Shown here one piece after another: positions 1 through 53,227 of a stretch of DNA of 53,227 nt (within the stretch, counting starts at the first letter, position 1; every line of letters starts with the position of its first letter). Source of the DNA: Bacteroidota bacterium (GTDB lineage: Bacteria; Bacteroidota; Rhodothermia; Rhodothermales; JANQRZ01); contig JBCDKT010000027.1 in NCBI GenBank assembly GCA_038746285.1, positions 1-53,227 on the forward strand. Reading direction: 5' to 3'. The translations under genes and the position numbers were made by a program. The notes beneath the pieces were generated by a model. It saw nothing but the letters and a program-made list of their open reading frames with translations. It was not told the DNA's origin and did no database searches.

Positions 1-677
1 CGGAGGCCGGCACGCACGTCAGTGTGGTGGGCGTCGGCGGGGCCGGGAAATCGACGCTCTCGCGCACGCTCGTCCGCCTCCACACGCCTGAGGGCGGCCA
101 CATCACGTTCGACGGCCACGACATCCGCCGCCTCGACCTGAAGGCCTACCGCCAGGACATCGGCATGGCGCTTTCCGCTGACGAGCTGTTCAAGGGCACG
201 CTGGAGGACAACATCACGATGGGCCGCCCCTTCACCTATCCCGAGATGCAACAGGCCCTCTACATGGCTGATCTGGAGGACGATGTCCTGGGGCTGCGCG
301 ACGGCCTCAACGCGGCGGTCACCTCGGCGGGGCTAGAGTTCGCCCAGGGCTTCGTGCGCCGCATCATGATCGCCCGTGCCATCATCGGGGAGCCGCGCGT
401 GCTCATCCTCGACGAGGCGTTCAACGGCATCGAGGAGCCGGTTAGGCTAAAGCTGATGGACCGCCTCTATGCCCACGACGCCTGGACGCTGATCACCGTC
501 ACCGACGACGACCCCGAGACGGTCGAGCGCGCCGACCATGTGATCGTGCTCGACCGCGGCTCGGTGGTTTGGTCCGGGGAGCCGCGCGCGCTCGCGCGCG
601 AGCCCGACGCGTTCCTCTGCGAGCACTTCCCGCAGCTCGTCGCGTCCCTGCGCACCAGCCAGCCTGCTCCAGCCTGA
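1..677 (+). CDS. ABC transporter ATP-binding domain, C-terminal fragment (type I secretion-like)
   Basis: The reading frame is open to the left edge, so this is the 3' part of a gene that begins outside the window. About 225 residues of a nucleotide-binding domain are visible. Walker A (GVGGAGKST) and Walker B with its catalytic glutamate (VLILDEAF) are intact. The other ATPase motifs are degraded: the Q-loop glutamine is not seen (IGMALSADE), the LSGGQ signature reads EFAQGF, and the H-loop histidine is replaced in TLITVTDDD. HlyD-family and TolC-family genes follow closely, so it probably belonged to an inner-membrane exporter of a type I secretion system. The missing motifs suggest a regulatory or heterodimer half rather than a fully active ATPase; that is inference. 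Confidence 0.85.
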   Translation, partial: EAGTHVSVVGVGGAGKSTLSRTLVRLHTPEGGHITFDGHDIRRLDLKAYRQDIGMALSADELFKGTLEDNITMGRPFTYPEMQQALYMADLEDDVLGLRDGLNAAVTSAGLEFAQGFVRRIMIARAIIGEPRVLILDEAFNGIEEPVRLKLMDRLYAHDAWTLITVTDDDPETVERADHVIVLDRGSVVWSGEPRALAREPDAFLCEHFPQLVASLRTSQPAPA

Positions 678-704
678 CCGCACCGCCCTGCACGCCGCGC
701 CCCC

Positions 705-2000
705 ATGTCTACACCTCCCACGTCCCCCTCGTCTGAGGACGCTAGCCGCCCGCTCTGGAGCTGGCGTGAGGCCCGCCCTCCGGCGGAGCGGCTAGCGGGG
801 TCCACCTCCTCGCACGAGTCGCCCTACGGCCTGCACTCGAGCGCGTTGCAGGCTGCGGAGACGCCCAAGATGGCACTCCGGGTCATGCTCGGGTCGTTCG
901 TGACCCTGGCGCTGCTGGCCGTCGCCCTGACGGTGACGCCGTGGCAGCAGACCGTGTCGGGATCGGGGGCGGTGACGGCGTTCTCGCCGGACGCCCGCCC
1001 GCAGCCGGTCGAGGCGCAGATCTCCGCGCGCATCCAACGGTGGTACGTGGACGAGGGCGACGCCGTCGCGACCGGGGACACCATCGCGGTGCTTGCAGAC
1101 ATCAGCACGTCGTTTATGGACAGCCGCTTCGTGGAGCGCATCGCCGCGTCGCGGACCAGCGAGCTGCGCGTGCTCCAGCTGGAGACGGAGCGCGCGCGCC
1201 AGACGCAGTCCCAGGCCGAGCAGCAGCTGCGCGCTGCGCGCGCGCGCTTGGAGAACGCCTCGCTGGAGACGGCCACCGCCCGCGAGCGTTTCCGGCGCGC
1301 CGAAGCGCTCTACGCCGACGGGCTCACCTCACTGCGCGCGTTCGAAAGCGAGCAGCTCACCCTCCAGAAAACGCGTGCCGACTCCATCGCCGCCGCCGCC
1401 GAGCAGGAAGCCGCCCGGCAGGAGGTGCAGTCGGCCCGCCTCGACGTGGACGGCAAGACGAATGCGCTCGACGCCCGCCGCGCCGAGCTCGACCTGCGGC
1501 TCGACAACGCCCAGGAGCGGCGGTCGGCCGCCGTTGTCCGAGCGCCTATCGACGGCATCATTGCTCGTGTGAGTGAGGCTGGCCCCGGCCAGACGGTCTC
1601 CGAGGGCGACCAGCTCGCGCTCGTCGTACCCGAGACAGACGACCAGGCCGCCGAGTTGTTCGTGAGCGGCATGGACGCCGCCATCGTCGAGCCCGGGAGC
1701 CGCGTGCAGTTGCAGTTCGCGGGCTTCCCGGCGCTGCAGTACGCGGGCTTCCCCGGCGTCTCGATCGGCATCTTCACGGGTACGGTGCGCGTGGTCGACC
1801 CGGTAGACGACGGCCTGGGCCGCTACCGTCTCCTCGTGGTCCCTGACACGACGGGCGCGCATCCGCCGTGGCCGAGCCGGAGCTACCTCCGCCAGGGCTC
1901 CTCGGTCACGGGCTGGGTGATGCTGTCCGACGTCTCGCTCGGCTACGAGATCTGGCGCCGCATGAACGGCCTGCCGCCGGAGATTCCCGTCCGGACCTAG
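705..2000 (+). CDS. HlyD-family periplasmic adaptor (membrane fusion protein)
   Basis: A 431-residue protein that would link an inner-membrane ABC exporter to an outer-membrane channel. It has a cytoplasmic N-terminus of about 57 residues, one membrane segment at about residues 63-82 (GSFVTLALLAVALTV), and a first lipoyl-like half (QISARIQRWYVDEGDAV). A long Glu/Arg/Ala/Gln-rich coiled coil follows at about 145-285, then the second lipoyl half (VVRAPIDGIIARV) and a beta-barrel domain. The ATG start lies 27 bp after the ABC gene, and the TolC-type gene follows within about 30 bp, so the three form an operon. The substrate is not evident. Confidence 0.9.
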   Translation: MSTPPTSPSSEDASRPLWSWREARPPAERLAGSTSSHESPYGLHSSALQAAETPKMALRVMLGSFVTLALLAVALTVTPWQQTVSGSGAVTAFSPDARPQPVEAQISARIQRWYVDEGDAVATGDTIAVLADISTSFMDSRFVERIAASRTSELRVLQLETERARQTQSQAEQQLRAARARLENASLETATARERFRRAEALYADGLTSLRAFESEQLTLQKTRADSIAAAAEQEAARQEVQSARLDVDGKTNALDARRAELDLRLDNAQERRSAAVVRAPIDGIIARVSEAGPGQTVSEGDQLALVVPETDDQAAELFVSGMDAAIVEPGSRVQLQFAGFPALQYAGFPGVSIGIFTGTVRVVDPVDDGLGRYRLLVVPDTTGAHPPWPSRSYLRQGSSVTGWVMLSDVSLGYEIWRRMNGLPPEIPVRT

Positions 2001-2028
2001 ACTCTTGCATGTCCTCCTACCGCCCCCG

Positions 2029-3468
2029 ATGATCCGACGCCTCTGCGCGGTGTGCCTCGCGCTCTGCCTGTTCGGTACGCCGTCGGGGCTGGCTCAGGAC
2101 GAGACGCCCGCCGCGCGCTGCGAGCCCGGTCGCACCTGCCCGGTGCTCACGCTCGAGGCGTTCCTCGGCCAGGTGCTGCGGGCCAACCCGGCAGCACGGT
2201 CGCTGCGTCTGGAAACGGACCGGGCCCTCGCCGACCTGCTCGACGCGCGCGGCGGCTTCGACCCTACCCTCACCTCGGGCTACGAGTACAAGACCGAGGA
2301 CGCCGACGACAAGCTGAACGTCCTGCGCAGCGGCGTCGCGCTCCCGTTGGACCTGCCGATGAGCCCGAGCCTGCTGGTCGACTACCGGCGCGGGCTGGGG
2401 TCGAGCATCGATCCGTCGGTGAGCACGTCGCCCGCCGGCGAGACGCGCTTCGGCCTCTCGTTCTCGCCGCTGCAGGGGTTCGGCACCAACAAGCGGCGAG
2501 CCGCGCTCGAAGCGGCTCGTCTCGGACCGCGCCTGGCCGAGGCGTTCGAGGCGCGCGGGCAGAACCGCCTGCTGCTGGACGCGGCCCAGGTCTTCTGGGC
2601 GTGGGCCGAGGCGCAGGAGGTCTTGCAGGTCAACCGAGAGTTGCTGGTGCTGGCCACCGAGCGTCGCGACTTCGTCGTGCGGCAGGCCCGCGCCGGGGAG
2701 ACGGCTGCCGTGGACAGCGTGGAGGCCGAGCTCGCCGTGGCCAGCCGCGAGGGGAAAGTGGCCGAGGCGCGCCGCAAGGCCGAGCAGGCGAGCGTCAAGC
2801 TCGCCGTCTTCCTGTGGAACGAGGACGGCACGCCCGGGACGTCCCGCTACAGCGCACCCACCCTCCCGACGCTCCGCGCCGAGCCGGACTCGGCGCAGGC
2901 CGTGGCGACGGCACTGGCACAGCGCCCGGAACTGCGGGAGGTGGCGCTGGCGCAGCGGCAGGCGGAGGTGGAGCAGCGCCTCGCCCGCGAGCAGCTGCGC
3001 CCCGACCTCAAGCTGGAGGCGCAGGTCGTGTCCTACGACGACAACCCGCTCGGCGTGACCGACGTGAAGCTCGGCTTCCGCATCGACCAGCCGCTCCTCT
3101 TCCGTGCCGGGCGCAGCGAGGCGGCGCGGGCCGAGATCGAGATTCAGGCGCTGCGCTTCGAGCAGGACCTCGCCCGGCGCGCCATCCGCGCCGACGTGGA
3201 CGCGGTGCTCGTCGCGCTGCGCCAGTCGTTGCGCCGCGTGTCGGCCGCCGAGCGCCGCGTCGAGCTAGCCCAGCGCCTGCAGGAGGCTGAGCAGCGGCGC
3301 TTCGAGCTCGGCGAGAGCACGCTCTTTCTGGTCAACCAGCGCGAGCAGGCGTTCGCCGAGGCCCGCGAGGAGCGCGTCGCGGCCCAGGTCGACGCGCTGC
3401 AGGCGGACGCTACCTTCCGGTGGGCCACCGGGACCATCGGCGATGGCCTGAGCGCTTCCGGCCGCTGA
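2029..3468 (+). CDS. TolC-family outer-membrane efflux protein
   Basis: A 479-residue outer-membrane channel subunit. I chose the ATG at 2029, not the in-frame TTG at 2005, because it gives a standard signal peptide (MIRRLCAVCLALCLFGTPSGLAQ). The mature protein shows the duplicated OEP-type organisation: long amphipathic helices rich in Ala, Glu, Arg and Leu around residues 150-240 and 310-460, separated by beta segments (for example TRFGLSFSPL and DVKLGFRIDQPLLF). It completes the type I secretion-like operon with the preceding ABC and HlyD genes. Length and repeat layout fit the family; the cargo is unknown. Confidence 0.88.
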   Translation: MIRRLCAVCLALCLFGTPSGLAQDETPAARCEPGRTCPVLTLEAFLGQVLRANPAARSLRLETDRALADLLDARGGFDPTLTSGYEYKTEDADDKLNVLRSGVALPLDLPMSPSLLVDYRRGLGSSIDPSVSTSPAGETRFGLSFSPLQGFGTNKRRAALEAARLGPRLAEAFEARGQNRLLLDAAQVFWAWAEAQEVLQVNRELLVLATERRDFVVRQARAGETAAVDSVEAELAVASREGKVAEARRKAEQASVKLAVFLWNEDGTPGTSRYSAPTLPTLRAEPDSAQAVATALAQRPELREVALAQRQAEVEQRLAREQLRPDLKLEAQVVSYDDNPLGVTDVKLGFRIDQPLLFRAGRSEAARAEIEIQALRFEQDLARRAIRADVDAVLVALRQSLRRVSAAERRVELAQRLQEAEQRRFELGESTLFLVNQREQAFAEAREERVAAQVDALQADATFRWATGTIGDGLSASGR

Positions 3469-3811
3469 TACTCTCGCTCGATGACGCTCCCGTCCGAGAA
3501 CGCTTCCGTGCGCGCTGCCTGTGTCCGCGCAGCCTCACCATCCTCGCCGCTGCGCGCGGGCTACAATCTTAGCGAACCGGTACTACCAAAGACCCACAGC
3601 CTGATACTAGCTCTGATCGCGTAGGGGGTTGTATGGGTCCCCGCCTGCGCGGGGACGACCTCGCCTAGGTGAGACACTATCCTGAAGAACTGGTATGAGC
3701 AGCGGATCAAAAACGCCGAACACTACCACCTCGCTTTTTGTCGCCTGCAGCGCCTAGTTACACCACCACCCACACCGCGTGCGAACCTGACCCTGCAATT
3801 GGCCACACGAC
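3469..3811. other. Intergenic region at the left edge of the accessory island
   Basis: No convincing gene here. A perfect 8-bp stem with a 4-nt loop lies at 3637-3656 (GTCCCCGC/GCGGGGAC). At 3742-3763 the sequence (CGCCTGCAGC then GTTACAC) resembles the R''/L'' end of the two attC sites in this window. That suggests a degenerate attC behind the methyltransferase gene, but no matching R' end could be found. Confidence 0.4.
3637..3656. repeat. Isolated GC-rich hairpin
   Basis: Perfect inverted repeat GTCCCCGC-ctgc-GCGGGGAC, flanked by GG and GACC. Only one copy is present in the window. It lies beyond the TolC gene and could be a dispersed palindromic repeat or a transcription stop, but no T-tract follows. 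Confidence 0.5.
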
Positions 3812-4540
3812 CTAGCCTGAACGGGCCAGGAAACGCTGACCTAACGGCTGGATCTGATTCGAGTGCGCGAGCGACTCTTCTAACGCAGCGAAGGCCTCCC
3901 CTACCTTCGCCCTCTGAGCCGCAGTACTGACCGCTCGACTGATGTAGCGGAAAAAGTAGGCACACCCTACCCGCTCCACCTCCTCGAAAACCTCCCCGAG
4001 TACACCGTCGATCTCGTCGGCCGTGTGGAGGTCGTGACCATGATTGGCCCGCCAGACCGGAACCGGATCTCCGGCCTGTGACAGGCTCGTGAGCCACTCG
4101 TCTCTCCGATCTAGTACGCCCGTTGCCAGCAGCAGACGCGTCGTTCCGGCAAACCAGGCGATCGTCCGCCCGTCCAGGTCACTGTATCGGAAGTCCTCGA
4201 CCATGACTGATCCCCCGGGATTCAGCGCGGACCGGGCTCGATCAAGAGCGTGGCGCAAGGCGTGAATATGGTGGAGCGACCTCGTGAAGAGGATGGCGTC
4301 GAAGCCGGACACGTTGAGGTCGGGCCACTGGGCGTGGTGGGCGGTCACCCCGCGTTGCCGAGCCGATGCAACGGCGTCGTGGTCTTCATCGACGGCGACG
4401 ACGTCATACCCTAAGTCGAGCAGGGCGCGGGCGAGTTGGCCTTGCCCGCACCCGACTTCGAGGAGGCGTTGCCCCTGCGGAGGGAGGTGATGGGTGACGT
4501 AGTCGAGAGTGTAAGCAGTGGTGAAAGCGTCTGGGCTCAT
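3812..4540 (-). CDS. Class I SAM-dependent methyltransferase
   Basis: A 242-residue protein with a Rossmann-type methyltransferase fold. Motif I (LLEVGCGQGQ) is at about residues 26-35, the acidic end of strand 2 is in VAVDEDHD, and a motif II/III region follows (FDAILFTRSLHHI, ALNPGGSVMVEDF). I chose the ATG at 4540, which has an AGGAA-type ribosome site just upstream, over a longer frame reaching 4606. The substrate cannot be told from sequence. The gene has the same orientation as the integron cassettes and lies just beyond an IS110 remnant, so it may be a fourth cassette that has lost its 5' boundary. That is inference. Confidence 0.82.
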   Translation of the reverse strand: MSPDAFTTAYTLDYVTHHLPPQGQRLLEVGCGQGQLARALLDLGYDVVAVDEDHDAVASARQRGVTAHHAQWPDLNVSGFDAILFTRSLHHIHALRHALDRARSALNPGGSVMVEDFRYSDLDGRTIAWFAGTTRLLLATGVLDRRDEWLTSLSQAGDPVPVWRANHGHDLHTADEIDGVLGEVFEEVERVGCAYFFRYISRAVSTAAQRAKVGEAFAALEESLAHSNQIQPLGQRFLARSG

Positions 4541-4575
4541 GGTTCCTGGAGGCGTAGCAGCAGCTGTGTTGGAAG

Positions 4576-4824
<249 letters not shown>

Positions 4825-4839
4825 TCACTTGCACCGCTG

Positions 4840-4849
4840 GTTAGCACGC
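4840..4849 (-). other. attC3, truncated: R'' box only
   Basis: On the minus strand this reads GCGTGCTAAC, the exact complement of the first 10 bases of cassette 3 at its junction (GTTAGCACGC, 6393-6384). In a circular cassette the two would pair as R'' and R'. The following bases (CAGCGGTGCA) still resemble the arm of attC1 and attC2, after which the sequence runs into the IS110 remnant. Confidence 0.8.
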
Positions 4850-4861
4850 GCAGCACGACGG

Positions 4862-5071
4862 ATGCGACGACGACAATCAATCTTGAGTATCTGGAGGAGC
4901 TTTTTAGGCTCGCCGATAGCCTTTGCGAGCAGTTTGGTCATTTCTCCTGGCTATTTGTTGAACGTAGTTATTGGGGCGTTCATTTTGACGAATCTGTTCC
5001 TTGGCTCTTTCTTCAGCAGCATAACGAATCGCGAATACGCCACCGGTCCCGCGTTGCATACTCAGAAGTAA
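4862..5071 (+). CDS. Possible small hydrophobic protein (doubtful)
   Basis: A 69-codon frame starting at an ATG, with a hydrophobic centre (LLNVVIGAFILTNLFLGSFF) that could span a membrane once. It sits in a stretch richer in A+T than its surroundings and overlaps the 3' end of the convergent acyltransferase gene by 10 bp. It lies inside the third integron cassette, where a second convergent frame is possible but unusual. I recognise no family and see no ribosome site. It may be chance. Confidence 0.2.
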   Translation: MRRRQSILSIWRSFLGSPIAFASSLVISPGYLLNVVIGAFILTNLFLGSFFSSITNREYATGPALHTQK

Positions 5072-6261
5072 CGGACCCAAGTCTTGTCGGTCCTGCGCTT
5101 GTACCGACCGAACGCACGAGTCGGGAAATACAGCGCAAATGCGAGAAGCGCGCTCAGCAACCAGATCTGCCAAACGTAGTCGATGTGATATAGGTCACCC
5201 GCGTTTGGGCCGATGGTCACGAGAACGATCTTGTAGCAGATCAGCAGCACGTAGAGGTGCAACGCGTAGATAAACATCGGTGCCTGGCCGAACGTCTGGA
5301 GGATCCGCGTCGCGGGGTTGTCCGTCGTGTCGAGCCACGCCATCAGCAGGAGGGCGACGCCGAGCGCCAGCAGGAGAAAGGCGAGCGAGGGCGGGTACTT
5401 GGTGTAGTTGAGCATCGACATCAGCGTGTCGAGGGGCGTGGCGCCAGCAGTCCACGGCTGGGGCTCCGCGTAGACGTTGAGGCCACGGAGCAGCGCCAGG
5501 ATGGCCAGACAGGCGCCGCCGATCTGTACGAGGCGCTTCTTGCGGTCGGCAGACGTGACCGTCGAGCCGTAGAGGGGCCCGAGCGCGTAGCCGCACAGGA
5601 TCACCCCGATCCACGGCAGCACCGGGTAGGAAGCCCAGATGGAGATCAGGTCACTCGAAAGCAGAGAGCCCCGGTCGTGCAGAATGGTCCACAGCGAATA
5701 GCCGAGGTCCCCCGGGGCGACGGTGATCGGGTCGAGCGCGTTGTGGCCGAAGACGATGACGAGGCCTAGGGTCGCGATCCCCCAATGCGGCAGGCGGACC
5801 AACAGCGACAGGGCGATCATGCTGATCCCGATGGCCCAGATGACCTGGAGGTAGATCGTCTCCGGCGGGAAGCCCCAGAACCACGACTGGTTAATTAGGA
5901 CCACCTCAAGCACCAGCAGGAATACTCCGCGTGTGAACAGGAAATAGCTGGGCGAACGTGTCACGCCGGACCTAGGGTTCGCGTACAGCCACGCGCCCAA
6001 CCCGGCGAGGAACACGAAGACCGGCGCACAGAGATGCGCTGATAGGCGCGTGAAGAACAGACTCGTGTTGACGATCTCCAGGTTGACCGGGTCGCCGATC
6101 TGGATGTGATAAAAGAAACGCTCACGAACGTGGTCGACCATCATCAGGACGATGACGAGACCCCGCATGACGTCGATAGATGTGATGCGTACGCGCCGCA
6201 TGGCTGGCGCACGGCCCTGCGATTCCGCGATCTCAACTGCCACAGTTGCTGTAGTATTCAT
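5062..6261 (-). CDS. DUF1624/heparan-alpha-glucosaminide acetyltransferase-like membrane protein
   Basis: A 399-residue integral membrane protein with about ten hydrophobic segments. Its N-terminus carries the family hallmark ITSIDVMRGLVIVLMMVDHVRE, where the conserved Asp-Arg-Gly and Asp-His would sit on the active face. A similar fold transfers acetyl groups across membranes to sugars. The ATG at 6261 is preferred over a GTG at 6273 because AAAGG lies about 8 nt upstream. The gene fills the third cassette of the integron (left end 6392), transcribed away from intI. A 131-bp leader separates it from the cassette boundary. The acceptor is unknown; surface sugar modification is a reasonable guess. 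Confidence 0.8.
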   Translation of the reverse strand: MNTTATVAVEIAESQGRAPAMRRVRITSIDVMRGLVIVLMMVDHVRERFFYHIQIGDPVNLEIVNTSLFFTRLSAHLCAPVFVFLAGLGAWLYANPRSGVTRSPSYFLFTRGVFLLVLEVVLINQSWFWGFPPETIYLQVIWAIGISMIALSLLVRLPHWGIATLGLVIVFGHNALDPITVAPGDLGYSLWTILHDRGSLLSSDLISIWASYPVLPWIGVILCGYALGPLYGSTVTSADRKKRLVQIGGACLAILALLRGLNVYAEPQPWTAGATPLDTLMSMLNYTKYPPSLAFLLLALGVALLLMAWLDTTDNPATRILQTFGQAPMFIYALHLYVLLICYKIVLVTIGPNAGDLYHIDYVWQIWLLSALLAFALYFPTRAFGRYKRRTDKTWVRYF

Positions 6262-6386
6262 AGGACCTTTCACGTCGGGGCGCGTTTCTGGATTTTGTGA
6301 TCGTCACCGATTCCACTTTTGAACATGCGCTTTCAGTAAATGAACTGGGGTGGAATTTAGCATGATGCACTTTTTTAGTCAGAGCG

Positions 6387-6516
6387 TGCTAACAGATTGC
6401 GGCTCACCCGCGAAGGGTAGCGACCGCTGGCGGTGGTTCGGAGCGCAGGGTACGCCAGAGGCCAGACAGCGTGAGGACGGTAGAGCCCTTCGTCGGCGTG
6501 CAGCCGTGGGTTATGC
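6387..6516 (-). other. attC2 recombination site (130 bp)
   Basis: Imperfect palindrome between the Fic gene and the acyltransferase gene. Minus-strand R'' is GCATAAC (6516-6510) and R' is GTTAGCA (6393-6387), fitting the GTTRRRY core; strand exchange would fall between 6393 and 6392. The arms are homologous to attC1: CGGCTGCA, GCCGAC and AGGGCTC on one side, GGTCGCT, CCCT and TGAGC on the other. R'' plus its flank (GCGCGGCATAAC) is the complement of the 12 bases that open cassette 2 at 8105. Confidence 0.9.
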
Positions 6517-6547
6517 CGCGCTTGCGTTAGATGTATGTCCAGAGAGT

Positions 6548-8035
6548 CTACAAGCCTCGGTCATACGCTGCGAGCCCGTTCGTAATGATACCGTCCAACC
6601 AAGTCTCGAAGCGCCGCTGGAGGTTTGTGAGGTCACTAGTGTAGAGAATCTGGAAGGCGTCGTCGGTTAGAGGCTCAACCGAGGTAATGGTCGTCGTCCC
6701 ATCGCCAGACTCTGCTCGTGTGTAGAAAGTAGCCGAGACATTGACCACTCCCGGAAACTCGCGCCCCACAGCATGAAAGGATACAAGGATCTCAGACCTG
6801 TTTGTGGCGTCGATCACGAGGCGCACCCATTTCGAGAATGACCGAAGGTCAGCAAAATAGCCTATCGATTTGGCTGACTCGATAACCGGGTATCGGTGCC
6901 AACTCTGACGAATAACATCTTCGTTGTCTTCGTCAGCGAAGAAGCGAAAGGTTTCGCCTGGAGGCGCATGAGGGCCTAACTCCTCGCCTAGATCCCGGGC
7001 GAGAGCCTTGAGTCTATTATAGGCTTGAGTGTGCAGATCTTGAGCGTACGATTTAGCTTTATCGTACTCCTCGCTCAGCGTTTTGGACTGCTGGATGAAT
7101 TTGTTCTTGAGTGCATTAATTCGAGCGCCAACATGTCGTTCCTGGTCTCGAACCTCTTTGGCGGTACTAATAGCACTCTGGAATGCTTGACGCTGGGCCT
7201 TCGCAAATAGTGAAACGAGAGGCTCAAGATCACCTCGGTCTGCCGCCTCCAACGTCCGGATGTAGACTGCACGTTGGTCGTTGGTGATGAGGAGCGGGAA
7301 CCATCCCTCACGAAGAAACACGAGCGAAGCCAGCGCCCGCGCAACTCTGCCGTTTCCATCTTGGAATGGATGAATCTGAGTAAAACGATGATGGAGCCAA
7401 GCAGAAGAGACTTCGGGTGCTACTCCCTGAGCTTCGTGGGCTCGGTGTAGCTCAACGAGCCGGTCCATCTCTGATGCGACATGATCCGGTGGTGCATACT
7501 CGTGAACTGTTCCGTCTACACGGCGGGGGTTGTTGGGATGCTTCTTGTACTCGCCTTTCAGAAGGGGAACCTCAATGATGTTTCCATCTGGCGTGACGGC
7601 TTCAGTTGATGACTGATTGAAGGTCAGTGTTTGGTGAAGCTCCTTGATGTACGAAGTTGAAAGCTGGCGATCCTGCTTGACGAACGTGAACAGTCCCTCA
7701 ACAGCGCTATGCTGATCGCGGATCAGTTCGACGACGTGTTGAGCTCCCTGATTGCTCGCATCATGAGGAATCAAGCTGGCATCAAGACCTTGCTCAACAA
7801 GAAGCTGAGTGATTCCGTGGTCGAAAGTGTACAGGCGCTCTATGAGTCCGGTCTCAATAGCCTGTCGCCGCAAGAGCCTTTTGTTGAACTCCTGAACTGA
7901 TTCCGATGCAGCGAGTCCTTCACGTTGTTCTTCCCAAAGCGGGGCAAGCTGCCGCAGGCCATCATCTTCCAGGTCTGCCCTGTCAACAGGGAGATCGGTA
8001 ATAGGTCGCCACACGTACGGGGAAGTAGTATCCAT
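6548..8035 (-). CDS. Fic/DOC-family protein (predicted AMP- or NMP-transferase), integron cassette 2
   Basis: A 495-residue protein with an intact Fic active-site motif HPFQDGNGR at residues 222-230; His222 would be the catalytic base and the GNGR loop would bind the nucleotide phosphates. An N-terminal helix with AIETG, near residue 60, resembles the inhibitory motif (S/T)xxxE(G/N), so activity may be self-restrained. The C-terminal half (about 300-495) is helical then beta-rich and I do not recognise it. The gene is clearly less G+C-rich than the neighbouring core genes. It is enclosed by attC1 and attC2, about 70 nt after the cassette start and 31 nt before its attC. The protein target is unknown. 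Confidence 0.88.
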   Translation of the reverse strand: MDTTSPYVWRPITDLPVDRADLEDDGLRQLAPLWEEQREGLAASESVQEFNKRLLRRQAIETGLIERLYTFDHGITQLLVEQGLDASLIPHDASNQGAQHVVELIRDQHSAVEGLFTFVKQDRQLSTSYIKELHQTLTFNQSSTEAVTPDGNIIEVPLLKGEYKKHPNNPRRVDGTVHEYAPPDHVASEMDRLVELHRAHEAQGVAPEVSSAWLHHRFTQIHPFQDGNGRVARALASLVFLREGWFPLLITNDQRAVYIRTLEAADRGDLEPLVSLFAKAQRQAFQSAISTAKEVRDQERHVGARINALKNKFIQQSKTLSEEYDKAKSYAQDLHTQAYNRLKALARDLGEELGPHAPPGETFRFFADEDNEDVIRQSWHRYPVIESAKSIGYFADLRSFSKWVRLVIDATNRSEILVSFHAVGREFPGVVNVSATFYTRAESGDGTTTITSVEPLTDDAFQILYTSDLTNLQRRFETWLDGIITNGLAAYDRGL

Positions 8036-8098
8036 CGACTTTGAGAATGGTTTAACAGGGATCCGGAGTCAGTTTACGTCTCAATGGTCTGGGGCGCG

Positions 8099-8227
8099 GC
8101 ATAACAGACGGCCGCTCAGCCGCACAGGGCAGCGACCGCGACGGTTGGACGAAGCGAAAGTAGCGCCGACGCCGGAACGAGCCGAGGACGCTGGAGCCCT
8201 GGGTCGGCCTGCAGCCGCGGGTTATAT
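8099..8227 (-). other. attC1 recombination site (129 bp)
   Basis: Imperfect palindrome between cassettes 1 and 2. Minus-strand R'' is ATATAAC (8227-8221) and R' is GTTATGC (8105-8099), with strand exchange between 8105 and 8104. R'' with its flank (GGCCATATAACC) is the complement of the 12 bases at the left end of cassette 1 (8732-8721). The gene of cassette 1 stops only 8 nt before R'', the compact spacing expected of cassettes. Confidence 0.92.
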
Positions 8228-8235
8228 GGCCGTGG

Positions 8236-8712
8236 CTAGGATTGGTACATACGACGTTCAACTTTTGCCCCAATGTCTCTGAATGCCTTGTACGGCTCGC
8301 GTTTCAGGCCACGAGTCCTGAACCACCCATCTAAGAACTCGAAGTACGATGCGACCCCCAAGTCCTGATACGCTACGATGTACTCGTAGGCTATGATATC
8401 GAGGTCTTTGAGTTTGAGCACTCCCATCTCGACTTGGCGCGCGAGTGAGTCGAAGCGGCCGAGCAACTTGTCTAAGTGCTGCTCTTCCTCGGAACCGTGG
8501 AAGCTGTCACCGTACTCGAACTGCCCGTATTCGAGTTGATAGTAGATGCCTCTGAGTTCTGGGTCGTCGAATATGTCCTTGGCGAACTCGCTCACGCGCT
8601 CGACCCGTTGCTGACGCGAGGCGCGGGCAATTTGGATTGCCGTAAGCAGCAGGCCGATTCCAGCGAAAACGGCGGCGGCTACCGAGGCCCACTCAACGTA
8701 GTCGTTCTCCAT
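8236..8712 (-). CDS. Unknown protein with one N-terminal membrane span, integron cassette 1
   Basis: I recognise no named family. The 158-residue product has one membrane span near the N-terminus (VAAAVFAGIGLLLTAIQIA, about residues 9-27), followed by a charged helical cytoplasmic domain with several Tyr/Glu-rich stretches (YYQLEYGQFEYG, DIIAYEYIVAYQ) and a basic C-terminus. I chose the ATG at 8712, 18 nt inside the cassette boundary at 8730; the longer frame to 8829 crosses that boundary. It is the first cassette after intI and so the one best placed for expression from an integron promoter. Composition is less G+C-rich than the host genes. Confidence 0.7.
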   Translation of the reverse strand: MENDYVEWASVAAAVFAGIGLLLTAIQIARASRQQRVERVSEFAKDIFDDPELRGIYYQLEYGQFEYGDSFHGSEEEQHLDKLLGRFDSLARQVEMGVLKLKDLDIIAYEYIVAYQDLGVASYFEFLDGWFRTRGLKREPYKAFRDIGAKVERRMYQS

Positions 8713-8731
8713 CGTGGGAAGGCCATATAAC

Positions 8732-8919
8732 CAGTACTTCAGGAGCGTGAGGCTGCATAATACGCGCCGACAGGGGATTCGGAGCGCGCACGCCGCACGA
8801 AGCGCACAATCCCGCTCCTTATGCGGCACCGCGCTGCATAAAAGTACGAGGGGTTACGAAAAGGCGGCAGCGCGGTCTAAAGGAACAGACCTCCCCTCTC
8901 TTCCATCCTTCCGCCATCT
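8732..8919. promoter_or_regulatory. intI-proximal region: attI and likely cassette/intI promoters
   Basis: This 188-bp stretch separates intI from the first cassette, where attI and the divergent Pc and Pint promoters lie in other integrons. The junction core on the minus strand is GG|TTATAT at 8732-8725. An imperfect palindrome spans 8755-8824, with GCATAA and TTATGC at its ends and GGGGATT/AATCCC arms. A shorter one spans 8819-8841. TTATGCAGC occurs twice in the same orientation (8841-8833 and 8760-8752), so the piece between could be a gene-less, degenerate cassette. No clear -10/-35 pair was recognised. Confidence 0.6.
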
Positions 8920-9909
8920 ATGCCGACTACCGCGCCCCGCCTCCTCGGCCGTGTCCGCCAAGCCATCCGGGTGCGCCACCTCAGCTACCGCACCGAAGAG
9001 TCGTACGTCGGCTGGATCAAGCGCTACGTTCGCTTCCATCGCGACGAGACGGGGCGCCCCCGACACCCAAGCGAGTTGGGCTCGGCCCACGTCGCAGCGT
9101 TCCTCAACCACCTCGCCAACGAGCGCGACGTGGCGGCGAGCACGCAAACCCAGGCCCTCTCTGCGCTCCTCTTCCTCTACGACGCTGTGCTCGACCAGCC
9201 GCTCGGACAGATGAACGATCTCGTCCGGGCGCGCAAACCTCGCCGCCTGCCCGTCGTCCTAACCCCGTCCGAGGTCGAGGCCGTGCTGGGCCGGCTCAGC
9301 GGGACAAGCCACCTTGTCGCCAGCTTGCTCTACGGGGCCGGGCTTCGGCTCAGCGGATGCCTCCGCCTCCGCGTCAAAGACCTAGACTTCGAGCGGCATA
9401 CGATTACCGTCCGCGAGGGAAAAGGCAACCGGGACCGAGTCACACTGCTCCCGGCGACGCTCGGCAGCACGCTTCAGCGGCAAGTGGCGTTCGCTCGTGC
9501 CCGTCACGAGGACGACCTCGCCGAGGGGTTCGGTGAGGCTAAGCTTCCGCATGCCCTCGCCCGCAAATACCCGAGTGCGGCGCGCGAGATCGGGTGGCAG
9601 TTCGTCTTCCCCTCTGCCCGGCGTTCGGCGGACCCCCGGACGGGCCGAATCCACCGGCATCACCTCTCGCCATCGACCGTGCAGCGAGCCGTTCGCCGCG
9701 CCGCACAGCAGGCGGGCCTCGCAAAGCCGGTCACGCCCCACGTCTTTCGCCACTCCTTCGCCACCCACCTCCTCGAAAACGGCTACGACATCCGCACGGT
9801 GCAGGAACTGCTCGGCCACAAAAAGGTGCAGACGACGCAAATCTACACACACGTTCTGAACCGCCCTGGCCTCGGCGTGCTCAGCCCGCTCGACCGACTG
9901 CCCGGTTGA
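8920..9909 (+). CDS. intI: Integron integrase (tyrosine recombinase)
   Basis: A 329-residue site-specific recombinase that inserts and excises gene cassettes at attI and attC. Catalytic residues are visible: Arg143 (GLRLSG), Lys168 (EGKGNRDR), His274 and Arg277 ([13 protein letters not shown]), His300 (LLGHKKV) and nucleophile Tyr309 (IYTHV). The extra segment found in integron integrases but not XerC/D is present at about residues 208-250 ([11 protein letters not shown] then GRIHRHHLS), as is the C-terminal SPLDRLP. The N-terminal SAM-like domain ([16 protein letters not shown]) is complete. Glu, usual three residues after the first Arg (RxxE), is Gly146 here. The gene diverges from the cassettes, the standard integron layout. 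Confidence 0.94.
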
Positions 9910-9946
9910 AAAAGCAGGGGCGGCCCCAGCGCGTGGAGCCGCCCCC
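9905..9946 (-). terminator. Rho-independent terminator for yceI-like gene
   Basis: GGGGCGGC and GCCGCCCC (9917-9924, 9938-9945) form a strong stem. On the minus strand the stem is followed by TGCTTTTTC, so it ends transcription of the YceI gene; it may also stop intI readthrough. Confidence 0.75.
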
Positions 9947-9971
9947 GTCGGTGGTGGGAACCAGGCCGCGT

Positions 9972-10577
9972 CTACGCGTCGGCTGGCACCGCCTGCACCT
10001 CGAGGATGATGTCCACGTTGTCGCTGACTACGTTGACGCCCTCCACGACGGGACCCCACTCGAGGCCGTAGTCCTTCCGGTTGATCTCGGTCGAGGCGGT
10101 GAACGCGACACGGGGCTTGCCCTGCGGACCCGTCACCGGGCCGGCCATCTCAGCCTCGAACGCGACGGGCAGCGTGACCCCCCGAATCGTGAGGTTGCCG
10201 AGCAGCTCGAACTCGTTGCCGTCGACGTTCTGGACGCCGGTGCTCTCGAACGCCATCGTCGGGTGGGCGTCGGCGTGGAAGAAGTCCTCCGAGCGGAGGT
10301 GCCCGTCGCGGCGCTCGTTGCCGGTGTCGACGGACGCGATCTGGACGGTTGCGCTCGTCTGGAGCGAGGCGACGTCGGCCGGGTCGAGGTTGAGGTCCAC
10401 GTCGAAGTCGTGGAAGGTGCCGGTGACGGTCGTGATGCCGAGGTGCTTGACCTTGAACTGGACCTGGCTGTGGGTCTTGTCGACGTCGTAGGGCGCGGAC
10501 TGGATGTAGGTGAAGGCCGTCAGGGTCCCGGCGAACAGGACCAGCACGGCGAGGAGGCGGAGCGGGCGAACGGACAT
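9972..10577 (-). CDS. YceI-family periplasmic lipocalin-like protein
   Basis: A 201-residue secreted protein. An N-terminal signal segment (LRLLAVLVLFAGTLTAF) precedes the YceI barrel, with family landmarks YDVDKTHSQVQFKVKHLG near residues 30-47, GTFHDFDVDLNLDP, the HLRSEDFF segment, and NRKDYGLEW near residue 170. YceI proteins bind isoprenoid-type lipids in the periplasm, and some respond to pH or osmotic stress; the ligand here is unknown. A near-perfect operator-like palindrome lies about 80 bp upstream, so this gene is probably controlled by a dimeric repressor. A terminator follows. Confidence 0.9.
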   Translation of the reverse strand: MSVRPLRLLAVLVLFAGTLTAFTYIQSAPYDVDKTHSQVQFKVKHLGITTVTGTFHDFDVDLNLDPADVASLQTSATVQIASVDTGNERRDGHLRSEDFFHADAHPTMAFESTGVQNVDGNEFELLGNLTIRGVTLPVAFEAEMAGPVTGPQGKPRVAFTASTEINRKDYGLEWGPVVEGVNVVSDNVDIILEVQAVPADA

Positions 10578-10650
10578 GACAGGAGGGGTCTTGTGACGTA
10601 GGGACGCCGGAGGTGCCCGGCGCGTGACGCCCCATAGTACGCCAGCGGCT

Positions 10651-10670
10651 TTGCTTGTTCCAACAAGTAA
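10651..10670. promoter_or_regulatory. Operator-like palindrome upstream of yceI-like gene
   Basis: CTTGTT-CC-AACAAG is a perfect inverted repeat at 10654-10667; TT and AA extend it to 10651-10670 with one mismatch. It overlaps a TACTTG box on the minus strand, a possible -7 element, and lies in the only space between ychF and yceI. Size and symmetry fit a TetR- or MarR-type repressor site; no such regulator is encoded next to it. Confidence 0.5.
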
Positions 10671-10714
10671 ATAACAAAAGCGTCACGCACACTCGCTTTA
10701 GCTCCCGGGCCGGC

Positions 10715-11812
10715 TCAGACGTTGAACCGGAACAGCAGCACGTCGCCGTCGGCGACGACGTACTCCTTGCCCTCGCTGCGCATCGCCCCGGCTTCGCGCG
10801 CGGCGGCCTCGCTCCCGAGCCGGTCGTAGTCGGCGAACTTGATGGTCTCGGCGCGGATGAAGCCGCGCTCGAAGTCGGTGTGGATGACGCCGGCGGCCTG
10901 CGGGGCCTTCGTGCCCTTGGTGATCGTCCACGCCCGCGCCTCCTTCGGCCCGGCGGTGAAGTAGGTGGCGAGGCCGAGGAGGTCGTAGGCCTCGCGGATC
11001 AGCCGGTGCAGGCCCGGCTCCGCCTGCCCGGCCTCGGCGAGAAACTCGGCCCGGTCGTCGGCGTCCAGCTCGGCGAGCTGGGCCTCGAACTCGGCCGAGA
11101 CGAGCACGACGCCGGCCCCCTCGCGCGCAGCGATCTCGCGGACCTGCTCGGCGTAGGCGTTGCCGCTGGCGAGGTCGCCCTCGCTGACGTTGGCGACGTA
11201 GAGCACCGGCTTGGCCGTGAGCAGGAAGACGTCGCGCAGGAGCCGCGCCTCCTCGCCGCTCGCCACCGGGAAGGTGCGAGCCGGGTGGCCGTCGCCGATG
11301 TGGGCCTGGAGGCGCTCGTAGAACGCAAGCTCGGTCTTGGCCGCCTTGTCGCCTGTCTTCGATCCCTTCTGCGCCCGCTCGGCGCGCCGCTCGGCCGTGT
11401 CGAGGTCTTTGAGCAGAAGCTCGGTCTCGATCACCTCGATGTCGCGCGCGGGGTCGACCGAGCCCTCGACGTGGACCACGTTCTCGTCCTCGAAGCAGCG
11501 GACGACGTGCGCGACGGCGTCGACTTCGCGGATGTGGGCCAGGAACTGGTTGCCAAGCCCTTCGCCCTTCGACGCGCCCGCGACGAGGCCCGCGATGTCG
11601 ACGAACTCGATCGTCGCCGGGACGGTCTGGGCCGACTGCGCGAGGTCCGAGAGCCGGTCGAGCCGCGGGTCCGGCACGCCGACCACGCCGACGTTCGGCT
11701 CGATCGTGCAGAAGGGGTAGTTCGCGGCCTCCGCGCCCGCCTCGCTGAGCGCGTTGAACAGGGTGGACTTGCCCACGTTGGGGAGGCCGACGATGCCGAC
11801 GCGAAGAGCCAT
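10715..11812 (-). CDS. ychF: Redox-regulated ATPase YchF (Obg-family)
   Basis: A 365-residue Obg-family P-loop NTPase that prefers ATP and binds ribosomes. I chose the ATG at 11812, where the protein begins directly with strand beta-1 and the P-loop ([17 protein letters not shown]). Other visible landmarks are G3 ([18 protein letters not shown]), the coiled-coil insertion at about 130-200, the NVSE segment replacing a canonical NKxD, and the C-terminal TGS-like domain ([24 protein letters not shown]). Length is normal for the family. It appears to be transcribed alone; GAGCGATTCG-like short words fill its leader. Confidence 0.95.
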
Positions 11813-12021
11813 GTCGAGGGTCGAGTTACGAGAGGCGAATGGCGAGTGATCGTTCGACAATCGTCGCTCGCCACTCGTCGTTGGCGGGAGTCTACGGCAC
11901 GGCGCTCGTCCGTGTCCCGGCGCGGACTATCTTCAAGCATTCCTCAGACGCCGTCTGGGTGTGGGAGTGAGGGTGGATGGATGTGCGAGAGCAGGCCTGC
12001 GACCGAACCTAGACCGCGCCC

Positions 12022-12567
12022 GTGCGCCCACCCCTCCAACTCCTCCACCACTCCGTGCTCGCTCGCGTCTCCGTCCTCACCGCCCTCCTCCTCGCGCTGT
12101 GGCTTCCGGCGCAGGCGCAGTTCGCCACGCCGACGCTGCCGTTCGTGCAGGTCGGGGCGGCGGGCGTGCCGGGCGTCGGCGTGCAGGTCGGGTTCGGGAC
12201 GCCTGCGTTTACGGTCCTCACGCGCGAGGGGGCGCTCTACACCGAGTACCGCTTCAACTCCGAGGCCAACGACGGGCGCGACGGGTTCCTCGTCGGGCTC
12301 GGCATCGGGGGGAGCCTCCGCGTGCTCCGGGCGCTCACCGTGCTGGCCGACCTCCGCACGGGCCCGTTCGACCTCGACCTCGGGCTGCGCCTCGGGCCGA
12401 GCTTTTTCTTCTCGGAGGGGGAGTCGGCCCGAAACAAGGCCCGCTCGTTCAACCTCTTCGCGGAGCCGTTCGTGCGCGGCTCGGCGCGGCTCGGCCGGCG
12501 GGTGGTCTACGCCGAGGCCGGGACGCAGCGCGCGCACCTCCGGTTCGGTCTCCTCCTCGGCCTTTAG
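12022..12567 (+). CDS. Small secreted protein, probably an outer-membrane beta-barrel
   Basis: No named family recognised. From a GTG start the 181-residue product has a signal peptide ending near residue 33 (VLTALLLALWLPAQAQF). The rest is made of short alternating hydrophobic strands rich in Gly, Leu, Phe and Arg (VGVQVGFGTPAFTVL, FLVGLGIGGSLRVL, DLGLRLGPSFFF), with a last strand ending LRFGLLLGL. An eight-stranded outer-membrane barrel is a plausible reading. Its end overlaps the end of the convergent phosphatase gene by 4 bp. A TATCTTC box at 11928-11934 may belong to its promoter. Confidence 0.6.
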   Translation: MRPPLQLLHHSVLARVSVLTALLLALWLPAQAQFATPTLPFVQVGAAGVPGVGVQVGFGTPAFTVLTREGALYTEYRFNSEANDGRDGFLVGLGIGGSLRVLRALTVLADLRTGPFDLDLGLRLGPSFFFSEGESARNKARSFNLFAEPFVRGSARLGRRVVYAEAGTQRAHLRFGLLLGL

Positions 12568-13229
12568 CCTGAGTACTCGACCGAGACGAAGGTGCGCTCG
12601 GGGAGTTGGACGGCGGTGAGCGTGCCGTACTCCAGGTGCGTGTGGTAGACGCAGCCGGTGTCGATGCAGAGGAGGTCGGGCTGGTCGACGGGCTCGGGCT
12701 GCGGCGTGTGGCCGCAGACGACGGGCTTCTCCCACTCGCGCTGCGGCATCGAGAGGTGCTCGCGCGTCCAGAGGAACGTCTCGGCGGTCTCGTACTGGAG
12801 GTTGTAGGCGACGGGGTAGTACGGCTTCAGCCCGGCATGGACGAAGCAGAAGTCCGGCGTGTCGAGGTAGAGCCGGGTGCGGCGCAGGAAGGCGTGGTGC
12901 GCCTCGGGGATCCGCCCCTCGGCGGCGTAGCTCTCCAGGGTCTCGATCCCGCCGTTGACGCGCCACAGCTCCATCTCGCCGCGCTCGATGTAGTCGAGCA
13001 TCATCTGGTCGTGGTTGCCGCGGATGAAGACGCAGCGCGGCCCGGTCCGGTCCTCGCTCGCGGCCTCCATCTCGACGAGCCGGTCGATGACGCCTTTCGA
13101 GTCCGGCCCCCGGTCGGTGTAGTCGCCGACGAAGACCACGCGGTCCTCGGGCGTCAGCGCGAGCTTCGCCAGGAGGGCGTCGAGCGAGCGGGCGCAGCCG
13201 TGGACGTCACCGATGGCGAAGAGGCGCAT
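12564..13229 (-). CDS. PPP-type metallophosphoesterase (serine/threonine phosphatase or diadenosine tetraphosphatase-like)
   Basis: A 221-residue bimetal phosphoesterase. The signature motifs appear in order: GDVHG (residues 7-11), GDYTDRGPDS (about 35-44) and RGNHDQ (about 70-75), followed by metal-binding histidines in CFVHAGL and VVCGHTP. The compact size and GDxxDRG spacing place it with bacterial PrpA-like or ApaH-like PPP enzymes; whether it acts on phosphoproteins or dinucleotides cannot be told. It starts 42 bp after nusB on the same strand, so the two may be co-transcribed. Confidence 0.87.
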   Translation of the reverse strand: MRLFAIGDVHGCARSLDALLAKLALTPEDRVVFVGDYTDRGPDSKGVIDRLVEMEAASEDRTGPRCVFIRGNHDQMMLDYIERGEMELWRVNGGIETLESYAAEGRIPEAHHAFLRRTRLYLDTPDFCFVHAGLKPYYPVAYNLQYETAETFLWTREHLSMPQREWEKPVVCGHTPQPEPVDQPDLLCIDTGCVYHTHLEYGTLTAVQLPERTFVSVEYSG

Positions 13230-13270
13230 GCGAGGGGGTCGGGAGAAGCCGGGCTGCAGGCAGCGAAGGG

Positions 13271-13738
13271 TTAGGAGCGCACGGTCGGCAGCGAAGCTTC
13301 GAGCAGGCCGCGCCCGGTCTTGCGGAGGCGCCCCTCGGCCCGGAGGGTGCGCAGCACGGCGTCGAGGATGCCGTTGAGGAAGGTCCCGCTCTGCGGCGTG
13401 CTGAAGCGCTTGGCGACCTCGATAGCTTCGTTGATCGAGACCTTCGGCGGGATGTCCTCGAAGTGGAGCATCTCGGTGATCGCGATCTGCAGCATGAGCC
13501 GGTCCACGAGCGCGATGCGGCCCAGCTCCCAGTTCCGCGCGTGCGCCTCGATGAGCGCGTTGGCCTCCTCCGCGCGGTCGAGCGTGGCGAGGAAGAGGCG
13601 CTCGGCGAAGCGCAGGGCCGACCCCTCGAACTTCGGGGCCAGGAGGTGGTGGACGATGTGCTCGACCTCGTCGCCGCTCAGTTCGCGGGCGTAGAGGGCT
13701 TGCATGACACGGGCTCGGACGTCGCGGCGGCTGCTCAT
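13271..13738 (-). CDS. nusB: Transcription antitermination protein NusB
   Basis: A 155-residue all-helical protein of the NusB family, which with NusE (S10) binds boxA RNA in rRNA antitermination. The N-terminal helix shows RRDVRARVMQALYARELSG and the conserved core reads NWELGRIALVDRLMLQIAITEML then PPKVSINEAIEVAKRFS and GTFLNGILDAVLR. The length is normal. The ATG at 13738 begins the family's usual N-terminus. A TAATTTTG box on the minus strand near 13900 could be part of its promoter. Confidence 0.95.
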   Translation of the reverse strand: MSSRRDVRARVMQALYARELSGDEVEHIVHHLLAPKFEGSALRFAERLFLATLDRAEEANALIEAHARNWELGRIALVDRLMLQIAITEMLHFEDIPPKVSINEAIEVAKRFSTPQSGTFLNGILDAVLRTLRAEGRLRKTGRGLLEASLPTVRS

Positions 13739-13922
13739 GGGGACGGGAAAGAACGGGCGGGGAGTAGCGGGTTCATGCTACGACCGGTCCCCCGGGCAGT
13801 GCCGACGGCAGATCGGATTCGCGCAAGCTCCACACGGTGGTTATGCCTCGCCGAGCCCCGTGTCTAACGTGTCGGGTGTCGAAAGCAAGACCGCCAAAAT
13901 TACCCGAGTCGCTCGCGCCACC

Positions 13923-13966
13923 CGTCCTCCGTCCCACCGTCCTCCGTCCCACCGTCCTCCGTCCCC
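13923..13966. repeat. Tandem 15-bp repeat before comEC
   Basis: Nearly three copies of CGTCCTCCGTCCCAC run up to the comEC start codon at 13967. The pyrimidine-rich strand is the sense strand, so no usual ribosome site is present; copy number could vary between strains. Confidence 0.8.
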
Positions 13967-16450
13967 ATGCCCTCACCGCCGAGCCATCCCATCCGCTGGC
14001 GCTCGCGCCCCGCGCTCGGGATAGCGGTGTGCTTCGCCGCCGGGATCGCCGCTGCGGACCTCGCGCCGGGCGTCGGGCTCTGGACTTGGGCAGGGATTGC
14101 AGTAGGAGCAGCGCTCGTGACCGTCGCGGCCGTCGGGTGGGCGCGGCGGCGGCTCGTCTCGCTCGGCGCGCTCGCGGCGACGCTCGGGCTGGGCGTTGCT
14201 CTCACGGCCCTCGGGGGGGCGTGGCTGAGCGCGTGGCAGGACCTCCCGGCCGACCACCTCGCCCACCTCGCGGCGCGCGCCACGTTCCCGGTCGAACTGG
14301 CAGGCCGCGTCGCCGACCACCCGGTCGAGACCGAGCGCGGGGTCCGGTTCACGCTCGCGGCCGACTCGGCGGCTCCGGCCGAGGCCTTCGTGCCGGTCCG
14401 GGGCCGGGTGCAGGTCGCGCTCTGGCAGCCCCGCGACGCCTACGCGCCGCGCATCGACTTCTCCGGTTTGCAGGCCGGGGACCGGGTGCGGGTCGCCGGG
14501 ACGCTCCGGCCGCTCGCGCCGCGCCGCAACCCGGCCGACTTCGACTACGGGACCTACCTCGCTCGGCGCGGTATCCACGCAACAATCACGGGCTACGACA
14601 GCACGGCGCTCACCGTCATCGGGACGGAGGCGGGCGTGCGCGACCGCGTGGCGAACAGTGTCCGCGCCCACGCCCGCGCCGCGCTCCAAGCGCACGTCCG
14701 GGCGGAGGAGCCGCGCGCTGTCCTCTCGGCGCTCCTCCTCGCCGACCGCAGCCGGATCGACCGCGCCACGCGCGCCGCCTTCGCCGCGACCGGGCTGATG
14801 CACCTGCTCGCGATCTCGGGGCTGCACGTCCTCCTCGTCGGCCTGTCGCTCCACGGCCTCCTCAAGCCGGTGCTCCACCGCCTCGGGTGGCGGTGGCGGA
14901 CCGTCGAGGTCGTGCGGGCGGCGGTGACGCTCGCGGTGCTCGGGCTGTACGTCGTCGCTACGGGTGCCCCGCCCTCGGCCGTGCGGGCGCTCGTGATGGC
15001 GGCGCTCCTGATCGTCGGCGCGGCGACGGAGCGCCCGCCGAACACGCTCAACGCCCTCGGCGTGGCGGCGCTCGTTCTGCTCCTCGCCCGCCCGACGTTC
15101 CTGTTCGATGTCGGCTTCCAGCTTTCGTTCGCGGCTGTCGGGGCGATTGTGGCGCTCGTCCCGGTCTTCGAGCGCGGCGTGCCGGCATGGTGGACCGCCG
15201 GGCGCGCCAGGCGGTGGGTGACGGGGATGACGCTCGTCTCGCTCGCGGCCACGCTCGGGACGATGCCGGTCCTCCTGTTCCATTTCGGGCGCGTCCCCCT
15301 TGCCGGCCTCGTGCTCAACCTCGCCGCGATCCCCGCCACGACGGTCACGCTCGCGGGCGGCCTCTTCGCGGTCGCCTTCGCGGGCTGGGCCGCGCCGCTG
15401 GCCGACCTCGCCGGGGCCTCGGCCGAAGCCGCCGCGCACGCCCTGCTCTGGATCAGCCGCACCGGGGCCGAGTGGCTGCCCTGGTCCGACGTTGGCGGTT
15501 ACGTCCAGAGCGGGTGGACTCTGGGTGCGATCACGCTCGGCCTGTTCGCGCTCGCCTTCTGGCCGCGCCCTCGCGTCCGCTGGCGGCTCGTCGCAGCCGC
15601 CGGGCTGTGCGCCGCTGTCGGAGCGTGGCAGCCGGTCTGGACCGGCGCCGCCCGGCCCGACCTGGAGGTCGTGTTCTTCGATGTCGGCCAGGGCGACGCC
15701 GCTCTCCTGAGCCTGCCCAACGGGCGGCACGTCCTCGTCGACGCCGGCGTGCGCGACCCCTACACCGACCAGGGCGAACGGACGCTCCTCCCGCACCTCC
15801 GCCGCTACGGCGTCGACCGGCTCGACGCGGTCGTGGTGACGCACCCGCACGCGGACCACCTCGGCGGGCTGCCGGCGCTCCTGCGGTCGGTCGAGGTCGG
15901 GCAGGTGGTCCACAACGGGCAGCCGTACGCCTCGCGCCTCTACGCCGAGACGTTCTGGCTGATGGATTCGCTCGGGGTGCGCAGCCGCGCGGTCGTCGGG
16001 GGCGACTCGCTCGCACTCGACCCGGCGGTGCATCTGCAAGTCCTCGCCCCGGACCTCGCGCCGCAGCCGGGGGCCGGGGCCAACAACGGCTCGGTCGTGC
16101 TGAAGGTGACCTACGGCGAGACGGCCCTCCTGCTCACCGGCGACGTCGAGCACGAGGCGGAGTCCTCGCTCGTGGCCCACTACGGCGACCTCTTGCGGAG
16201 CGACGTGGTCAAAGTCGGCCACCACGGGAGCCGGACGAGCAGCACGCCGGCCCTCGTCGGGCGCGTGGTCGGAGACGACCCGCCGCTGGCCGTCGTGTCG
16301 GTGGCGGAGCGCAACGTCCACCGGCTGCCGAACCCCGAGGTGCTGGAGCGCTGGCAGGCCGTCGGGGCGACGGTCCTCCAGACCTGGGCCGAGGGCGCGG
16401 TCTGGCTCCGCTCCGACGGGCAGCGCGTCGAGCGCGTGGCGTGGCGGTGA
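13967..16450 (+). CDS. comEC: ComEC/Rec2-type DNA uptake channel
   Basis: An 827-residue inner-membrane protein that carries single-stranded DNA into the cytoplasm during natural transformation. An N-terminal membrane pair and a DUF4131-like soluble part (about 60-220) come first. The Competence domain follows with ALLLADRSRIDRATRAAFAATGLMHLLAISGLH-type core (about 255-290) and a series of membrane spans to about 540. The C-terminal metallo-beta-lactamase-like domain contains DVGQGDAALL (about 571) and HPHADHLGG (about 625), then GHHGSRTSS. Its last 44 bp are duplicated at 17190-17233, on the far side of a toxin-antitoxin pair. Large antisense frames over it are composition artefacts. Confidence 0.93.
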   Translation: MPSPPSHPIRWRSRPALGIAVCFAAGIAAADLAPGVGLWTWAGIAVGAALVTVAAVGWARRRLVSLGALAATLGLGVALTALGGAWLSAWQDLPADHLAHLAARATFPVELAGRVADHPVETERGVRFTLAADSAAPAEAFVPVRGRVQVALWQPRDAYAPRIDFSGLQAGDRVRVAGTLRPLAPRRNPADFDYGTYLARRGIHATITGYDSTALTVIGTEAGVRDRVANSVRAHARAALQAHVRAEEPRAVLSALLLADRSRIDRATRAAFAATGLMHLLAISGLHVLLVGLSLHGLLKPVLHRLGWRWRTVEVVRAAVTLAVLGLYVVATGAPPSAVRALVMAALLIVGAATERPPNTLNALGVAALVLLLARPTFLFDVGFQLSFAAVGAIVALVPVFERGVPAWWTAGRARRWVTGMTLVSLAATLGTMPVLLFHFGRVPLAGLVLNLAAIPATTVTLAGGLFAVAFAGWAAPLADLAGASAEAAAHALLWISRTGAEWLPWSDVGGYVQSGWTLGAITLGLFALAFWPRPRVRWRLVAAAGLCAAVGAWQPVWTGAARPDLEVVFFDVGQGDAALLSLPNGRHVLVDAGVRDPYTDQGERTLLPHLRRYGVDRLDAVVVTHPHADHLGGLPALLRSVEVGQVVHNGQPYASRLYAETFWLMDSLGVRSRAVVGGDSLALDPAVHLQVLAPDLAPQPGAGANNGSVVLKVTYGETALLLTGDVEHEAESSLVAHYGDLLRSDVVKVGHHGSRTSSTPALVGRVVGDDPPLAVVSVAERNVHRLPNPEVLERWQAVGATVLQTWAEGAVWLRSDGQRVERVAWR
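16407..16450 (+). repeat. 44-bp direct repeat, copy 1 (end of comEC)
   Basis: The last 44 bp of comEC, from TCCGCTCCGAC to the stop codon in GGCGGTGA. A second copy with two mismatches is at 17190-17233. The DUF433/DUF5615 pair lies exactly between the copies. Confidence 0.9.
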
Positions 16451-16470
16451 GACAAGCGCTGGAGAATGGC

Positions 16471-16845
16471 CTACGTGTCCGGGCCGATGGGCAGCGTGCG
16501 CCATCGGACACGGCCTTCGGTCACGCTGAGGATAGCACCCGCTCGCAGAACGTCGCGGTACGTGCTCAGAACCTCCTGCAGGTAGCGGTTCACGTTCGCA
16601 GGCCGCATGTCCCGCAGACGGAAGATGACGACGCTCGGCAGTTGTGCGCCGCTGGCAGCCATCAGGTCGCTAAAATCGAGGTCGTGGGCGAGTAGAATGC
16701 GCTCCTCCGCTCGCGCTTTCCACAGGATGTCAGGATCAGCCATCCGGTCCAGCCCCTGATGCTGCAAATGGGTAGCATCGTGACCCAACTCGCTCAGAAG
16801 CGAAGTGGTCGCCGGGGAGATGCCCATGTCGGCCAGGAACCTCAC
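16471..16845 (-). CDS. DUF5615 PIN-like protein, probable toxin
   Basis: A 124-residue PIN-like protein starting at a GTG that overlaps the stop of the upstream DUF433 gene (GTGA), which indicates translational coupling. The N-terminal FLADMGISP supplies a first acidic residue, and IPLAHDLDFSD-like ILLAHDLDFSDL near residue 65 supplies the conserved Asp pair of the DUF5615 family. The family is usually the toxin of a DUF433-linked pair and is expected to be a small ribonuclease; that is family knowledge, not shown here. The module sits between two copies of the comEC end. Confidence 0.83.
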   Translation of the reverse strand: MRFLADMGISPATTSLLSELGHDATHLQHQGLDRMADPDILWKARAEERILLAHDLDFSDLMAASGAQLPSVVIFRLRDMRPANVNRYLQEVLSTYRDVLRAGAILSVTEGRVRWRTLPIGPDT

Positions 16846-17078
16846 GCCGACAGCGGGCCGAGCGGCTGCACGTTCTCCTCGGTCAGCCACGCGGCGTACC
16901 GGAGCGCCTGCCGAACGTCTTCCGGCTCGACGTAAGGATAGGCTTCCTCGATCTCGTCCACTGTCATACCGTTCGCCACGAGGTTGACGAGAAGCGACAC
17001 GCTCACGCGCAGGCCGCGAATGCAGGCCCGTCCGCCGAGCACGGCGGGGTCGAAGGTGATGCGGTCGAAGGCGTTCAT
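16842..17078 (-). CDS. DUF433 protein, probable antitoxin
   Basis: A 78-residue protein of the DUF433 family: ITFDPAVLGGRACIRGLRVSV (residues 7-27 region) then TVDEIEEAYPYVEPEDVRQALRYAAW, a winged-helix-like DNA-binding core. It precedes and overlaps the DUF5615 gene, the usual antitoxin-first order. It probably binds its own promoter, and a TATTTTG box is found about 100 nt upstream at 17186-17180. The ATG at 17078 gives the family's normal N-terminus; the longer frame upstream has no support. Confidence 0.83.
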   Translation of the reverse strand: MNAFDRITFDPAVLGGRACIRGLRVSVSLLVNLVANGMTVDEIEEAYPYVEPEDVRQALRYAAWLTEENVQPLGPLSA

Positions 17079-17179
17079 GGGAAAGAAAAAGCAGGGAGTG
17101 ATCGTAGACCCGCTGGAGGTTGACCCTGGAGTCTGCGAGTTGGCCGCAGTGACCACCCTGTCACAGCCACATGCGTCGG

Positions 17180-17186
17180 CAAAATA
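17180..17186 (-). promoter_or_regulatory. Possible -7 box of the DUF433/DUF5615 pair
   Basis: TATTTTG on the minus strand. This box and 24 surrounding bases are nearly the same as those just upstream of the tRNA gene (18775-18781): CGGCAAAATACG then GCTCCGAC on the plus strand. Confidence 0.4.
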
Positions 17187-17189
17187 CGG

Positions 17190-17233
17190 TCCGCTCCGAC
17201 GGGCAGCGCGTCGAGCGCGTCGCTTGGCGGTGA
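17190..17233 (+). repeat. 44-bp direct repeat, copy 2
   Basis: Copy of the comEC 3' end (16407-16450) with two mismatches. It lies directly behind the toxin-antitoxin module, as would be left by insertion of the module with duplication of the target, or by a recombination between neighbouring copies. Confidence 0.9.
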
Positions 17234-17247
17234 CGGGCAGCCGCCGC

Positions 17248-18660
17248 TCAGCCGCCTGAGGCGTCGGCTAGAGTCTCCTCGGCGATGTCGGGAGAGGCGT
17301 AGACGCGCACGTAGTCCACCTCCATCCGCACGGGGAAGATGCGGTCGTCGATCGGGCCGCCCGCCCGGCCCCACGCCCCGCCGATGGCGAGGTTCAGGAT
17401 CAGGTTGTAGGGGTGGTCGTAGGGCCACGCGCGCCAGCCCGTCCCCTGGTTGACGTAGGTGAAGTAGCGCGTCCCGTCGAAGAACAGGTCGATCCGCTCG
17501 GGGGTCCACTCGACCGCGTAGACGTGGAAGTCTGCCTCGGCGTCGCCGGTCTCGATGCTGCCTTTGCGCTGCTCCCAGTTGATCCAGTAGTAGGCCTTGT
17601 TGTGGACCGTGCCGTGGACGTTGTTCATGTCGTAGCCCACATGCTCCAGGATGTCGATCTCGCCGGAGTTGGGCCAGGCGTCGCAGGTGGCGCTGCCCTG
17701 CCACTCGTCCGGCTCGGCGCAGGTCGTCGCGTAGCGGTATGGGTCGCTCGGGAGCATCCAGGCAGCGGCCCAGGTGCCCTGCCCGGCCGGCACCCTGGCG
17801 CTGACCTCGACGCGGCCGTAGAGGATGTCGCCCTTGCCTGCGGTGTGGACGCGGCCCGAGGTGTACTCGGCGTTGCCGTAGGTCTCCTTGTGGGCCTCGA
17901 TGACGAGGCGGCCGTCTTCCACGCGGACGTTCTTCAGCCGGTCGGTGTAGGCCTGGTCCTCGTCGTTGACCTTCCGGGCGGGCCAGACGTTGTGGGACCA
18001 CTTCGACGAGTCGGGTGCCCCCTCACCGTCGAAGGTGTCTTCCCAGACGAGGGTCCAGGTACGCGCGTCCTCGACCTTCCGGCGGACCACGAGGGCGCTC
18101 AGCACCGGCTCCCCGGCCGAGGCCTCGAAGGTCACGTCGAGCCGCCCGCCGGTGACCTCCACGTTGGGGACGGTCCGGGTAAGAGCCGAGACGTGCTTCT
18201 CGTCGCGCGCCCCGCGCACGTCGAGGTCGGGAATCACCGGACGGCCCTCGGCGAACACGGTGAACACGCGGCTCCCGACCGGCTCGTCGAAGGGTTCGGC
18301 GAAGTGGAAGGTGAGGTCGTACCGGCCGTCGGGCAGCGGCGTCTGGATCGCAACGTCGCCGGACCGGTAGGTGCGGTAGAGCGGGCTGTCCTGGCTGCCG
18401 AGGACCGTGTCCATCTGTGCGACGGTGCCGCCGGTAATGCCCTCGTCGGCCCGGTACGCCACGCCGTCGACCCCGACGTACGCCTCGCCTCCGGCGTTGA
18501 CCGCCCACGCGACGACGTCGGCGTAGCGCAGTTCGGAGGCTGTGCCCGCTGCCGCGTCGTCGCCCCGCGCGGCTCCCGGTTCGTTCTGGGCGCAGCCCGC
18601 GAGCAGGCTCAGGGCGAGCAGCGAGAGGCCCGGCAGAAAGAGGAGGTAGGCGAGGTTCAT
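17248..18660 (-). CDS. Glycoside hydrolase family 16 lipoprotein with malectin-like domain
   Basis: A 470-residue surface lipoprotein, probably an endo-beta-1,3- or 1,3/1,4-glucanase (laminarinase type). The lipobox LLAGC ends at Cys23. Residues about 45-190 look like a malectin carbohydrate-binding domain (WAVNAGGEAYVG, YDLTFHFAE). The GH16 catalytic domain follows from LVWEDTFDG, with the motif EIDILE giving nucleophile Glu334, Asp336 and acid/base Glu339. Family strands WAAAWMLP and VDYVRVY are present. The ATG at 18660 starts the signal peptide; upstream codons in the same frame belong to the tRNA region. It would help use algal or fungal glucans, consistent with a marine habitat. Confidence 0.92.
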   Translation of the reverse strand: MNLAYLLFLPGLSLLALSLLAGCAQNEPGAARGDDAAAGTASELRYADVVAWAVNAGGEAYVGVDGVAYRADEGITGGTVAQMDTVLGSQDSPLYRTYRSGDVAIQTPLPDGRYDLTFHFAEPFDEPVGSRVFTVFAEGRPVIPDLDVRGARDEKHVSALTRTVPNVEVTGGRLDVTFEASAGEPVLSALVVRRKVEDARTWTLVWEDTFDGEGAPDSSKWSHNVWPARKVNDEDQAYTDRLKNVRVEDGRLVIEAHKETYGNAEYTSGRVHTAGKGDILYGRVEVSARVPAGQGTWAAAWMLPSDPYRYATTCAEPDEWQGSATCDAWPNSGEIDILEHVGYDMNNVHGTVHNKAYYWINWEQRKGSIETGDAEADFHVYAVEWTPERIDLFFDGTRYFTYVNQGTGWRAWPYDHPYNLILNLAIGGAWGRAGGPIDDRIFPVRMEVDYVRVYASPDIAEETLADASGG

Positions 18661-18689
18661 CGGATCCGGGGAACGGGCGAGCAAAAGAC

Positions 18690-18765
18690 TGGTGGGCCTG
18701 CTGGGATTTGAACCCAGAGTCTGCCGATTATGAGTCGGATGCATTAACCATTATGCTACAGGCCC
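18690..18765 (-). tRNA. tRNA with CAU anticodon (elongator Met or lysidine-modified Ile2)
   Basis: 76 nt with encoded CCA. Acceptor arms GGGCCTG/CAGGCCC, T arm CTGGG-TTCAAAT-CCCAG, D arm around GCATAATGGTTAATGC, and anticodon loop CTCATAA give anticodon CAU. It lacks the three G-C pairs at the base of the anticodon stem expected of initiator tRNA. Met and Ile2 cannot be separated with certainty by eye. Confidence 0.93.
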
Positions 18766-18774
18766 GCACGGCGG

Positions 18775-18781
18775 CAAAATA
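18775..18781 (-). promoter_or_regulatory. Possible -7 box of the tRNA gene
   Basis: TATTTTG on the minus strand ends 10 nt before the mature tRNA 5' end. It matches the TAnnTTG boxes seen ahead of several other genes in the window. Confidence 0.45.
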
Positions 18782-18917
18782 CGATCTGCTCCGACACGGC
18801 AGCCGTCGGCGGGGCACTAATCGGCGACCGAGGCCGTAGACCATACGACCCGGCACGGCGCTGGCGTTACCTCACCGCCACCGGCTCCGGCGTAGGCTCC
18901 ACACGACCCCTGGCTCG

Positions 18918-20114
18918 ATGCACCTCCGACGCGCGCTTTTCCTCTCCGTCCTCACGCTCGCCGCGTCCAGCGGCTACGGGCAGATCCGCACGATCGCCCA
19001 CGCCGACACGACCGTCGGCAACCACTTCGGCGCGGCGGTCGCCCTCGACGCCGAGCGCGGCCGGGCCGTCATCGGCGCGACGGGCGAGGCGCGGTGCGGG
19101 GCGAACGCGGGCGCGGCCTACGTCTTCGAGCGCGACGCCGCCGGTGCCCTCGCCGAAGCGGCCCGGCTGGAGCCCGCGGACTGCGCCTCGGGCGATCTCT
19201 TCGGCCGGGCCGTCGCCCTCAGCGGCGACCGGGCGCTCGTCGCCGCCGGCGGCGAGTTCGTCGACCCCGGCCGTCCGAACCGGGCGTACCTCTTCGAGCG
19301 CGACGCCTCGGGCGCGTGGCAGCAGGCAGCGACTCTCACCGCCGAGCCGGGCCACAACGAGGGCGTCTTCGCCGCCGCCATCGATCTGGAAGGCGACCGG
19401 GCGCTCGTCACGACGGCTGGCGATCCGGCGCAGCGAGCCTACGGTGGCGCAGCTTACGTTTTCGAGCGCAACGCCTCGGGCGCGTGGCAGCAGACGGCGC
19501 GGCTCGTCGGGAGCGCGGGCACGCGGGCCGGCATCTTCGGCAGCCACGCCCGCCTCGACGGCGACCGGGCGCTCGTGACGGCCTCGCCCTACGACAACGA
19601 AGGCACGGGCTCGGTCTACATCTTCGAGCGCGACGGCACGGCCTCCGGGCGGGGGGCTTGGCGCGAGACAGCGCGCATCGGCAGCGTCCGGGGCTTCACC
19701 GTCCGCGCCGACCTCGACGGCGACCGGCTCCTCGTCGGCCACAGCGCCGCCGGGCCAGACCGCTCCGGCAGGACCCTGTTCTACCACCGCACCAACGACG
19801 GTGCGTGGCGGCGCGTCTCGACGCTCGTCCCCAGCACGTCCTGCGAGGACTGCTCCTTCGGCGAGGCCGTCTCGCTCGACGGCGACCGGGCGCTTGTCGT
19901 CGGGTACGGCGAGCAGATCGGGCTGGGCTACAACGTGGACCGCGTGGTCTACAGCTTTGCCTACACGCCCGAGGCGGGGTGGGTGCAGCAGCAGGTGATG
20001 GACCTCGGCCGGTGGGCCTTCGGCGCGGCGCTCGACCAGGCCGGGCGCACCGCGATCATCGGCCAGGCCTCGGACGCGCAGCCCGGCGTGGCCTACCTCG
20101 TGGAGCTGCTCTGA
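18918..20114 (+). CDS. Secreted FG-GAP-like beta-propeller protein
   Basis: A 398-residue exported protein with signal peptide MHLRRALFLSVLTLAASSGYG. The mature part consists of about six or seven repeats, each pairing an FGxAVALDGDRALV-like strand set with AYVFERDASGAW: for example at residues 35-75, 90-130, 145-185, 195-230 and 300-340. This is typical of integrin-alpha-like FG-GAP propellers, often surface or extracellular recognition proteins. No sorting domain or lipobox is seen. A specific role cannot be given. The spacing to the tRNA suggests its own promoter. Confidence 0.78.
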   Translation: MHLRRALFLSVLTLAASSGYGQIRTIAHADTTVGNHFGAAVALDAERGRAVIGATGEARCGANAGAAYVFERDAAGALAEAARLEPADCASGDLFGRAVALSGDRALVAAGGEFVDPGRPNRAYLFERDASGAWQQAATLTAEPGHNEGVFAAAIDLEGDRALVTTAGDPAQRAYGGAAYVFERNASGAWQQTARLVGSAGTRAGIFGSHARLDGDRALVTASPYDNEGTGSVYIFERDGTASGRGAWRETARIGSVRGFTVRADLDGDRLLVGHSAAGPDRSGRTLFYHRTNDGAWRRVSTLVPSTSCEDCSFGEAVSLDGDRALVVGYGEQIGLGYNVDRVVYSFAYTPEAGWVQQQVMDLGRWAFGAALDQAGRTAIIGQASDAQPGVAYLVELL

Positions 20115-20295
20115 GCGTAGGAGGAGTGGAAAGAAAAGCCTAGAAAATTACCGAGGCCATCGCGCCCTGTGCGAACGCACGTTCCGCCCTTTCCTCCCCC
20201 TCACTCCCATCCCGCGCCGCAGGCGCACCCTCCCCGCTCGCAGGTTATATTCCCGCGCCTGCTTTGTCTGTGTGAGGAAACCAGCCTGCGCTCCC

Positions 20296-22044
20296 GTGAC
20301 CTACCGCTGGACCCTGCGTCCGATTGACAACGAAGCCTCGGTCGGGACCATCGCCCGCCAGCTCAACGACCTGCCGGACGCGCTCGCCCGTTCGCTCGTC
20401 CTGCGCGGGGTGGACTCGCTCGGCGCGGCGAAGGACTTCTTCCGGCCCTCGCTGGACGCCGTCCACGACCCGTTTCTGATGCGCGACATGGACGCCGCCG
20501 CCGACCGGCTCGCCGAGGCCGTGGCGCGCAAGGAGCGTGTGATGGTCTACGGCGACTACGACGTCGACGGCACCACCTCGGCGGCGATGATGACGCTCTT
20601 CCTACGCGGCCTCAGCGTCGAGGCGACGTACTTCGTCCCGAACCGGTTCGAGCACGGCTACGGGCTGTGCACGGCCGGGCTCGACGAGGCCGTCGAGCGC
20701 GGGGCCTCGCTCGTCGTCGCCATCGACTGCGGCATCACGGCCCACGACGAGGCGGCCTACGCCAAAGACGTGCTCGGCCTCGACCTCATTATCTGCGACC
20801 ACCACACGGCGCTCGACACCGTCCCGGACGCCGTCGCCGTCCTCGACCCGAAGCGGCCGGACTGCCCCTACCCCTTCACCGGCCTCTCCGGCTGCGGCGT
20901 CGGCTACAAGCTGATCCAGGCGACGCTCGGCCGGCTGAACCTGGAGCCCGAGCGCGCCCACGCGTACCTCGACCTCCTCGCCGTCTCGATCGCGGCCGAC
21001 ATCGTGCCCATCGTTGGCGAGAACCGGCTGCTGATGCACGCCGGGCTGGCGCGCCTCGCGGCGGAGCCGAGGCTCGGCCTGCGCGCGCTCGCCGAGGCGA
21101 CGGGCGTGGACCTCGCCGACTGCTCGACCTCGCGGATCGTCTTCTCCATGGGGCCGCGCATCAACGCAGCCGGCCGCCTCGGCGACGCGGGCCGCGCCGT
21201 GGACCTCCTCATGGCCGACGACCCGGCCCTCGCCCGCCGCCTCGCCGGCGACCTCGACCTCCTCAACCGGCAGCGCCAGGAACTCGACCGCCACACCCTC
21301 GCCGAGGCCCTTGCCGAGGCCGAGGCGCACGTCGAGGCCCACGACCCGTTCGCGCTCGTGCTCCACCAGCCGCACTGGCACAGCGGCGTCATCGGGATCG
21401 TTGCCAGCCGCATCGTCGAGCGCTTCCACCGCCCGACGCTCATGCTCACCGGCGACAGCGGCGTCGCCCGCGGCTCGGCCCGCTCCATCGATGGCGTCTC
21501 GATCTACGACGCCCTCGCCGCGTGCAGCGACCTCCTGATCGGCTTCGGCGGCCACCACGCGGCCGCCGGCGTCTCGCTCGACGTGGAGAACCTCCCCGCC
21601 TTCCGCGAGGCGCTCAGCGAGGCCGTCGGCGCGCGCATCACGCCGGAGCAGCGCGAGCCCGAGATCCAGCTCGACGCCCCGCTCGACCTCTGCCAGATCA
21701 CCGGCGGCGTTGGCGGGCGCTTCTGGCAGGTCCTCCGGCAGTTCGGCCCGTTCGGGCCGGAGAACCAGCGCCCGGTGTTCTGGGGCCGCGACCTCCGCCC
21801 GGTCGGCGAGGCGAAGGCGGTGGGCAAGGACAAGACCCACCTCAAGCTCCGCGTCGCCCAGCGGCAGAACGGCGGCGCGGCCTACTCCGTCATCGGCTTC
21901 GGCCTCGCCGACCGACTGGACGCGGTGAAGGAGAGCGCACGCACAGGTGCGCCGCTGGAGCTCGCGTTCAGCGTCGAGGAAAACACCTGGAACGGCCACA
22001 CCGAGCTGCAGCTCAAGGCGAAGGACGTGCGCGTGGAGCGCTGA
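20296..22044 (+). CDS. recJ: Single-stranded-DNA-specific exonuclease RecJ
   Basis: A 582-residue 5'-3' single-strand DNA exonuclease used in RecF-type recombination and repair. The DHH phosphoesterase domain has motif I VYGDYDVDGTTS, the Asp in VVAIDCGIT, motif III ICDHHTAL and a following Asp (AVSIAADIV). The DHHA1 domain shows GIVASRIVERF and the GFGGHHAAAG motif. A C-terminal OB fold completes it (RPVFWGRDLRPVG). GTG at 20296 gives VTYRWTLR; a GTG eight codons upstream (20272) is the alternative. TATATTC at 20246 may be the -7 box. The length is family-normal. Confidence 0.95.
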   Translation: MTYRWTLRPIDNEASVGTIARQLNDLPDALARSLVLRGVDSLGAAKDFFRPSLDAVHDPFLMRDMDAAADRLAEAVARKERVMVYGDYDVDGTTSAAMMTLFLRGLSVEATYFVPNRFEHGYGLCTAGLDEAVERGASLVVAIDCGITAHDEAAYAKDVLGLDLIICDHHTALDTVPDAVAVLDPKRPDCPYPFTGLSGCGVGYKLIQATLGRLNLEPERAHAYLDLLAVSIAADIVPIVGENRLLMHAGLARLAAEPRLGLRALAEATGVDLADCSTSRIVFSMGPRINAAGRLGDAGRAVDLLMADDPALARRLAGDLDLLNRQRQELDRHTLAEALAEAEAHVEAHDPFALVLHQPHWHSGVIGIVASRIVERFHRPTLMLTGDSGVARGSARSIDGVSIYDALAACSDLLIGFGGHHAAAGVSLDVENLPAFREALSEAVGARITPEQREPEIQLDAPLDLCQITGGVGGRFWQVLRQFGPFGPENQRPVFWGRDLRPVGEAKAVGKDKTHLKLRVAQRQNGGAAYSVIGFGLADRLDAVKESARTGAPLELAFSVEENTWNGHTELQLKAKDVRVER

Positions 22045-22124
22045 GGTAGGGAGGATGGGAATGTGGGGGTATGGGCGCTGTAGTGTGGGCGAACATGCTC
22101 AATTCAGCGATGAGAGGAGACGCG

Positions 22125-22550
22125 ATGGTCACACATTTCAGAGAACTCAGAGTCTATCGGCGAGGGATGGACGTAGCCATGCAACTCTTCGAGCTGTCGA
22201 AAGGGTGGCCGAAGGAAGAGCGCTACGCCCTGACTGATCAGGCGCGGAGATCGTCACGGGCCGTCTGCGCGAACGTGGCCGAGGCGTGGGGAAAGCGGCG
22301 GTATCCACGGCATTTCGTCAGCAAGTTGACGGATGCTGACGCGGAGGCCAGGGAGACGCAGGCGTGGATCGAGATCGCGGTGCGGTGTGGATATATCGAG
22401 CGGGATGCGTTCTACGAGCTAGATGATGCCTGCGAGGTTGTCATCGGTAGCCTCGTAAAGATGATGCAACAACCCGACCCCTGGTGCGGTCCCTCTGCTC
22501 TCACCCGCGAACCCGAGAGGCCGTACTACATCTGCGACCCCGGCCAATAA
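22125..22550 (+). CDS. Four-helix-bundle protein (S23/Avd-like)
   Basis: A 141-residue protein of the four-helix-bundle family first seen as the 23S rRNA intervening-sequence protein: FRELRVYRRGMDVAMQLFELSKGWPKEERYALTDQARRS-type N-terminal helices, then the AVCANVAEAWGKR segment and ETQAWIEIAVRCGYI. The ATG at 22125 is chosen because AGAGGAG lies 5 nt ahead. Relatives include the accessory protein of diversity-generating retroelements, but no reverse transcriptase or variable repeat is present here. It sits alone between recJ and moeA with a C-terminal extension (about 120-141). Function unknown. Confidence 0.85.
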   Translation: MVTHFRELRVYRRGMDVAMQLFELSKGWPKEERYALTDQARRSSRAVCANVAEAWGKRRYPRHFVSKLTDADAEARETQAWIEIAVRCGYIERDAFYELDDACEVVIGSLVKMMQQPDPWCGPSALTREPERPYYICDPGQ

Positions 22551-23791
22551 GCCTTCTTCTCCCACCCCTCCAGCCTCCCATCCTCACTTTCATTCCCGTC
22601 GAAGAGGCGAAGCGCATCGTGACCGGAGCCGTCTCGCAGCCCCTCGGCACCGAGCGCGTCCCGCTCGCCGAGGCCCTCGGGCGTACTCTGGCCGAGCCGG
22701 TCGTCAGCCGCGACGCCATTCCGCCGTTCGACAACTCGGCGATGGACGGGTTCGCGGTCCGCACCGGAGACTTCGCCGGCGGCACGGCCACGCTGGACAT
22801 CACCGGCGACGTGGCGGCCGGGAGCGTGCCGAGCGAGGCTGTGCGGCCGGGCACCTGCGTCCGCATCATGACCGGTGCGCCCATCCCTGACGGTGCCGAC
22901 GCCGTCGCCCCGGTCGAGTGGACGGAGGTCAATGGCAGACATGTCCACGCCTGCCGGGCACCGACGCCGGGACAGTACATACGCCCTGCCGGACAAGACG
23001 TGCAGCCCGGCGACGAGATGGTGCCAGCCGGCACCGTCGTCACGCCGCCGGTCGTCGGGATGGCGGCGACGCTCGGATACCCGACGCTCGCCCTCCGCGT
23101 CCCGCCGCGCGTGGCGGTCGTGGCGACGGGCGACGAACTCGTGGAGGCCGGAGTCGAGCCGAAGCCGGGTCAGATCCGCGACGCAAACGGCCCGGCCCTC
23201 GCCGCTCAGGTCGCGCATGCCGGAGGCACCGTGCGCGGACCCTTTCATGCCCGCGACGACGAGGCCGACGCACGGGCCGTGCTGGAAACCGCGCTCGACG
23301 CCGATGTGCTCGTCGTCTCCGGCGGCGTCTCGATGGGGGACCGCGACGTCGTCAGAGAGGTGCTGGACGGGCTCGGGGTGGCGTGGCGCTTCTGGAAGGT
23401 CCGGCAGCGGCCGGGCAAGCCGCTCGCTTTCGGCACGCGGGGCGGCACGCTCGTCTTCGGGCTGCCCGGCAACCCGGTGTCCTCGGCGGTGTGCTTCGAG
23501 CAGTACGTCCGGCCGGCGCTCGCCGCGCTCCTCGGCCGGCGCGCCGTGCATCGCCCGCGCCTCCCCGCCGTCCTTGCAGAGGACATCGTGAAGGGCGCCG
23601 GGCTGCACCACGTCGTCCGGGGCACCACCGAGACGCGCGGCGACGGATCGCTCCGGGTGCGGCCTACCGGCGCGCAAGCGTCGAACCTCTACTCGTCCGT
23701 GCTCCGCGCTGACTGCCTGATCCACCTGCCCGAGAACATGGAGCATCCAGCCGCGGGCACGCTGGTCGAAGTCGAGTGGTTGCGGTGGTAA
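22484..23791 (+). CDS. moeA: Molybdopterin molybdenumtransferase MoeA
   Basis: Inserts molybdenum into adenylated molybdopterin. Homology runs from about 22592 (IPVEEAKRIV) to the end, close to 400 residues, as usual. Landmarks: RDAIPPFDNSAMDGFAVR, MTGAPIPDGADAV, the MoaB-like domain with VAVVATGDELVEAG and VVSGGVSMGDRDVV, then GLPGNPVSS. No ATG, GTG or TTG is present near the homologous N-terminus: the nearest in-frame standard start is 22484, inside the preceding gene. Translation may begin at ATT 22592 or another rare codon, or be coupled. This is the only molybdenum-cofactor gene in the window. Confidence 0.9.
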   Translation: MRSLCSHPRTREAVLHLRPRPISLLLPPLQPPILTFIPVEEAKRIVTGAVSQPLGTERVPLAEALGRTLAEPVVSRDAIPPFDNSAMDGFAVRTGDFAGGTATLDITGDVAAGSVPSEAVRPGTCVRIMTGAPIPDGADAVAPVEWTEVNGRHVHACRAPTPGQYIRPAGQDVQPGDEMVPAGTVVTPPVVGMAATLGYPTLALRVPPRVAVVATGDELVEAGVEPKPGQIRDANGPALAAQVAHAGGTVRGPFHARDDEADARAVLETALDADVLVVSGGVSMGDRDVVREVLDGLGVAWRFWKVRQRPGKPLAFGTRGGTLVFGLPGNPVSSAVCFEQYVRPALAALLGRRAVHRPRLPAVLAEDIVKGAGLHHVVRGTTETRGDGSLRVRPTGAQASNLYSSVLRADCLIHLPENMEHPAAGTLVEVEWLRW

Positions 23792-24121
23792 ATTTCCTGC
23801 GCGTCAGGTGGCCCGCCTGCGCCAGAGGCGAGGTGCCAGACCCTCTCGAACAGTGGATGGGAAGTCTTCCTGGTTCGAGCGGTCTGGCTGAACATAAAGT
23901 GGACACATTTTAGCCTTGCCAGGGGAGCCGCCCGCAGCGAGCTTAGGTCGAATCGAGGTGCTGGGGGCCCTTCGGCACATTGTCCCTCTTGTTTCTTACC
24001 TTCAGTGGTACCTTTGTCGGGCTGTCGATTCCGAGGGGCTACCCTCCGCAGATGCCAGGTCGGCACCGAACGCTCCGGTGCCCGTGACCACACCACTCCC
24101 ATCCATCAGCAATCCGGACCT
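23792..24121. other. Intergenic region moeA to ferritin-like operon
   Basis: 330 bp with no supported gene. A possible promoter box TACCTTTG at 24009-24016, with TTG at 23989-23991 about 17 nt before it, lies some 105 nt ahead of the ferritin-like gene. Nothing else stands out. Confidence 0.5.
24009..24016 (+). promoter_or_regulatory. Possible Bacteroidota-type promoter, -7 box
   Basis: TACCTTTG exactly fits the TAnnTTTG -7 consensus known in Bacteroidota, and TTG at 23989 could be the -33 element. It would serve the two ferritin-like genes. Confidence 0.45.
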
Positions 24122-25144
24122 ATGTCTGAACCCACCTTCTCGCACGATGAGCTCCGAAGCGACCGGCGCTCCTTCCTCAAGATGGCCGGCATCGGCGGGG
24201 CCGTCCTCGTAGCCGCCGGCTGCGACTCTGCGGACACGCCCGACCCCATCGACCCCGGCACCTTCGCCGGGCTCATGGGCACCGTCACGACCGAAGACGG
24301 CGTCCCGCTCGCCGACGTGGTGGTCACGGTCGATGAGACCTCGCGCACGGCGACGACCGACGCGAACGGGAACTACGCCATCGAGAACCTGCCGACGGGC
24401 ACCTACACGGTGCGTGCCAACGGGGACAACTTCGCCGAAGGAGAAGCCGAGAACGTGGTGATCGCCGACGGCAGCGCCGGCACCGCCGACCTCTCGCTGA
24501 GCCCAGGCGGAAACATCGTCTTCGACTTCGCCGACGACTTCGGACCGCTCAACTACGCCTACGCGCTCGAGCAGCTCGAGGCCGCGTTCTACGAAACCGT
24601 CGTGGCCGCCCCCGATTTCGCGACCATCTTCAGCGCCGAGGAGCAGGCCATCATGCTGGACCTCGCGGCGCACGAGGGCATCCACCGCGACCTCTTCTTC
24701 GCCGCCATCAGCGGGATCGGGGGGACTCCGGCCAACCGCGACCTCATCCCCATGCTCGTCCCAAACTTCGACCGCCCAGAGCTCGGCACGGCGCAGGTCG
24801 ACTTCAGCAGCCGGGAGAGTGTACTCGCCACCGCGCAGGTCTTTGAGGATCTCGGCGTGGGAGCGTACAACGGAGCAGGCCGCTCCTTCAGCGACACACC
24901 GGGCGGCGCGGCGTTCCTCACGCTCGCCGGCAAGATCGTCTCGGTCGAGGCGCGTCACGCGTCGGTGGTCGCGCAGTTGCTCAGCGACGATGGCAGCATT
25001 CCGCTCGCCGCCGACGATGTCATCGATGCCAGCGGTCTCGACCAGGCGCTCGCCCCCATCGACGTCCTCGCGGCGGCCGCACCGTACCTCGTCTACCCGG
25101 ACGAAGGCGGCGTCGTGACCGGGCTCCAAGCCATCAACGCCTAG
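24122..25144 (+). CDS. Tat-exported ferritin-like protein with carboxypeptidase-regulatory-like domain
   Basis: A 340-residue exported protein. The N-terminus carries a twin-arginine motif (SDRRSFLKMAG) and a lipobox-like VAAGC at about residue 36, so it is probably a Tat-exported lipoprotein. Residues about 55-120 form a beta-sandwich of the carboxypeptidase-regulatory type (GTVTTEDGVPLADVVVTV, TDANGNYAIENLPTGTYTV). Residues about 140-320 are a ferritin_2-like helical domain (NYAYALEQLEAAFYE, HEGIHRDLFFAAI, VEARHASVVAQLL) with the Glu and His residues that could bind metal. A second ferritin-like gene follows 49 bp later. The metal and the role (storage or stress) are not known. Confidence 0.85.
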   Translation: MSEPTFSHDELRSDRRSFLKMAGIGGAVLVAAGCDSADTPDPIDPGTFAGLMGTVTTEDGVPLADVVVTVDETSRTATTDANGNYAIENLPTGTYTVRANGDNFAEGEAENVVIADGSAGTADLSLSPGGNIVFDFADDFGPLNYAYALEQLEAAFYETVVAAPDFATIFSAEEQAIMLDLAAHEGIHRDLFFAAISGIGGTPANRDLIPMLVPNFDRPELGTAQVDFSSRESVLATAQVFEDLGVGAYNGAGRSFSDTPGGAAFLTLAGKIVSVEARHASVVAQLLSDDGSIPLAADDVIDASGLDQALAPIDVLAAAAPYLVYPDEGGVVTGLQAINA

Positions 25145-25193
25145 CCGGCCTCCCACCTCCCCTCCCTGCGCTCTCTTAGCACCACACGACGCT

Positions 25194-25997
25194 ATGACTC
25201 ACGACTTCCTGAAAACCCTCGACGCGTTCGACAACGCGACCTCCTCCCGGCGCGACGCCATCCGCAAGGCGGGCCGCCTCGGGGCCAACGCCGCGCTCGC
25301 CGCGCTCCCGCTCTTCGCCTCGTCAAAGTCTGCGGTGGCGAGGAGCTCCGGCCCCGACGGGGATGCCGAAATCCTCAACTATGCCCTCACGCTCGGGTAT
25401 CTCAAGCGCTTCTTTTACGAAGCAGCCCTCAAAAACAGCGCGCTCGGTATTCCGGACAGTGACCGGCCTCTTTTCGAGGAGATCAGCGCCAATGAGAATG
25501 CTCAGGTAGAGTTTCTCTCTGAGGTGATCACAGACCTAGAACGCACACCGGTCGTGTTCGAGGCTAACGATTTCGACTTCACCGCCGGCGGCACGTACGA
25601 CCTGGACGACTACGACACGTTCCTGACGCTGTCGCAGTCGTTCGAAGACTTGGGGCAGCGAGCCTACAAGGGGCAAGCCGCGCGCATCGAGACAGCGGCT
25701 ATCCTGACGGCAGCGCTCCAGATCCACTCCGTCATGGCTCGCCAAGCAGCAGCAGTACGTCGCCTTCGGGGCAACCAGGGGTGGATACCGAACAACCAAC
25801 CCGGTGCTGCAGTGCCAGCTATCTATGCCGGCGAAGAGAACGTTATCCAGGGCAACGTCGATCTCTCTACGAGCCTTCCCGGCGTCGGCACGCTGTACAC
25901 GGTCGAGCAGATCACCGAGGCGTTCGACGAGCCCCTCTCGATGGAGGACGTGACCAACGAGGATGGAACGGGTATCGCCGATCCGTTCTTCGCGTAG
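25194..25997 (+). CDS. Ferritin-like domain protein
   Basis: A 267-residue protein with a Tat-like N-terminal region (SSRRDAIRKAGRLGANAALAALPLFAS), followed by a ferritin_2-like helical domain: EILNYALTLGYLKRFFYEAALK, FEEISANENAQVEFL, FLTLSQSFEDLGQRAYKG and IHSVMARQAAAVR. The spacing of Glu residues and the final His resembles the first ferritin-like protein, to which it appears paralogous, without the inserted beta domain. Both are probably exported together. A strong terminator closes the operon. Confidence 0.83.
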   Translation: MTHDFLKTLDAFDNATSSRRDAIRKAGRLGANAALAALPLFASSKSAVARSSGPDGDAEILNYALTLGYLKRFFYEAALKNSALGIPDSDRPLFEEISANENAQVEFLSEVITDLERTPVVFEANDFDFTAGGTYDLDDYDTFLTLSQSFEDLGQRAYKGQAARIETAAILTAALQIHSVMARQAAAVRRLRGNQGWIPNNQPGAAVPAIYAGEENVIQGNVDLSTSLPGVGTLYTVEQITEAFDEPLSMEDVTNEDGTGIADPFFA

Positions 25998-26024
25998 GAT
26001 TGCCGAGCATCGCACCTGGGCAAA

Positions 26025-26059
26025 GCGCCCGGCTTCCACTGCGGAAGCCGGGCGCTTTT
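26025..26059 (+). terminator. Strong Rho-independent terminator of the ferritin-like operon
   Basis: A perfect 13-bp stem GCGCCCGGCTTCC/GGAAGCCGGGCGC with a 5-nt loop, followed by TTTT. AAA before the stem lets it also stop the convergent S9 peptidase gene. Confidence 0.92.
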
Positions 26060-26083
26060 GCGTGCTCTAGGCCGGAGGGACAC

Positions 26084-28816
26084 CTACATCCCGGTCAGTT
26101 CGGAGGTCATCGTGCCGCCGCCCATCTGCGCAGGCAGCGTCGACATAGACTTGACCAGCATCCCCGTCTCCTGGTCGAGGAAGAGCGTCGAATCCTCGTT
26201 CGAGTCCGCCTTGTCCACCTCGACGACCCACGCCTGGTACGTCCCAGCAGGGACCGTGACCTCCTCCGTGCCGGTGACCGCGAGGGTATAGGTCGAGACG
26301 CCCTGCTGGCCGGGAACCGGGTTGTAGGCGGCGAACGAGGCGGCGTAGCCCTCCGCGAGCGGGAGCGTACTCAGGCCCACTTCGAGCACATGGCCGCCCG
26401 CGACGATCGGCAGGTCGAGTGCCGCCGTGAACGGCATCGACTGGCCGCCCTGCGACATCTGGCCCTGGACCTCGTCCTCGTCGTAGGTGATCTCGATCAC
26501 GCCTGGCCCCTGCTGCATCTTCCGGAAGAGCGGGGTGAGGTCGGCCTGCGCGACGACGAACGAGTCCAACACCGTCACGCTACCCATCATCGGCGGGAGC
26601 GTGGCGCGGTCCACGATGGCGAGGGCCGGCTTCCCGTCGTGCTCAACAGCCGCCACAGTCCGGGTCGGGTCTTCGAGGGTGATCTCCTGGCCCTGCACGC
26701 TCATCGCGATGTCGTAGCGCATCGTGGTGACCTCGACAGCGTTGCCGTCGAACGGCAGGTCGGTCATGTCACTCGACCCCACCGGGTCGGTCACGACGAC
26801 CGTGGCGGGGTCTACCATGATCGCGCCTAGCCGGTCGCTGATGTCGTCAGGCATGTCGTCCTGATGGCGGCCGCCGACGTGCTCGGCGAGGAAGCCCTCG
26901 ATCTTCGCCATCATGGCCGTGCGGTTCTCGCGGCCGCGGAAGCCGTGGCCCTCGTCCGGCGCGACCATGTACTCGACCGGGAAGCCGCGGTCGCGGAGGG
27001 CGACGACGATCTGGTCGCTCTCGCGCTGCTTCACGCGCGGGTCGTTGGCCCCCTGGACGACCAGCAGCGGCGAGGTGATCCGCTCGGCGCTGTTCAGCGG
27101 CGACTGCGCCTCCAGCATGGCGCGCTCCGCGGGGTCGTTCATGTCCCCGACGCGCTCGGCGAACATCTTGCGGCCGGCCTCCCAGTAGGGCGGGATCGAC
27201 TCCAGAAGCGTGATGATGTTGCTCGGGCCGACGATCGAGACGCCGGCAGCGTAGAGGTCGGGCGTGAAGGCGACGCCGGCGAGCGTGGCGAAGCCGCCGT
27301 AGGAGCCGCCCATGATGGCGACGCGCTCGGGGTCGGCGATGCCCTCGTCGACGAGGTGCTGCACGCCGTCGGTGAGGTCGTGCTGCATCGCGCCGGTGCC
27401 CCACTCCTTGTTGCCCGCGTTCAGGAACGCCTTGCCGTAGCCCGTGGAGCCGCGGAAGTTGGGCTGGAGGACCGCGTAGCCGCGGTTGGCGAGGAACTGC
27501 GCGAAGGAGTCGTAGCCGTAGGAGTCGCGCGCCCACGGCCCGCCGTGCGGCAGCAGGACGACGGGCAGGTTCGTCGGCGCGACGCCCTGAGGCAGCGTGA
27601 GGTAGGCCGGGATCTGCATCCCGTCGCGGGCCTCGTAGCGGACGACCTGCATCGGGGCCATGTGCTCGACCGGCAGTTCGGGCCGCGACGTGTAGAGCTT
27701 CTCAACAGTCCGCGCCTCGCGGTCGAAGAGGTAGCGCGAGCCGGGGTCCACGTCGCGCGTGAGCGTGACCACCATGTAGCGCTCGCTGCGGTCGGCGGAG
27801 CCGGGATAGATCTCGCCGTCAGGCAGCGTCTCGCGGAGGAAGGCGAGGTCGGCCTCGACGACGTCGGTCTGCGGGTAGAGCCGGACGCGGTCGCCGTTGT
27901 AGTAGGTCATCAGCAGCTCATCGGTGACGTCCGAGAACTGCGCGCCCGCCATGTCAGCCTGGCCCTCGGGGTCGCGCTCGACGAGCGTCTCCTCCTGCGT
28001 CTCCAGGTCGAACAGGACGAGCTCGGTGAGGTCGCGGTCGCCCTGGTTGGTGATCATGTAGACCTTGTCGCCGTCCGGGTGGAAGCGGAGCGGGCGGCAG
28101 GACTCGGCCACGGTGCAGGCGTAGATCGTCTCGCCAATCGTGCCGTCGGCGGCGACGGGCCGGACCTCGCTCGTGCCCGTGGCCGGGTCCGAGCGAATGG
28201 CGAGGCGAACGTCGCCGTCGAGGTCCGTGGCCCAGCCTGCGATCTGCTCGGTGTTCTCGATCAGCAGCGTCCGCTCGCCCGTCTCGATGTCAACGCGGTA
28301 GACGTCGTGCCACGCCGGGTCGCGGTCGTTGAGGCCGACCAGCATCGAGGTGGGGTCGCTCTCGGGCACGTCGAGAATGAGCGCGCGGACGCCGTCAAGG
28401 TCCGTGAGGTTGCGCGCGGGCGGGACGCCGGTCTTCGCCTCCGGCGCAGCGCTGAGGTCTACGGCGTAGACGTGGAAATCCTCGTCGCCGCCCTTGTCCT
28501 GGACATAGAGGAGGCGCTGGCTGTCCTGGCTAAAGAAGAAGCCGGCGACCGGGCGGTCGTCGGCCGTCAGCGGCCGGGCCGCGTCGAACGGCTCGTCGAG
28601 GCCTTTGACCCAGACGTTCATCACCTCGCCGCCGTCGGCGGTCTCGTAGGGCTTCCGGAAGGCGATCATCGAGCCGTCCGGCGAGAGTGTGCCACCGGCG
28701 ATCTCGGGGTCGCCGAAGAACACGTCGCGGTCGATGAGGGGCGGAAGCTGGGCGGTGGCCGGGAGGACGGGGAGGAGGAAGGCGGCGAGGAGCGCCGCAC
28801 GGAGCACCGTGTGCAT
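26084..28816 (-). CDS. S9-family serine peptidase with extra C-terminal domain
   Basis: A 910-residue secreted peptidase of the prolyl-oligopeptidase/acylaminoacyl-peptidase type, with signal peptide [23 protein letters not shown]. Residues about 45-390 are a beta-propeller ([29 protein letters not shown]). The alpha/beta-hydrolase part contains GGSYGGFAT with nucleophile Ser505, GANDPRV with the Asp, and DEGHGF with the His. A normal S9 enzyme ends near residue 645. Here about 260 more residues follow ([43 protein letters not shown]), a beta-rich domain reminiscent of DUF3108-like folds. TATCTTG lies 33 nt upstream. Confidence 0.92.
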
Positions 28817-28848
28817 GGCAGGACGGGGGTTGGCGGTCAGAAACGAAG

Positions 28849-28855
28849 CAAGATA
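28849..28855 (-). promoter_or_regulatory. Possible -7 box of the S9 peptidase gene
   Basis: TATCTTG on the minus strand, 33 nt before the start codon, matching the TAnnTTG pattern. Confidence 0.4.
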
Positions 28856-28930
28856 GGCCGTGCCTTACGGCTGCTTGCCCGCTCCGGTTGCGTCGGACGA
28901 GTTCAGGACCGTGTGCGAAGGAGGGAGCTG

Positions 28931-28937
28931 TAACTTG
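28931..28937 (+). promoter_or_regulatory. Possible -7 box of the zeta-like gene
   Basis: TAACTTG, 28 nt before the start codon at 28966, matching the TAnnTTG pattern. Confidence 0.4.
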
Positions 28938-28965
28938 CACCGGTCCCGGTAAGCCTCAACGCTCA

Positions 28966-29550
28966 ATGTCTGGAGATCCGCGAACCATCATCGTCGCCGG
29001 GCCGAACGGGGCCGGGAAGACGACCTTTGCGTTGGAGTACCTGCGCGCCGACCCGCTGCCGTTCCTCAGCGCCGACGCTGTCGCCGCAGACCTCGCGCCT
29101 GACGATCCTGCCCGGGCGCGCGTCGAAGCGGGGAAAGTCTTCCTGCGTCGTCTTGGCACCTACATCGAGGCGGAGGAGTCGTTCGCGGTCGAGACCACGC
29201 TGGCCGGGCTAGGGTTCGAGCGTCTGCTGGACCGGATGCAGCCTCGCTATGACACAACGCTCGTCTTCCTCTTCCTCGACAGGCCGGAGACCTGCCTAGC
29301 GCGCGTCCGCGAGCGCGTCGCGAAAGGCGGGCACCACGTCCCCGAGGCCGATGTCGTCCGCCGCTACTACCGCAGCAAGCGCAACTTCTGGAACGTCTAC
29401 CGATTCAAAGCAAATCGATGGCAACTCTACTTCAACGCTACGGAAGGAGTCGAGGGCGTTGCCACCGGTGACAGCAACGGCTACAGCGTCAGCAACGACA
29501 CCCTGTTTCAACTCTTTCTGAGCGACCTGGACGACTATGCAGGCTCCTGA
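28966..29550 (+). CDS. Zeta-toxin-like P-loop kinase
   Basis: A 194-residue P-loop kinase related to zeta toxins, which phosphorylate UDP-N-acetylglucosamine in studied members. Walker A is AGPNGAGKTT (residues 11-20), the conserved FAVETTL segment is near 68, and FLDRPE then RVRERVAKGGHHVPE carry the likely arginines and lid. The ATG at 28966 directly precedes the first beta strand. It overlaps by 14 bp a small gene that could be its antitoxin, placed after the toxin rather than before it as in classical epsilon-zeta. Whether it is toxic is unproven. Confidence 0.82.
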   Translation: MSGDPRTIIVAGPNGAGKTTFALEYLRADPLPFLSADAVAADLAPDDPARARVEAGKVFLRRLGTYIEAEESFAVETTLAGLGFERLLDRMQPRYDTTLVFLFLDRPETCLARVRERVAKGGHHVPEADVVRRYYRSKRNFWNVYRFKANRWQLYFNATEGVEGVATGDSNGYSVSNDTLFQLFLSDLDDYAGS

Positions 29551-29764
29551 TCTCGACAAAGCCACACTCGAACAGTTTGTCGAGTTTGAGCGCATCGGCA
29601 ACCGGGCGGTGCGGCGGGCGCAGGAGGAAAGCCGCCGCCTCGGGGTGCCCAACGTTTACTCCATCGGCGGCGTCCTCCACTACGAACGCCCCGACGGCTC
29701 CCTCACGACGGAGGACCTGACAGCCGAGCCGCACACACCGAACTCGACCGACAGGCCCTCCTGA
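29537..29764 (+). CDS. Small partner of the zeta-like kinase, possible antitoxin
   Basis: A 75-residue protein: a charged helix with FVEFERIGNRAVRRAQEESRRLG followed by a short beta hairpin (VPNVYSIGGVLHYERPDG) and a disordered tail. The combination of an AVxxAxEExRxLGxPxVYxxxG pattern with an overlapping zeta-like kinase is one I have seen elsewhere next to such kinases, but I know no named family. It starts 14 bp inside the kinase gene, so the two are translationally coupled. Antitoxin function is inference from position and size. Confidence 0.7.
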   Translation: MQAPDLDKATLEQFVEFERIGNRAVRRAQEESRRLGVPNVYSIGGVLHYERPDGSLTTEDLTAEPHTPNSTDRPS

Positions 29765-29781
29765 TTTTGCGGCGTGCCGGG

Positions 29782-29997
29782 CTACGCTTTCTGCAGCTCG
29801 CTCTCGGACTTCAGCACGCGGTCGCCGTCGTCCTGCTCGATGAGGTAGGCTGGGTTGTCCTCGTCGGCGTCGCGCGTGACCTCGTTGCCTTTGATGGTCC
29901 GCGTGACGTGCTCGGTGAAGGATTCCTGGACGGTACCGGTGGCCGTGCCGTCGCCCCAGTTCCACTGGACGTTGTCGCCCTGGTTGTATGTCGGCAT
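29782..29997 (-). CDS. DUF2945 (HVA1/tudor-like) small protein
   Basis: A 71-residue protein of the DUF2945 or hypervirulence-associated tudor-like family: GDNVQWNWGDGTATGTV at about residues 7-23, then GNEVTRDADEDNPAYLIEQDDGDRVLK, the characteristic alternating strands. The entire protein is a single small beta barrel. It is transcribed convergently to the zeta-like pair, with 17 bp between. The biological role of the family is not established. Confidence 0.85.
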   Translation of the reverse strand: MPTYNQGDNVQWNWGDGTATGTVQESFTEHVTRTIKGNEVTRDADEDNPAYLIEQDDGDRVLKSESELQKA

Positions 29998-30326
29998 CGA
30001 AGAGAGGTGCTCGGTGAGAGATGTGTGCGAGATGAGGAGTAGCCCGTACCGGGCGACCCCGGGGTGCGGTTCCGGTTTCGCGGTGCGGAGCGGTTAGGCA
30101 ATCTCGCAACCGCGCCGCCCGTTCGTGCGTCTGACTGTCCGCTCCTCAAGAGACTGTCGAGGATTCACGCTCGCGGGCTACGCACGGCTGCAAACCGCCC
30201 CGTCGTCGTTGCGCTCGTCACCCGGTGCCCTGCATCGGGCTCCTCTCGCGCCTCGACGGGTTCGGTTTTCGCTCGCGCTCGCCTTCACCTTCGAAATCTC
30301 AACAGTCTCTAAGACCCCGCACCTGC
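29998..30326. other. Intergenic region upstream of porX-like gene
   Basis: 329 bp in which I see no gene, strong hairpin or promoter of the TAnnTTG type. Both divergent genes (DUF2945 and the PorX homologue) must be expressed from here. Confidence 0.4.
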
Positions 30327-31901
30327 ATGTCCCGACGCATCCTCTGGGCCGACGACGAGATCGACCTCCTCCGCCCGCACATCCTCTTCCTCGAAGCCAA
30401 AGGGTTCGACGTGACGAGTGTCACGAACGGGGCCGACGCCGTCGACAAGATGCGCGGCGCGCGCTTCGACGTGGTCTTCCTCGACGAGCAGATGCCGGGC
30501 ATGGGCGGGATCGAGACGCTCGGCGAGCTGAAGGGGATGGCTCCCGAGACGCCGGTCGTGATGATCACGAAGAGCGAGGAAGAGCACCTGATGGAGGACG
30601 CGATTGGGCGGCAGATCGCGGACTACCTCATCAAGCCGGTCAACCCGAAGCAGATCCTGCTCACCTGCAAGCGCCTCCTCGAAGGCTCGCGCCTCCGCGA
30701 TGAGACCGTCTCGCAGAACTATCTCCAGTCGTTCGGCCAGATCGCGGCCGACATAAGCAGGGGGCTGGACCACGAGGGCTGGGCCGAGGTCTACGCCGAC
30801 CTCGTCCGCTACGGCCTCGAACTCGACGCCGACGACGGCGCGCGCCAGATCCTGGACGACCAGGCCCGCGACGCCAACCGCGCCTTCGGGCGCTTCGTCG
30901 AGCGCCACTACCCGGCCTGGATCGAGGAGGCGCAGGCGGGCGAGACCGCCGACCGGCCCGCGCTCAGCCACGAGGTCCTGCCCCGCTGGGTGCTCCCCCA
31001 CCTCGACGGCGGAGGCTCGGGGACGAGCCGGCCGGTCCTCTTCTTCCTGATCGACTGCATGCGCTTCGACCAGTGGCTGGAGTTCGAGCGCCTGCTCTAC
31101 CCGCTGTTCGACATCGAGAAGGACTGGCACTACGGGCTGCTCCCGACCGCGACGCCGTACGCGCGCAACGCCATCTTCAGCGGCCTCCTGCCGATCGACA
31201 TCGCCGCGCGCTACCCGCAGTTCTGGCAGCACGACAACGGCGACGAGCACTCGCTCAACCAGTTCGAGTCCGAGCTCCTCGGCGAGCTCCTCAGGCGCAA
31301 GCACAAGCGCGACACCCGCTACCGCTACGAGAAGATCATCTCGACCGACGACGGCGTCGCCCTCGCTGACCGCGTCTCGGACCTCGCCCAGCACGACCTC
31401 GCAGCCGTCGTCGTCAACTTCGTCGACATCCTCGCCCACAGCCGGTCGGACTCGAACGTGCTCAAGGAGATCGCCCCGGACGAGCGAGCGTACCGGGCGC
31501 TCACGCGGACCTGGTTCGAGCACTCGTGGCTCTTCCGCGCCTTCGAAGATCTCGCCCGGCAGGACGTGACCGTTGTCATCTCGACCGACCACGGCGCGAT
31601 CCGCAGCCTCCACGCCACGAAGGTCATCGGCGACCGCGAGACCTCGACCAGCCTCCGCTACAAGCACGGGCGCAACCTCAAGTGCGACGAGCGCCACGCC
31701 ATCTTTGTCAAGGAGCCCGAGACCTACGGCCTGCCGCGCACGGGGCTGAACGAGAACTACATCTTTGCGAAGGAGGATTACTACTTCGTCTACCCGACGA
31801 ACTACCACCGCTACCTCAACCGCTACAACGACACGTTCCAGCACGGCGGCGTCTCGCTCGAAGAGGTGGTCCTCCCGGTCGTGACGATGCGGCCTCGGTG
31901 A
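30327..31901 (+). CDS. porX: PorX: response regulator with PglZ phosphatase domain
   Basis: A 524-residue two-domain regulator of type IX secretion. Residues 1-120 are a receiver domain: acidic pair in WADDEID, phospho-acceptor Asp in VFLDEQMPGMGG, and Lys in FLIKP-like YLIKPVNPKQ. From about 200 a PglZ domain of the alkaline-phosphatase superfamily runs to the end (VLFFLIDCMRFDQW, LPTATPYARNAIFSG, VVISTDHGAIRS, YKHGRNLK), with metal-binding Asp and His residues. In Porphyromonas PorX acts with sensor PorY and an ECF sigma factor. Two T9SS cargo proteins in this window agree with it. Confidence 0.95.
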   Translation: MSRRILWADDEIDLLRPHILFLEAKGFDVTSVTNGADAVDKMRGARFDVVFLDEQMPGMGGIETLGELKGMAPETPVVMITKSEEEHLMEDAIGRQIADYLIKPVNPKQILLTCKRLLEGSRLRDETVSQNYLQSFGQIAADISRGLDHEGWAEVYADLVRYGLELDADDGARQILDDQARDANRAFGRFVERHYPAWIEEAQAGETADRPALSHEVLPRWVLPHLDGGGSGTSRPVLFFLIDCMRFDQWLEFERLLYPLFDIEKDWHYGLLPTATPYARNAIFSGLLPIDIAARYPQFWQHDNGDEHSLNQFESELLGELLRRKHKRDTRYRYEKIISTDDGVALADRVSDLAQHDLAAVVVNFVDILAHSRSDSNVLKEIAPDERAYRALTRTWFEHSWLFRAFEDLARQDVTVVISTDHGAIRSLHATKVIGDRETSTSLRYKHGRNLKCDERHAIFVKEPETYGLPRTGLNENYIFAKEDYYFVYPTNYHRYLNRYNDTFQHGGVSLEEVVLPVVTMRPR

Positions 31902-31988
31902 GCGTGGGGAGTGCTTCGCACGCGGGTTGTCCAGGCGTGGGGGGAATGGAGAGAACGGAAGGAGGGATGACGACAGGGGGTACGGACT

Positions 31989-32447
31989 ATGCCTGACTTC
32001 GCCGACTTGCTGCCTGCCGAGACGGCCTCGCCGGAAGAGACCGTCGCCCTCGGCCGCCGCTTGGCCGAGCGCCTCCGGCCGGGCGACGTGCTTGCGCTCG
32101 CGGGCGACCTCGGCGCAGGCAAGACGCACCTCGCCAAGGGCCTCTGCTCAGGGCTGGGCGTGCCGCTCGAAAGCGTCACGTCGCCGACGTTCACGATCGC
32201 CAACGAGTATGCGGGGACCGTGCGTGGTGACGCCGTGCCGGTCTACCACCTCGACGCCTACCGGATCGAGCGCCCGGAGGAGTTCTTCGAGCTGGGCTAC
32301 GAGACCTACTTCTTCGGCGACGGCGTCTGCCTCGTCGAGTGGCCCGAGCGCGTGGCGGGCCTCATTCCCGAGGACGCCGTCGTGCTCCGGCTGACGCACC
32401 GCGCGGGCGACCGGCGGCGGGTGGAGCGAGTGACGAACGACGAGTGA
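31989..32447 (+). CDS. tsaE: tRNA threonylcarbamoyladenosine synthesis ATPase TsaE
   Basis: A 152-residue P-loop ATPase that drives turnover of the TsaBD complex in making t6A37 of ANN-decoding tRNAs. Walker A is LGAGKTH in GDLGAGKTHLAKGL (about residues 40-53), switch-like SVTSPTFTIANEY is near 63, YHLDAYRIERPEEFFELGY is in the middle, and VEWPERV holds the conserved Glu-Trp. The last five codons (VTNDE) and stop are made from the 14-bp tandem repeat that follows. tsaE is placed right before folC. Confidence 0.94.
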   Translation: MPDFADLLPAETASPEETVALGRRLAERLRPGDVLALAGDLGAGKTHLAKGLCSGLGVPLESVTSPTFTIANEYAGTVRGDAVPVYHLDAYRIERPEEFFELGYETYFFGDGVCLVEWPERVAGLIPEDAVVLRLTHRAGDRRRVERVTNDE

Positions 32448-32499
32448 CGAACGACGAGTGACGAACGACGAGTGACGAACGACGAGTGACGAACGACGA
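32430..32499. repeat. Five tandem copies of a 14-bp repeat
   Basis: GTGACGAACGACGA occurs five times without interruption across the end of tsaE and its 3' side. The first copy codes for the end of TsaE and the stop codon is shared with the second copy, so gain or loss of copies would leave the protein unchanged. Confidence 0.92.
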
Positions 32500-32552
32500 G
32501 TTCTCAGCTCCAGAACCCATTCGTAGCTCGTCATTCGTACTTCGTAACTGAC

Positions 32553-33866
32553 ATGACCTACGCTGACGCCGAAGCAACGCTCCTAGCTCTGCCGCGCTTC
32601 GCGGACCAGGGGGTGCTGGCCTACGAGCCGGGGCTGGAGCGGATCGAGGCGCTGCTGGGCGCGATGGGGCGTCCTCACGAGCGCTTCCGCAGCGTCCACG
32701 TCGCGGGTACCAACGGCAAGGGCTCGACGGCGTCGATGGTCGCGGCCATCGGGACGGCGGCCGGGCTGCGCGTGGGGCTCCACACCTCGCCGCACCTGTC
32801 CGAACTCACGGAGCGGATGCGGCTCGGCGGCGTCCCCGCGCCGCACGAATGGGTCGCCGACGCCGTCACGCGCTTCCGCCCGACGTTCGACGCTGTTGCG
32901 CCGAGCTTTTTCGAGGCGACCGTCGCGCTCAGCTTTCTCTACTTCGCCGAGGAGGCGGTGGACCTCGCGGTCGTCGAGGTCGGCCTCGGAGGTCGGCTCG
33001 ACGCGACGAACGTCCTCCGGCCCGAGGCGGCACTCGTCACCCACATCGGGCTCGACCACACCGACCTGCTCGGGGACACGCGCGAAGCCATCGCCCGCGA
33101 GAAGGCCGGCATCGCCAAGCCGGGCACGCCGCTTCTCAGCGCCGCCGAAGGCGAGAGCGTGGTCGCGGCGCTGCGCGAGACGACGGAGGCGCGGGGCGGG
33201 CAGTTCGTGAACGTCCGCGACGAGGTGACAGTGGACATCGCGGACGACGCTGCCGACGGGCTCGTGCTCAACATCGGGACGCCGGTGCGGACGTACGCCG
33301 GGCTGCGCACCGGGCTGGCCGGGCAGCATCAGGCGTGGAACGCCGCGCTCGCCGTGCGGGCCGCGGAGACGGCTCTTCCAGAAGTAACACATAACCTAGA
33401 CCATGTGCAAAATGGCCTCGCGGATGTCAGGAAACTTAGTGGCCTCGGCGGCCGTTGTGAAACCTACCAATCGTCCCCTCTCATCCTAGCCGACGTAGCG
33501 CACAACGCGGACGGGCTCGCGGCTGCACTCGCGGTCACACGAGCCAAACTTTCCTCAGCGGGGGTGCTCCACGTACTTTTCGGTGCGATGCAAGACAAGA
33601 GCCTCGACGCGCTGGCCGAGGTGCTCGCCCGCTACGAGACCGTCGTGCTGCCCGTCGGGTTGTCCGTGCCTCGCGCCGCGTCTGCGGACACGCTGGCAGC
33701 GATCTTCCGCGCGCGCGGCCTGCGCGTCGTAGACACGGCAGGCGTGCCGGAGGGCATCGACTGGTTCCGCCGCCGCGCGGGGACTGCCGACGGACTGCTT
33801 ATCACTGGATCCCATCTCACCGTAGCACGCGCTCACGTTCTGACCCGCGGCTCCTCAGCGACGTGA
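32553..33866 (+). CDS. folC: Folylpolyglutamate/dihydrofolate synthase FolC
   Basis: A 437-residue Mur-ligase-type enzyme that adds glutamate to (dihydro)folate. Visible motifs: P-loop HVAGTNGKGSTASM (about residues 48-61), TSPHLSELTERM for folate binding, VVEVGLGGRLDATNV, HIGLDHTDLLG with the carbamylated-Lys region EKAGIAKPG, and C-terminal ILADVAHNADGLA. The stretch at about 33376-33480 has noticeably lower G+C than the rest, but the frame and motifs remain intact. The 3' end reaches within 100 bp of rho. Confidence 0.94.
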   Translation: MTYADAEATLLALPRFADQGVLAYEPGLERIEALLGAMGRPHERFRSVHVAGTNGKGSTASMVAAIGTAAGLRVGLHTSPHLSELTERMRLGGVPAPHEWVADAVTRFRPTFDAVAPSFFEATVALSFLYFAEEAVDLAVVEVGLGGRLDATNVLRPEAALVTHIGLDHTDLLGDTREAIAREKAGIAKPGTPLLSAAEGESVVAALRETTEARGGQFVNVRDEVTVDIADDAADGLVLNIGTPVRTYAGLRTGLAGQHQAWNAALAVRAAETALPEVTHNLDHVQNGLADVRKLSGLGGRCETYQSSPLILADVAHNADGLAAALAVTRAKLSSAGVLHVLFGAMQDKSLDALAEVLARYETVVLPVGLSVPRAASADTLAAIFRARGLRVVDTAGVPEGIDWFRRRAGTADGLLITGSHLTVARAHVLTRGSSAT

Positions 33867-33958
33867 CATAACCACGCGACGCACCGCAGCACGGGCGACG
33901 CACCATCTCCCGTCTCTCCTCTTCCAGGCATCCGCTCGCGGAGGCCAGCCCCTTCCTT

Positions 33959-35410
33959 ATGACTATCGCCTCTCTCCAGGACAAAAAGCTCGCTGAGCTG
34001 CAGCGCATCGCACGGGACCTCCGCGTTCAGGAGTACTCGCACCTGCGCCGCGAGGACCTGATCTACCAGATTCTGGAGGCCCACGCCCGGCGCCATGCGG
34101 AGCGCCCGGAGCCCAGGCCGAGCGTCACGGAGTCCGTCGAGCCTCTGGTGCGGAAGGAAGCGCCCGCCCGCCCGGCCGAGCGCGAGCAGCGCCCCCGGCG
34201 GACCGAGCGGCGCGGCCGGCACGCTCGCCCCCGGCAGCCGCTCTCCGACGACTACCCGGACTACATGCGGTCGTTCGACCCGTCGATGACGTCGCTCATC
34301 GGGATGATCCGCAAGGTGGGCGTGCTCGAGATCCTGCCGGACGGCTACGGCTTCCTCCGCTCGGCGGAGTTCAACTACCTCCCCTCGGCCGACGACATCT
34401 ACGTCTCGCCGAGCCAGATCAAGCGCTTCAACCTCCAGAAGGGCGACACCGTCGACGGCGAGATCCGGCCGCCGAAGGAGGGGCAGCGCTTCTTCGCGCT
34501 CATCCGCGTCAACTCGATCAACGGCAGCACGCCCGAGGGCATGGGCGAGCGCGTCGACTTCGACCACCTGACGCCGCTCTTCGCCCAGGAGGCGCTGAGC
34601 CTGGAGACCGAGCCCGACGAGGCGTCGACGCGGGTGATGGACCTCTTCTGCCCCATCGGCAAGGGGCAGCGCGGGCTGATCGTGGCGCAGCCCAAGACGG
34701 GCAAGACGATGCTGCTCCAGAAGATCGCCAACGCCGTCACGACCAACTACCCCGACGTCCACCTCCTCATCCTGCTCGTCGACGAGCGGCCCGAGGAGGT
34801 CACCGACTTCGAGCGCAACGTCGAGGGCGAGGTCATCGCCTCGACCTTCGACGAGGAGCCGGCGCGGCACGTCGAGGTGGCCGAGGTCGTGCTCGCCAAA
34901 GCCAAGCGCTACGTCGAGGGCGGGCAGGACGTGGTCGTGCTCCTCGACTCGATCACGCGCCTCGCGCGGGCGCACAACGCCATCTTCGCCGGGCAGAGCC
35001 GGACCATGTCGGGCGGCCTCGAAGCCGGCGCGCTGCGCGGGCCGAAGCGCTTCTTCGGCAGCGCCCGCGCCGTCGAGGAGGGCGGCTCGCTGACGATCAT
35101 CGGCACGGCGCTCGTCAACACCGGCTCCAAGATGGACGACGTGATCTTCGAGGAGTTCAAGGGCACCGGCAACATGGAGATGGTGCTCAGCCGCGACCTC
35201 GCCAACCGCCGCATCTACCCAGCGATCGACCTGCTGGCGAGCGGGACGCGCCGCGAGGAACTGCTCGTCCCCGAGGAGCGGCTCCAGCGCATCCACATCC
35301 TCCGCCGCTTCCTGGCCGACATGGACCCCGTCGAGGCCATGCCCTTCCTCCTCGACCGGATGCGCGGCACCGAGAGCAACACGGCCTTCCTGGAAGGGAT
35401 GAACAGTTAG
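33959..35410 (+). CDS. rho: Transcription termination factor Rho
   Basis: A 483-residue hexameric RNA helicase. The N-terminal Rho_N SAP-like helices ([19 protein letters not shown]) are followed by an Arg/Pro/Glu-rich linker at about 45-100, longer than in E. coli Rho and common in high-GC and Bacteroidota Rho proteins. The cold-shock RNA-binding domain ([15 protein letters not shown]), Walker A ([10 protein letters not shown]), Walker B with [14 protein letters not shown], the Q-loop/R-loop regions and [18 protein letters not shown] are intact. The linker may condense or bind RNA. A repeated GGAAGAGCGGA inverted pair is downstream. Confidence 0.96.
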
Positions 35411-35422
35411 GAGCGGAGGACG

Positions 35423-35490
35423 GGAAGAGCGGAAGCGGGAAAGACGAGCGCGACGCTAAATCCTAGACGCTTCCGCTCGTCCGCTCTTCC
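35423..35490. repeat. Inverted repeat between rho and the MFS gene
   Basis: GGAAGAGCGGA (35423-35433) and TCCGCTCTTCC (35480-35490) are perfectly complementary, with a second pair CGGAAGCG/CGCTTCCG inside. Lying between two convergent genes it could act as a transcription barrier; no T-tract is present. Similar GGAGCGGAAGAGC words recur near 36848. Confidence 0.6.
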
Positions 35491-35494
35491 GTGC

Positions 35495-36778
35495 CTACCC
35501 AACCTCCGCCACTTCGGCGGCGACGGCGGCCTGCGCTTCCTCGGCGTCCGGCGTGCCCGGCTCGGGGAGAAAGCGCCACACGAGCGCGGCCATGAGCAGG
35601 ATCACGACGGCCGAGAGCAAGGTCGTCGAGCGGTAGCCCATCCCGGCGTAGGTCGCGCCCGCTAGGCTCGCGCCGAGGCCGGTCCCGATCTGCCCGATGG
35701 CGATCGTCAGCGAGAGGAGCGTGCCGCGCAGCTTGTCCGGCACGAGCGCCGTCAGGAGCGCCTGCAGCGGCGACATCCGCATCGAGAAGAGCCCCATGAT
35801 GGCGACGTAGAACGGGTAGGCCACCCACCGGTCCTCCACGGCGTAGGTCAGCGCCGCGATCACCACCGACAGGCCGAGGCACGACGCCAGGATCAGCGGC
35901 TTCCGCCCGATCCGGTCCGAGAGCGTCCCGGCCCACGGACCGACGAGCACGCTCACCGTGCCCCCGACGAGGAAGAGCGTCGCGATGAAGTCGATGGGCA
36001 CGCTGCCGACGGCGAACGGCTTGCCGAAGAGCGTGACGTCGAGCGAGAAGTTTGCCGTGAGCCACTGCGGGAGGTAGACCACGAGCAGGCTCAGGCTGAG
36101 GTACATCAGGAAGTAGGTCGCTGCCGCGGCCCGGACCGAGGCCGCGCCGAGAAGGTCGCGGTAGCGCCGGAGCGTGCCCAGGACCGTCACCTTGCCCGCG
36201 TCCAGCTCCACGTCCGGCTGCGGCACCACCTGCCAGATCAGCACGAACGCCACCGCCATCAGCGCGGCGAAGGCGAGAAACGGGAGCCGGAAGCCGGCCG
36301 CCGCCGCCAGCACGCGCCCCAGCGGAATCCCGATCACGAGCCCGAAGGCGACCCCGCTCATCACCCAGCCCGTCGCCCAGCCGCGCCGCTCGTACGGGAA
36401 GTAGTCGCCGACGTAGGACACGGCCGCGCCGCTGAGCATCCCCCCGGCGGCCCCGGCGAGGGCCCGGACGAGGAGCATGCCGGTGTAGCTCTGCACGAGG
36501 CCGTGCAGCGCCAGCATCGCCGCCAGCGCCCCCGACCCGAGCAGCAGCACCCGCCGCCGCCCGACCCGGTCCGAGATCGGCCCCATCACGACCGCCGCGA
36601 CGGCGAGCGTGAACGAGTAGACCGTCACGAGCGTCCCGCGCAGCGACTCCGGGATCGAGAGGGCGTCCCCGATGATGGGGAGGATCGGGGTGATGATGAT
36701 GGTCTGGCTCGCGGCCGTGAAGACCATCAGCCAGAGCGAGAAGAGGATGCCGTAGGTGCGGGGCGTAGCGCGGGCCAC
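35495..36778 (-). CDS. Major facilitator superfamily transporter
   Basis: A 427-residue membrane protein with twelve predicted spans and the MFS A-like loop GPISDRVGRRRVLLLGSG between spans 2 and 3, repeated as GTLSDRIGRKPLILAS between spans 8 and 9, marking the duplicated halves. GTG at 36778 (VARATPRTYGILF) places the start right before span 1; an upstream frame reaches 36883 without membrane or ribosome-site support. The fold suits a drug/H+ antiporter or sugar-type exporter of the YfcJ/Bcr kind; no substrate motif was seen. It diverges from the TonB-receptor gene and may share the 11-bp repeat array. Confidence 0.9.
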   Translation of the reverse strand: MARATPRTYGILFSLWLMVFTAASQTIIITPILPIIGDALSIPESLRGTLVTVYSFTLAVAAVVMGPISDRVGRRRVLLLGSGALAAMLALHGLVQSYTGMLLVRALAGAAGGMLSGAAVSYVGDYFPYERRGWATGWVMSGVAFGLVIGIPLGRVLAAAAGFRLPFLAFAALMAVAFVLIWQVVPQPDVELDAGKVTVLGTLRRYRDLLGAASVRAAAATYFLMYLSLSLLVVYLPQWLTANFSLDVTLFGKPFAVGSVPIDFIATLFLVGGTVSVLVGPWAGTLSDRIGRKPLILASCLGLSVVIAALTYAVEDRWVAYPFYVAIMGLFSMRMSPLQALLTALVPDKLRGTLLSLTIAIGQIGTGLGASLAGATYAGMGYRSTTLLSAVVILLMAALVWRFLPEPGTPDAEEAQAAVAAEVAEVG

Positions 36779-36940
36779 GTAGAAACCTGTTGGAACGAAG
36801 ACCCGGATAAGCCGGGGTCGGGGAAAAGTTGCAGGGCTCAGGGATGGAGGAGCGGAAGAGCTCAGGATGCGCCGCCGAGTCAACCCTCCCCGCTTCCGCT
36901 CTTTCCCGCTTCCGCCCCTTCACGCCGTCTCCGCGGCCGG

Positions 36941-36995
36941 GTAACACTACGGTAACACGCCCCTAACAGCGGGGTAATGTGAGCGCTCTAAGTTG
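36941..36995 (+). promoter_or_regulatory. PhoB-like operator: four 7-mers at 11-bp period plus -10 box
   Basis: GTAACAC (36941), GTAACAC (36952), CTAACAG (36963) and GTAATGT (36974) are spaced exactly 11 bp, as OmpR/PhoB-family response regulators bind. TAAGTTG at 36989-36995 begins 9 bp after the last repeat and would be the -10 box, the array standing in for the -35. The TonB-receptor gene starts 75 nt further on. A second array of the same build is at 41597. Confidence 0.65.
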
Positions 36996-37070
36996 CGAGT
37001 TCTGAGTGGAAGTGGGGCTTCCACTCGCCTCCCATAGACAGCTCTCCTCCCACAACCTGGAGCGAACCCC

Positions 37071-39938
37071 ATGCTTACTCCCATGCTTGTCGTGCGCCGT
37101 GCGCACATTCTCCTGTCAGCCGCCGTCGCGCTGACGCTCCTCCTCGCCACGCCGGCCGTGTTCGGTCAGACCGGTACAATTGCCGGGGTCGTCGTAGACC
37201 AGGACCTCGGCGAGACGCTCATCGGCGTCAACGTGCTCGTCGAGGAACTCGGCACCGGGGCCGCTACCGGCCTCGACGGTGATTACCGGATCGCCGGCGT
37301 CCCGGCCGGGACCTACACCCTCGTCGTCTCCTACCTCGGCTACAACACGCAGCGCGTCACGGGCGTCGCCGTGACCGAGGGCACTACGACCGTCGACGTC
37401 GCGCTCACCGAAGAGACACTCGAACTCGAAGGTGAGGTCGTGGTCGAGGCGCGGGCGCTGCGCAACAACGAGGCGACGCTGCTCCGGGACCGCCAGAAGG
37501 CGGCCGGGCTGAGCGACGCCGTCTCCGCCGAGACCATCTCCCGCAGCGGCTCCTCGAACGCCGCCGACGCGATGGAGAAGGTGACGGGCGCGAGCGTTCA
37601 GGACGGGCGCTACATCTACGTCCGCGGCCTCGGCGACCGCTACATGAACACCCAACTCAACGGGGCCACGCTCCCGAGCTCGGACCCGGACCGCAACGCC
37701 GTCCCACTCGACCTCTTCCCCGGCGGGCTGCTCGACAACATTGTCACCTCGAAGACCTTCACGCCCGACAAGCCCGGCGACTTCACCGGCGGCTCGGTCA
37801 ACATTGCCACGAAGTCGTTCCCCGACCAGCTTACGCTCGGGTTCTCCTCGTCGATGTCGGTCAACACGAACGCCGCGCCGGGCAGCGACATCCTGGCCGT
37901 GCCCGACGGCCTCGGCGTGCTCGGCACCTCGGACAACGACCTCCCGGCGGCGCTCGAAAACGGCGACGTGCCGACGATCGGCGAGACGTTCGGCAACGCG
38001 GCTGAGGCGCAGGAGCTGGACCGCCTCTCCCGGTCCTTCAACGCGTCGATGGCCCCGGCCGTCAGCGCCGCCCCCGTCGCGCAGAGCTACAGCTTCTCGC
38101 TCGGCAACCGAACCGAACTGGCCGGCCGTCCACTGGGCTTCATCGCCTCGGCCAACTGGAGCCGCAGCACCTCGGCCTACGACGACGGGCGCTTCGGGCA
38201 GTTCTCGCTGCCCGGCAGCGGCGACGGCGTGACCGAACTCACCTCGGACCTCCGCCTGACCGATCAGGCCGGCAGCGAGGAGGTCCTCTGGGGCGGGCTG
38301 GCGAACCTCTCGTACCGCCCGGCGCAGCGCCACGAACTCGGGCTGAACGTGCTCTACAACCGCAGCGCGTCGCAGAGCGCCCGCCTCCGCACCGGGGCCT
38401 TCCCGCGCGACCTCTCGGCGGACCAGGTCTTCGAGACGCGTGCCCTCGAAACGATTGAGCGGACGCTGGCCTCCGCGCAGCTTCGCGGCGAGCACGCCTT
38501 CTCGGACCGCGGCGTGCAGGCCGAGTGGAACGCCTCGCTCGCCCGCTCGGCGCAGGACGAGCCGGACCTCCGCTTCTTCTCCAACCACTTCACGCCGGGC
38601 GCGGCCGACACGTCGTTCACGATCGCCGCCAACCTCTACCCCGAGCCGACGCGCTACTTCCGCGACCTCGAAGAGAACAGCGCAACCGCCAACCTCGACG
38701 TGACCGTACCTGTCCGGCTCTTCGGCCGCGCGGTCCGGGTCAAGACCGGCGGCTCGTTCCTGGCGAAGGGCCGCACGTTCCGTGAGCGCCGCTACGAATA
38801 CCAGCGCAACGTCAACCAGCTCGTCTATTCCGGCGACGAGGACGCCTTCTTCGGCGACCAGAACGTCGGCATCATCGGGCAGGACGACGACGGCCGGCCG
38901 GTCTTCGGGAACTACCTCGTGGACCTCTCGACGCCGCGCAACAACTACGACGGCCGCCAGACGGTCGCGGCCGGGTACGGGATGGTCGACGCCGCGGTCA
39001 CGGACCGGCTCCGCCTCATCGCCGGCGCGCGCGTTGAGACGACCGACATTGAGGTCGAGAACCTCGCGGCCCAGCGAGACCGGGGCACGATCAGCGAGGT
39101 CGACGTGCTGCCGTCGCTGAGCAGCGTCTACGCGCTCTCGGACCGGATGAACGTCCGTGCCGCCTACGGCCGAACGCTCGCCCGTCCGACGTTCCGCGAG
39201 TTCGCGCCCTACACCACCTACGACTTCGTCGAGAACCTGATCTACGTCGGCAACACGGACCTCGAGCGCTCGCTCGTCGACAACGTCGACCTGCGCTGGG
39301 AGTGGTTCTTCCAGCCCGGCCAGATCGTCGCCGTGAGCGGGTTCTTCAAGCAGTTCGACGGCCCCATCGAGCGCGTCATCCGGTCGGCCGCGACCAACCT
39401 CGAGGTCGAGTTCAACAACCTCGAATCGGCGCAGGTCTACGGGCTGGAGATGGAAGCCCGGACGGGGCTGGGCTTCGCCGGCCGCGCCCTCCGTCACTTC
39501 CAGGCCGGGGCCAACCTCACGCTCGTCCAGTCGGTCGTCGACATCGACGCCGCAGAGCTGGCCCAGATCCGCGCCAGCAACCCCGAGGCCGACGACACGC
39601 GCTCGCTCCAGGGCCAGTCGCCCTACGTGGTCAACCTCGACTTCGGGTACGAGAACCTCGAGCGCGGCACGGCCATCAGCCTCTTCTTCAACGTCTTCGG
39701 CGAGCGGCTCTACGCCGTCGCTCGGGGCGGGGCCCCGAACTACTTCGAGCAGCCGCGCAGCGTGCTCGACGTGGTCGCCTCGCAGGAGGTGGGGCGCGGC
39801 TTCACCGTCAAGCTCTCGGCCAAGAACCTCCTCGACGCGCGCTACGAGATCGTGCAGACGTTCCGGGGCCGCGACTTCGTCAACCGGGGCTACAGCCAGG
39901 GCCGGGCGTTCTCGCTCGGCGTGAGCTACAGCCTCTAA
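37071..39938 (+). CDS. TonB-dependent outer-membrane receptor
   Basis: A 955-residue receptor. The signal peptide (about 1-33, ending VFGQ) is followed by a carboxypeptidase-regulatory-like domain (GTIAGVVVDQDLGETLIGVNV to about residue 115), the plug domain (about 140-250, GASVQDGRYIYVRGLGDRYMNTQLNG) and a 22-stranded barrel ending in a typical aromatic C-terminus (AFSLGVSYSL). The plug and TonB-box region belong to the group that works with a separate surface lipoprotein. The next gene encodes such a lipoprotein, 60 bp on. The upstream operator suggests control by phosphate limitation; the substrate is unknown. Confidence 0.93.
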   Translation: MLTPMLVVRRAHILLSAAVALTLLLATPAVFGQTGTIAGVVVDQDLGETLIGVNVLVEELGTGAATGLDGDYRIAGVPAGTYTLVVSYLGYNTQRVTGVAVTEGTTTVDVALTEETLELEGEVVVEARALRNNEATLLRDRQKAAGLSDAVSAETISRSGSSNAADAMEKVTGASVQDGRYIYVRGLGDRYMNTQLNGATLPSSDPDRNAVPLDLFPGGLLDNIVTSKTFTPDKPGDFTGGSVNIATKSFPDQLTLGFSSSMSVNTNAAPGSDILAVPDGLGVLGTSDNDLPAALENGDVPTIGETFGNAAEAQELDRLSRSFNASMAPAVSAAPVAQSYSFSLGNRTELAGRPLGFIASANWSRSTSAYDDGRFGQFSLPGSGDGVTELTSDLRLTDQAGSEEVLWGGLANLSYRPAQRHELGLNVLYNRSASQSARLRTGAFPRDLSADQVFETRALETIERTLASAQLRGEHAFSDRGVQAEWNASLARSAQDEPDLRFFSNHFTPGAADTSFTIAANLYPEPTRYFRDLEENSATANLDVTVPVRLFGRAVRVKTGGSFLAKGRTFRERRYEYQRNVNQLVYSGDEDAFFGDQNVGIIGQDDDGRPVFGNYLVDLSTPRNNYDGRQTVAAGYGMVDAAVTDRLRLIAGARVETTDIEVENLAAQRDRGTISEVDVLPSLSSVYALSDRMNVRAAYGRTLARPTFREFAPYTTYDFVENLIYVGNTDLERSLVDNVDLRWEWFFQPGQIVAVSGFFKQFDGPIERVIRSAATNLEVEFNNLESAQVYGLEMEARTGLGFAGRALRHFQAGANLTLVQSVVDIDAAELAQIRASNPEADDTRSLQGQSPYVVNLDFGYENLERGTAISLFFNVFGERLYAVARGGAPNYFEQPRSVLDVVASQEVGRGFTVKLSAKNLLDARYEIVQTFRGRDFVNRGYSQGRAFSLGVSYSL

Positions 39939-39998
39939 CCGCGTCCGGTGTGCCGGCCCCAGGTGGGTGCGGCGGATGCCTCCCATCGACCCTTCATC

Positions 39999-41480
39999 AT
40001 GACCCACACCATGACCACACGCCTGAAACGCCTCACGGCCCTCACCGCCCTCGCGCTCCTCGCCTTCACCGGCGTCGGCTGCGACAGCGACGGCGACGAG
40101 GACCCGCCCGAGGAGACCTTCACGCTCTACGAAGCCTTCTCTGGCCCCGCGGGCGACGGCGTCCGCATCACCGACCGCGGTGAGGGCACGGGCTCCCGCA
40201 CGCTCTCGGCCGACACCACGTACTACCTCAGCGGGTTCGTCTTCGTCAACAGCGGCCAGACGCTCACGGTTGAGGCAGGCACAGTCGTGCGCGGCTTGCC
40301 GGGCGCGGGCGAGGACGCCTCGGCACTCATCGTCGCCCAGGGCGGGCGGATCGAGGCCAGCGGCACGGCCACCAACCCGATCATCTTCACGAGTGCCGGT
40401 GACGACGTGACCAACCCGAACGACATCCCGGCTGGCACGAGCGGCCTCTGGGGCGGCGTCATCCTCCTCGGCAACGCACCGACGAACACGACGCCCGCTG
40501 TCGTGTCGATCGAGGGTATTCCGACGACCGAAGCGCGCGGCAGCTACGGCGGCAGCAGCGCAGCCGACAACTCCGGCACGCTTCGCTACGCATCGATCCG
40601 CTACGGCGGCACCGACATCGGCGCGGGCAACGAGATCAACGGCCTCACCCTCGGCGGCGTCGGCTCGGGTACGACGGTCGAGTTCGTCGAGGTCTTCGGC
40701 AATGCCGACGACGGCGTCGAGTTCTTCGGCGGCACGGTCAACACGAAGTACCTCGCCGTCGCCTTCGTCGGCGACGACTCGTTCGACACCGATCAGGGTT
40801 ACGTCGGCGACAACCAGTTCTGGTTTGCCGTCCAGTCGGCGACGACCGGCAACCGTGCCGGCGAGCACGACGGCGGCGATGCCGACCTCGGCGGCGAGGA
40901 CGCCACGCCGTTCTCGACGGTCCGGGTCTCGAACGCGACCTACATCGGCTCCGGCGCGGCCTCGGGCAACGACGACAACGACCGCGTCCTCGAAGTCCGG
41001 GACAACGCAGCGGTGGAGTTCCACAACTCGATCTTCACCGACTTCGCCGACGGCGGCATCCGCATCGAGGACCTCGCCGACGCCGCGGCCCAGGACAGCC
41101 GCGCCCGCTTCGACGCGGGCGACTTCGCTTTCCAGAACAACTACTGGTTCGGCTTCGGGGCTGGCGGTGACCTGGAGAGCCTCATCGACCTCACCAAGAT
41201 CGAAGACAGCGACGACGACGTGGACCCGGCCTTCCGCGCGACGCTCGCCGGTGCCCTCGTCGCTGGCGGCAACGTCCTCGTCGATCCTCAGCTTGCTGGC
41301 ATCAGCCGCTCGGCCGACGGCGGCCTCAACCCGACGCTCGCCGCCGGGAGCCCCGCCCTCACCGGGGCCGAGATCCCGACGGGCGACTTCGAGAGCGTGC
41401 CCTACGTCGGAGCCTTCGGGGCGACCAACTGGCTCAAGGGCTGGACGGCGCTCGACGCCCTCGGCTATCTCGCTGACTAG
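39999..41480 (+). CDS. Right-handed beta-helix surface lipoprotein paired with TonB receptor
   Basis: A 493-residue lipoprotein with a signal peptide ending FTGVGC (Cys about residue 30) and an acidic Asp/Glu tether (DSDGDEDPPEE). The rest has repeated short strands (TLTVEAGTVVRG, GGRIEASGTATNPIIFTS, LRYASIRYGG, VEFVEVFGNADDGVEFFGG) of a right-handed parallel beta-helix, with several Asp/Asn-rich turns that could bind calcium. Proteins of this type are commonly encoded next to a TonB receptor in Bacteroidota; I know no proven ligand. ATG at 39999 or 40011 are both possible. A hairpin terminator follows. Confidence 0.8.
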   Translation: MTHTMTTRLKRLTALTALALLAFTGVGCDSDGDEDPPEETFTLYEAFSGPAGDGVRITDRGEGTGSRTLSADTTYYLSGFVFVNSGQTLTVEAGTVVRGLPGAGEDASALIVAQGGRIEASGTATNPIIFTSAGDDVTNPNDIPAGTSGLWGGVILLGNAPTNTTPAVVSIEGIPTTEARGSYGGSSAADNSGTLRYASIRYGGTDIGAGNEINGLTLGGVGSGTTVEFVEVFGNADDGVEFFGGTVNTKYLAVAFVGDDSFDTDQGYVGDNQFWFAVQSATTGNRAGEHDGGDADLGGEDATPFSTVRVSNATYIGSGAASGNDDNDRVLEVRDNAAVEFHNSIFTDFADGGIRIEDLADAAAQDSRARFDAGDFAFQNNYWFGFGAGGDLESLIDLTKIEDSDDDVDPAFRATLAGALVAGGNVLVDPQLAGISRSADGGLNPTLAAGSPALTGAEIPTGDFESVPYVGAFGATNWLKGWTALDALGYLAD

Positions 41481-41538
41481 GTAGGACCGTTAAGCACGAC
41501 TGCGGCACCTGTGCTGTACCGCCCGGTATGGCCAGCCC

Positions 41539-41582
41539 GGACGCCGGTTTCCTCGTGGGAGGGGAGCCGGCGTCCTTCGTTT
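41539..41582 (+). terminator. Terminator after the TonB receptor/lipoprotein pair
   Basis: GGACGCCGG (41539-41547) pairs perfectly with CCGGCGTCC (41567-41575), followed by TTCGTTT. It separates this pair from the PlcP-like operon. Confidence 0.75.
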
Positions 41583-41596
41583 AGGGCGGCTGTTTC

Positions 41597-41651
41597 GTAA
41601 TGTGCCGTTATTGTCACGGTAATCTAGCCGTCACAGTGGCGCCCTACCATA
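41597..41651 (+). promoter_or_regulatory. Second PhoB-like operator array with -10 box
   Basis: GTAATGT (41597), TTATTGT (41608), GTAATCT (41619) and GTCACAG (41630) repeat exactly every 11 bp, as at 36941-36980. A TA-starting box (TACCATA, 41645-41651) begins 9 bp after the last repeat, the same spacing as at the first array. The PlcP-like gene begins 42 nt later. Confidence 0.65.
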
Positions 41652-41693
41652 GCCCCAGACGAACCTCAGCCCGACCTCTCTGGGGCAGCGCCT

Positions 41694-42506
41694 ATGACGA
41701 CGCGGTATTTCCGCACCATCTGGATCTCCGACCTCCACCTCGGCACGCGCGGCTGCCAGGCCGACGCCGTGCTCGACTTCCTCCGCCACACCGACTCCGA
41801 GCGGCTCTACCTCGTCGGCGACCTCGTCGACGGCTGGGCGCTCCGGCGCGGCTGGCACTGGCCGCAGGCCCACAACGACGTGGTGCAGAAGCTCCTGCGC
41901 AAGGCGCGCAAGGGCACCCAGGTCGTCTACGTCCCCGGCAACCACGACGACTTCGCGCACCACTTCACCGGCCTCACCTTCGGCGAGATCGAGATCACGC
42001 GCGACGCCTTCCACGACACCGCCGACGGCCGCATCCTCCTAGTCCTTCACGGCGACCAGTTCGACGGGGCCGTGCGGCTGGCCCCGTGGCTCTCGCACGT
42101 CGGCGCGCGGGCCTACGAAGCGACCCTCGCGCTCAACACGGGCATCAACCGCGCGCGCCGGGCCTTCGGCCGGCCGTACTGGTCGCTGGCGGGCTACCTG
42201 AAGGGCAAGACCAAGAAAGCGGTGCAGTACGTCGCCGGCTTCGAGGAAGCGGTCGCCCGGCGCGCGCGCGAGCGCGACGTGGACGGCATCGTCTGCGGGC
42301 ACATCCACAAGGCCGAGCTGCGGCCCATCGGCGGCATCCTCTACGCCAACTGCGGCGACTGGGTGGAGAGCTGCACGGCGCTCGTCGAGCACGACGACGG
42401 CCGCCTCGAGCTCGTCCGCTGGCCGGCGTTGCCCGAGGCTGAGGGCCTCACCGGCGACGGCCTCGCCACGGGCCTTCCGGTCCTCGACACCCCCCGCCCG
42501 AGCTGA
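41694..42506 (+). CDS. plcP: PlcP-like phospholipase C (calcineurin-like metallophosphoesterase)
   Basis: A 270-residue metallophosphoesterase. Metal-binding motifs: SDLHLG with Asp13 and His15, VGDLVDGW, PGNHDD, a His in LHGDQFDG, and CGHIHKAE. Besides these it carries the long landmarks of alphaproteobacterial PlcP (SMc00171 type): TRGCQAD, WALRRGWHWPQ, NDVVQKLLRKARKGT, NTGINRARR and NCGDWVESCTALVEHDDG. PlcP releases diacylglycerol from phosphatidylcholine-type lipids under phosphate starvation. Automatic annotation often calls it a UDP-diacylglucosamine diphosphatase (LpxH-like), an alternative. The next gene is a glycosyltransferase, as in known plcP operons, and an 11-bp repeat array precedes it. 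Confidence 0.82.
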   Translation: MTTRYFRTIWISDLHLGTRGCQADAVLDFLRHTDSERLYLVGDLVDGWALRRGWHWPQAHNDVVQKLLRKARKGTQVVYVPGNHDDFAHHFTGLTFGEIEITRDAFHDTADGRILLVLHGDQFDGAVRLAPWLSHVGARAYEATLALNTGINRARRAFGRPYWSLAGYLKGKTKKAVQYVAGFEEAVARRARERDVDGIVCGHIHKAELRPIGGILYANCGDWVESCTALVEHDDGRLELVRWPALPEAEGLTGDGLATGLPVLDTPRPS

Positions 42507-42519
42507 GACTTCCGACTCC

Positions 42520-43671
42520 ATGCGCGCACTCTTCGTAGTCCAGGGCGAAGGCCGAGGCCACATGACGCAGGCGCTCGCGCTCAGCGAAGGGCTGGAGGCG
42601 CGCGGCCACGCCGTCTGCGCCGCGCTCGTGGGACGCGGCAACGGACGCTCGATACCGGCCTTCTTCAGCGAAGGAATCGAGGCCCCGGTCCACACCTTCG
42701 TCAGCCCAGGGTTCGCGTACGAAAACGGAGCTGTCCGGCTCGGGCGGACGCTACGCGAGGGGGCGCGGAAGAGCTGGCTCTACGCGCACCACCTCCAGAC
42801 GCTCGACCGCCAGATCACGGCCTACCAGCCCGACGTGGTGGTGGGCTTCTATGAGGGCATGGTGGGGCTGCACCGCCTCGCGTTCTCATCCTCGGTGCCG
42901 ACGGTCTGCATCGGGCACCAGTACATGTTCGGGCACCCGGCCTACCGGTTCGCGCCGGGACAGCGCCTCGGGCGAGCCGCGCTGCGGGCCTACACGCGGC
43001 TGACGAGCGTCGGCGCGGCACGGCGGCTGGCGCTCTCGTTCTATCCGGCCGAGGACCTGCCGGAGCGGCACCTCCGCGTCGTGCCGCCGCTGCTCCGCCG
43101 GGCCGTGCTGGACCTGGACGGGGACACCGACGACGGGTCGCTGCTGGTCTACCTCCTCAACCGGGACCGGGCCGAGGGGCTGGAGGCGTGGCACCGCCGC
43201 CACCGCGAGGTGCAGGTCCACTGCTTCTGGAGCGGCGAGGCCCGGCAGCCCCACCCAAACCTGCGGTTCCACCCGCTCTGCGGCACGCGCTTCCTGGAGC
43301 GGATGGCGCGGGCGCGGGGCGTGGTCTGCACCGCCGGGTTCGAGTCGGTCAGCGAGGCGCTCTGGCTCGGCAAGCCGGTCTGCATGGTCCCTACGCCGGG
43401 ACACCTGGAGCAGCGCACGAACGCGCTCGACGCGCAGCGCCTCGGAGCCGGCATCTGGCAGCCGGACTTCGACCTCGACGCGTTCCTCCGGTACCTAGAG
43501 CGGCACCCGGCCTCGGCACAGGCCGAGACGACGCAGGCTTTCCGGTCCTGGGTGCGCTCGGGCGAGGCGGCGGTGGTGCGGGAGATCGAATCGGCGGTCC
43601 GGGAGCGAACCGTGGCGCAGCCCGTCTGGTCGCCCGTGGCGGTCGGGTCCCGTGCGCGGGCTGCCACCTAG
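42520..43671 (+). CDS. Glycosyltransferase, GT28/UGT-like (probable glycolipid synthase)
   Basis: A 383-residue GT-B type glycosyltransferase. It begins with VQGEGRGHMTQALALSEGL (residues 5-23), an MJ1255/VC2487-like first nucleotide loop, and holds HQYMFGHP and the C-terminal donor-binding region with GFESVSEALWLGKPV and PTPGHLEQRTNA. Related proteins follow plcP in Bacteroidota. In other bacteria a glycosyltransferase next to plcP turns the freed diacylglycerol into glycolipids that replace phospholipids; that role is inferred from neighbourhood. The ATG lies 13 bp after the plcP stop, so co-translation is likely. Confidence 0.8.
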   Translation: MRALFVVQGEGRGHMTQALALSEGLEARGHAVCAALVGRGNGRSIPAFFSEGIEAPVHTFVSPGFAYENGAVRLGRTLREGARKSWLYAHHLQTLDRQITAYQPDVVVGFYEGMVGLHRLAFSSSVPTVCIGHQYMFGHPAYRFAPGQRLGRAALRAYTRLTSVGAARRLALSFYPAEDLPERHLRVVPPLLRRAVLDLDGDTDDGSLLVYLLNRDRAEGLEAWHRRHREVQVHCFWSGEARQPHPNLRFHPLCGTRFLERMARARGVVCTAGFESVSEALWLGKPVCMVPTPGHLEQRTNALDAQRLGAGIWQPDFDLDAFLRYLERHPASAQAETTQAFRSWVRSGEAAVVREIESAVRERTVAQPVWSPVAVGSRARAAT

Positions 43672-43680
43672 CTGTGCGTC

Positions 43681-43714
43681 TATCCGGGTCCAACGAGTAT
43701 CCGGGTCCAACGAG
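43681..43714. repeat. 17-bp direct tandem duplication
   Basis: TATCCGGGTCCAACGAG twice in a row without a gap, just past the glycosyltransferase stop. Too short to be a gene part; recent duplication is likely. Confidence 0.9.
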
Positions 43715-43782
43715 CCGCGCATCGGGCCGGGCGGCCCCAGGCAATATCACCCGGGCTTCACAGCCGAGGCGGCATCCTGCCC

Positions 43783-43789
43783 TATTTTG
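43783..43789 (+). promoter_or_regulatory. Possible -7 box of the cupredoxin-like T9SS cargo gene
   Basis: TATTTTG, 30 nt before the start codon at 43820, matching the TAnnTTG pattern. Confidence 0.4.
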
Positions 43790-43819
43790 GGTGTCCACTT
43801 AAGCACGCGGAGGCCCCCA

Positions 43820-44536
43820 ATGCCTGTACGTTACGCCCTGTTTGTTCTGCTTGCGCTGCTGCTCGCCGCCCCCGGCGTGACGGCGCAGGACGCCACGACG
43901 TTCGACATCACGGTCGTGGACAAGGATATCCACCCGGACCCCGAAGCCTTCCCTGAGGTCTACGCCGTCGACGGCGTAGAAGGCGCGGAACTGACGCTCA
44001 CCCGAGGCGAGACCTACATCTTCCAGATGAACGATGTCCCGGTCTTCCACCCGTTCTACATCTCGACGAGCGAGATCGGGGCCGGCGCGGGCCAGTATAA
44101 CGACGGCGTGACCGGCAACGAAGCCACCGGCAACGACCAAGTCGTTTTCGTCGTCCCGATGGACGCGCCGGACCTGCTCTACTACGAGTGCACGTTCCAC
44201 CCTCGCATGGGCTGGCGGATGAACATCATCAACCCGATCTCCGACACCGAGGACGAGTTGCAGCCGGTCGCGTTCTCGCTCCGCTCGGCCTACCCGAACC
44301 CCTTCGATGGGACGACGCGGATCGAACTCGCGCTGGAGCGGGCGCAGGACGTGACGGTCGCCGTCTACGACGTGGCCGGCCGCCGCGTGGCGACGCTGCA
44401 CGACGGCGTCCTCCCGGCGAGTCTCTCGCACACGCTCGTCTTCGACGCGGCCTCGGGCCTCGCTGCCGGAACCTATATCGTCCGGGCGACGGCCGGCAAC
44501 GCGGTCGTCGAGCGGCCGATCACGCTCGTGCGCTGA
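43820..44536 (+). CDS. Secreted cupredoxin-like protein with type IX sorting domain
   Basis: A 238-residue secreted protein. The signal peptide [23 protein letters not shown] leads into a beta-sandwich of about 130 residues ([31 protein letters not shown]) in which the paired His and Cys residues resemble a cupredoxin copper site. The last 80 residues form a type A T9SS sorting domain: [31 protein letters not shown] and the final [11 protein letters not shown]. It is thus exported by type IX secretion. Copper binding is inferred from residue pattern only. A strong terminator follows. Confidence 0.87.
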
Positions 44537-44561
44537 CGCGCCGAACCGGATCAGCATTCAA

Positions 44562-44602
44562 CACGCGGGGGCGGCCACACGGTCGCCCCCGCGTGCGTTT
44601 TC
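44562..44602 (+). terminator. Rho-independent terminator
   Basis: A 12-bp perfect stem CACGCGGGGGCG/CGCCCCCGCGTG (44562-44573, 44584-44595), then CGTTTTCT. It ends the T9SS cargo gene. Confidence 0.9.
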
Positions 44603-44641
44603 TCCGGCGCAGTTCCTCCCTGCCTTCGGCGGAGGCCGCGG

Positions 44642-44648
44642 TATCTTT
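44642..44648 (+). promoter_or_regulatory. Possible -7 box of purL
   Basis: TATCTTT, 27 nt before the purL start codon, close to the TAnnTTG pattern. Confidence 0.35.
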
Positions 44649-44675
44649 CCGGCCCCTCGCCTACCCACCGCCGCC

Positions 44676-46943
44676 ATGCCCGATACCGCTGTCCGTGAAC
44701 CCGCTGTCACCCTGGACCTAGCCCGCGAGCACGGGCTGACCGACGAAGAGTACGGTTGGATCGTCGACCGCCTCGGACGGACCCCGACGTTCGTCGAGCT
44801 CGGCATCTACTCGGTGATGTGGAGCGAGCACTGCTCGTACAAAAACTCCATCGCCCTGCTCAAAAAACTCCCGCGCGAGGGCGAGCAGCTTCTGGTCGAG
44901 GCGGGGGAGGAGAACGCCGGGCTGGTCGACATCGGCGATGGACTCGCGGTGGCGTTCAAGATCGAGAGCCACAACCACCCGTCGGCCGTCGAGCCGTACC
45001 AGGGCGCGGCGACGGGCGTCGGCGGCATCCAGCGCGACATCTTCACGATGGGGGCTCGCCCGATTGCGAGCCTCAACTCGCTCCGCTTCGGATCCCTCGA
45101 GAATCCCCGCGTGCGCTACCTCTTCGACGGCGTCGTCCGCGGCATCGGCGACTACGGCAACTCGTTCGGCGTCCCGACCGTCGCGGGCGAGGTCTACTTC
45201 GACCCGGCCTACGAGGGCAACCCGCTCGTCAACGCGATGTCGGTCGGCGTCGTCAAGGTTGGCGAGACGGCGAGCGCGATTGCAACCGGCGTCGGCAACC
45301 CGGTCTACATCGTAGGCAGCGCGACGGGCCGCGACGGGATCCACGGCGCGACCTTCGCCTCGGAGGAGATCTCCGAAGCCAGCGAGGCCAAGCGCCCGAG
45401 CGTCCAGGTCGGCGACCCCTTTACGGAGAAGCTCCTCCTCGAAGCCTCACTCGAGGCCATCGCCACCGGCGCGGTCGTCGGCATCCAGGACATGGGCGCG
45501 GCCGGGATCACCTGCTCGTCGTCCGAGATGAGCGCGAAGGGCGCGGCCGGGATGGTGCTCTGGCTCGACCGCGTGCCGGCGCGCGAGTCGGGCATGACGC
45601 CCTACGAACTGATGCTCTCCGAGAGCCAGGAGCGGATGCTGATCGTCGCCGAGCGCGGGCGCGAATCCGAGATCGAGGCCGTCTTCGAGAAGTGGGACCT
45701 CCACGCCGTCAATATCGGCGAGGTCACGGACGATGGACGCGTCCGGGTCCACTGGCACGGCGACCTCGTGGCCGACGTGCCGGCCGAGCACCTCGTCCTC
45801 GGCGGCGGCGCGCCGGTCTACCACCGCGAGACGAAGCGCCCGGCCTATCTCGACACCGCCCAGGCCTTCGACCCAGCGAGCGTCCCCGACGTGACGGCGA
45901 TCGACGCAGGCGCCGTCCTCAAGCAGCTCCTCGGCTCGCCGAACATCGCCTCGAAGCGGTGGGTCTTCGAGCAGTACGACACGACCGTCCGCACGAACAC
46001 CGTCCAGGGGCCGGGCCTCAGCGACGCAGCCGTCGTCCGCATAAAAGGCACCGACAAAGGGCTCGCCGTCAAGACCGACTGCAACGGGCGCTACGTCTAC
46101 CTCAACCCACGCCGGGGCGGGCAGATCGCCGTCGCCGAGGCGGCGCGCAACGTGGTCTGCGCCGGTGGGCAGCCGCTTGCCGTCACCAACTGCCTCAACT
46201 TCGGCAACCCCTACAAGCCCGAGGTCTACTGGCAGTTCACCGAGGCCGTCGGTGGGATGGGCGACGCCTGCCGCGCGCTCGCAACGCCCGTCACGGGCGG
46301 CAACGTCTCGTTCTACAACGAGAATCCCGACGGGGCCGTCTTCCCGACCCCGACGATCGGCATGCTCGGCCTTGTGGAGAACGTCGAGACCGATACGACG
46401 CAGCTCAGCTTCCGCGACGAGGGGGACGTGATTTTTCTCCTCACGCCCGACGCGTGGCAGCACCGCGCCGAGATCGGCGGGACCGAGTACCTCGCCGCCG
46501 TTCTCGGCCAGACGACCGGCGACGCGCCGCACCTAGACCTGGACGAAGAGGCGGCCGTGCAGGCAGCGATGCTGAGCCTGATCCGTAGCGGCCTCGTGCG
46601 GAGCGCGCACGACGTCTCCGACGGCGGCCTCGCCGTCTGTCTCGCCGAGTGCTCGTTCGGCGGGCACGGTGCGGAGATCGACCTGGACGCTCCGGCCGGC
46701 CTCCGGCTCGACGCCGTCCTCTTCGGCGAGGCGCAGAGCCGGATCGTCTTCACCGCCCGCGGCGACGACGGCGAAATGGTGCAAGACACGCTCGTCGGGA
46801 CCGGCGCGCGCGCTGTCCCCATCGGCCGCGTCGCCGGCGACCGGCTGCAGATCCGCGTCGGCGGCGAGGCTGTGATCGGCGAGGCGGTGGCGGACCTCGC
46901 CGCGCCGTACGACGCCGCGATCCCCGATGTAATGGAAGCGTGA
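44676..46943 (+). CDS. purL: Phosphoribosylformylglycinamidine synthase subunit PurL
   Basis: A 755-residue ATP-dependent enzyme of de novo purine synthesis, the small-type PurL that works with PurQ and PurS. Landmarks: EHCSYKNSI near residue 50, [26 protein letters not shown] (about 88-113), the [10 protein letters not shown] segment, [39 protein letters not shown], the second-half [13 protein letters not shown]-type core and [11 protein letters not shown], and [11 protein letters not shown] near the end. Length and motif order are normal. No purQ or purS is in the window. Confidence 0.96.
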
Positions 46944-47084
46944 CCGTCGGTTGAGGTTCAGTGGAGGAACCGCGAACGGACGGGGGAAAAGGAGGCGTGG
47001 GGAAACAGCCCTCTCGCCTCTCCGTTCAACGCGAGCTTCACCTCAAACCCGACTCTGAATCCTTTCAGCAAAGAGGCACCACCC

Positions 47085-47429
47085 ATGGCCGACAACGCCA
47101 AGTACGTCACCCTCACCGACGCCAACTTCCAGGACGAGGTTCTCAACAGCGACCAGCCCGTGCTCGTCGATTTCTGGGCAGCATGGTGTGGTCCGTGCCG
47201 TGCGATCGCACCGACGATCGAAGAGCTTGCCACCGAGTACGAGGGCAAGGCGAAGATCGCGAAGATGGACGTGGACAACAACCAGCAGATCCCGATGCAG
47301 TTCGGCATCCGTTCCATCCCGACCCTGCTCTTCTTCAAGGATGGCCGCATCGCGGACCAGGCCATCGGCGTGGTCCAGAAGCGCGAACTGGCCGCCAAGC
47401 TCGACGCGCTCGCCAGCCAGACAGCCTGA
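47085..47429 (+). CDS. trxA: Thioredoxin
   Basis: A 114-residue thioredoxin that reduces protein disulfides in the cytoplasm. The active site is FWAAWCGPCRAI (Cys34 and Cys37 by family numbering). The cis-Pro is in the segment IRSIPTLLFFKDG and the usual Asp in PVLVDFWA. An AAAGAGG site lies 8 nt ahead of the ATG. It is followed by thioredoxin reductase across a palindromic repeat. Confidence 0.97.
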   Translation: MADNAKYVTLTDANFQDEVLNSDQPVLVDFWAAWCGPCRAIAPTIEELATEYEGKAKIAKMDVDNNQQIPMQFGIRSIPTLLFFKDGRIADQAIGVVQKRELAAKLDALASQTA

Positions 47430-47451
47430 GCGCTACGTCGCACCAACAGAC

Positions 47452-47481
47452 CGTAGGGGCGACCGGCCGGTCGCCCCTACG
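47452..47481. repeat. Perfect 30-bp palindrome between trxA and trxB
   Basis: CGTAGGGGCGACCGG followed at once by its exact complement CCGGTCGCCCCTACG. No T-tract follows, so it is not a plain terminator. GTAGGGGCGACC-type palindromes occur as dispersed REP-like repeats in several bacterial groups; only one copy is in this window. Confidence 0.88.
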
Positions 47482-47507
47482 TGTATCACCATCGCATACA
47501 GAACCGA

Positions 47508-48578
47508 ATGAACACCCATCCGACCCCTGACCTGTCCGCCTTCGATGGTATCGATTTCGACGGGGCGGAGCGCCGCAACGTGGTCATCGTCGGGACCGGG
47601 CCGGCGGGGCTGACGGCGGCGCTCTACGCGGCGCGCGCCAACCTCGAACCGCTCGTCTACGAGGGCGCGCAGCCGGGCGGCCAGCTCGTCACCACGACCG
47701 ACGTGGAGAACTTCCCGGGCTACGCCGACGGCGTCCTCGGGCCGGAGATGATGGAGGACTTCCGCAAGCAGGCCCAGCGCTTCGGGACCGACCTCCGTCA
47801 CGGCTCGGTCACGGCCGTCGACTTCGCCGAGCGCCCGTTCCGGCTCGTCGTAGACCACGAGACGCCCGTCCTCGCGGACACGGTCATCATCTCGACGGGT
47901 GCGAGTGCGAAGTACCTCGGGCTGGAGAACGAGCGGCGGCTCCTCGGGCGCGGGGTCTCGGCCTGCGCAACCTGCGACGGGGCCTTCTTCCGCGACGAGC
48001 ACCTCGCGATCGTCGGCGGCGGCGACACGGCGATGGAGGAGGCGCTTTTCCTCACCCGCTTCGCTGAGAAAGTCTACGTGCTCCACCGGCGCGACACCCT
48101 CCGTGCCTCGCAGATCATGCAGGACCGGGCCTTCGCCAGCGACAAGATCGAGTTCCTCTGGAACACGGTCGTCGAGGACGTGATCGGCGAGCACGCCGTC
48201 GAGGGGCTACGAATCAAGAACGTCGAGACCGGCGAGACCGGCACGCTCGACGTGACGGGCTTCTTCGTCGCCATCGGCCACAAGCCCAACACGGAGCTGT
48301 TCGAGGGCTGGCTCGACATGGACGAGACCGGCTACATCCAGACCCTCCCGGACTCGACCCACACGAACGTCGAGGGCGTCTTCGCCTGCGGCGACGCGCA
48401 GGACCACGTCTACCGCCAGGCCGTCACCGCCGCCGGGACCGGCTGCATGGCCGCCATCGACGCCGAGCGCTGGCTCGCCGAGCGCGGGGCCATCGACGGG
48501 GTCCGCACCCAGACCGAGTACCACGCCGCCCCCGCCGAGGACAGCGGCGACGGCGCGGTCGTGCAGGAGGAACTGTGA
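47508..48578 (+). CDS. trxB: Thioredoxin-disulfide reductase
   Basis: A 356-residue NADPH- and FAD-dependent enzyme that reduces thioredoxin. FAD-binding VVIVGTGPAGLTAALYAARA near residue 20, active-site CATC in VSACATCDGAFF near 155, NADPH-binding IVGGGDTAMEEALFL and HRRDTLRAS follow, and GVFACGDAQD near the end contacts FAD. The ATG at 47508 adds a 17-residue N-terminal tail not needed for the FAD fold. The stop overlaps the start of the BON-LysM gene (GTGA), so both are coupled. Confidence 0.96.
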   Translation: MNTHPTPDLSAFDGIDFDGAERRNVVIVGTGPAGLTAALYAARANLEPLVYEGAQPGGQLVTTTDVENFPGYADGVLGPEMMEDFRKQAQRFGTDLRHGSVTAVDFAERPFRLVVDHETPVLADTVIISTGASAKYLGLENERRLLGRGVSACATCDGAFFRDEHLAIVGGGDTAMEEALFLTRFAEKVYVLHRRDTLRASQIMQDRAFASDKIEFLWNTVVEDVIGEHAVEGLRIKNVETGETGTLDVTGFFVAIGHKPNTELFEGWLDMDETGYIQTLPDSTHTNVEGVFACGDAQDHVYRQAVTAAGTGCMAAIDAERWLAERGAIDGVRTQTEYHAAPAEDSGDGAVVQEEL

Positions 48579-49096
48579 GCGCCGCCAGCCGCCTGCTGTG
48601 CGCGTGCCTGCTCATGGCGCTCGCCGCGCCGGTCCAGGCGCAGACGCTGGCGGAGAACATCGAGGATGCCCGCACCGCTGCCCGCGCCGAGGTCGCGCTC
48701 GCCCAGGACGAGGCCCTGCGCCAGTTCACCTTTCGGACTTCGGCGGAGGACGGCGTGCTGACCGTCTTCGGGGTCGTCGCGACGCCCGCGCAGCGGGACC
48801 GCGTGGCCGAGGTAGTCCGCGCCGTCGAGGGCGTGGCGGAGGTCGTCAGCAACGTCCAGTCGACGGGGGCGGCGGGCCGGGTGTCCCAGCCGGACACGGC
48901 CGCCGACGCGGCTCCGAAGGCGGCACCCACCCCTGAACCGGCCCCGGCAGCCGAAGCGGTCTACCACACCGTGCGGAGCGGCGACACGCTCGGCGCGATT
49001 GCGCGGCGCTACGGCGTTACCGTGCGCCAGGTGCAACAACTCAACGGGCTGCGTGGAACGCGGATTCGGGCGGGGCAGCGGCTCCAGGTGAAGTAA
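48575..49096 (+). CDS. Secreted BON- and LysM-domain protein
   Basis: A 173-residue exported protein. From a GTG overlapping the trxB stop it has signal peptide MSAASRLLCACLLMALAAPVQAQ, then a BON-like domain at about 45-95 (GVLTVFGVVATPAQRDRVAEVVRAVEGVAEVVSNV), a Pro/Ala linker and a LysM domain at the end (YHTVRSGDTLGAIARRYGVTVRQVQQLNGL). BON domains bind membrane or phospholipid and LysM binds peptidoglycan, so it probably ties the outer membrane to the wall. The arrangement resembles LysM/BON protein YgaU (Kbp), but with a signal peptide. Confidence 0.87.
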   Translation: MSAASRLLCACLLMALAAPVQAQTLAENIEDARTAARAEVALAQDEALRQFTFRTSAEDGVLTVFGVVATPAQRDRVAEVVRAVEGVAEVVSNVQSTGAAGRVSQPDTAADAAPKAAPTPEPAPAAEAVYHTVRSGDTLGAIARRYGVTVRQVQQLNGLRGTRIRAGQRLQVK

Positions 49097-49146
49097 ACGT
49101 ACCGACTCGGCGCGCTAAAGGGCCGCGCCGTCCAGCGGAACAGGGT

Positions 49147-49764
49147 TTGGAGTGTGAGGAGGCTTTGGCCGTATCCCAGCCTCGCCTTGCTGTGCCACGA
49201 AGGCCCTTCCTCCCATCGCGTGCGCACCTCCTCGTCGGCGACGAGCGGCACGACGTGCTGGAATGCTCGGTGGCAGGTGTCAGCTTGGCCGAGTCAGCGT
49301 GCCACAGCCTGGTGCTCGGGGCGATGCAGCGCGGAGAGGATCACCCGGCTACCCTCGTCCTGAGTAGCCCGGAGAATGAGGAGGCGTACGAGGTGACCAT
49401 CCGGCTGGCAGCGCGCGGTCCTGCCCACGTCGAGTTCGCGCTCGTGACGCTCCCGGCTCCGGCGCGCCACCTGCTCGGCGCGCAAGGCCCCATCAGAGCG
49501 CCCGACCGAGAGGCACCCTACAGAGGGTCGCGCGAGAAGCCGGACGCGCCTCCGCACCGACGCCTCATGCTCAGCCTGAGCGCCGCCGTGGCAGAGATCA
49601 CGAGGCGGCGGCGCTCGCAGAACGCGCCGCCGGAGGCCCCGTCAGTCGCGCCCTCTGAGGTGACCGCGTCCGACGACGCCGCTGTCCCCCTCAGCGTGAT
49701 CTTGGTCGCGATAGCCGGTCTGATCGCCCTCGCCACTCTGCTCGGTACGCTTCTGTTCGGCTAA
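49147..49764 (+). CDS. Unknown protein with C-terminal membrane anchor
   Basis: Not recognised. The frame has TTG at 49147 or 49165 and GTG at 49192 as possible starts; the true one is unclear. An N-terminal domain of about 110 residues (RAHLLVGDERHDVLECSVAGVSLAE, YEVTIRLAARGPAHVEFALV) has beta-sheet spacing somewhat like a PilZ domain, but its arginine motif is not convincing. A disordered Pro/Arg-rich region follows (about 110-175) and one C-terminal membrane span (VPLSVILVAIAGLIALATLLGTLLF) makes it a tail-anchored protein. It precedes an ECF sigma-factor gene by 97 bp. No functional call is justified. Confidence 0.55.
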   Translation: MECEEALAVSQPRLAVPRRPFLPSRAHLLVGDERHDVLECSVAGVSLAESACHSLVLGAMQRGEDHPATLVLSSPENEEAYEVTIRLAARGPAHVEFALVTLPAPARHLLGAQGPIRAPDREAPYRGSREKPDAPPHRRLMLSLSAAVAEITRRRRSQNAPPEAPSVAPSEVTASDDAAVPLSVILVAIAGLIALATLLGTLLFG

Positions 49765-49861
49765 AGCGCCGACGCTGCCCCCGAGGCACGCCGTTTGATA
49801 CGCCTGCGCCGTATGTCTGTCTGGACCAGCCCTGCTAGGCCTGCGAACCTGTCTCTCTGCC

Positions 49862-50437
49862 ATGTCTGATGCTCCGTCTTCCCAGGTCGTAACTCGCCTG
49901 CTCAACCGCGTCCACGACGGCGACCGGCAGGCGCTAGGCGAACTGCTGCCGCTGATCTACGACGAGCTGCACGCGCTCGCCCACCGGCAGCGGCGGCGGC
50001 GCGGCGGCGGCGAAACGCTCAACACGACCGCCCTCGTCCACGAGGCATACCTCAAAATAGCCCGCTCGGAGGGGGCTCGCTGGGAGGACCGGACGCACTT
50101 CTTCCGGGTGGCCGCCACCGCCATGCGGCAGGTCCTCGTCGACTACGCGCTGCGCCAGAAGGCGGCCAAGCGCGGCGGCGGCGAGCGGCCGGTGCAGCTC
50201 GACGAAGCCTTCTTCCTGCCCGAGGAGAAGGCCGAGGAGGTGATCGCGCTCGACGAAGCCCTCCGCCGCCTCGCCGACTTCGACGAGCGGCAGGCGCACC
50301 TCGTCGAACTACGCTACTTCGTGGGGTTCACGATCCCCGAGACCGCTGAGGCGCTCGGCATCTCGCCGGCCACCGTCAAGCGCGAGTGGACCGCCGCACG
50401 GGCCTGGCTCCACCGCGAGATAGGCGAGATGCTGTAG
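49862..50437 (+). CDS. ECF-type sigma factor (TIGR02999 group)
   Basis: A 191-residue extracytoplasmic-function sigma factor. Region 2 (LLPLIYDELHALAHRQRRRR, TTALVHEAYLKIA, THFFRVAATAMRQVLVDYAL) and region 4 (LRYFVGFTIPETAEALGISPATVKREWTAARAWL) match the Sig-70_X6/TIGR02999 group found in Bacteroidota, Planctomycetes and Acidobacteria. No anti-sigma gene with the usual zinc motif follows; the tail-anchored gene before it is a possible but unproven partner. A hairpin lies just after the stop. Confidence 0.9.
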   Translation: MSDAPSSQVVTRLLNRVHDGDRQALGELLPLIYDELHALAHRQRRRRGGGETLNTTALVHEAYLKIARSEGARWEDRTHFFRVAATAMRQVLVDYALRQKAAKRGGGERPVQLDEAFFLPEEKAEEVIALDEALRRLADFDERQAHLVELRYFVGFTIPETAEALGISPATVKREWTAARAWLHREIGEML

Positions 50438-50443
50438 CGCAGA

Positions 50444-50473
50444 AGCCCCCGACCTCTCGCGAAGCCGGGGGCT
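50444..50473 (+). terminator. Hairpin after the ECF sigma gene
   Basis: AGCCCCCG (50444-50451) pairs with CGGGGGCT (50466-50473). A T-tract is missing, so it may be a weak or Rho-assisted stop; it lies between convergent genes. Confidence 0.6.
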
Positions 50474-50497
50474 GAGGAGTGTGTGTGTTCTGCTGTG

Positions 50498-51259
50498 CTA
50501 CGGGCGCGTGAGTGTCACAGACTCACCGGTGAAGCCAGAGCCGTTCAGGTTGCCGGTAATGACCGATCCATCGTCGGACGCAATCCCCGTGAGCGTGAAG
50601 GGGTCGAAGCCGGGAGACGAAAGATTTATGGTGACGCTCGGCGGAGCGAAGGTGCCAGAAGCCGTGAGCGGAAGGGAGCTTCCTGCCCCTGATAGTGAGC
50701 CAGTGCCCGTGATGACTCCCGCGACTTCCGCAAGATTCAAGGTGAGCGTTGAGCCTTCGACGTTGCCAGAATAGGTTCCTGTCAGCGTAACGCCGAAGCC
50801 CGGCGGTACGATCTGGATCACGAAGTTGATGCCTACGTTCTCACCGGCGGTGACCTGCTGGCGCTGCGGCGTCGCTTCGTCAGGGTCCAGCGGACCGCCG
50901 CCGAGGTAGCCGTAGAAGTCGCCGCTGCTAATGCCCTGGCTGTTGTCGTTGTCCTTGAACGCAGCGAGGAAGTAGGAATCCGGGTTGATGTTCGTGAACT
51001 CGTAGCTTCCGTCAGCGGAGGCCGTGACTTCGAAGGTAGGCGCGTTGTTGCGGAACTCGTCGAGCGTCTCGTAGAGCGCGACGAGGGTGTTGTCCACGTC
51101 GCCTGCTGCGCCGGCAGGCAGGCTGATCGTCCCGGAGATCGTGCCCGTCGTGGGCTCGGGGTCAGAGGAGTCGCAGCCGGCTGCGGCGAGCATGAAGAGC
51201 GCTAAGGCGAGCGCCGCAGGGCGGCGGAGCACAGCGGGGACATCGGTGCGGAGAGTCAT
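50498..51259 (-). CDS. Surface lipoprotein with carboxypeptidase-regulatory-like domain
   Basis: A 253-residue lipoprotein, lipobox LAAAGC at about residue 29 followed by an acidic spacer (DSSDPEP). Residues about 38-135 form a beta-sandwich of the CarboxypepD_reg/SdrD-B-like type (GTISGTISLPAG, YEFTNINPDSYFLAAF). The second half is built of repeated Thr/Ser/Gly-rich strands (TLTGTYSGNVEGSTLTL, ITGTGSLSGAGSSLPL, GNLNGSGFTGESVTL), suggesting a stacked beta structure. The ATG at 51259 opens the signal peptide. A hairpin (51297-51322) is present in the leader. The function is unknown. Confidence 0.75.
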   Translation of the reverse strand: MTLRTDVPAVLRRPAALALALFMLAAAGCDSSDPEPTTGTISGTISLPAGAAGDVDNTLVALYETLDEFRNNAPTFEVTASADGSYEFTNINPDSYFLAAFKDNDNSQGISSGDFYGYLGGGPLDPDEATPQRQQVTAGENVGINFVIQIVPPGFGVTLTGTYSGNVEGSTLTLNLAEVAGVITGTGSLSGAGSSLPLTASGTFAPPSVTINLSSPGFDPFTLTGIASDDGSVITGNLNGSGFTGESVTLTRP

Positions 51260-51296
51260 GGCTGTTCGGGTGTTAGGGAGTTGAGCGTGTTGGTTT

Positions 51297-51322
51297 GGCA
51301 GCGGGAGCACGTCCCGTCTGCC
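51297..51322 (-). other. Leader hairpin ahead of the lipoprotein gene
   Basis: GGCAG-c-GGGA-gcac-gTCCC-gt-CTGCC forms an interrupted stem 38 nt upstream of the ATG at 51259. It could shape the leader RNA; I see no known riboswitch. Confidence 0.3.
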
Positions 51323-51472
51323 AGGTAAAACGGGAAATCGGCAGTAAGCGGCTCATCGGAAAGCGAGAGCGCCGAAAATAGGCCAAAAGGGGATTAATTG
51401 AGCGAGACTCGGGCAAATTCAGCCTGAGCGGACGGTCCACGAACGGGCCGAGTACGGACCGACGAGCAATGC

Positions 51473-51511
51473 AGCGGCCCGGTCTCGTCGCGCAAGACCG
51501 GGCCGCTTTTC
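51473..51511. terminator. Strong hairpin after the T9SS cargo gene
   Basis: A perfect 13-bp stem AGCGGCCCGGTCT/AGACCGGGCCGCT, with TTTCTTC on the plus-strand side only. It lies just downstream of the minus-strand cargo gene. The T-tract would act on plus-strand transcripts; for the cargo gene it is at most a GC stem. Confidence 0.7.
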
Positions 51512-51533
51512 TTCAGAACAGCGTGCGGAACGA

Positions 51534-53227
51534 TCAGCGCACGAGCGTGACGCGCTGCATCGCCGCTTGGCCTGCGCCCGTCGCCCGCACGAGGTACACC
51601 CCGCTCGGCAGACCCGACGCGTCCCACGCCACGCGGTGCGTCGCCGCCTCGACCTCCTCGTTGAGGAGCACCGCCACCCGGCGGCCGAGGGCGTCATACA
51701 CGGCCACCGCCACGCGCCCCGCCTCCGGCACATCGAGCGCCAGCGTGGTCTGCGACCGGAACGGGTTCGGGTAGGCCGCCGCGAGGCCGAACGCCTCCGG
51801 CACCGCCGACGAAGCAGCCTCCGGCGTCGTAGGCGCTTGCTCAGCCCCGGCCGCGCCCATCAGCACCGCGCCGTCGGCACCGAGCCAGGGCGTCGCCCCC
51901 GAGAGCGACCACGCGCCCTCGCCCTGAGCCACGCGCGCCCCCGAGGCCGTCACGACGACCGTGAAGTCGACCTGCCCGACGACGGTGTTCGGGAATTGCC
52001 CGATCTTGAGCGAGTACGTGTAGCTCCCCACCGGGGCGAAGCCGGGGATGCCCTGGGTGAAGCCGAGCACGGGGCTCGACGCGTTGGCCGGGAGCGTCCC
52101 GGAGAGGATCACGCCCTGCGCCAGGGTCGTCGCCCCGAGCGAGGCGGTGAAGAAGACGTCGCCGGTGATGGGGGCGGCGGTGTTGTTGGTGACGACGTAG
52201 GAGAAGTCAATGGCCCCGGGCTTGGCGACGACGACGGGGTCGCCGGTGGGGTCGGTGTTGACCGCGACGAGGTCGAAGTTGGGCACCGTCAGCACCTCGA
52301 CCTCGACATCGTTGGCGTTGTAGCTCACGTCGAACGTGTACCCGAAGGCGGGCACGACGGTGTCGAAGGTGCCCGTGACCCCGTCGGCCGCTGTGAGCAC
52401 GGTGAATGTGTCGCCGACGCCGGGGGCGTCGCCGACGGCGACCGAGAGGTCGAGCGTGCCGGCGAGTGTGGCTGCCCCGTCCGCAGCGAGTTGGTCGTAG
52501 TCCGTGCCGGGCACCGAGCCACCAACCTCGATGAAAAGGGTCGAGCCGGAGGAGGGTGCCCAGTCGTCTTGCCAGGTGAGGAGGCCGGGCGAGGTGCCAG
52601 GGCCTGTGTCGCCGTCCTGCGTGAACGCGCTGCCCCGGATGTCGAAGGTGTCATTGCCCTGGATAAGCGCGCCGGCGGCGTGGTCGAACGCCGTGTTGAC
52701 ATCGAGCCGGCCGGTGTCCACGCTGACGATGCCTGCGTTGTCGAACGACTCACCGGCGAGGCCGGCGCGCCGCAGGGTCACGCTCGCCGCTTCGGCGTCC
52801 ACCGTGAGGGTCCCGGTGTTGGTCCAGGTGGCGGCGTCGCTGAGGGTGAACTCTTCCTGCTCCCAGCGCACCGTGCCCGCGTTGACGAACGCGGTCGCCG
52901 CGCCGCTGACGCCGCGTGTGTTGAAGTTGACGCCGTTGAGCACGACCAGGCCCTCGTTGGTGAGCGTGCCGGCGGTCAGGAAGCCCTCCTGCCACTGCAC
53001 GCCCGCGCCCGCGAGGTCCCACACGGCCCCGGCCTCGGCCTCGATCGCGGCGTCGACAAGGACCTCGCCCTCGGGCGCGCCGGTGGTGGTGCCGGCGAAG
53101 GTGTGGGCGCCGAGGTCGAAGCTGAGGGTCGCACCGGCGTCGGCGGTGAGCGTGGCGTCGTCGTGCCGGGCGTCGGTGCGGAGGAAGAGCGTGTTGGTCT
53201 CGGCCCGGATCGTGCCGCTGTTGTCGA
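51534..53227 (-). CDS. Large T9SS-exported surface protein, C-terminal part
   Basis: The frame stays open to the right edge, so the start lies outside the window; about 564 residues are visible. Repeated segments of the autotransporter-adhesin kind (FDNAGIVSVDTGRLDVNTAF, WTNTGTLTVDAEAAS, GTIRAETNTLFLRTDA) suggest a parallel beta-helix stalk. A CARDB-like domain (IDFSYVVTNNTAAPITGDVF) follows, then a type A T9SS sorting domain: AAYPNPFRSQTTLALD, VAVYDALGRRVAVL, GVYLVRATGAG. It is probably a surface or released adhesin-like protein. Its gene is the last one in the window. Confidence 0.87.
   Translation of the reverse strand, partial: DNSGTIRAETNTLFLRTDARHDDATLTADAGATLSFDLGAHTFAGTTTGAPEGEVLVDAAIEAEAGAVWDLAGAGVQWQEGFLTAGTLTNEGLVVLNGVNFNTRGVSGAATAFVNAGTVRWEQEEFTLSDAATWTNTGTLTVDAEAASVTLRRAGLAGESFDNAGIVSVDTGRLDVNTAFDHAAGALIQGNDTFDIRGSAFTQDGDTGPGTSPGLLTWQDDWAPSSGSTLFIEVGGSVPGTDYDQLAADGAATLAGTLDLSVAVGDAPGVGDTFTVLTAADGVTGTFDTVVPAFGYTFDVSYNANDVEVEVLTVPNFDLVAVNTDPTGDPVVVAKPGAIDFSYVVTNNTAAPITGDVFFTASLGATTLAQGVILSGTLPANASSPVLGFTQGIPGFAPVGSYTYSLKIGQFPNTVVGQVDFTVVVTASGARVAQGEGAWSLSGATPWLGADGAVLMGAAGAEQAPTTPEAASSAVPEAFGLAAAYPNPFRSQTTLALDVPEAGRVAVAVYDALGRRVAVLLNEEVEAATHRVAWDASGLPSGVYLVRATGAGQAAMQRVTLVR

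Follow-up and report, generated by a model that had tools for sequence, protein, structure and literature searches.

Probable Pho boxes before a TonB-receptor operon and a plcP-glycosyltransferase pair in a Bacteroidota bacterium

Two arrays of 11-bp direct repeats in this genome are very probably Pho boxes, the operators of a PhoB-type response regulator. Box A precedes a TonB-dependent receptor and a lipoprotein, and box B precedes a plcP-like phosphoesterase and a glycosyltransferase. In the array consensus, four GTAAYRN units with an 11-bp period are followed after 8 bp by TAnnnT. Both arrays lie in the window, which is the whole stretch of 53,227 nt that was analysed (Bacteroidota bacterium, GCA_038746285.1, contig JBCDKT010000027.1, positions 1-53,227, forward). 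Below, genomes carry G numbers (the genome of the window is G000), loci L numbers and contigs C numbers.

The two arrays and their operons

Box A (36941..36980, +) is made of the 7-mers GTAACAC at 36941, GTAACAC at 36952, CTAACAG at 36963 and GTAATGT at 36974, with 4-bp gaps. Its -10-like box, TAAGTT (36989..36994, +), begins 8 bp past the final repeat. Box B (41597..41636, +) has GTAATGT at 41597, TTATTGT at 41608, GTAATCT at 41619 and GTCACAG at 41630, again with 4-bp gaps, and TACCAT (41645..41650, +) follows at the same 8 bp. The original prediction described two arrays of four 7-mers with an exact 11-bp period and the same -10 spacing, and both arrays exist as described. It put a TA-starting box 9 bp after the last 7-mer; this is the ninth base, i.e. 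an 8-bp gap in both arrays. Its description of the 7-mers as GTAAYRB-like holds for five of the eight, which begin with an exact GTAAY, but the other three (CTAAC, TTATT and GTCAC) are off by 1-2 bases and fit it more loosely.

A genome-wide search (4.08 Mb) for four GTAAY at an 11-bp period with at most 3 mismatches finds 3 places, and the reversed pattern finds 0. The places are boxes A and B and one site on contig C63. When a matrix is built from box A only and places overlapping A are set aside, box B (22.8) scores highest in the window. Periods other than 11 bp give far lower scores. The genome-wide count and the recovery of box B from box A together imply that the arrays exceed chance.

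Box A starts 130 bp upstream of a TonB-dependent receptor with a CarboxypepD_reg domain (37071..39938, +; Pfam). In about 20 genomes of the order this array is likewise followed by a receptor of that type. The next open reading frame (39999..41480, +; alternative start 39948) encodes a probable surface lipoprotein, the receptor's partner. It has no Pfam or PDB match. Its relatives in G001, in G014 and beside the receptor paralogue on contig C64 all share the Cys after the leader. The AlphaFold model is mostly strands, with a mean pLDDT of 39.6 that makes it a low-confidence fold. The gene sits downstream of the TonB receptor, in the position of the FII-type surface lipoprotein of F. johnsoniae; that protein has a pectin-lyase-like (beta-helix) fold, and its gene is downstream of the low-phosphate TonB transporter. 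A hairpin like an intrinsic terminator, with a 15-bp stem, ends this first operon (41539..41575, +) and is also visible in L011.

The second operon begins 97 bp past the start of box B with a plcP-like calcineurin-type metallophosphoesterase (41694..42506, +; PF12850/PF00149). The protein is 55-67% identical to many proteobacterial homologues. Adjoining it is a glycosyltransferase of the Glyco_trans_1_3/GT28-C type (42520..43671, +; PF13528 at 7e-34, PF04101), a probable agt-type glycolipid synthase. The two are predicted to be a lipid-remodelling pair of phosphate starvation. The same adjacency of a PF12850-type gene and a glycosyltransferase is found in L011, L012, L014 and L040. Arrays precede plcP in L011, L012, L040, L051 and G050, and none was seen before the plcP of L014 with the first 7-mer matrix.

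Two neighbours of these operons may be mentioned. An MFS transporter gene (35495-36883, -) is divergent to the TonB-receptor operon. Its arrangement with array, TonB receptor, lipoprotein and glycosyltransferase, in this order, is kept in G014 (L173), which is from another family of the order, and G001 (L227) adds plcP. The transporter may belong to the phosphorus system. The gene just after the glycosyltransferase (43817-44533, +) encodes a secreted protein that combines an At5g54830-like domain with a type IX secretion tail, and it is conserved in G001.

Recurrence of the array

We scanned the genome with a sequence-only profile (R1) made from 16 arrays of other genomes, with the sites of this genome excluded. 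It gave four matches up to E=10. They are box A before the TonB-receptor operon (E 5.7e-7), a 5'-nucleotidase (PF02872, E 0.11), a Na/Pi cotransporter (PF02690, E 0.63) and a choice-of-anchor-I secreted protein (E 0.71). Box A is the only one that is significant by its E-value alone, and the other three gain weight from the genes they precede. Two of the four precede clear phosphate genes, the 5'-nucleotidase and the cotransporter. Box B is absent from the whole-genome report of R1. It is the weaker of the two boxes, with TTATTGT as its second repeat, and it was probably dropped at the first filter of the scan. Scored with a matrix from the same 16 arrays, 142 kb of this genome's sequence (both strands, 284k positions) have box A at the top (47.5), ahead of box B in second place (22.2). 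The next ranks go to the paralogous TonB receptor on contig C64 and its lipoprotein, and then to the choice-of-anchor-I site. Ahead of this paralogue and of its lipoprotein gene (L010, at 8203 (-) and 4535 (-)) the array is weaker, with three repeats and TAnnnT in the same register. The genome's own phoB is also preceded by a three-repeat array, with TACCTT at +8.

Among 60 relatives R1 finds 47 matches in 39 genomes at E<=0.05, and the reversed profile (R2) finds 2. Some of these matches played no part in training, among them the ones before plcP (L251), choice-of-anchor I (L255) and a porin (L260). Phosphatase-type genes of relatives, too, are preceded by the array. The four-repeat pattern leads in these relatives to TonB receptors, porins and PhoB-like regulators. 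The array lies directly before a porin-pstS-phoU-pstC operon in G020, G003 and G008, and a weaker one does so in G023. The G020 stretch reaches far enough to show pstA and two pstB-like genes further along the operon. Its PstS and PhoU are well supported (PF12849 at 7.7e-42 and PF01895 at 1.5e-27); the porin names rest on similarity judged by eye and on context, and the porin of G020 is without a significant Pfam match. Arrays stand before phoB-type genes in G020, G003 and G023, and in G005, G019 and G029 with a receiver-like gene between. In these last three (L191, L190 and L185) a near-perfect Pho box is followed by the receiver-like gene, which has no evident DNA-binding domain, and then by a second PhoB-like regulator gene. 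By the first 7-mer matrix, the strong pst/phoU loci of G011, G006, G009, G002 and G018 have no good array, which means that some pst operons of the order are without a recognisable box. It must be noted that this first matrix had one repeat of box B 1 base out of register (GTTATTG for TTATTGT). R1, the matrix from its arrays and the box-A-only test are unaffected by the shift. A loose pattern allowing three mismatches gave 55 matches in 30 relatives against 32 for the control. This is noisy, with many background matches in the AT-richer genomes, and the loose pattern was replaced by the profile and its reversed control. The original prediction had proposed a genome scan for matches before pst, phoU or phosphatase genes, and the outcome is positive: the 5'-nucleotidase and the cotransporter in this genome, pst and phoB in the relatives.

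In the phylum beyond this order, matches at E<=0.001 occur in 16 genomes, where about 0.3 would be expected from the E-value. We read 15 of these loci. The gene after the array is a TonB receptor at eight of them, an OprP-like porin at two, a metallophosphoesterase at one and a member of the same lipoprotein family at one. The other three (L265, L268 and L274) have no clear phosphate gene. L268 has three identical GTAACGT units before a gene like a sugar-nucleotide epimerase and looks like a chance tandem repeat.

Of 30 non-training arrays, 25 have TAnnnT exactly 8 bp past the last repeat, and 2 or fewer have it at any other offset. The count is biased, since 28 of the 30 loci came from a profile containing the -10. 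A pattern without a -10 term found 11 TonB-receptor arrays in the relatives, and ten of them also show TAnnnT, with the choice of register partly weighted by the -10. The final repeat lies where a -35 box would be, in most arrays with 8 bp to the -10, and no sigma-70-type -35/-10 pair is seen around the arrays. The promoters of the 5'-nucleotidase (L229, C5:104389 (-)) and of the choice-of-anchor-I gene (L007/L009, C63:2548 (-)) have their likely -10 (TAGTCT and TAGGTT) roughly one 11-bp step beyond the usual offset, at 19-20 bp from the end of the last clear repeat.

The candidate PhoB and competing readings

The PhoB candidate of this genome is encoded around C17:47886-48569 (best match 5.9e-74), and a histidine kinase gene comes directly after it. 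Its DNA-binding domain aligns with the E. coli PhoB structures 1QQI, 1GXP and 3T72. The recognition helix is DRTVDVHVRKIREKL, nearly identical to DRTVDVHIRRLRKAL of E. coli PhoB. A reading helix that is almost unchanged fits a box with a single core-base change (GTAAY here, GTCAY in E. coli).

We argue for the following scenario. When phosphate is scarce a PhoR-like kinase would phosphorylate PhoB. PhoB molecules would occupy the 11-bp repeats as a head-to-tail stack, with the last repeat standing in for the -35 box, and would bring RNA polymerase to the TAnnnT -10 one fixed step downstream. Stacking and polymerase recruitment are established for E. coli PhoB and are carried over here by analogy. 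Box A would turn on the TonB receptor and the surface lipoprotein, which would probably capture phosphorus compounds. Box B would turn on PlcP and the glycosyltransferase, which would probably strip phosphate from phospholipids and substitute glycolipids. We infer the binding by PhoB, the response to phosphate and the substrates of these proteins from the sequences. Several features point the same way: 11-bp tandem repeats; their position before pst, phoU, phosphatase genes and phoB; a PhoB orthologue in the genome. For the TonB receptor, the most frequent neighbour of the array, the link to phosphate comes from homology and co-occurrence. The original proposal of a Pho box of this lineage is thus backed, at the level of sequence, by the matches in this genome, by the pst and phoB arrays of the relatives and by operons of the types expected from other bacteria (PMC8115612, PMC4796936).

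Some observations weigh against Pho boxes. Besides the weakness of box B and the pst operons of the order that show no recognisable array, the usual phosphate sensor seems to be missing, as PstS has no match in this genome (G000, 96.6% complete) and the best PstB match reaches 149.5 bits where the cut-off is 343.2. No PstB passes the cut-off in the congener G001 either. G002, which is from the same family, has a pst operon and a PstB at 394.1.

One can imagine that the arrays belong to a different response regulator of the OmpR family with the same 11-bp geometry, one that serves envelope or other nutrient genes and phosphate genes only in part. Binding to tandem sites like these is common in the family, which has several members per genome, and the TonB receptor is tied to no known substrate. 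We nevertheless consider this improbable. The matches cluster on pst operons, phoB, plcP, porins, the 5'-nucleotidase and the Na/Pi cotransporter, the recognition helix of the candidate is nearly that of E. coli PhoB, and the F. johnsoniae homologues are phosphate-responsive and reported to be repressed under iron and nitrogen limitation (PMC8115612). It is slightly less probable still that these are Pho boxes which repress instead of activate, or which act without replacing the -35 box. Some genes are indeed repressed by PhoB-type regulators, activation does not follow from spacing alone, and the -10 of the 5'-nucleotidase and choice-of-anchor-I promoters is likely at 19-20 bp, not 8. Against this, in most arrays the last repeat occupies the -35 place with TAnnnT at exactly 8 bp, no sigma-70-type pair surrounds them, and the F. 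johnsoniae counterparts are induced by low phosphate. That the arrays are chance or compositional repeats has next to no probability, even though short degenerate 7-mers are frequent and the loose pattern exceeds its control only by 55 to 32. This reading is refuted by the controls (3 against 0 in the genome, 47 against 2 in the relatives with the reversed profile), by a register and a -10 conserved across families, and by the recovery of sites in this genome with a profile from other genomes.

Known Pho systems and the proposed Pho box of the Bacteroidota

The proposed box shares with the E. coli Pho box the 11-bp head-to-tail repeats of a 7-bp core and 4 loose bases, the -35 position, the -10 at a fixed step and the class of genes (PMC2648988, PMC4415409). 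It differs in its core, which is GTAAYRN instead of (CT)GTCAT, so that A replaces C at the third core base and the TGTCA core is not present. Since the core of Pho boxes varies by lineage, TGTCA is not a defining feature of them (PMC4415409). The arrays here usually have four repeats and not two, the -10 is reduced to TAnnnT, and the commonest target is a TonB receptor with a lipoprotein, unlike in E. coli.

The target genes resemble those of F. johnsoniae. There low phosphate induces a CarbopepD-type TonB transporter followed by a lipoprotein (at the phoBR locus), a PF04101/GT28 glycosyltransferase and PlcP (PMC8115612). The regulon is the same gene set, including PhoBR and OprP, and plant-associated members are without PstSABC (PMC8115612), as the genus here is without PstS and PstB. 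That study is of the transcriptome and proteome and the term 'Pho box' is absent from its main text, whereas our subject is the operator itself, in another lineage of the phylum. The second operon has its likeness in the PlcP-Agt operon of Alphaproteobacteria, SAR11 and marine bacteria, where a calcineurin-type phospholipase gene and a glycosyltransferase gene are adjacent behind a predicted Pho box (PMC4796936). In marine Alphaproteobacteria this pair swaps phospholipids for glycolipids under phosphorus shortage (PMC4796936). The glycosyltransferase here is of the Glyco_trans_1_3/GT28 type, and the core of the Pho box is different. F. johnsoniae also has a PF04101 glycosyltransferase.

Low-phosphate regulons of Bacteroidota are known from measurements (PMC8115612, PMC3547664); the paper on PhoB of B. 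fragilis treats the Pho box only generally (PMC3547664). We found no operator sequence for these regulons and no published Bacteroidota Pho box in the open-licence literature searched. Within it the original description of the box as apparently not described stands. We think the chances are somewhat better than even that an undescribed Pho box is common to the phylum Bacteroidota and links TonB-receptor/lipoprotein phosphorus systems to PhoB, and that in this genus, which would be Pst-free, PhoR senses phosphate in some other way. With a defined box one could predict the phosphorus regulon for many Bacteroidota genomes, and the prediction would extend to lipid remodelling and to outer-membrane receptors with no assigned substrate. 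A genus with a PhoB-like regulator and boxes but without PstS and PstB makes Pst-free phosphate sensing a testable question. With no PstS match in G000 and no PstB above the cut-off in G000 or G001, the genus has kept PhoB, the PhoR-like kinase gene and the boxes.
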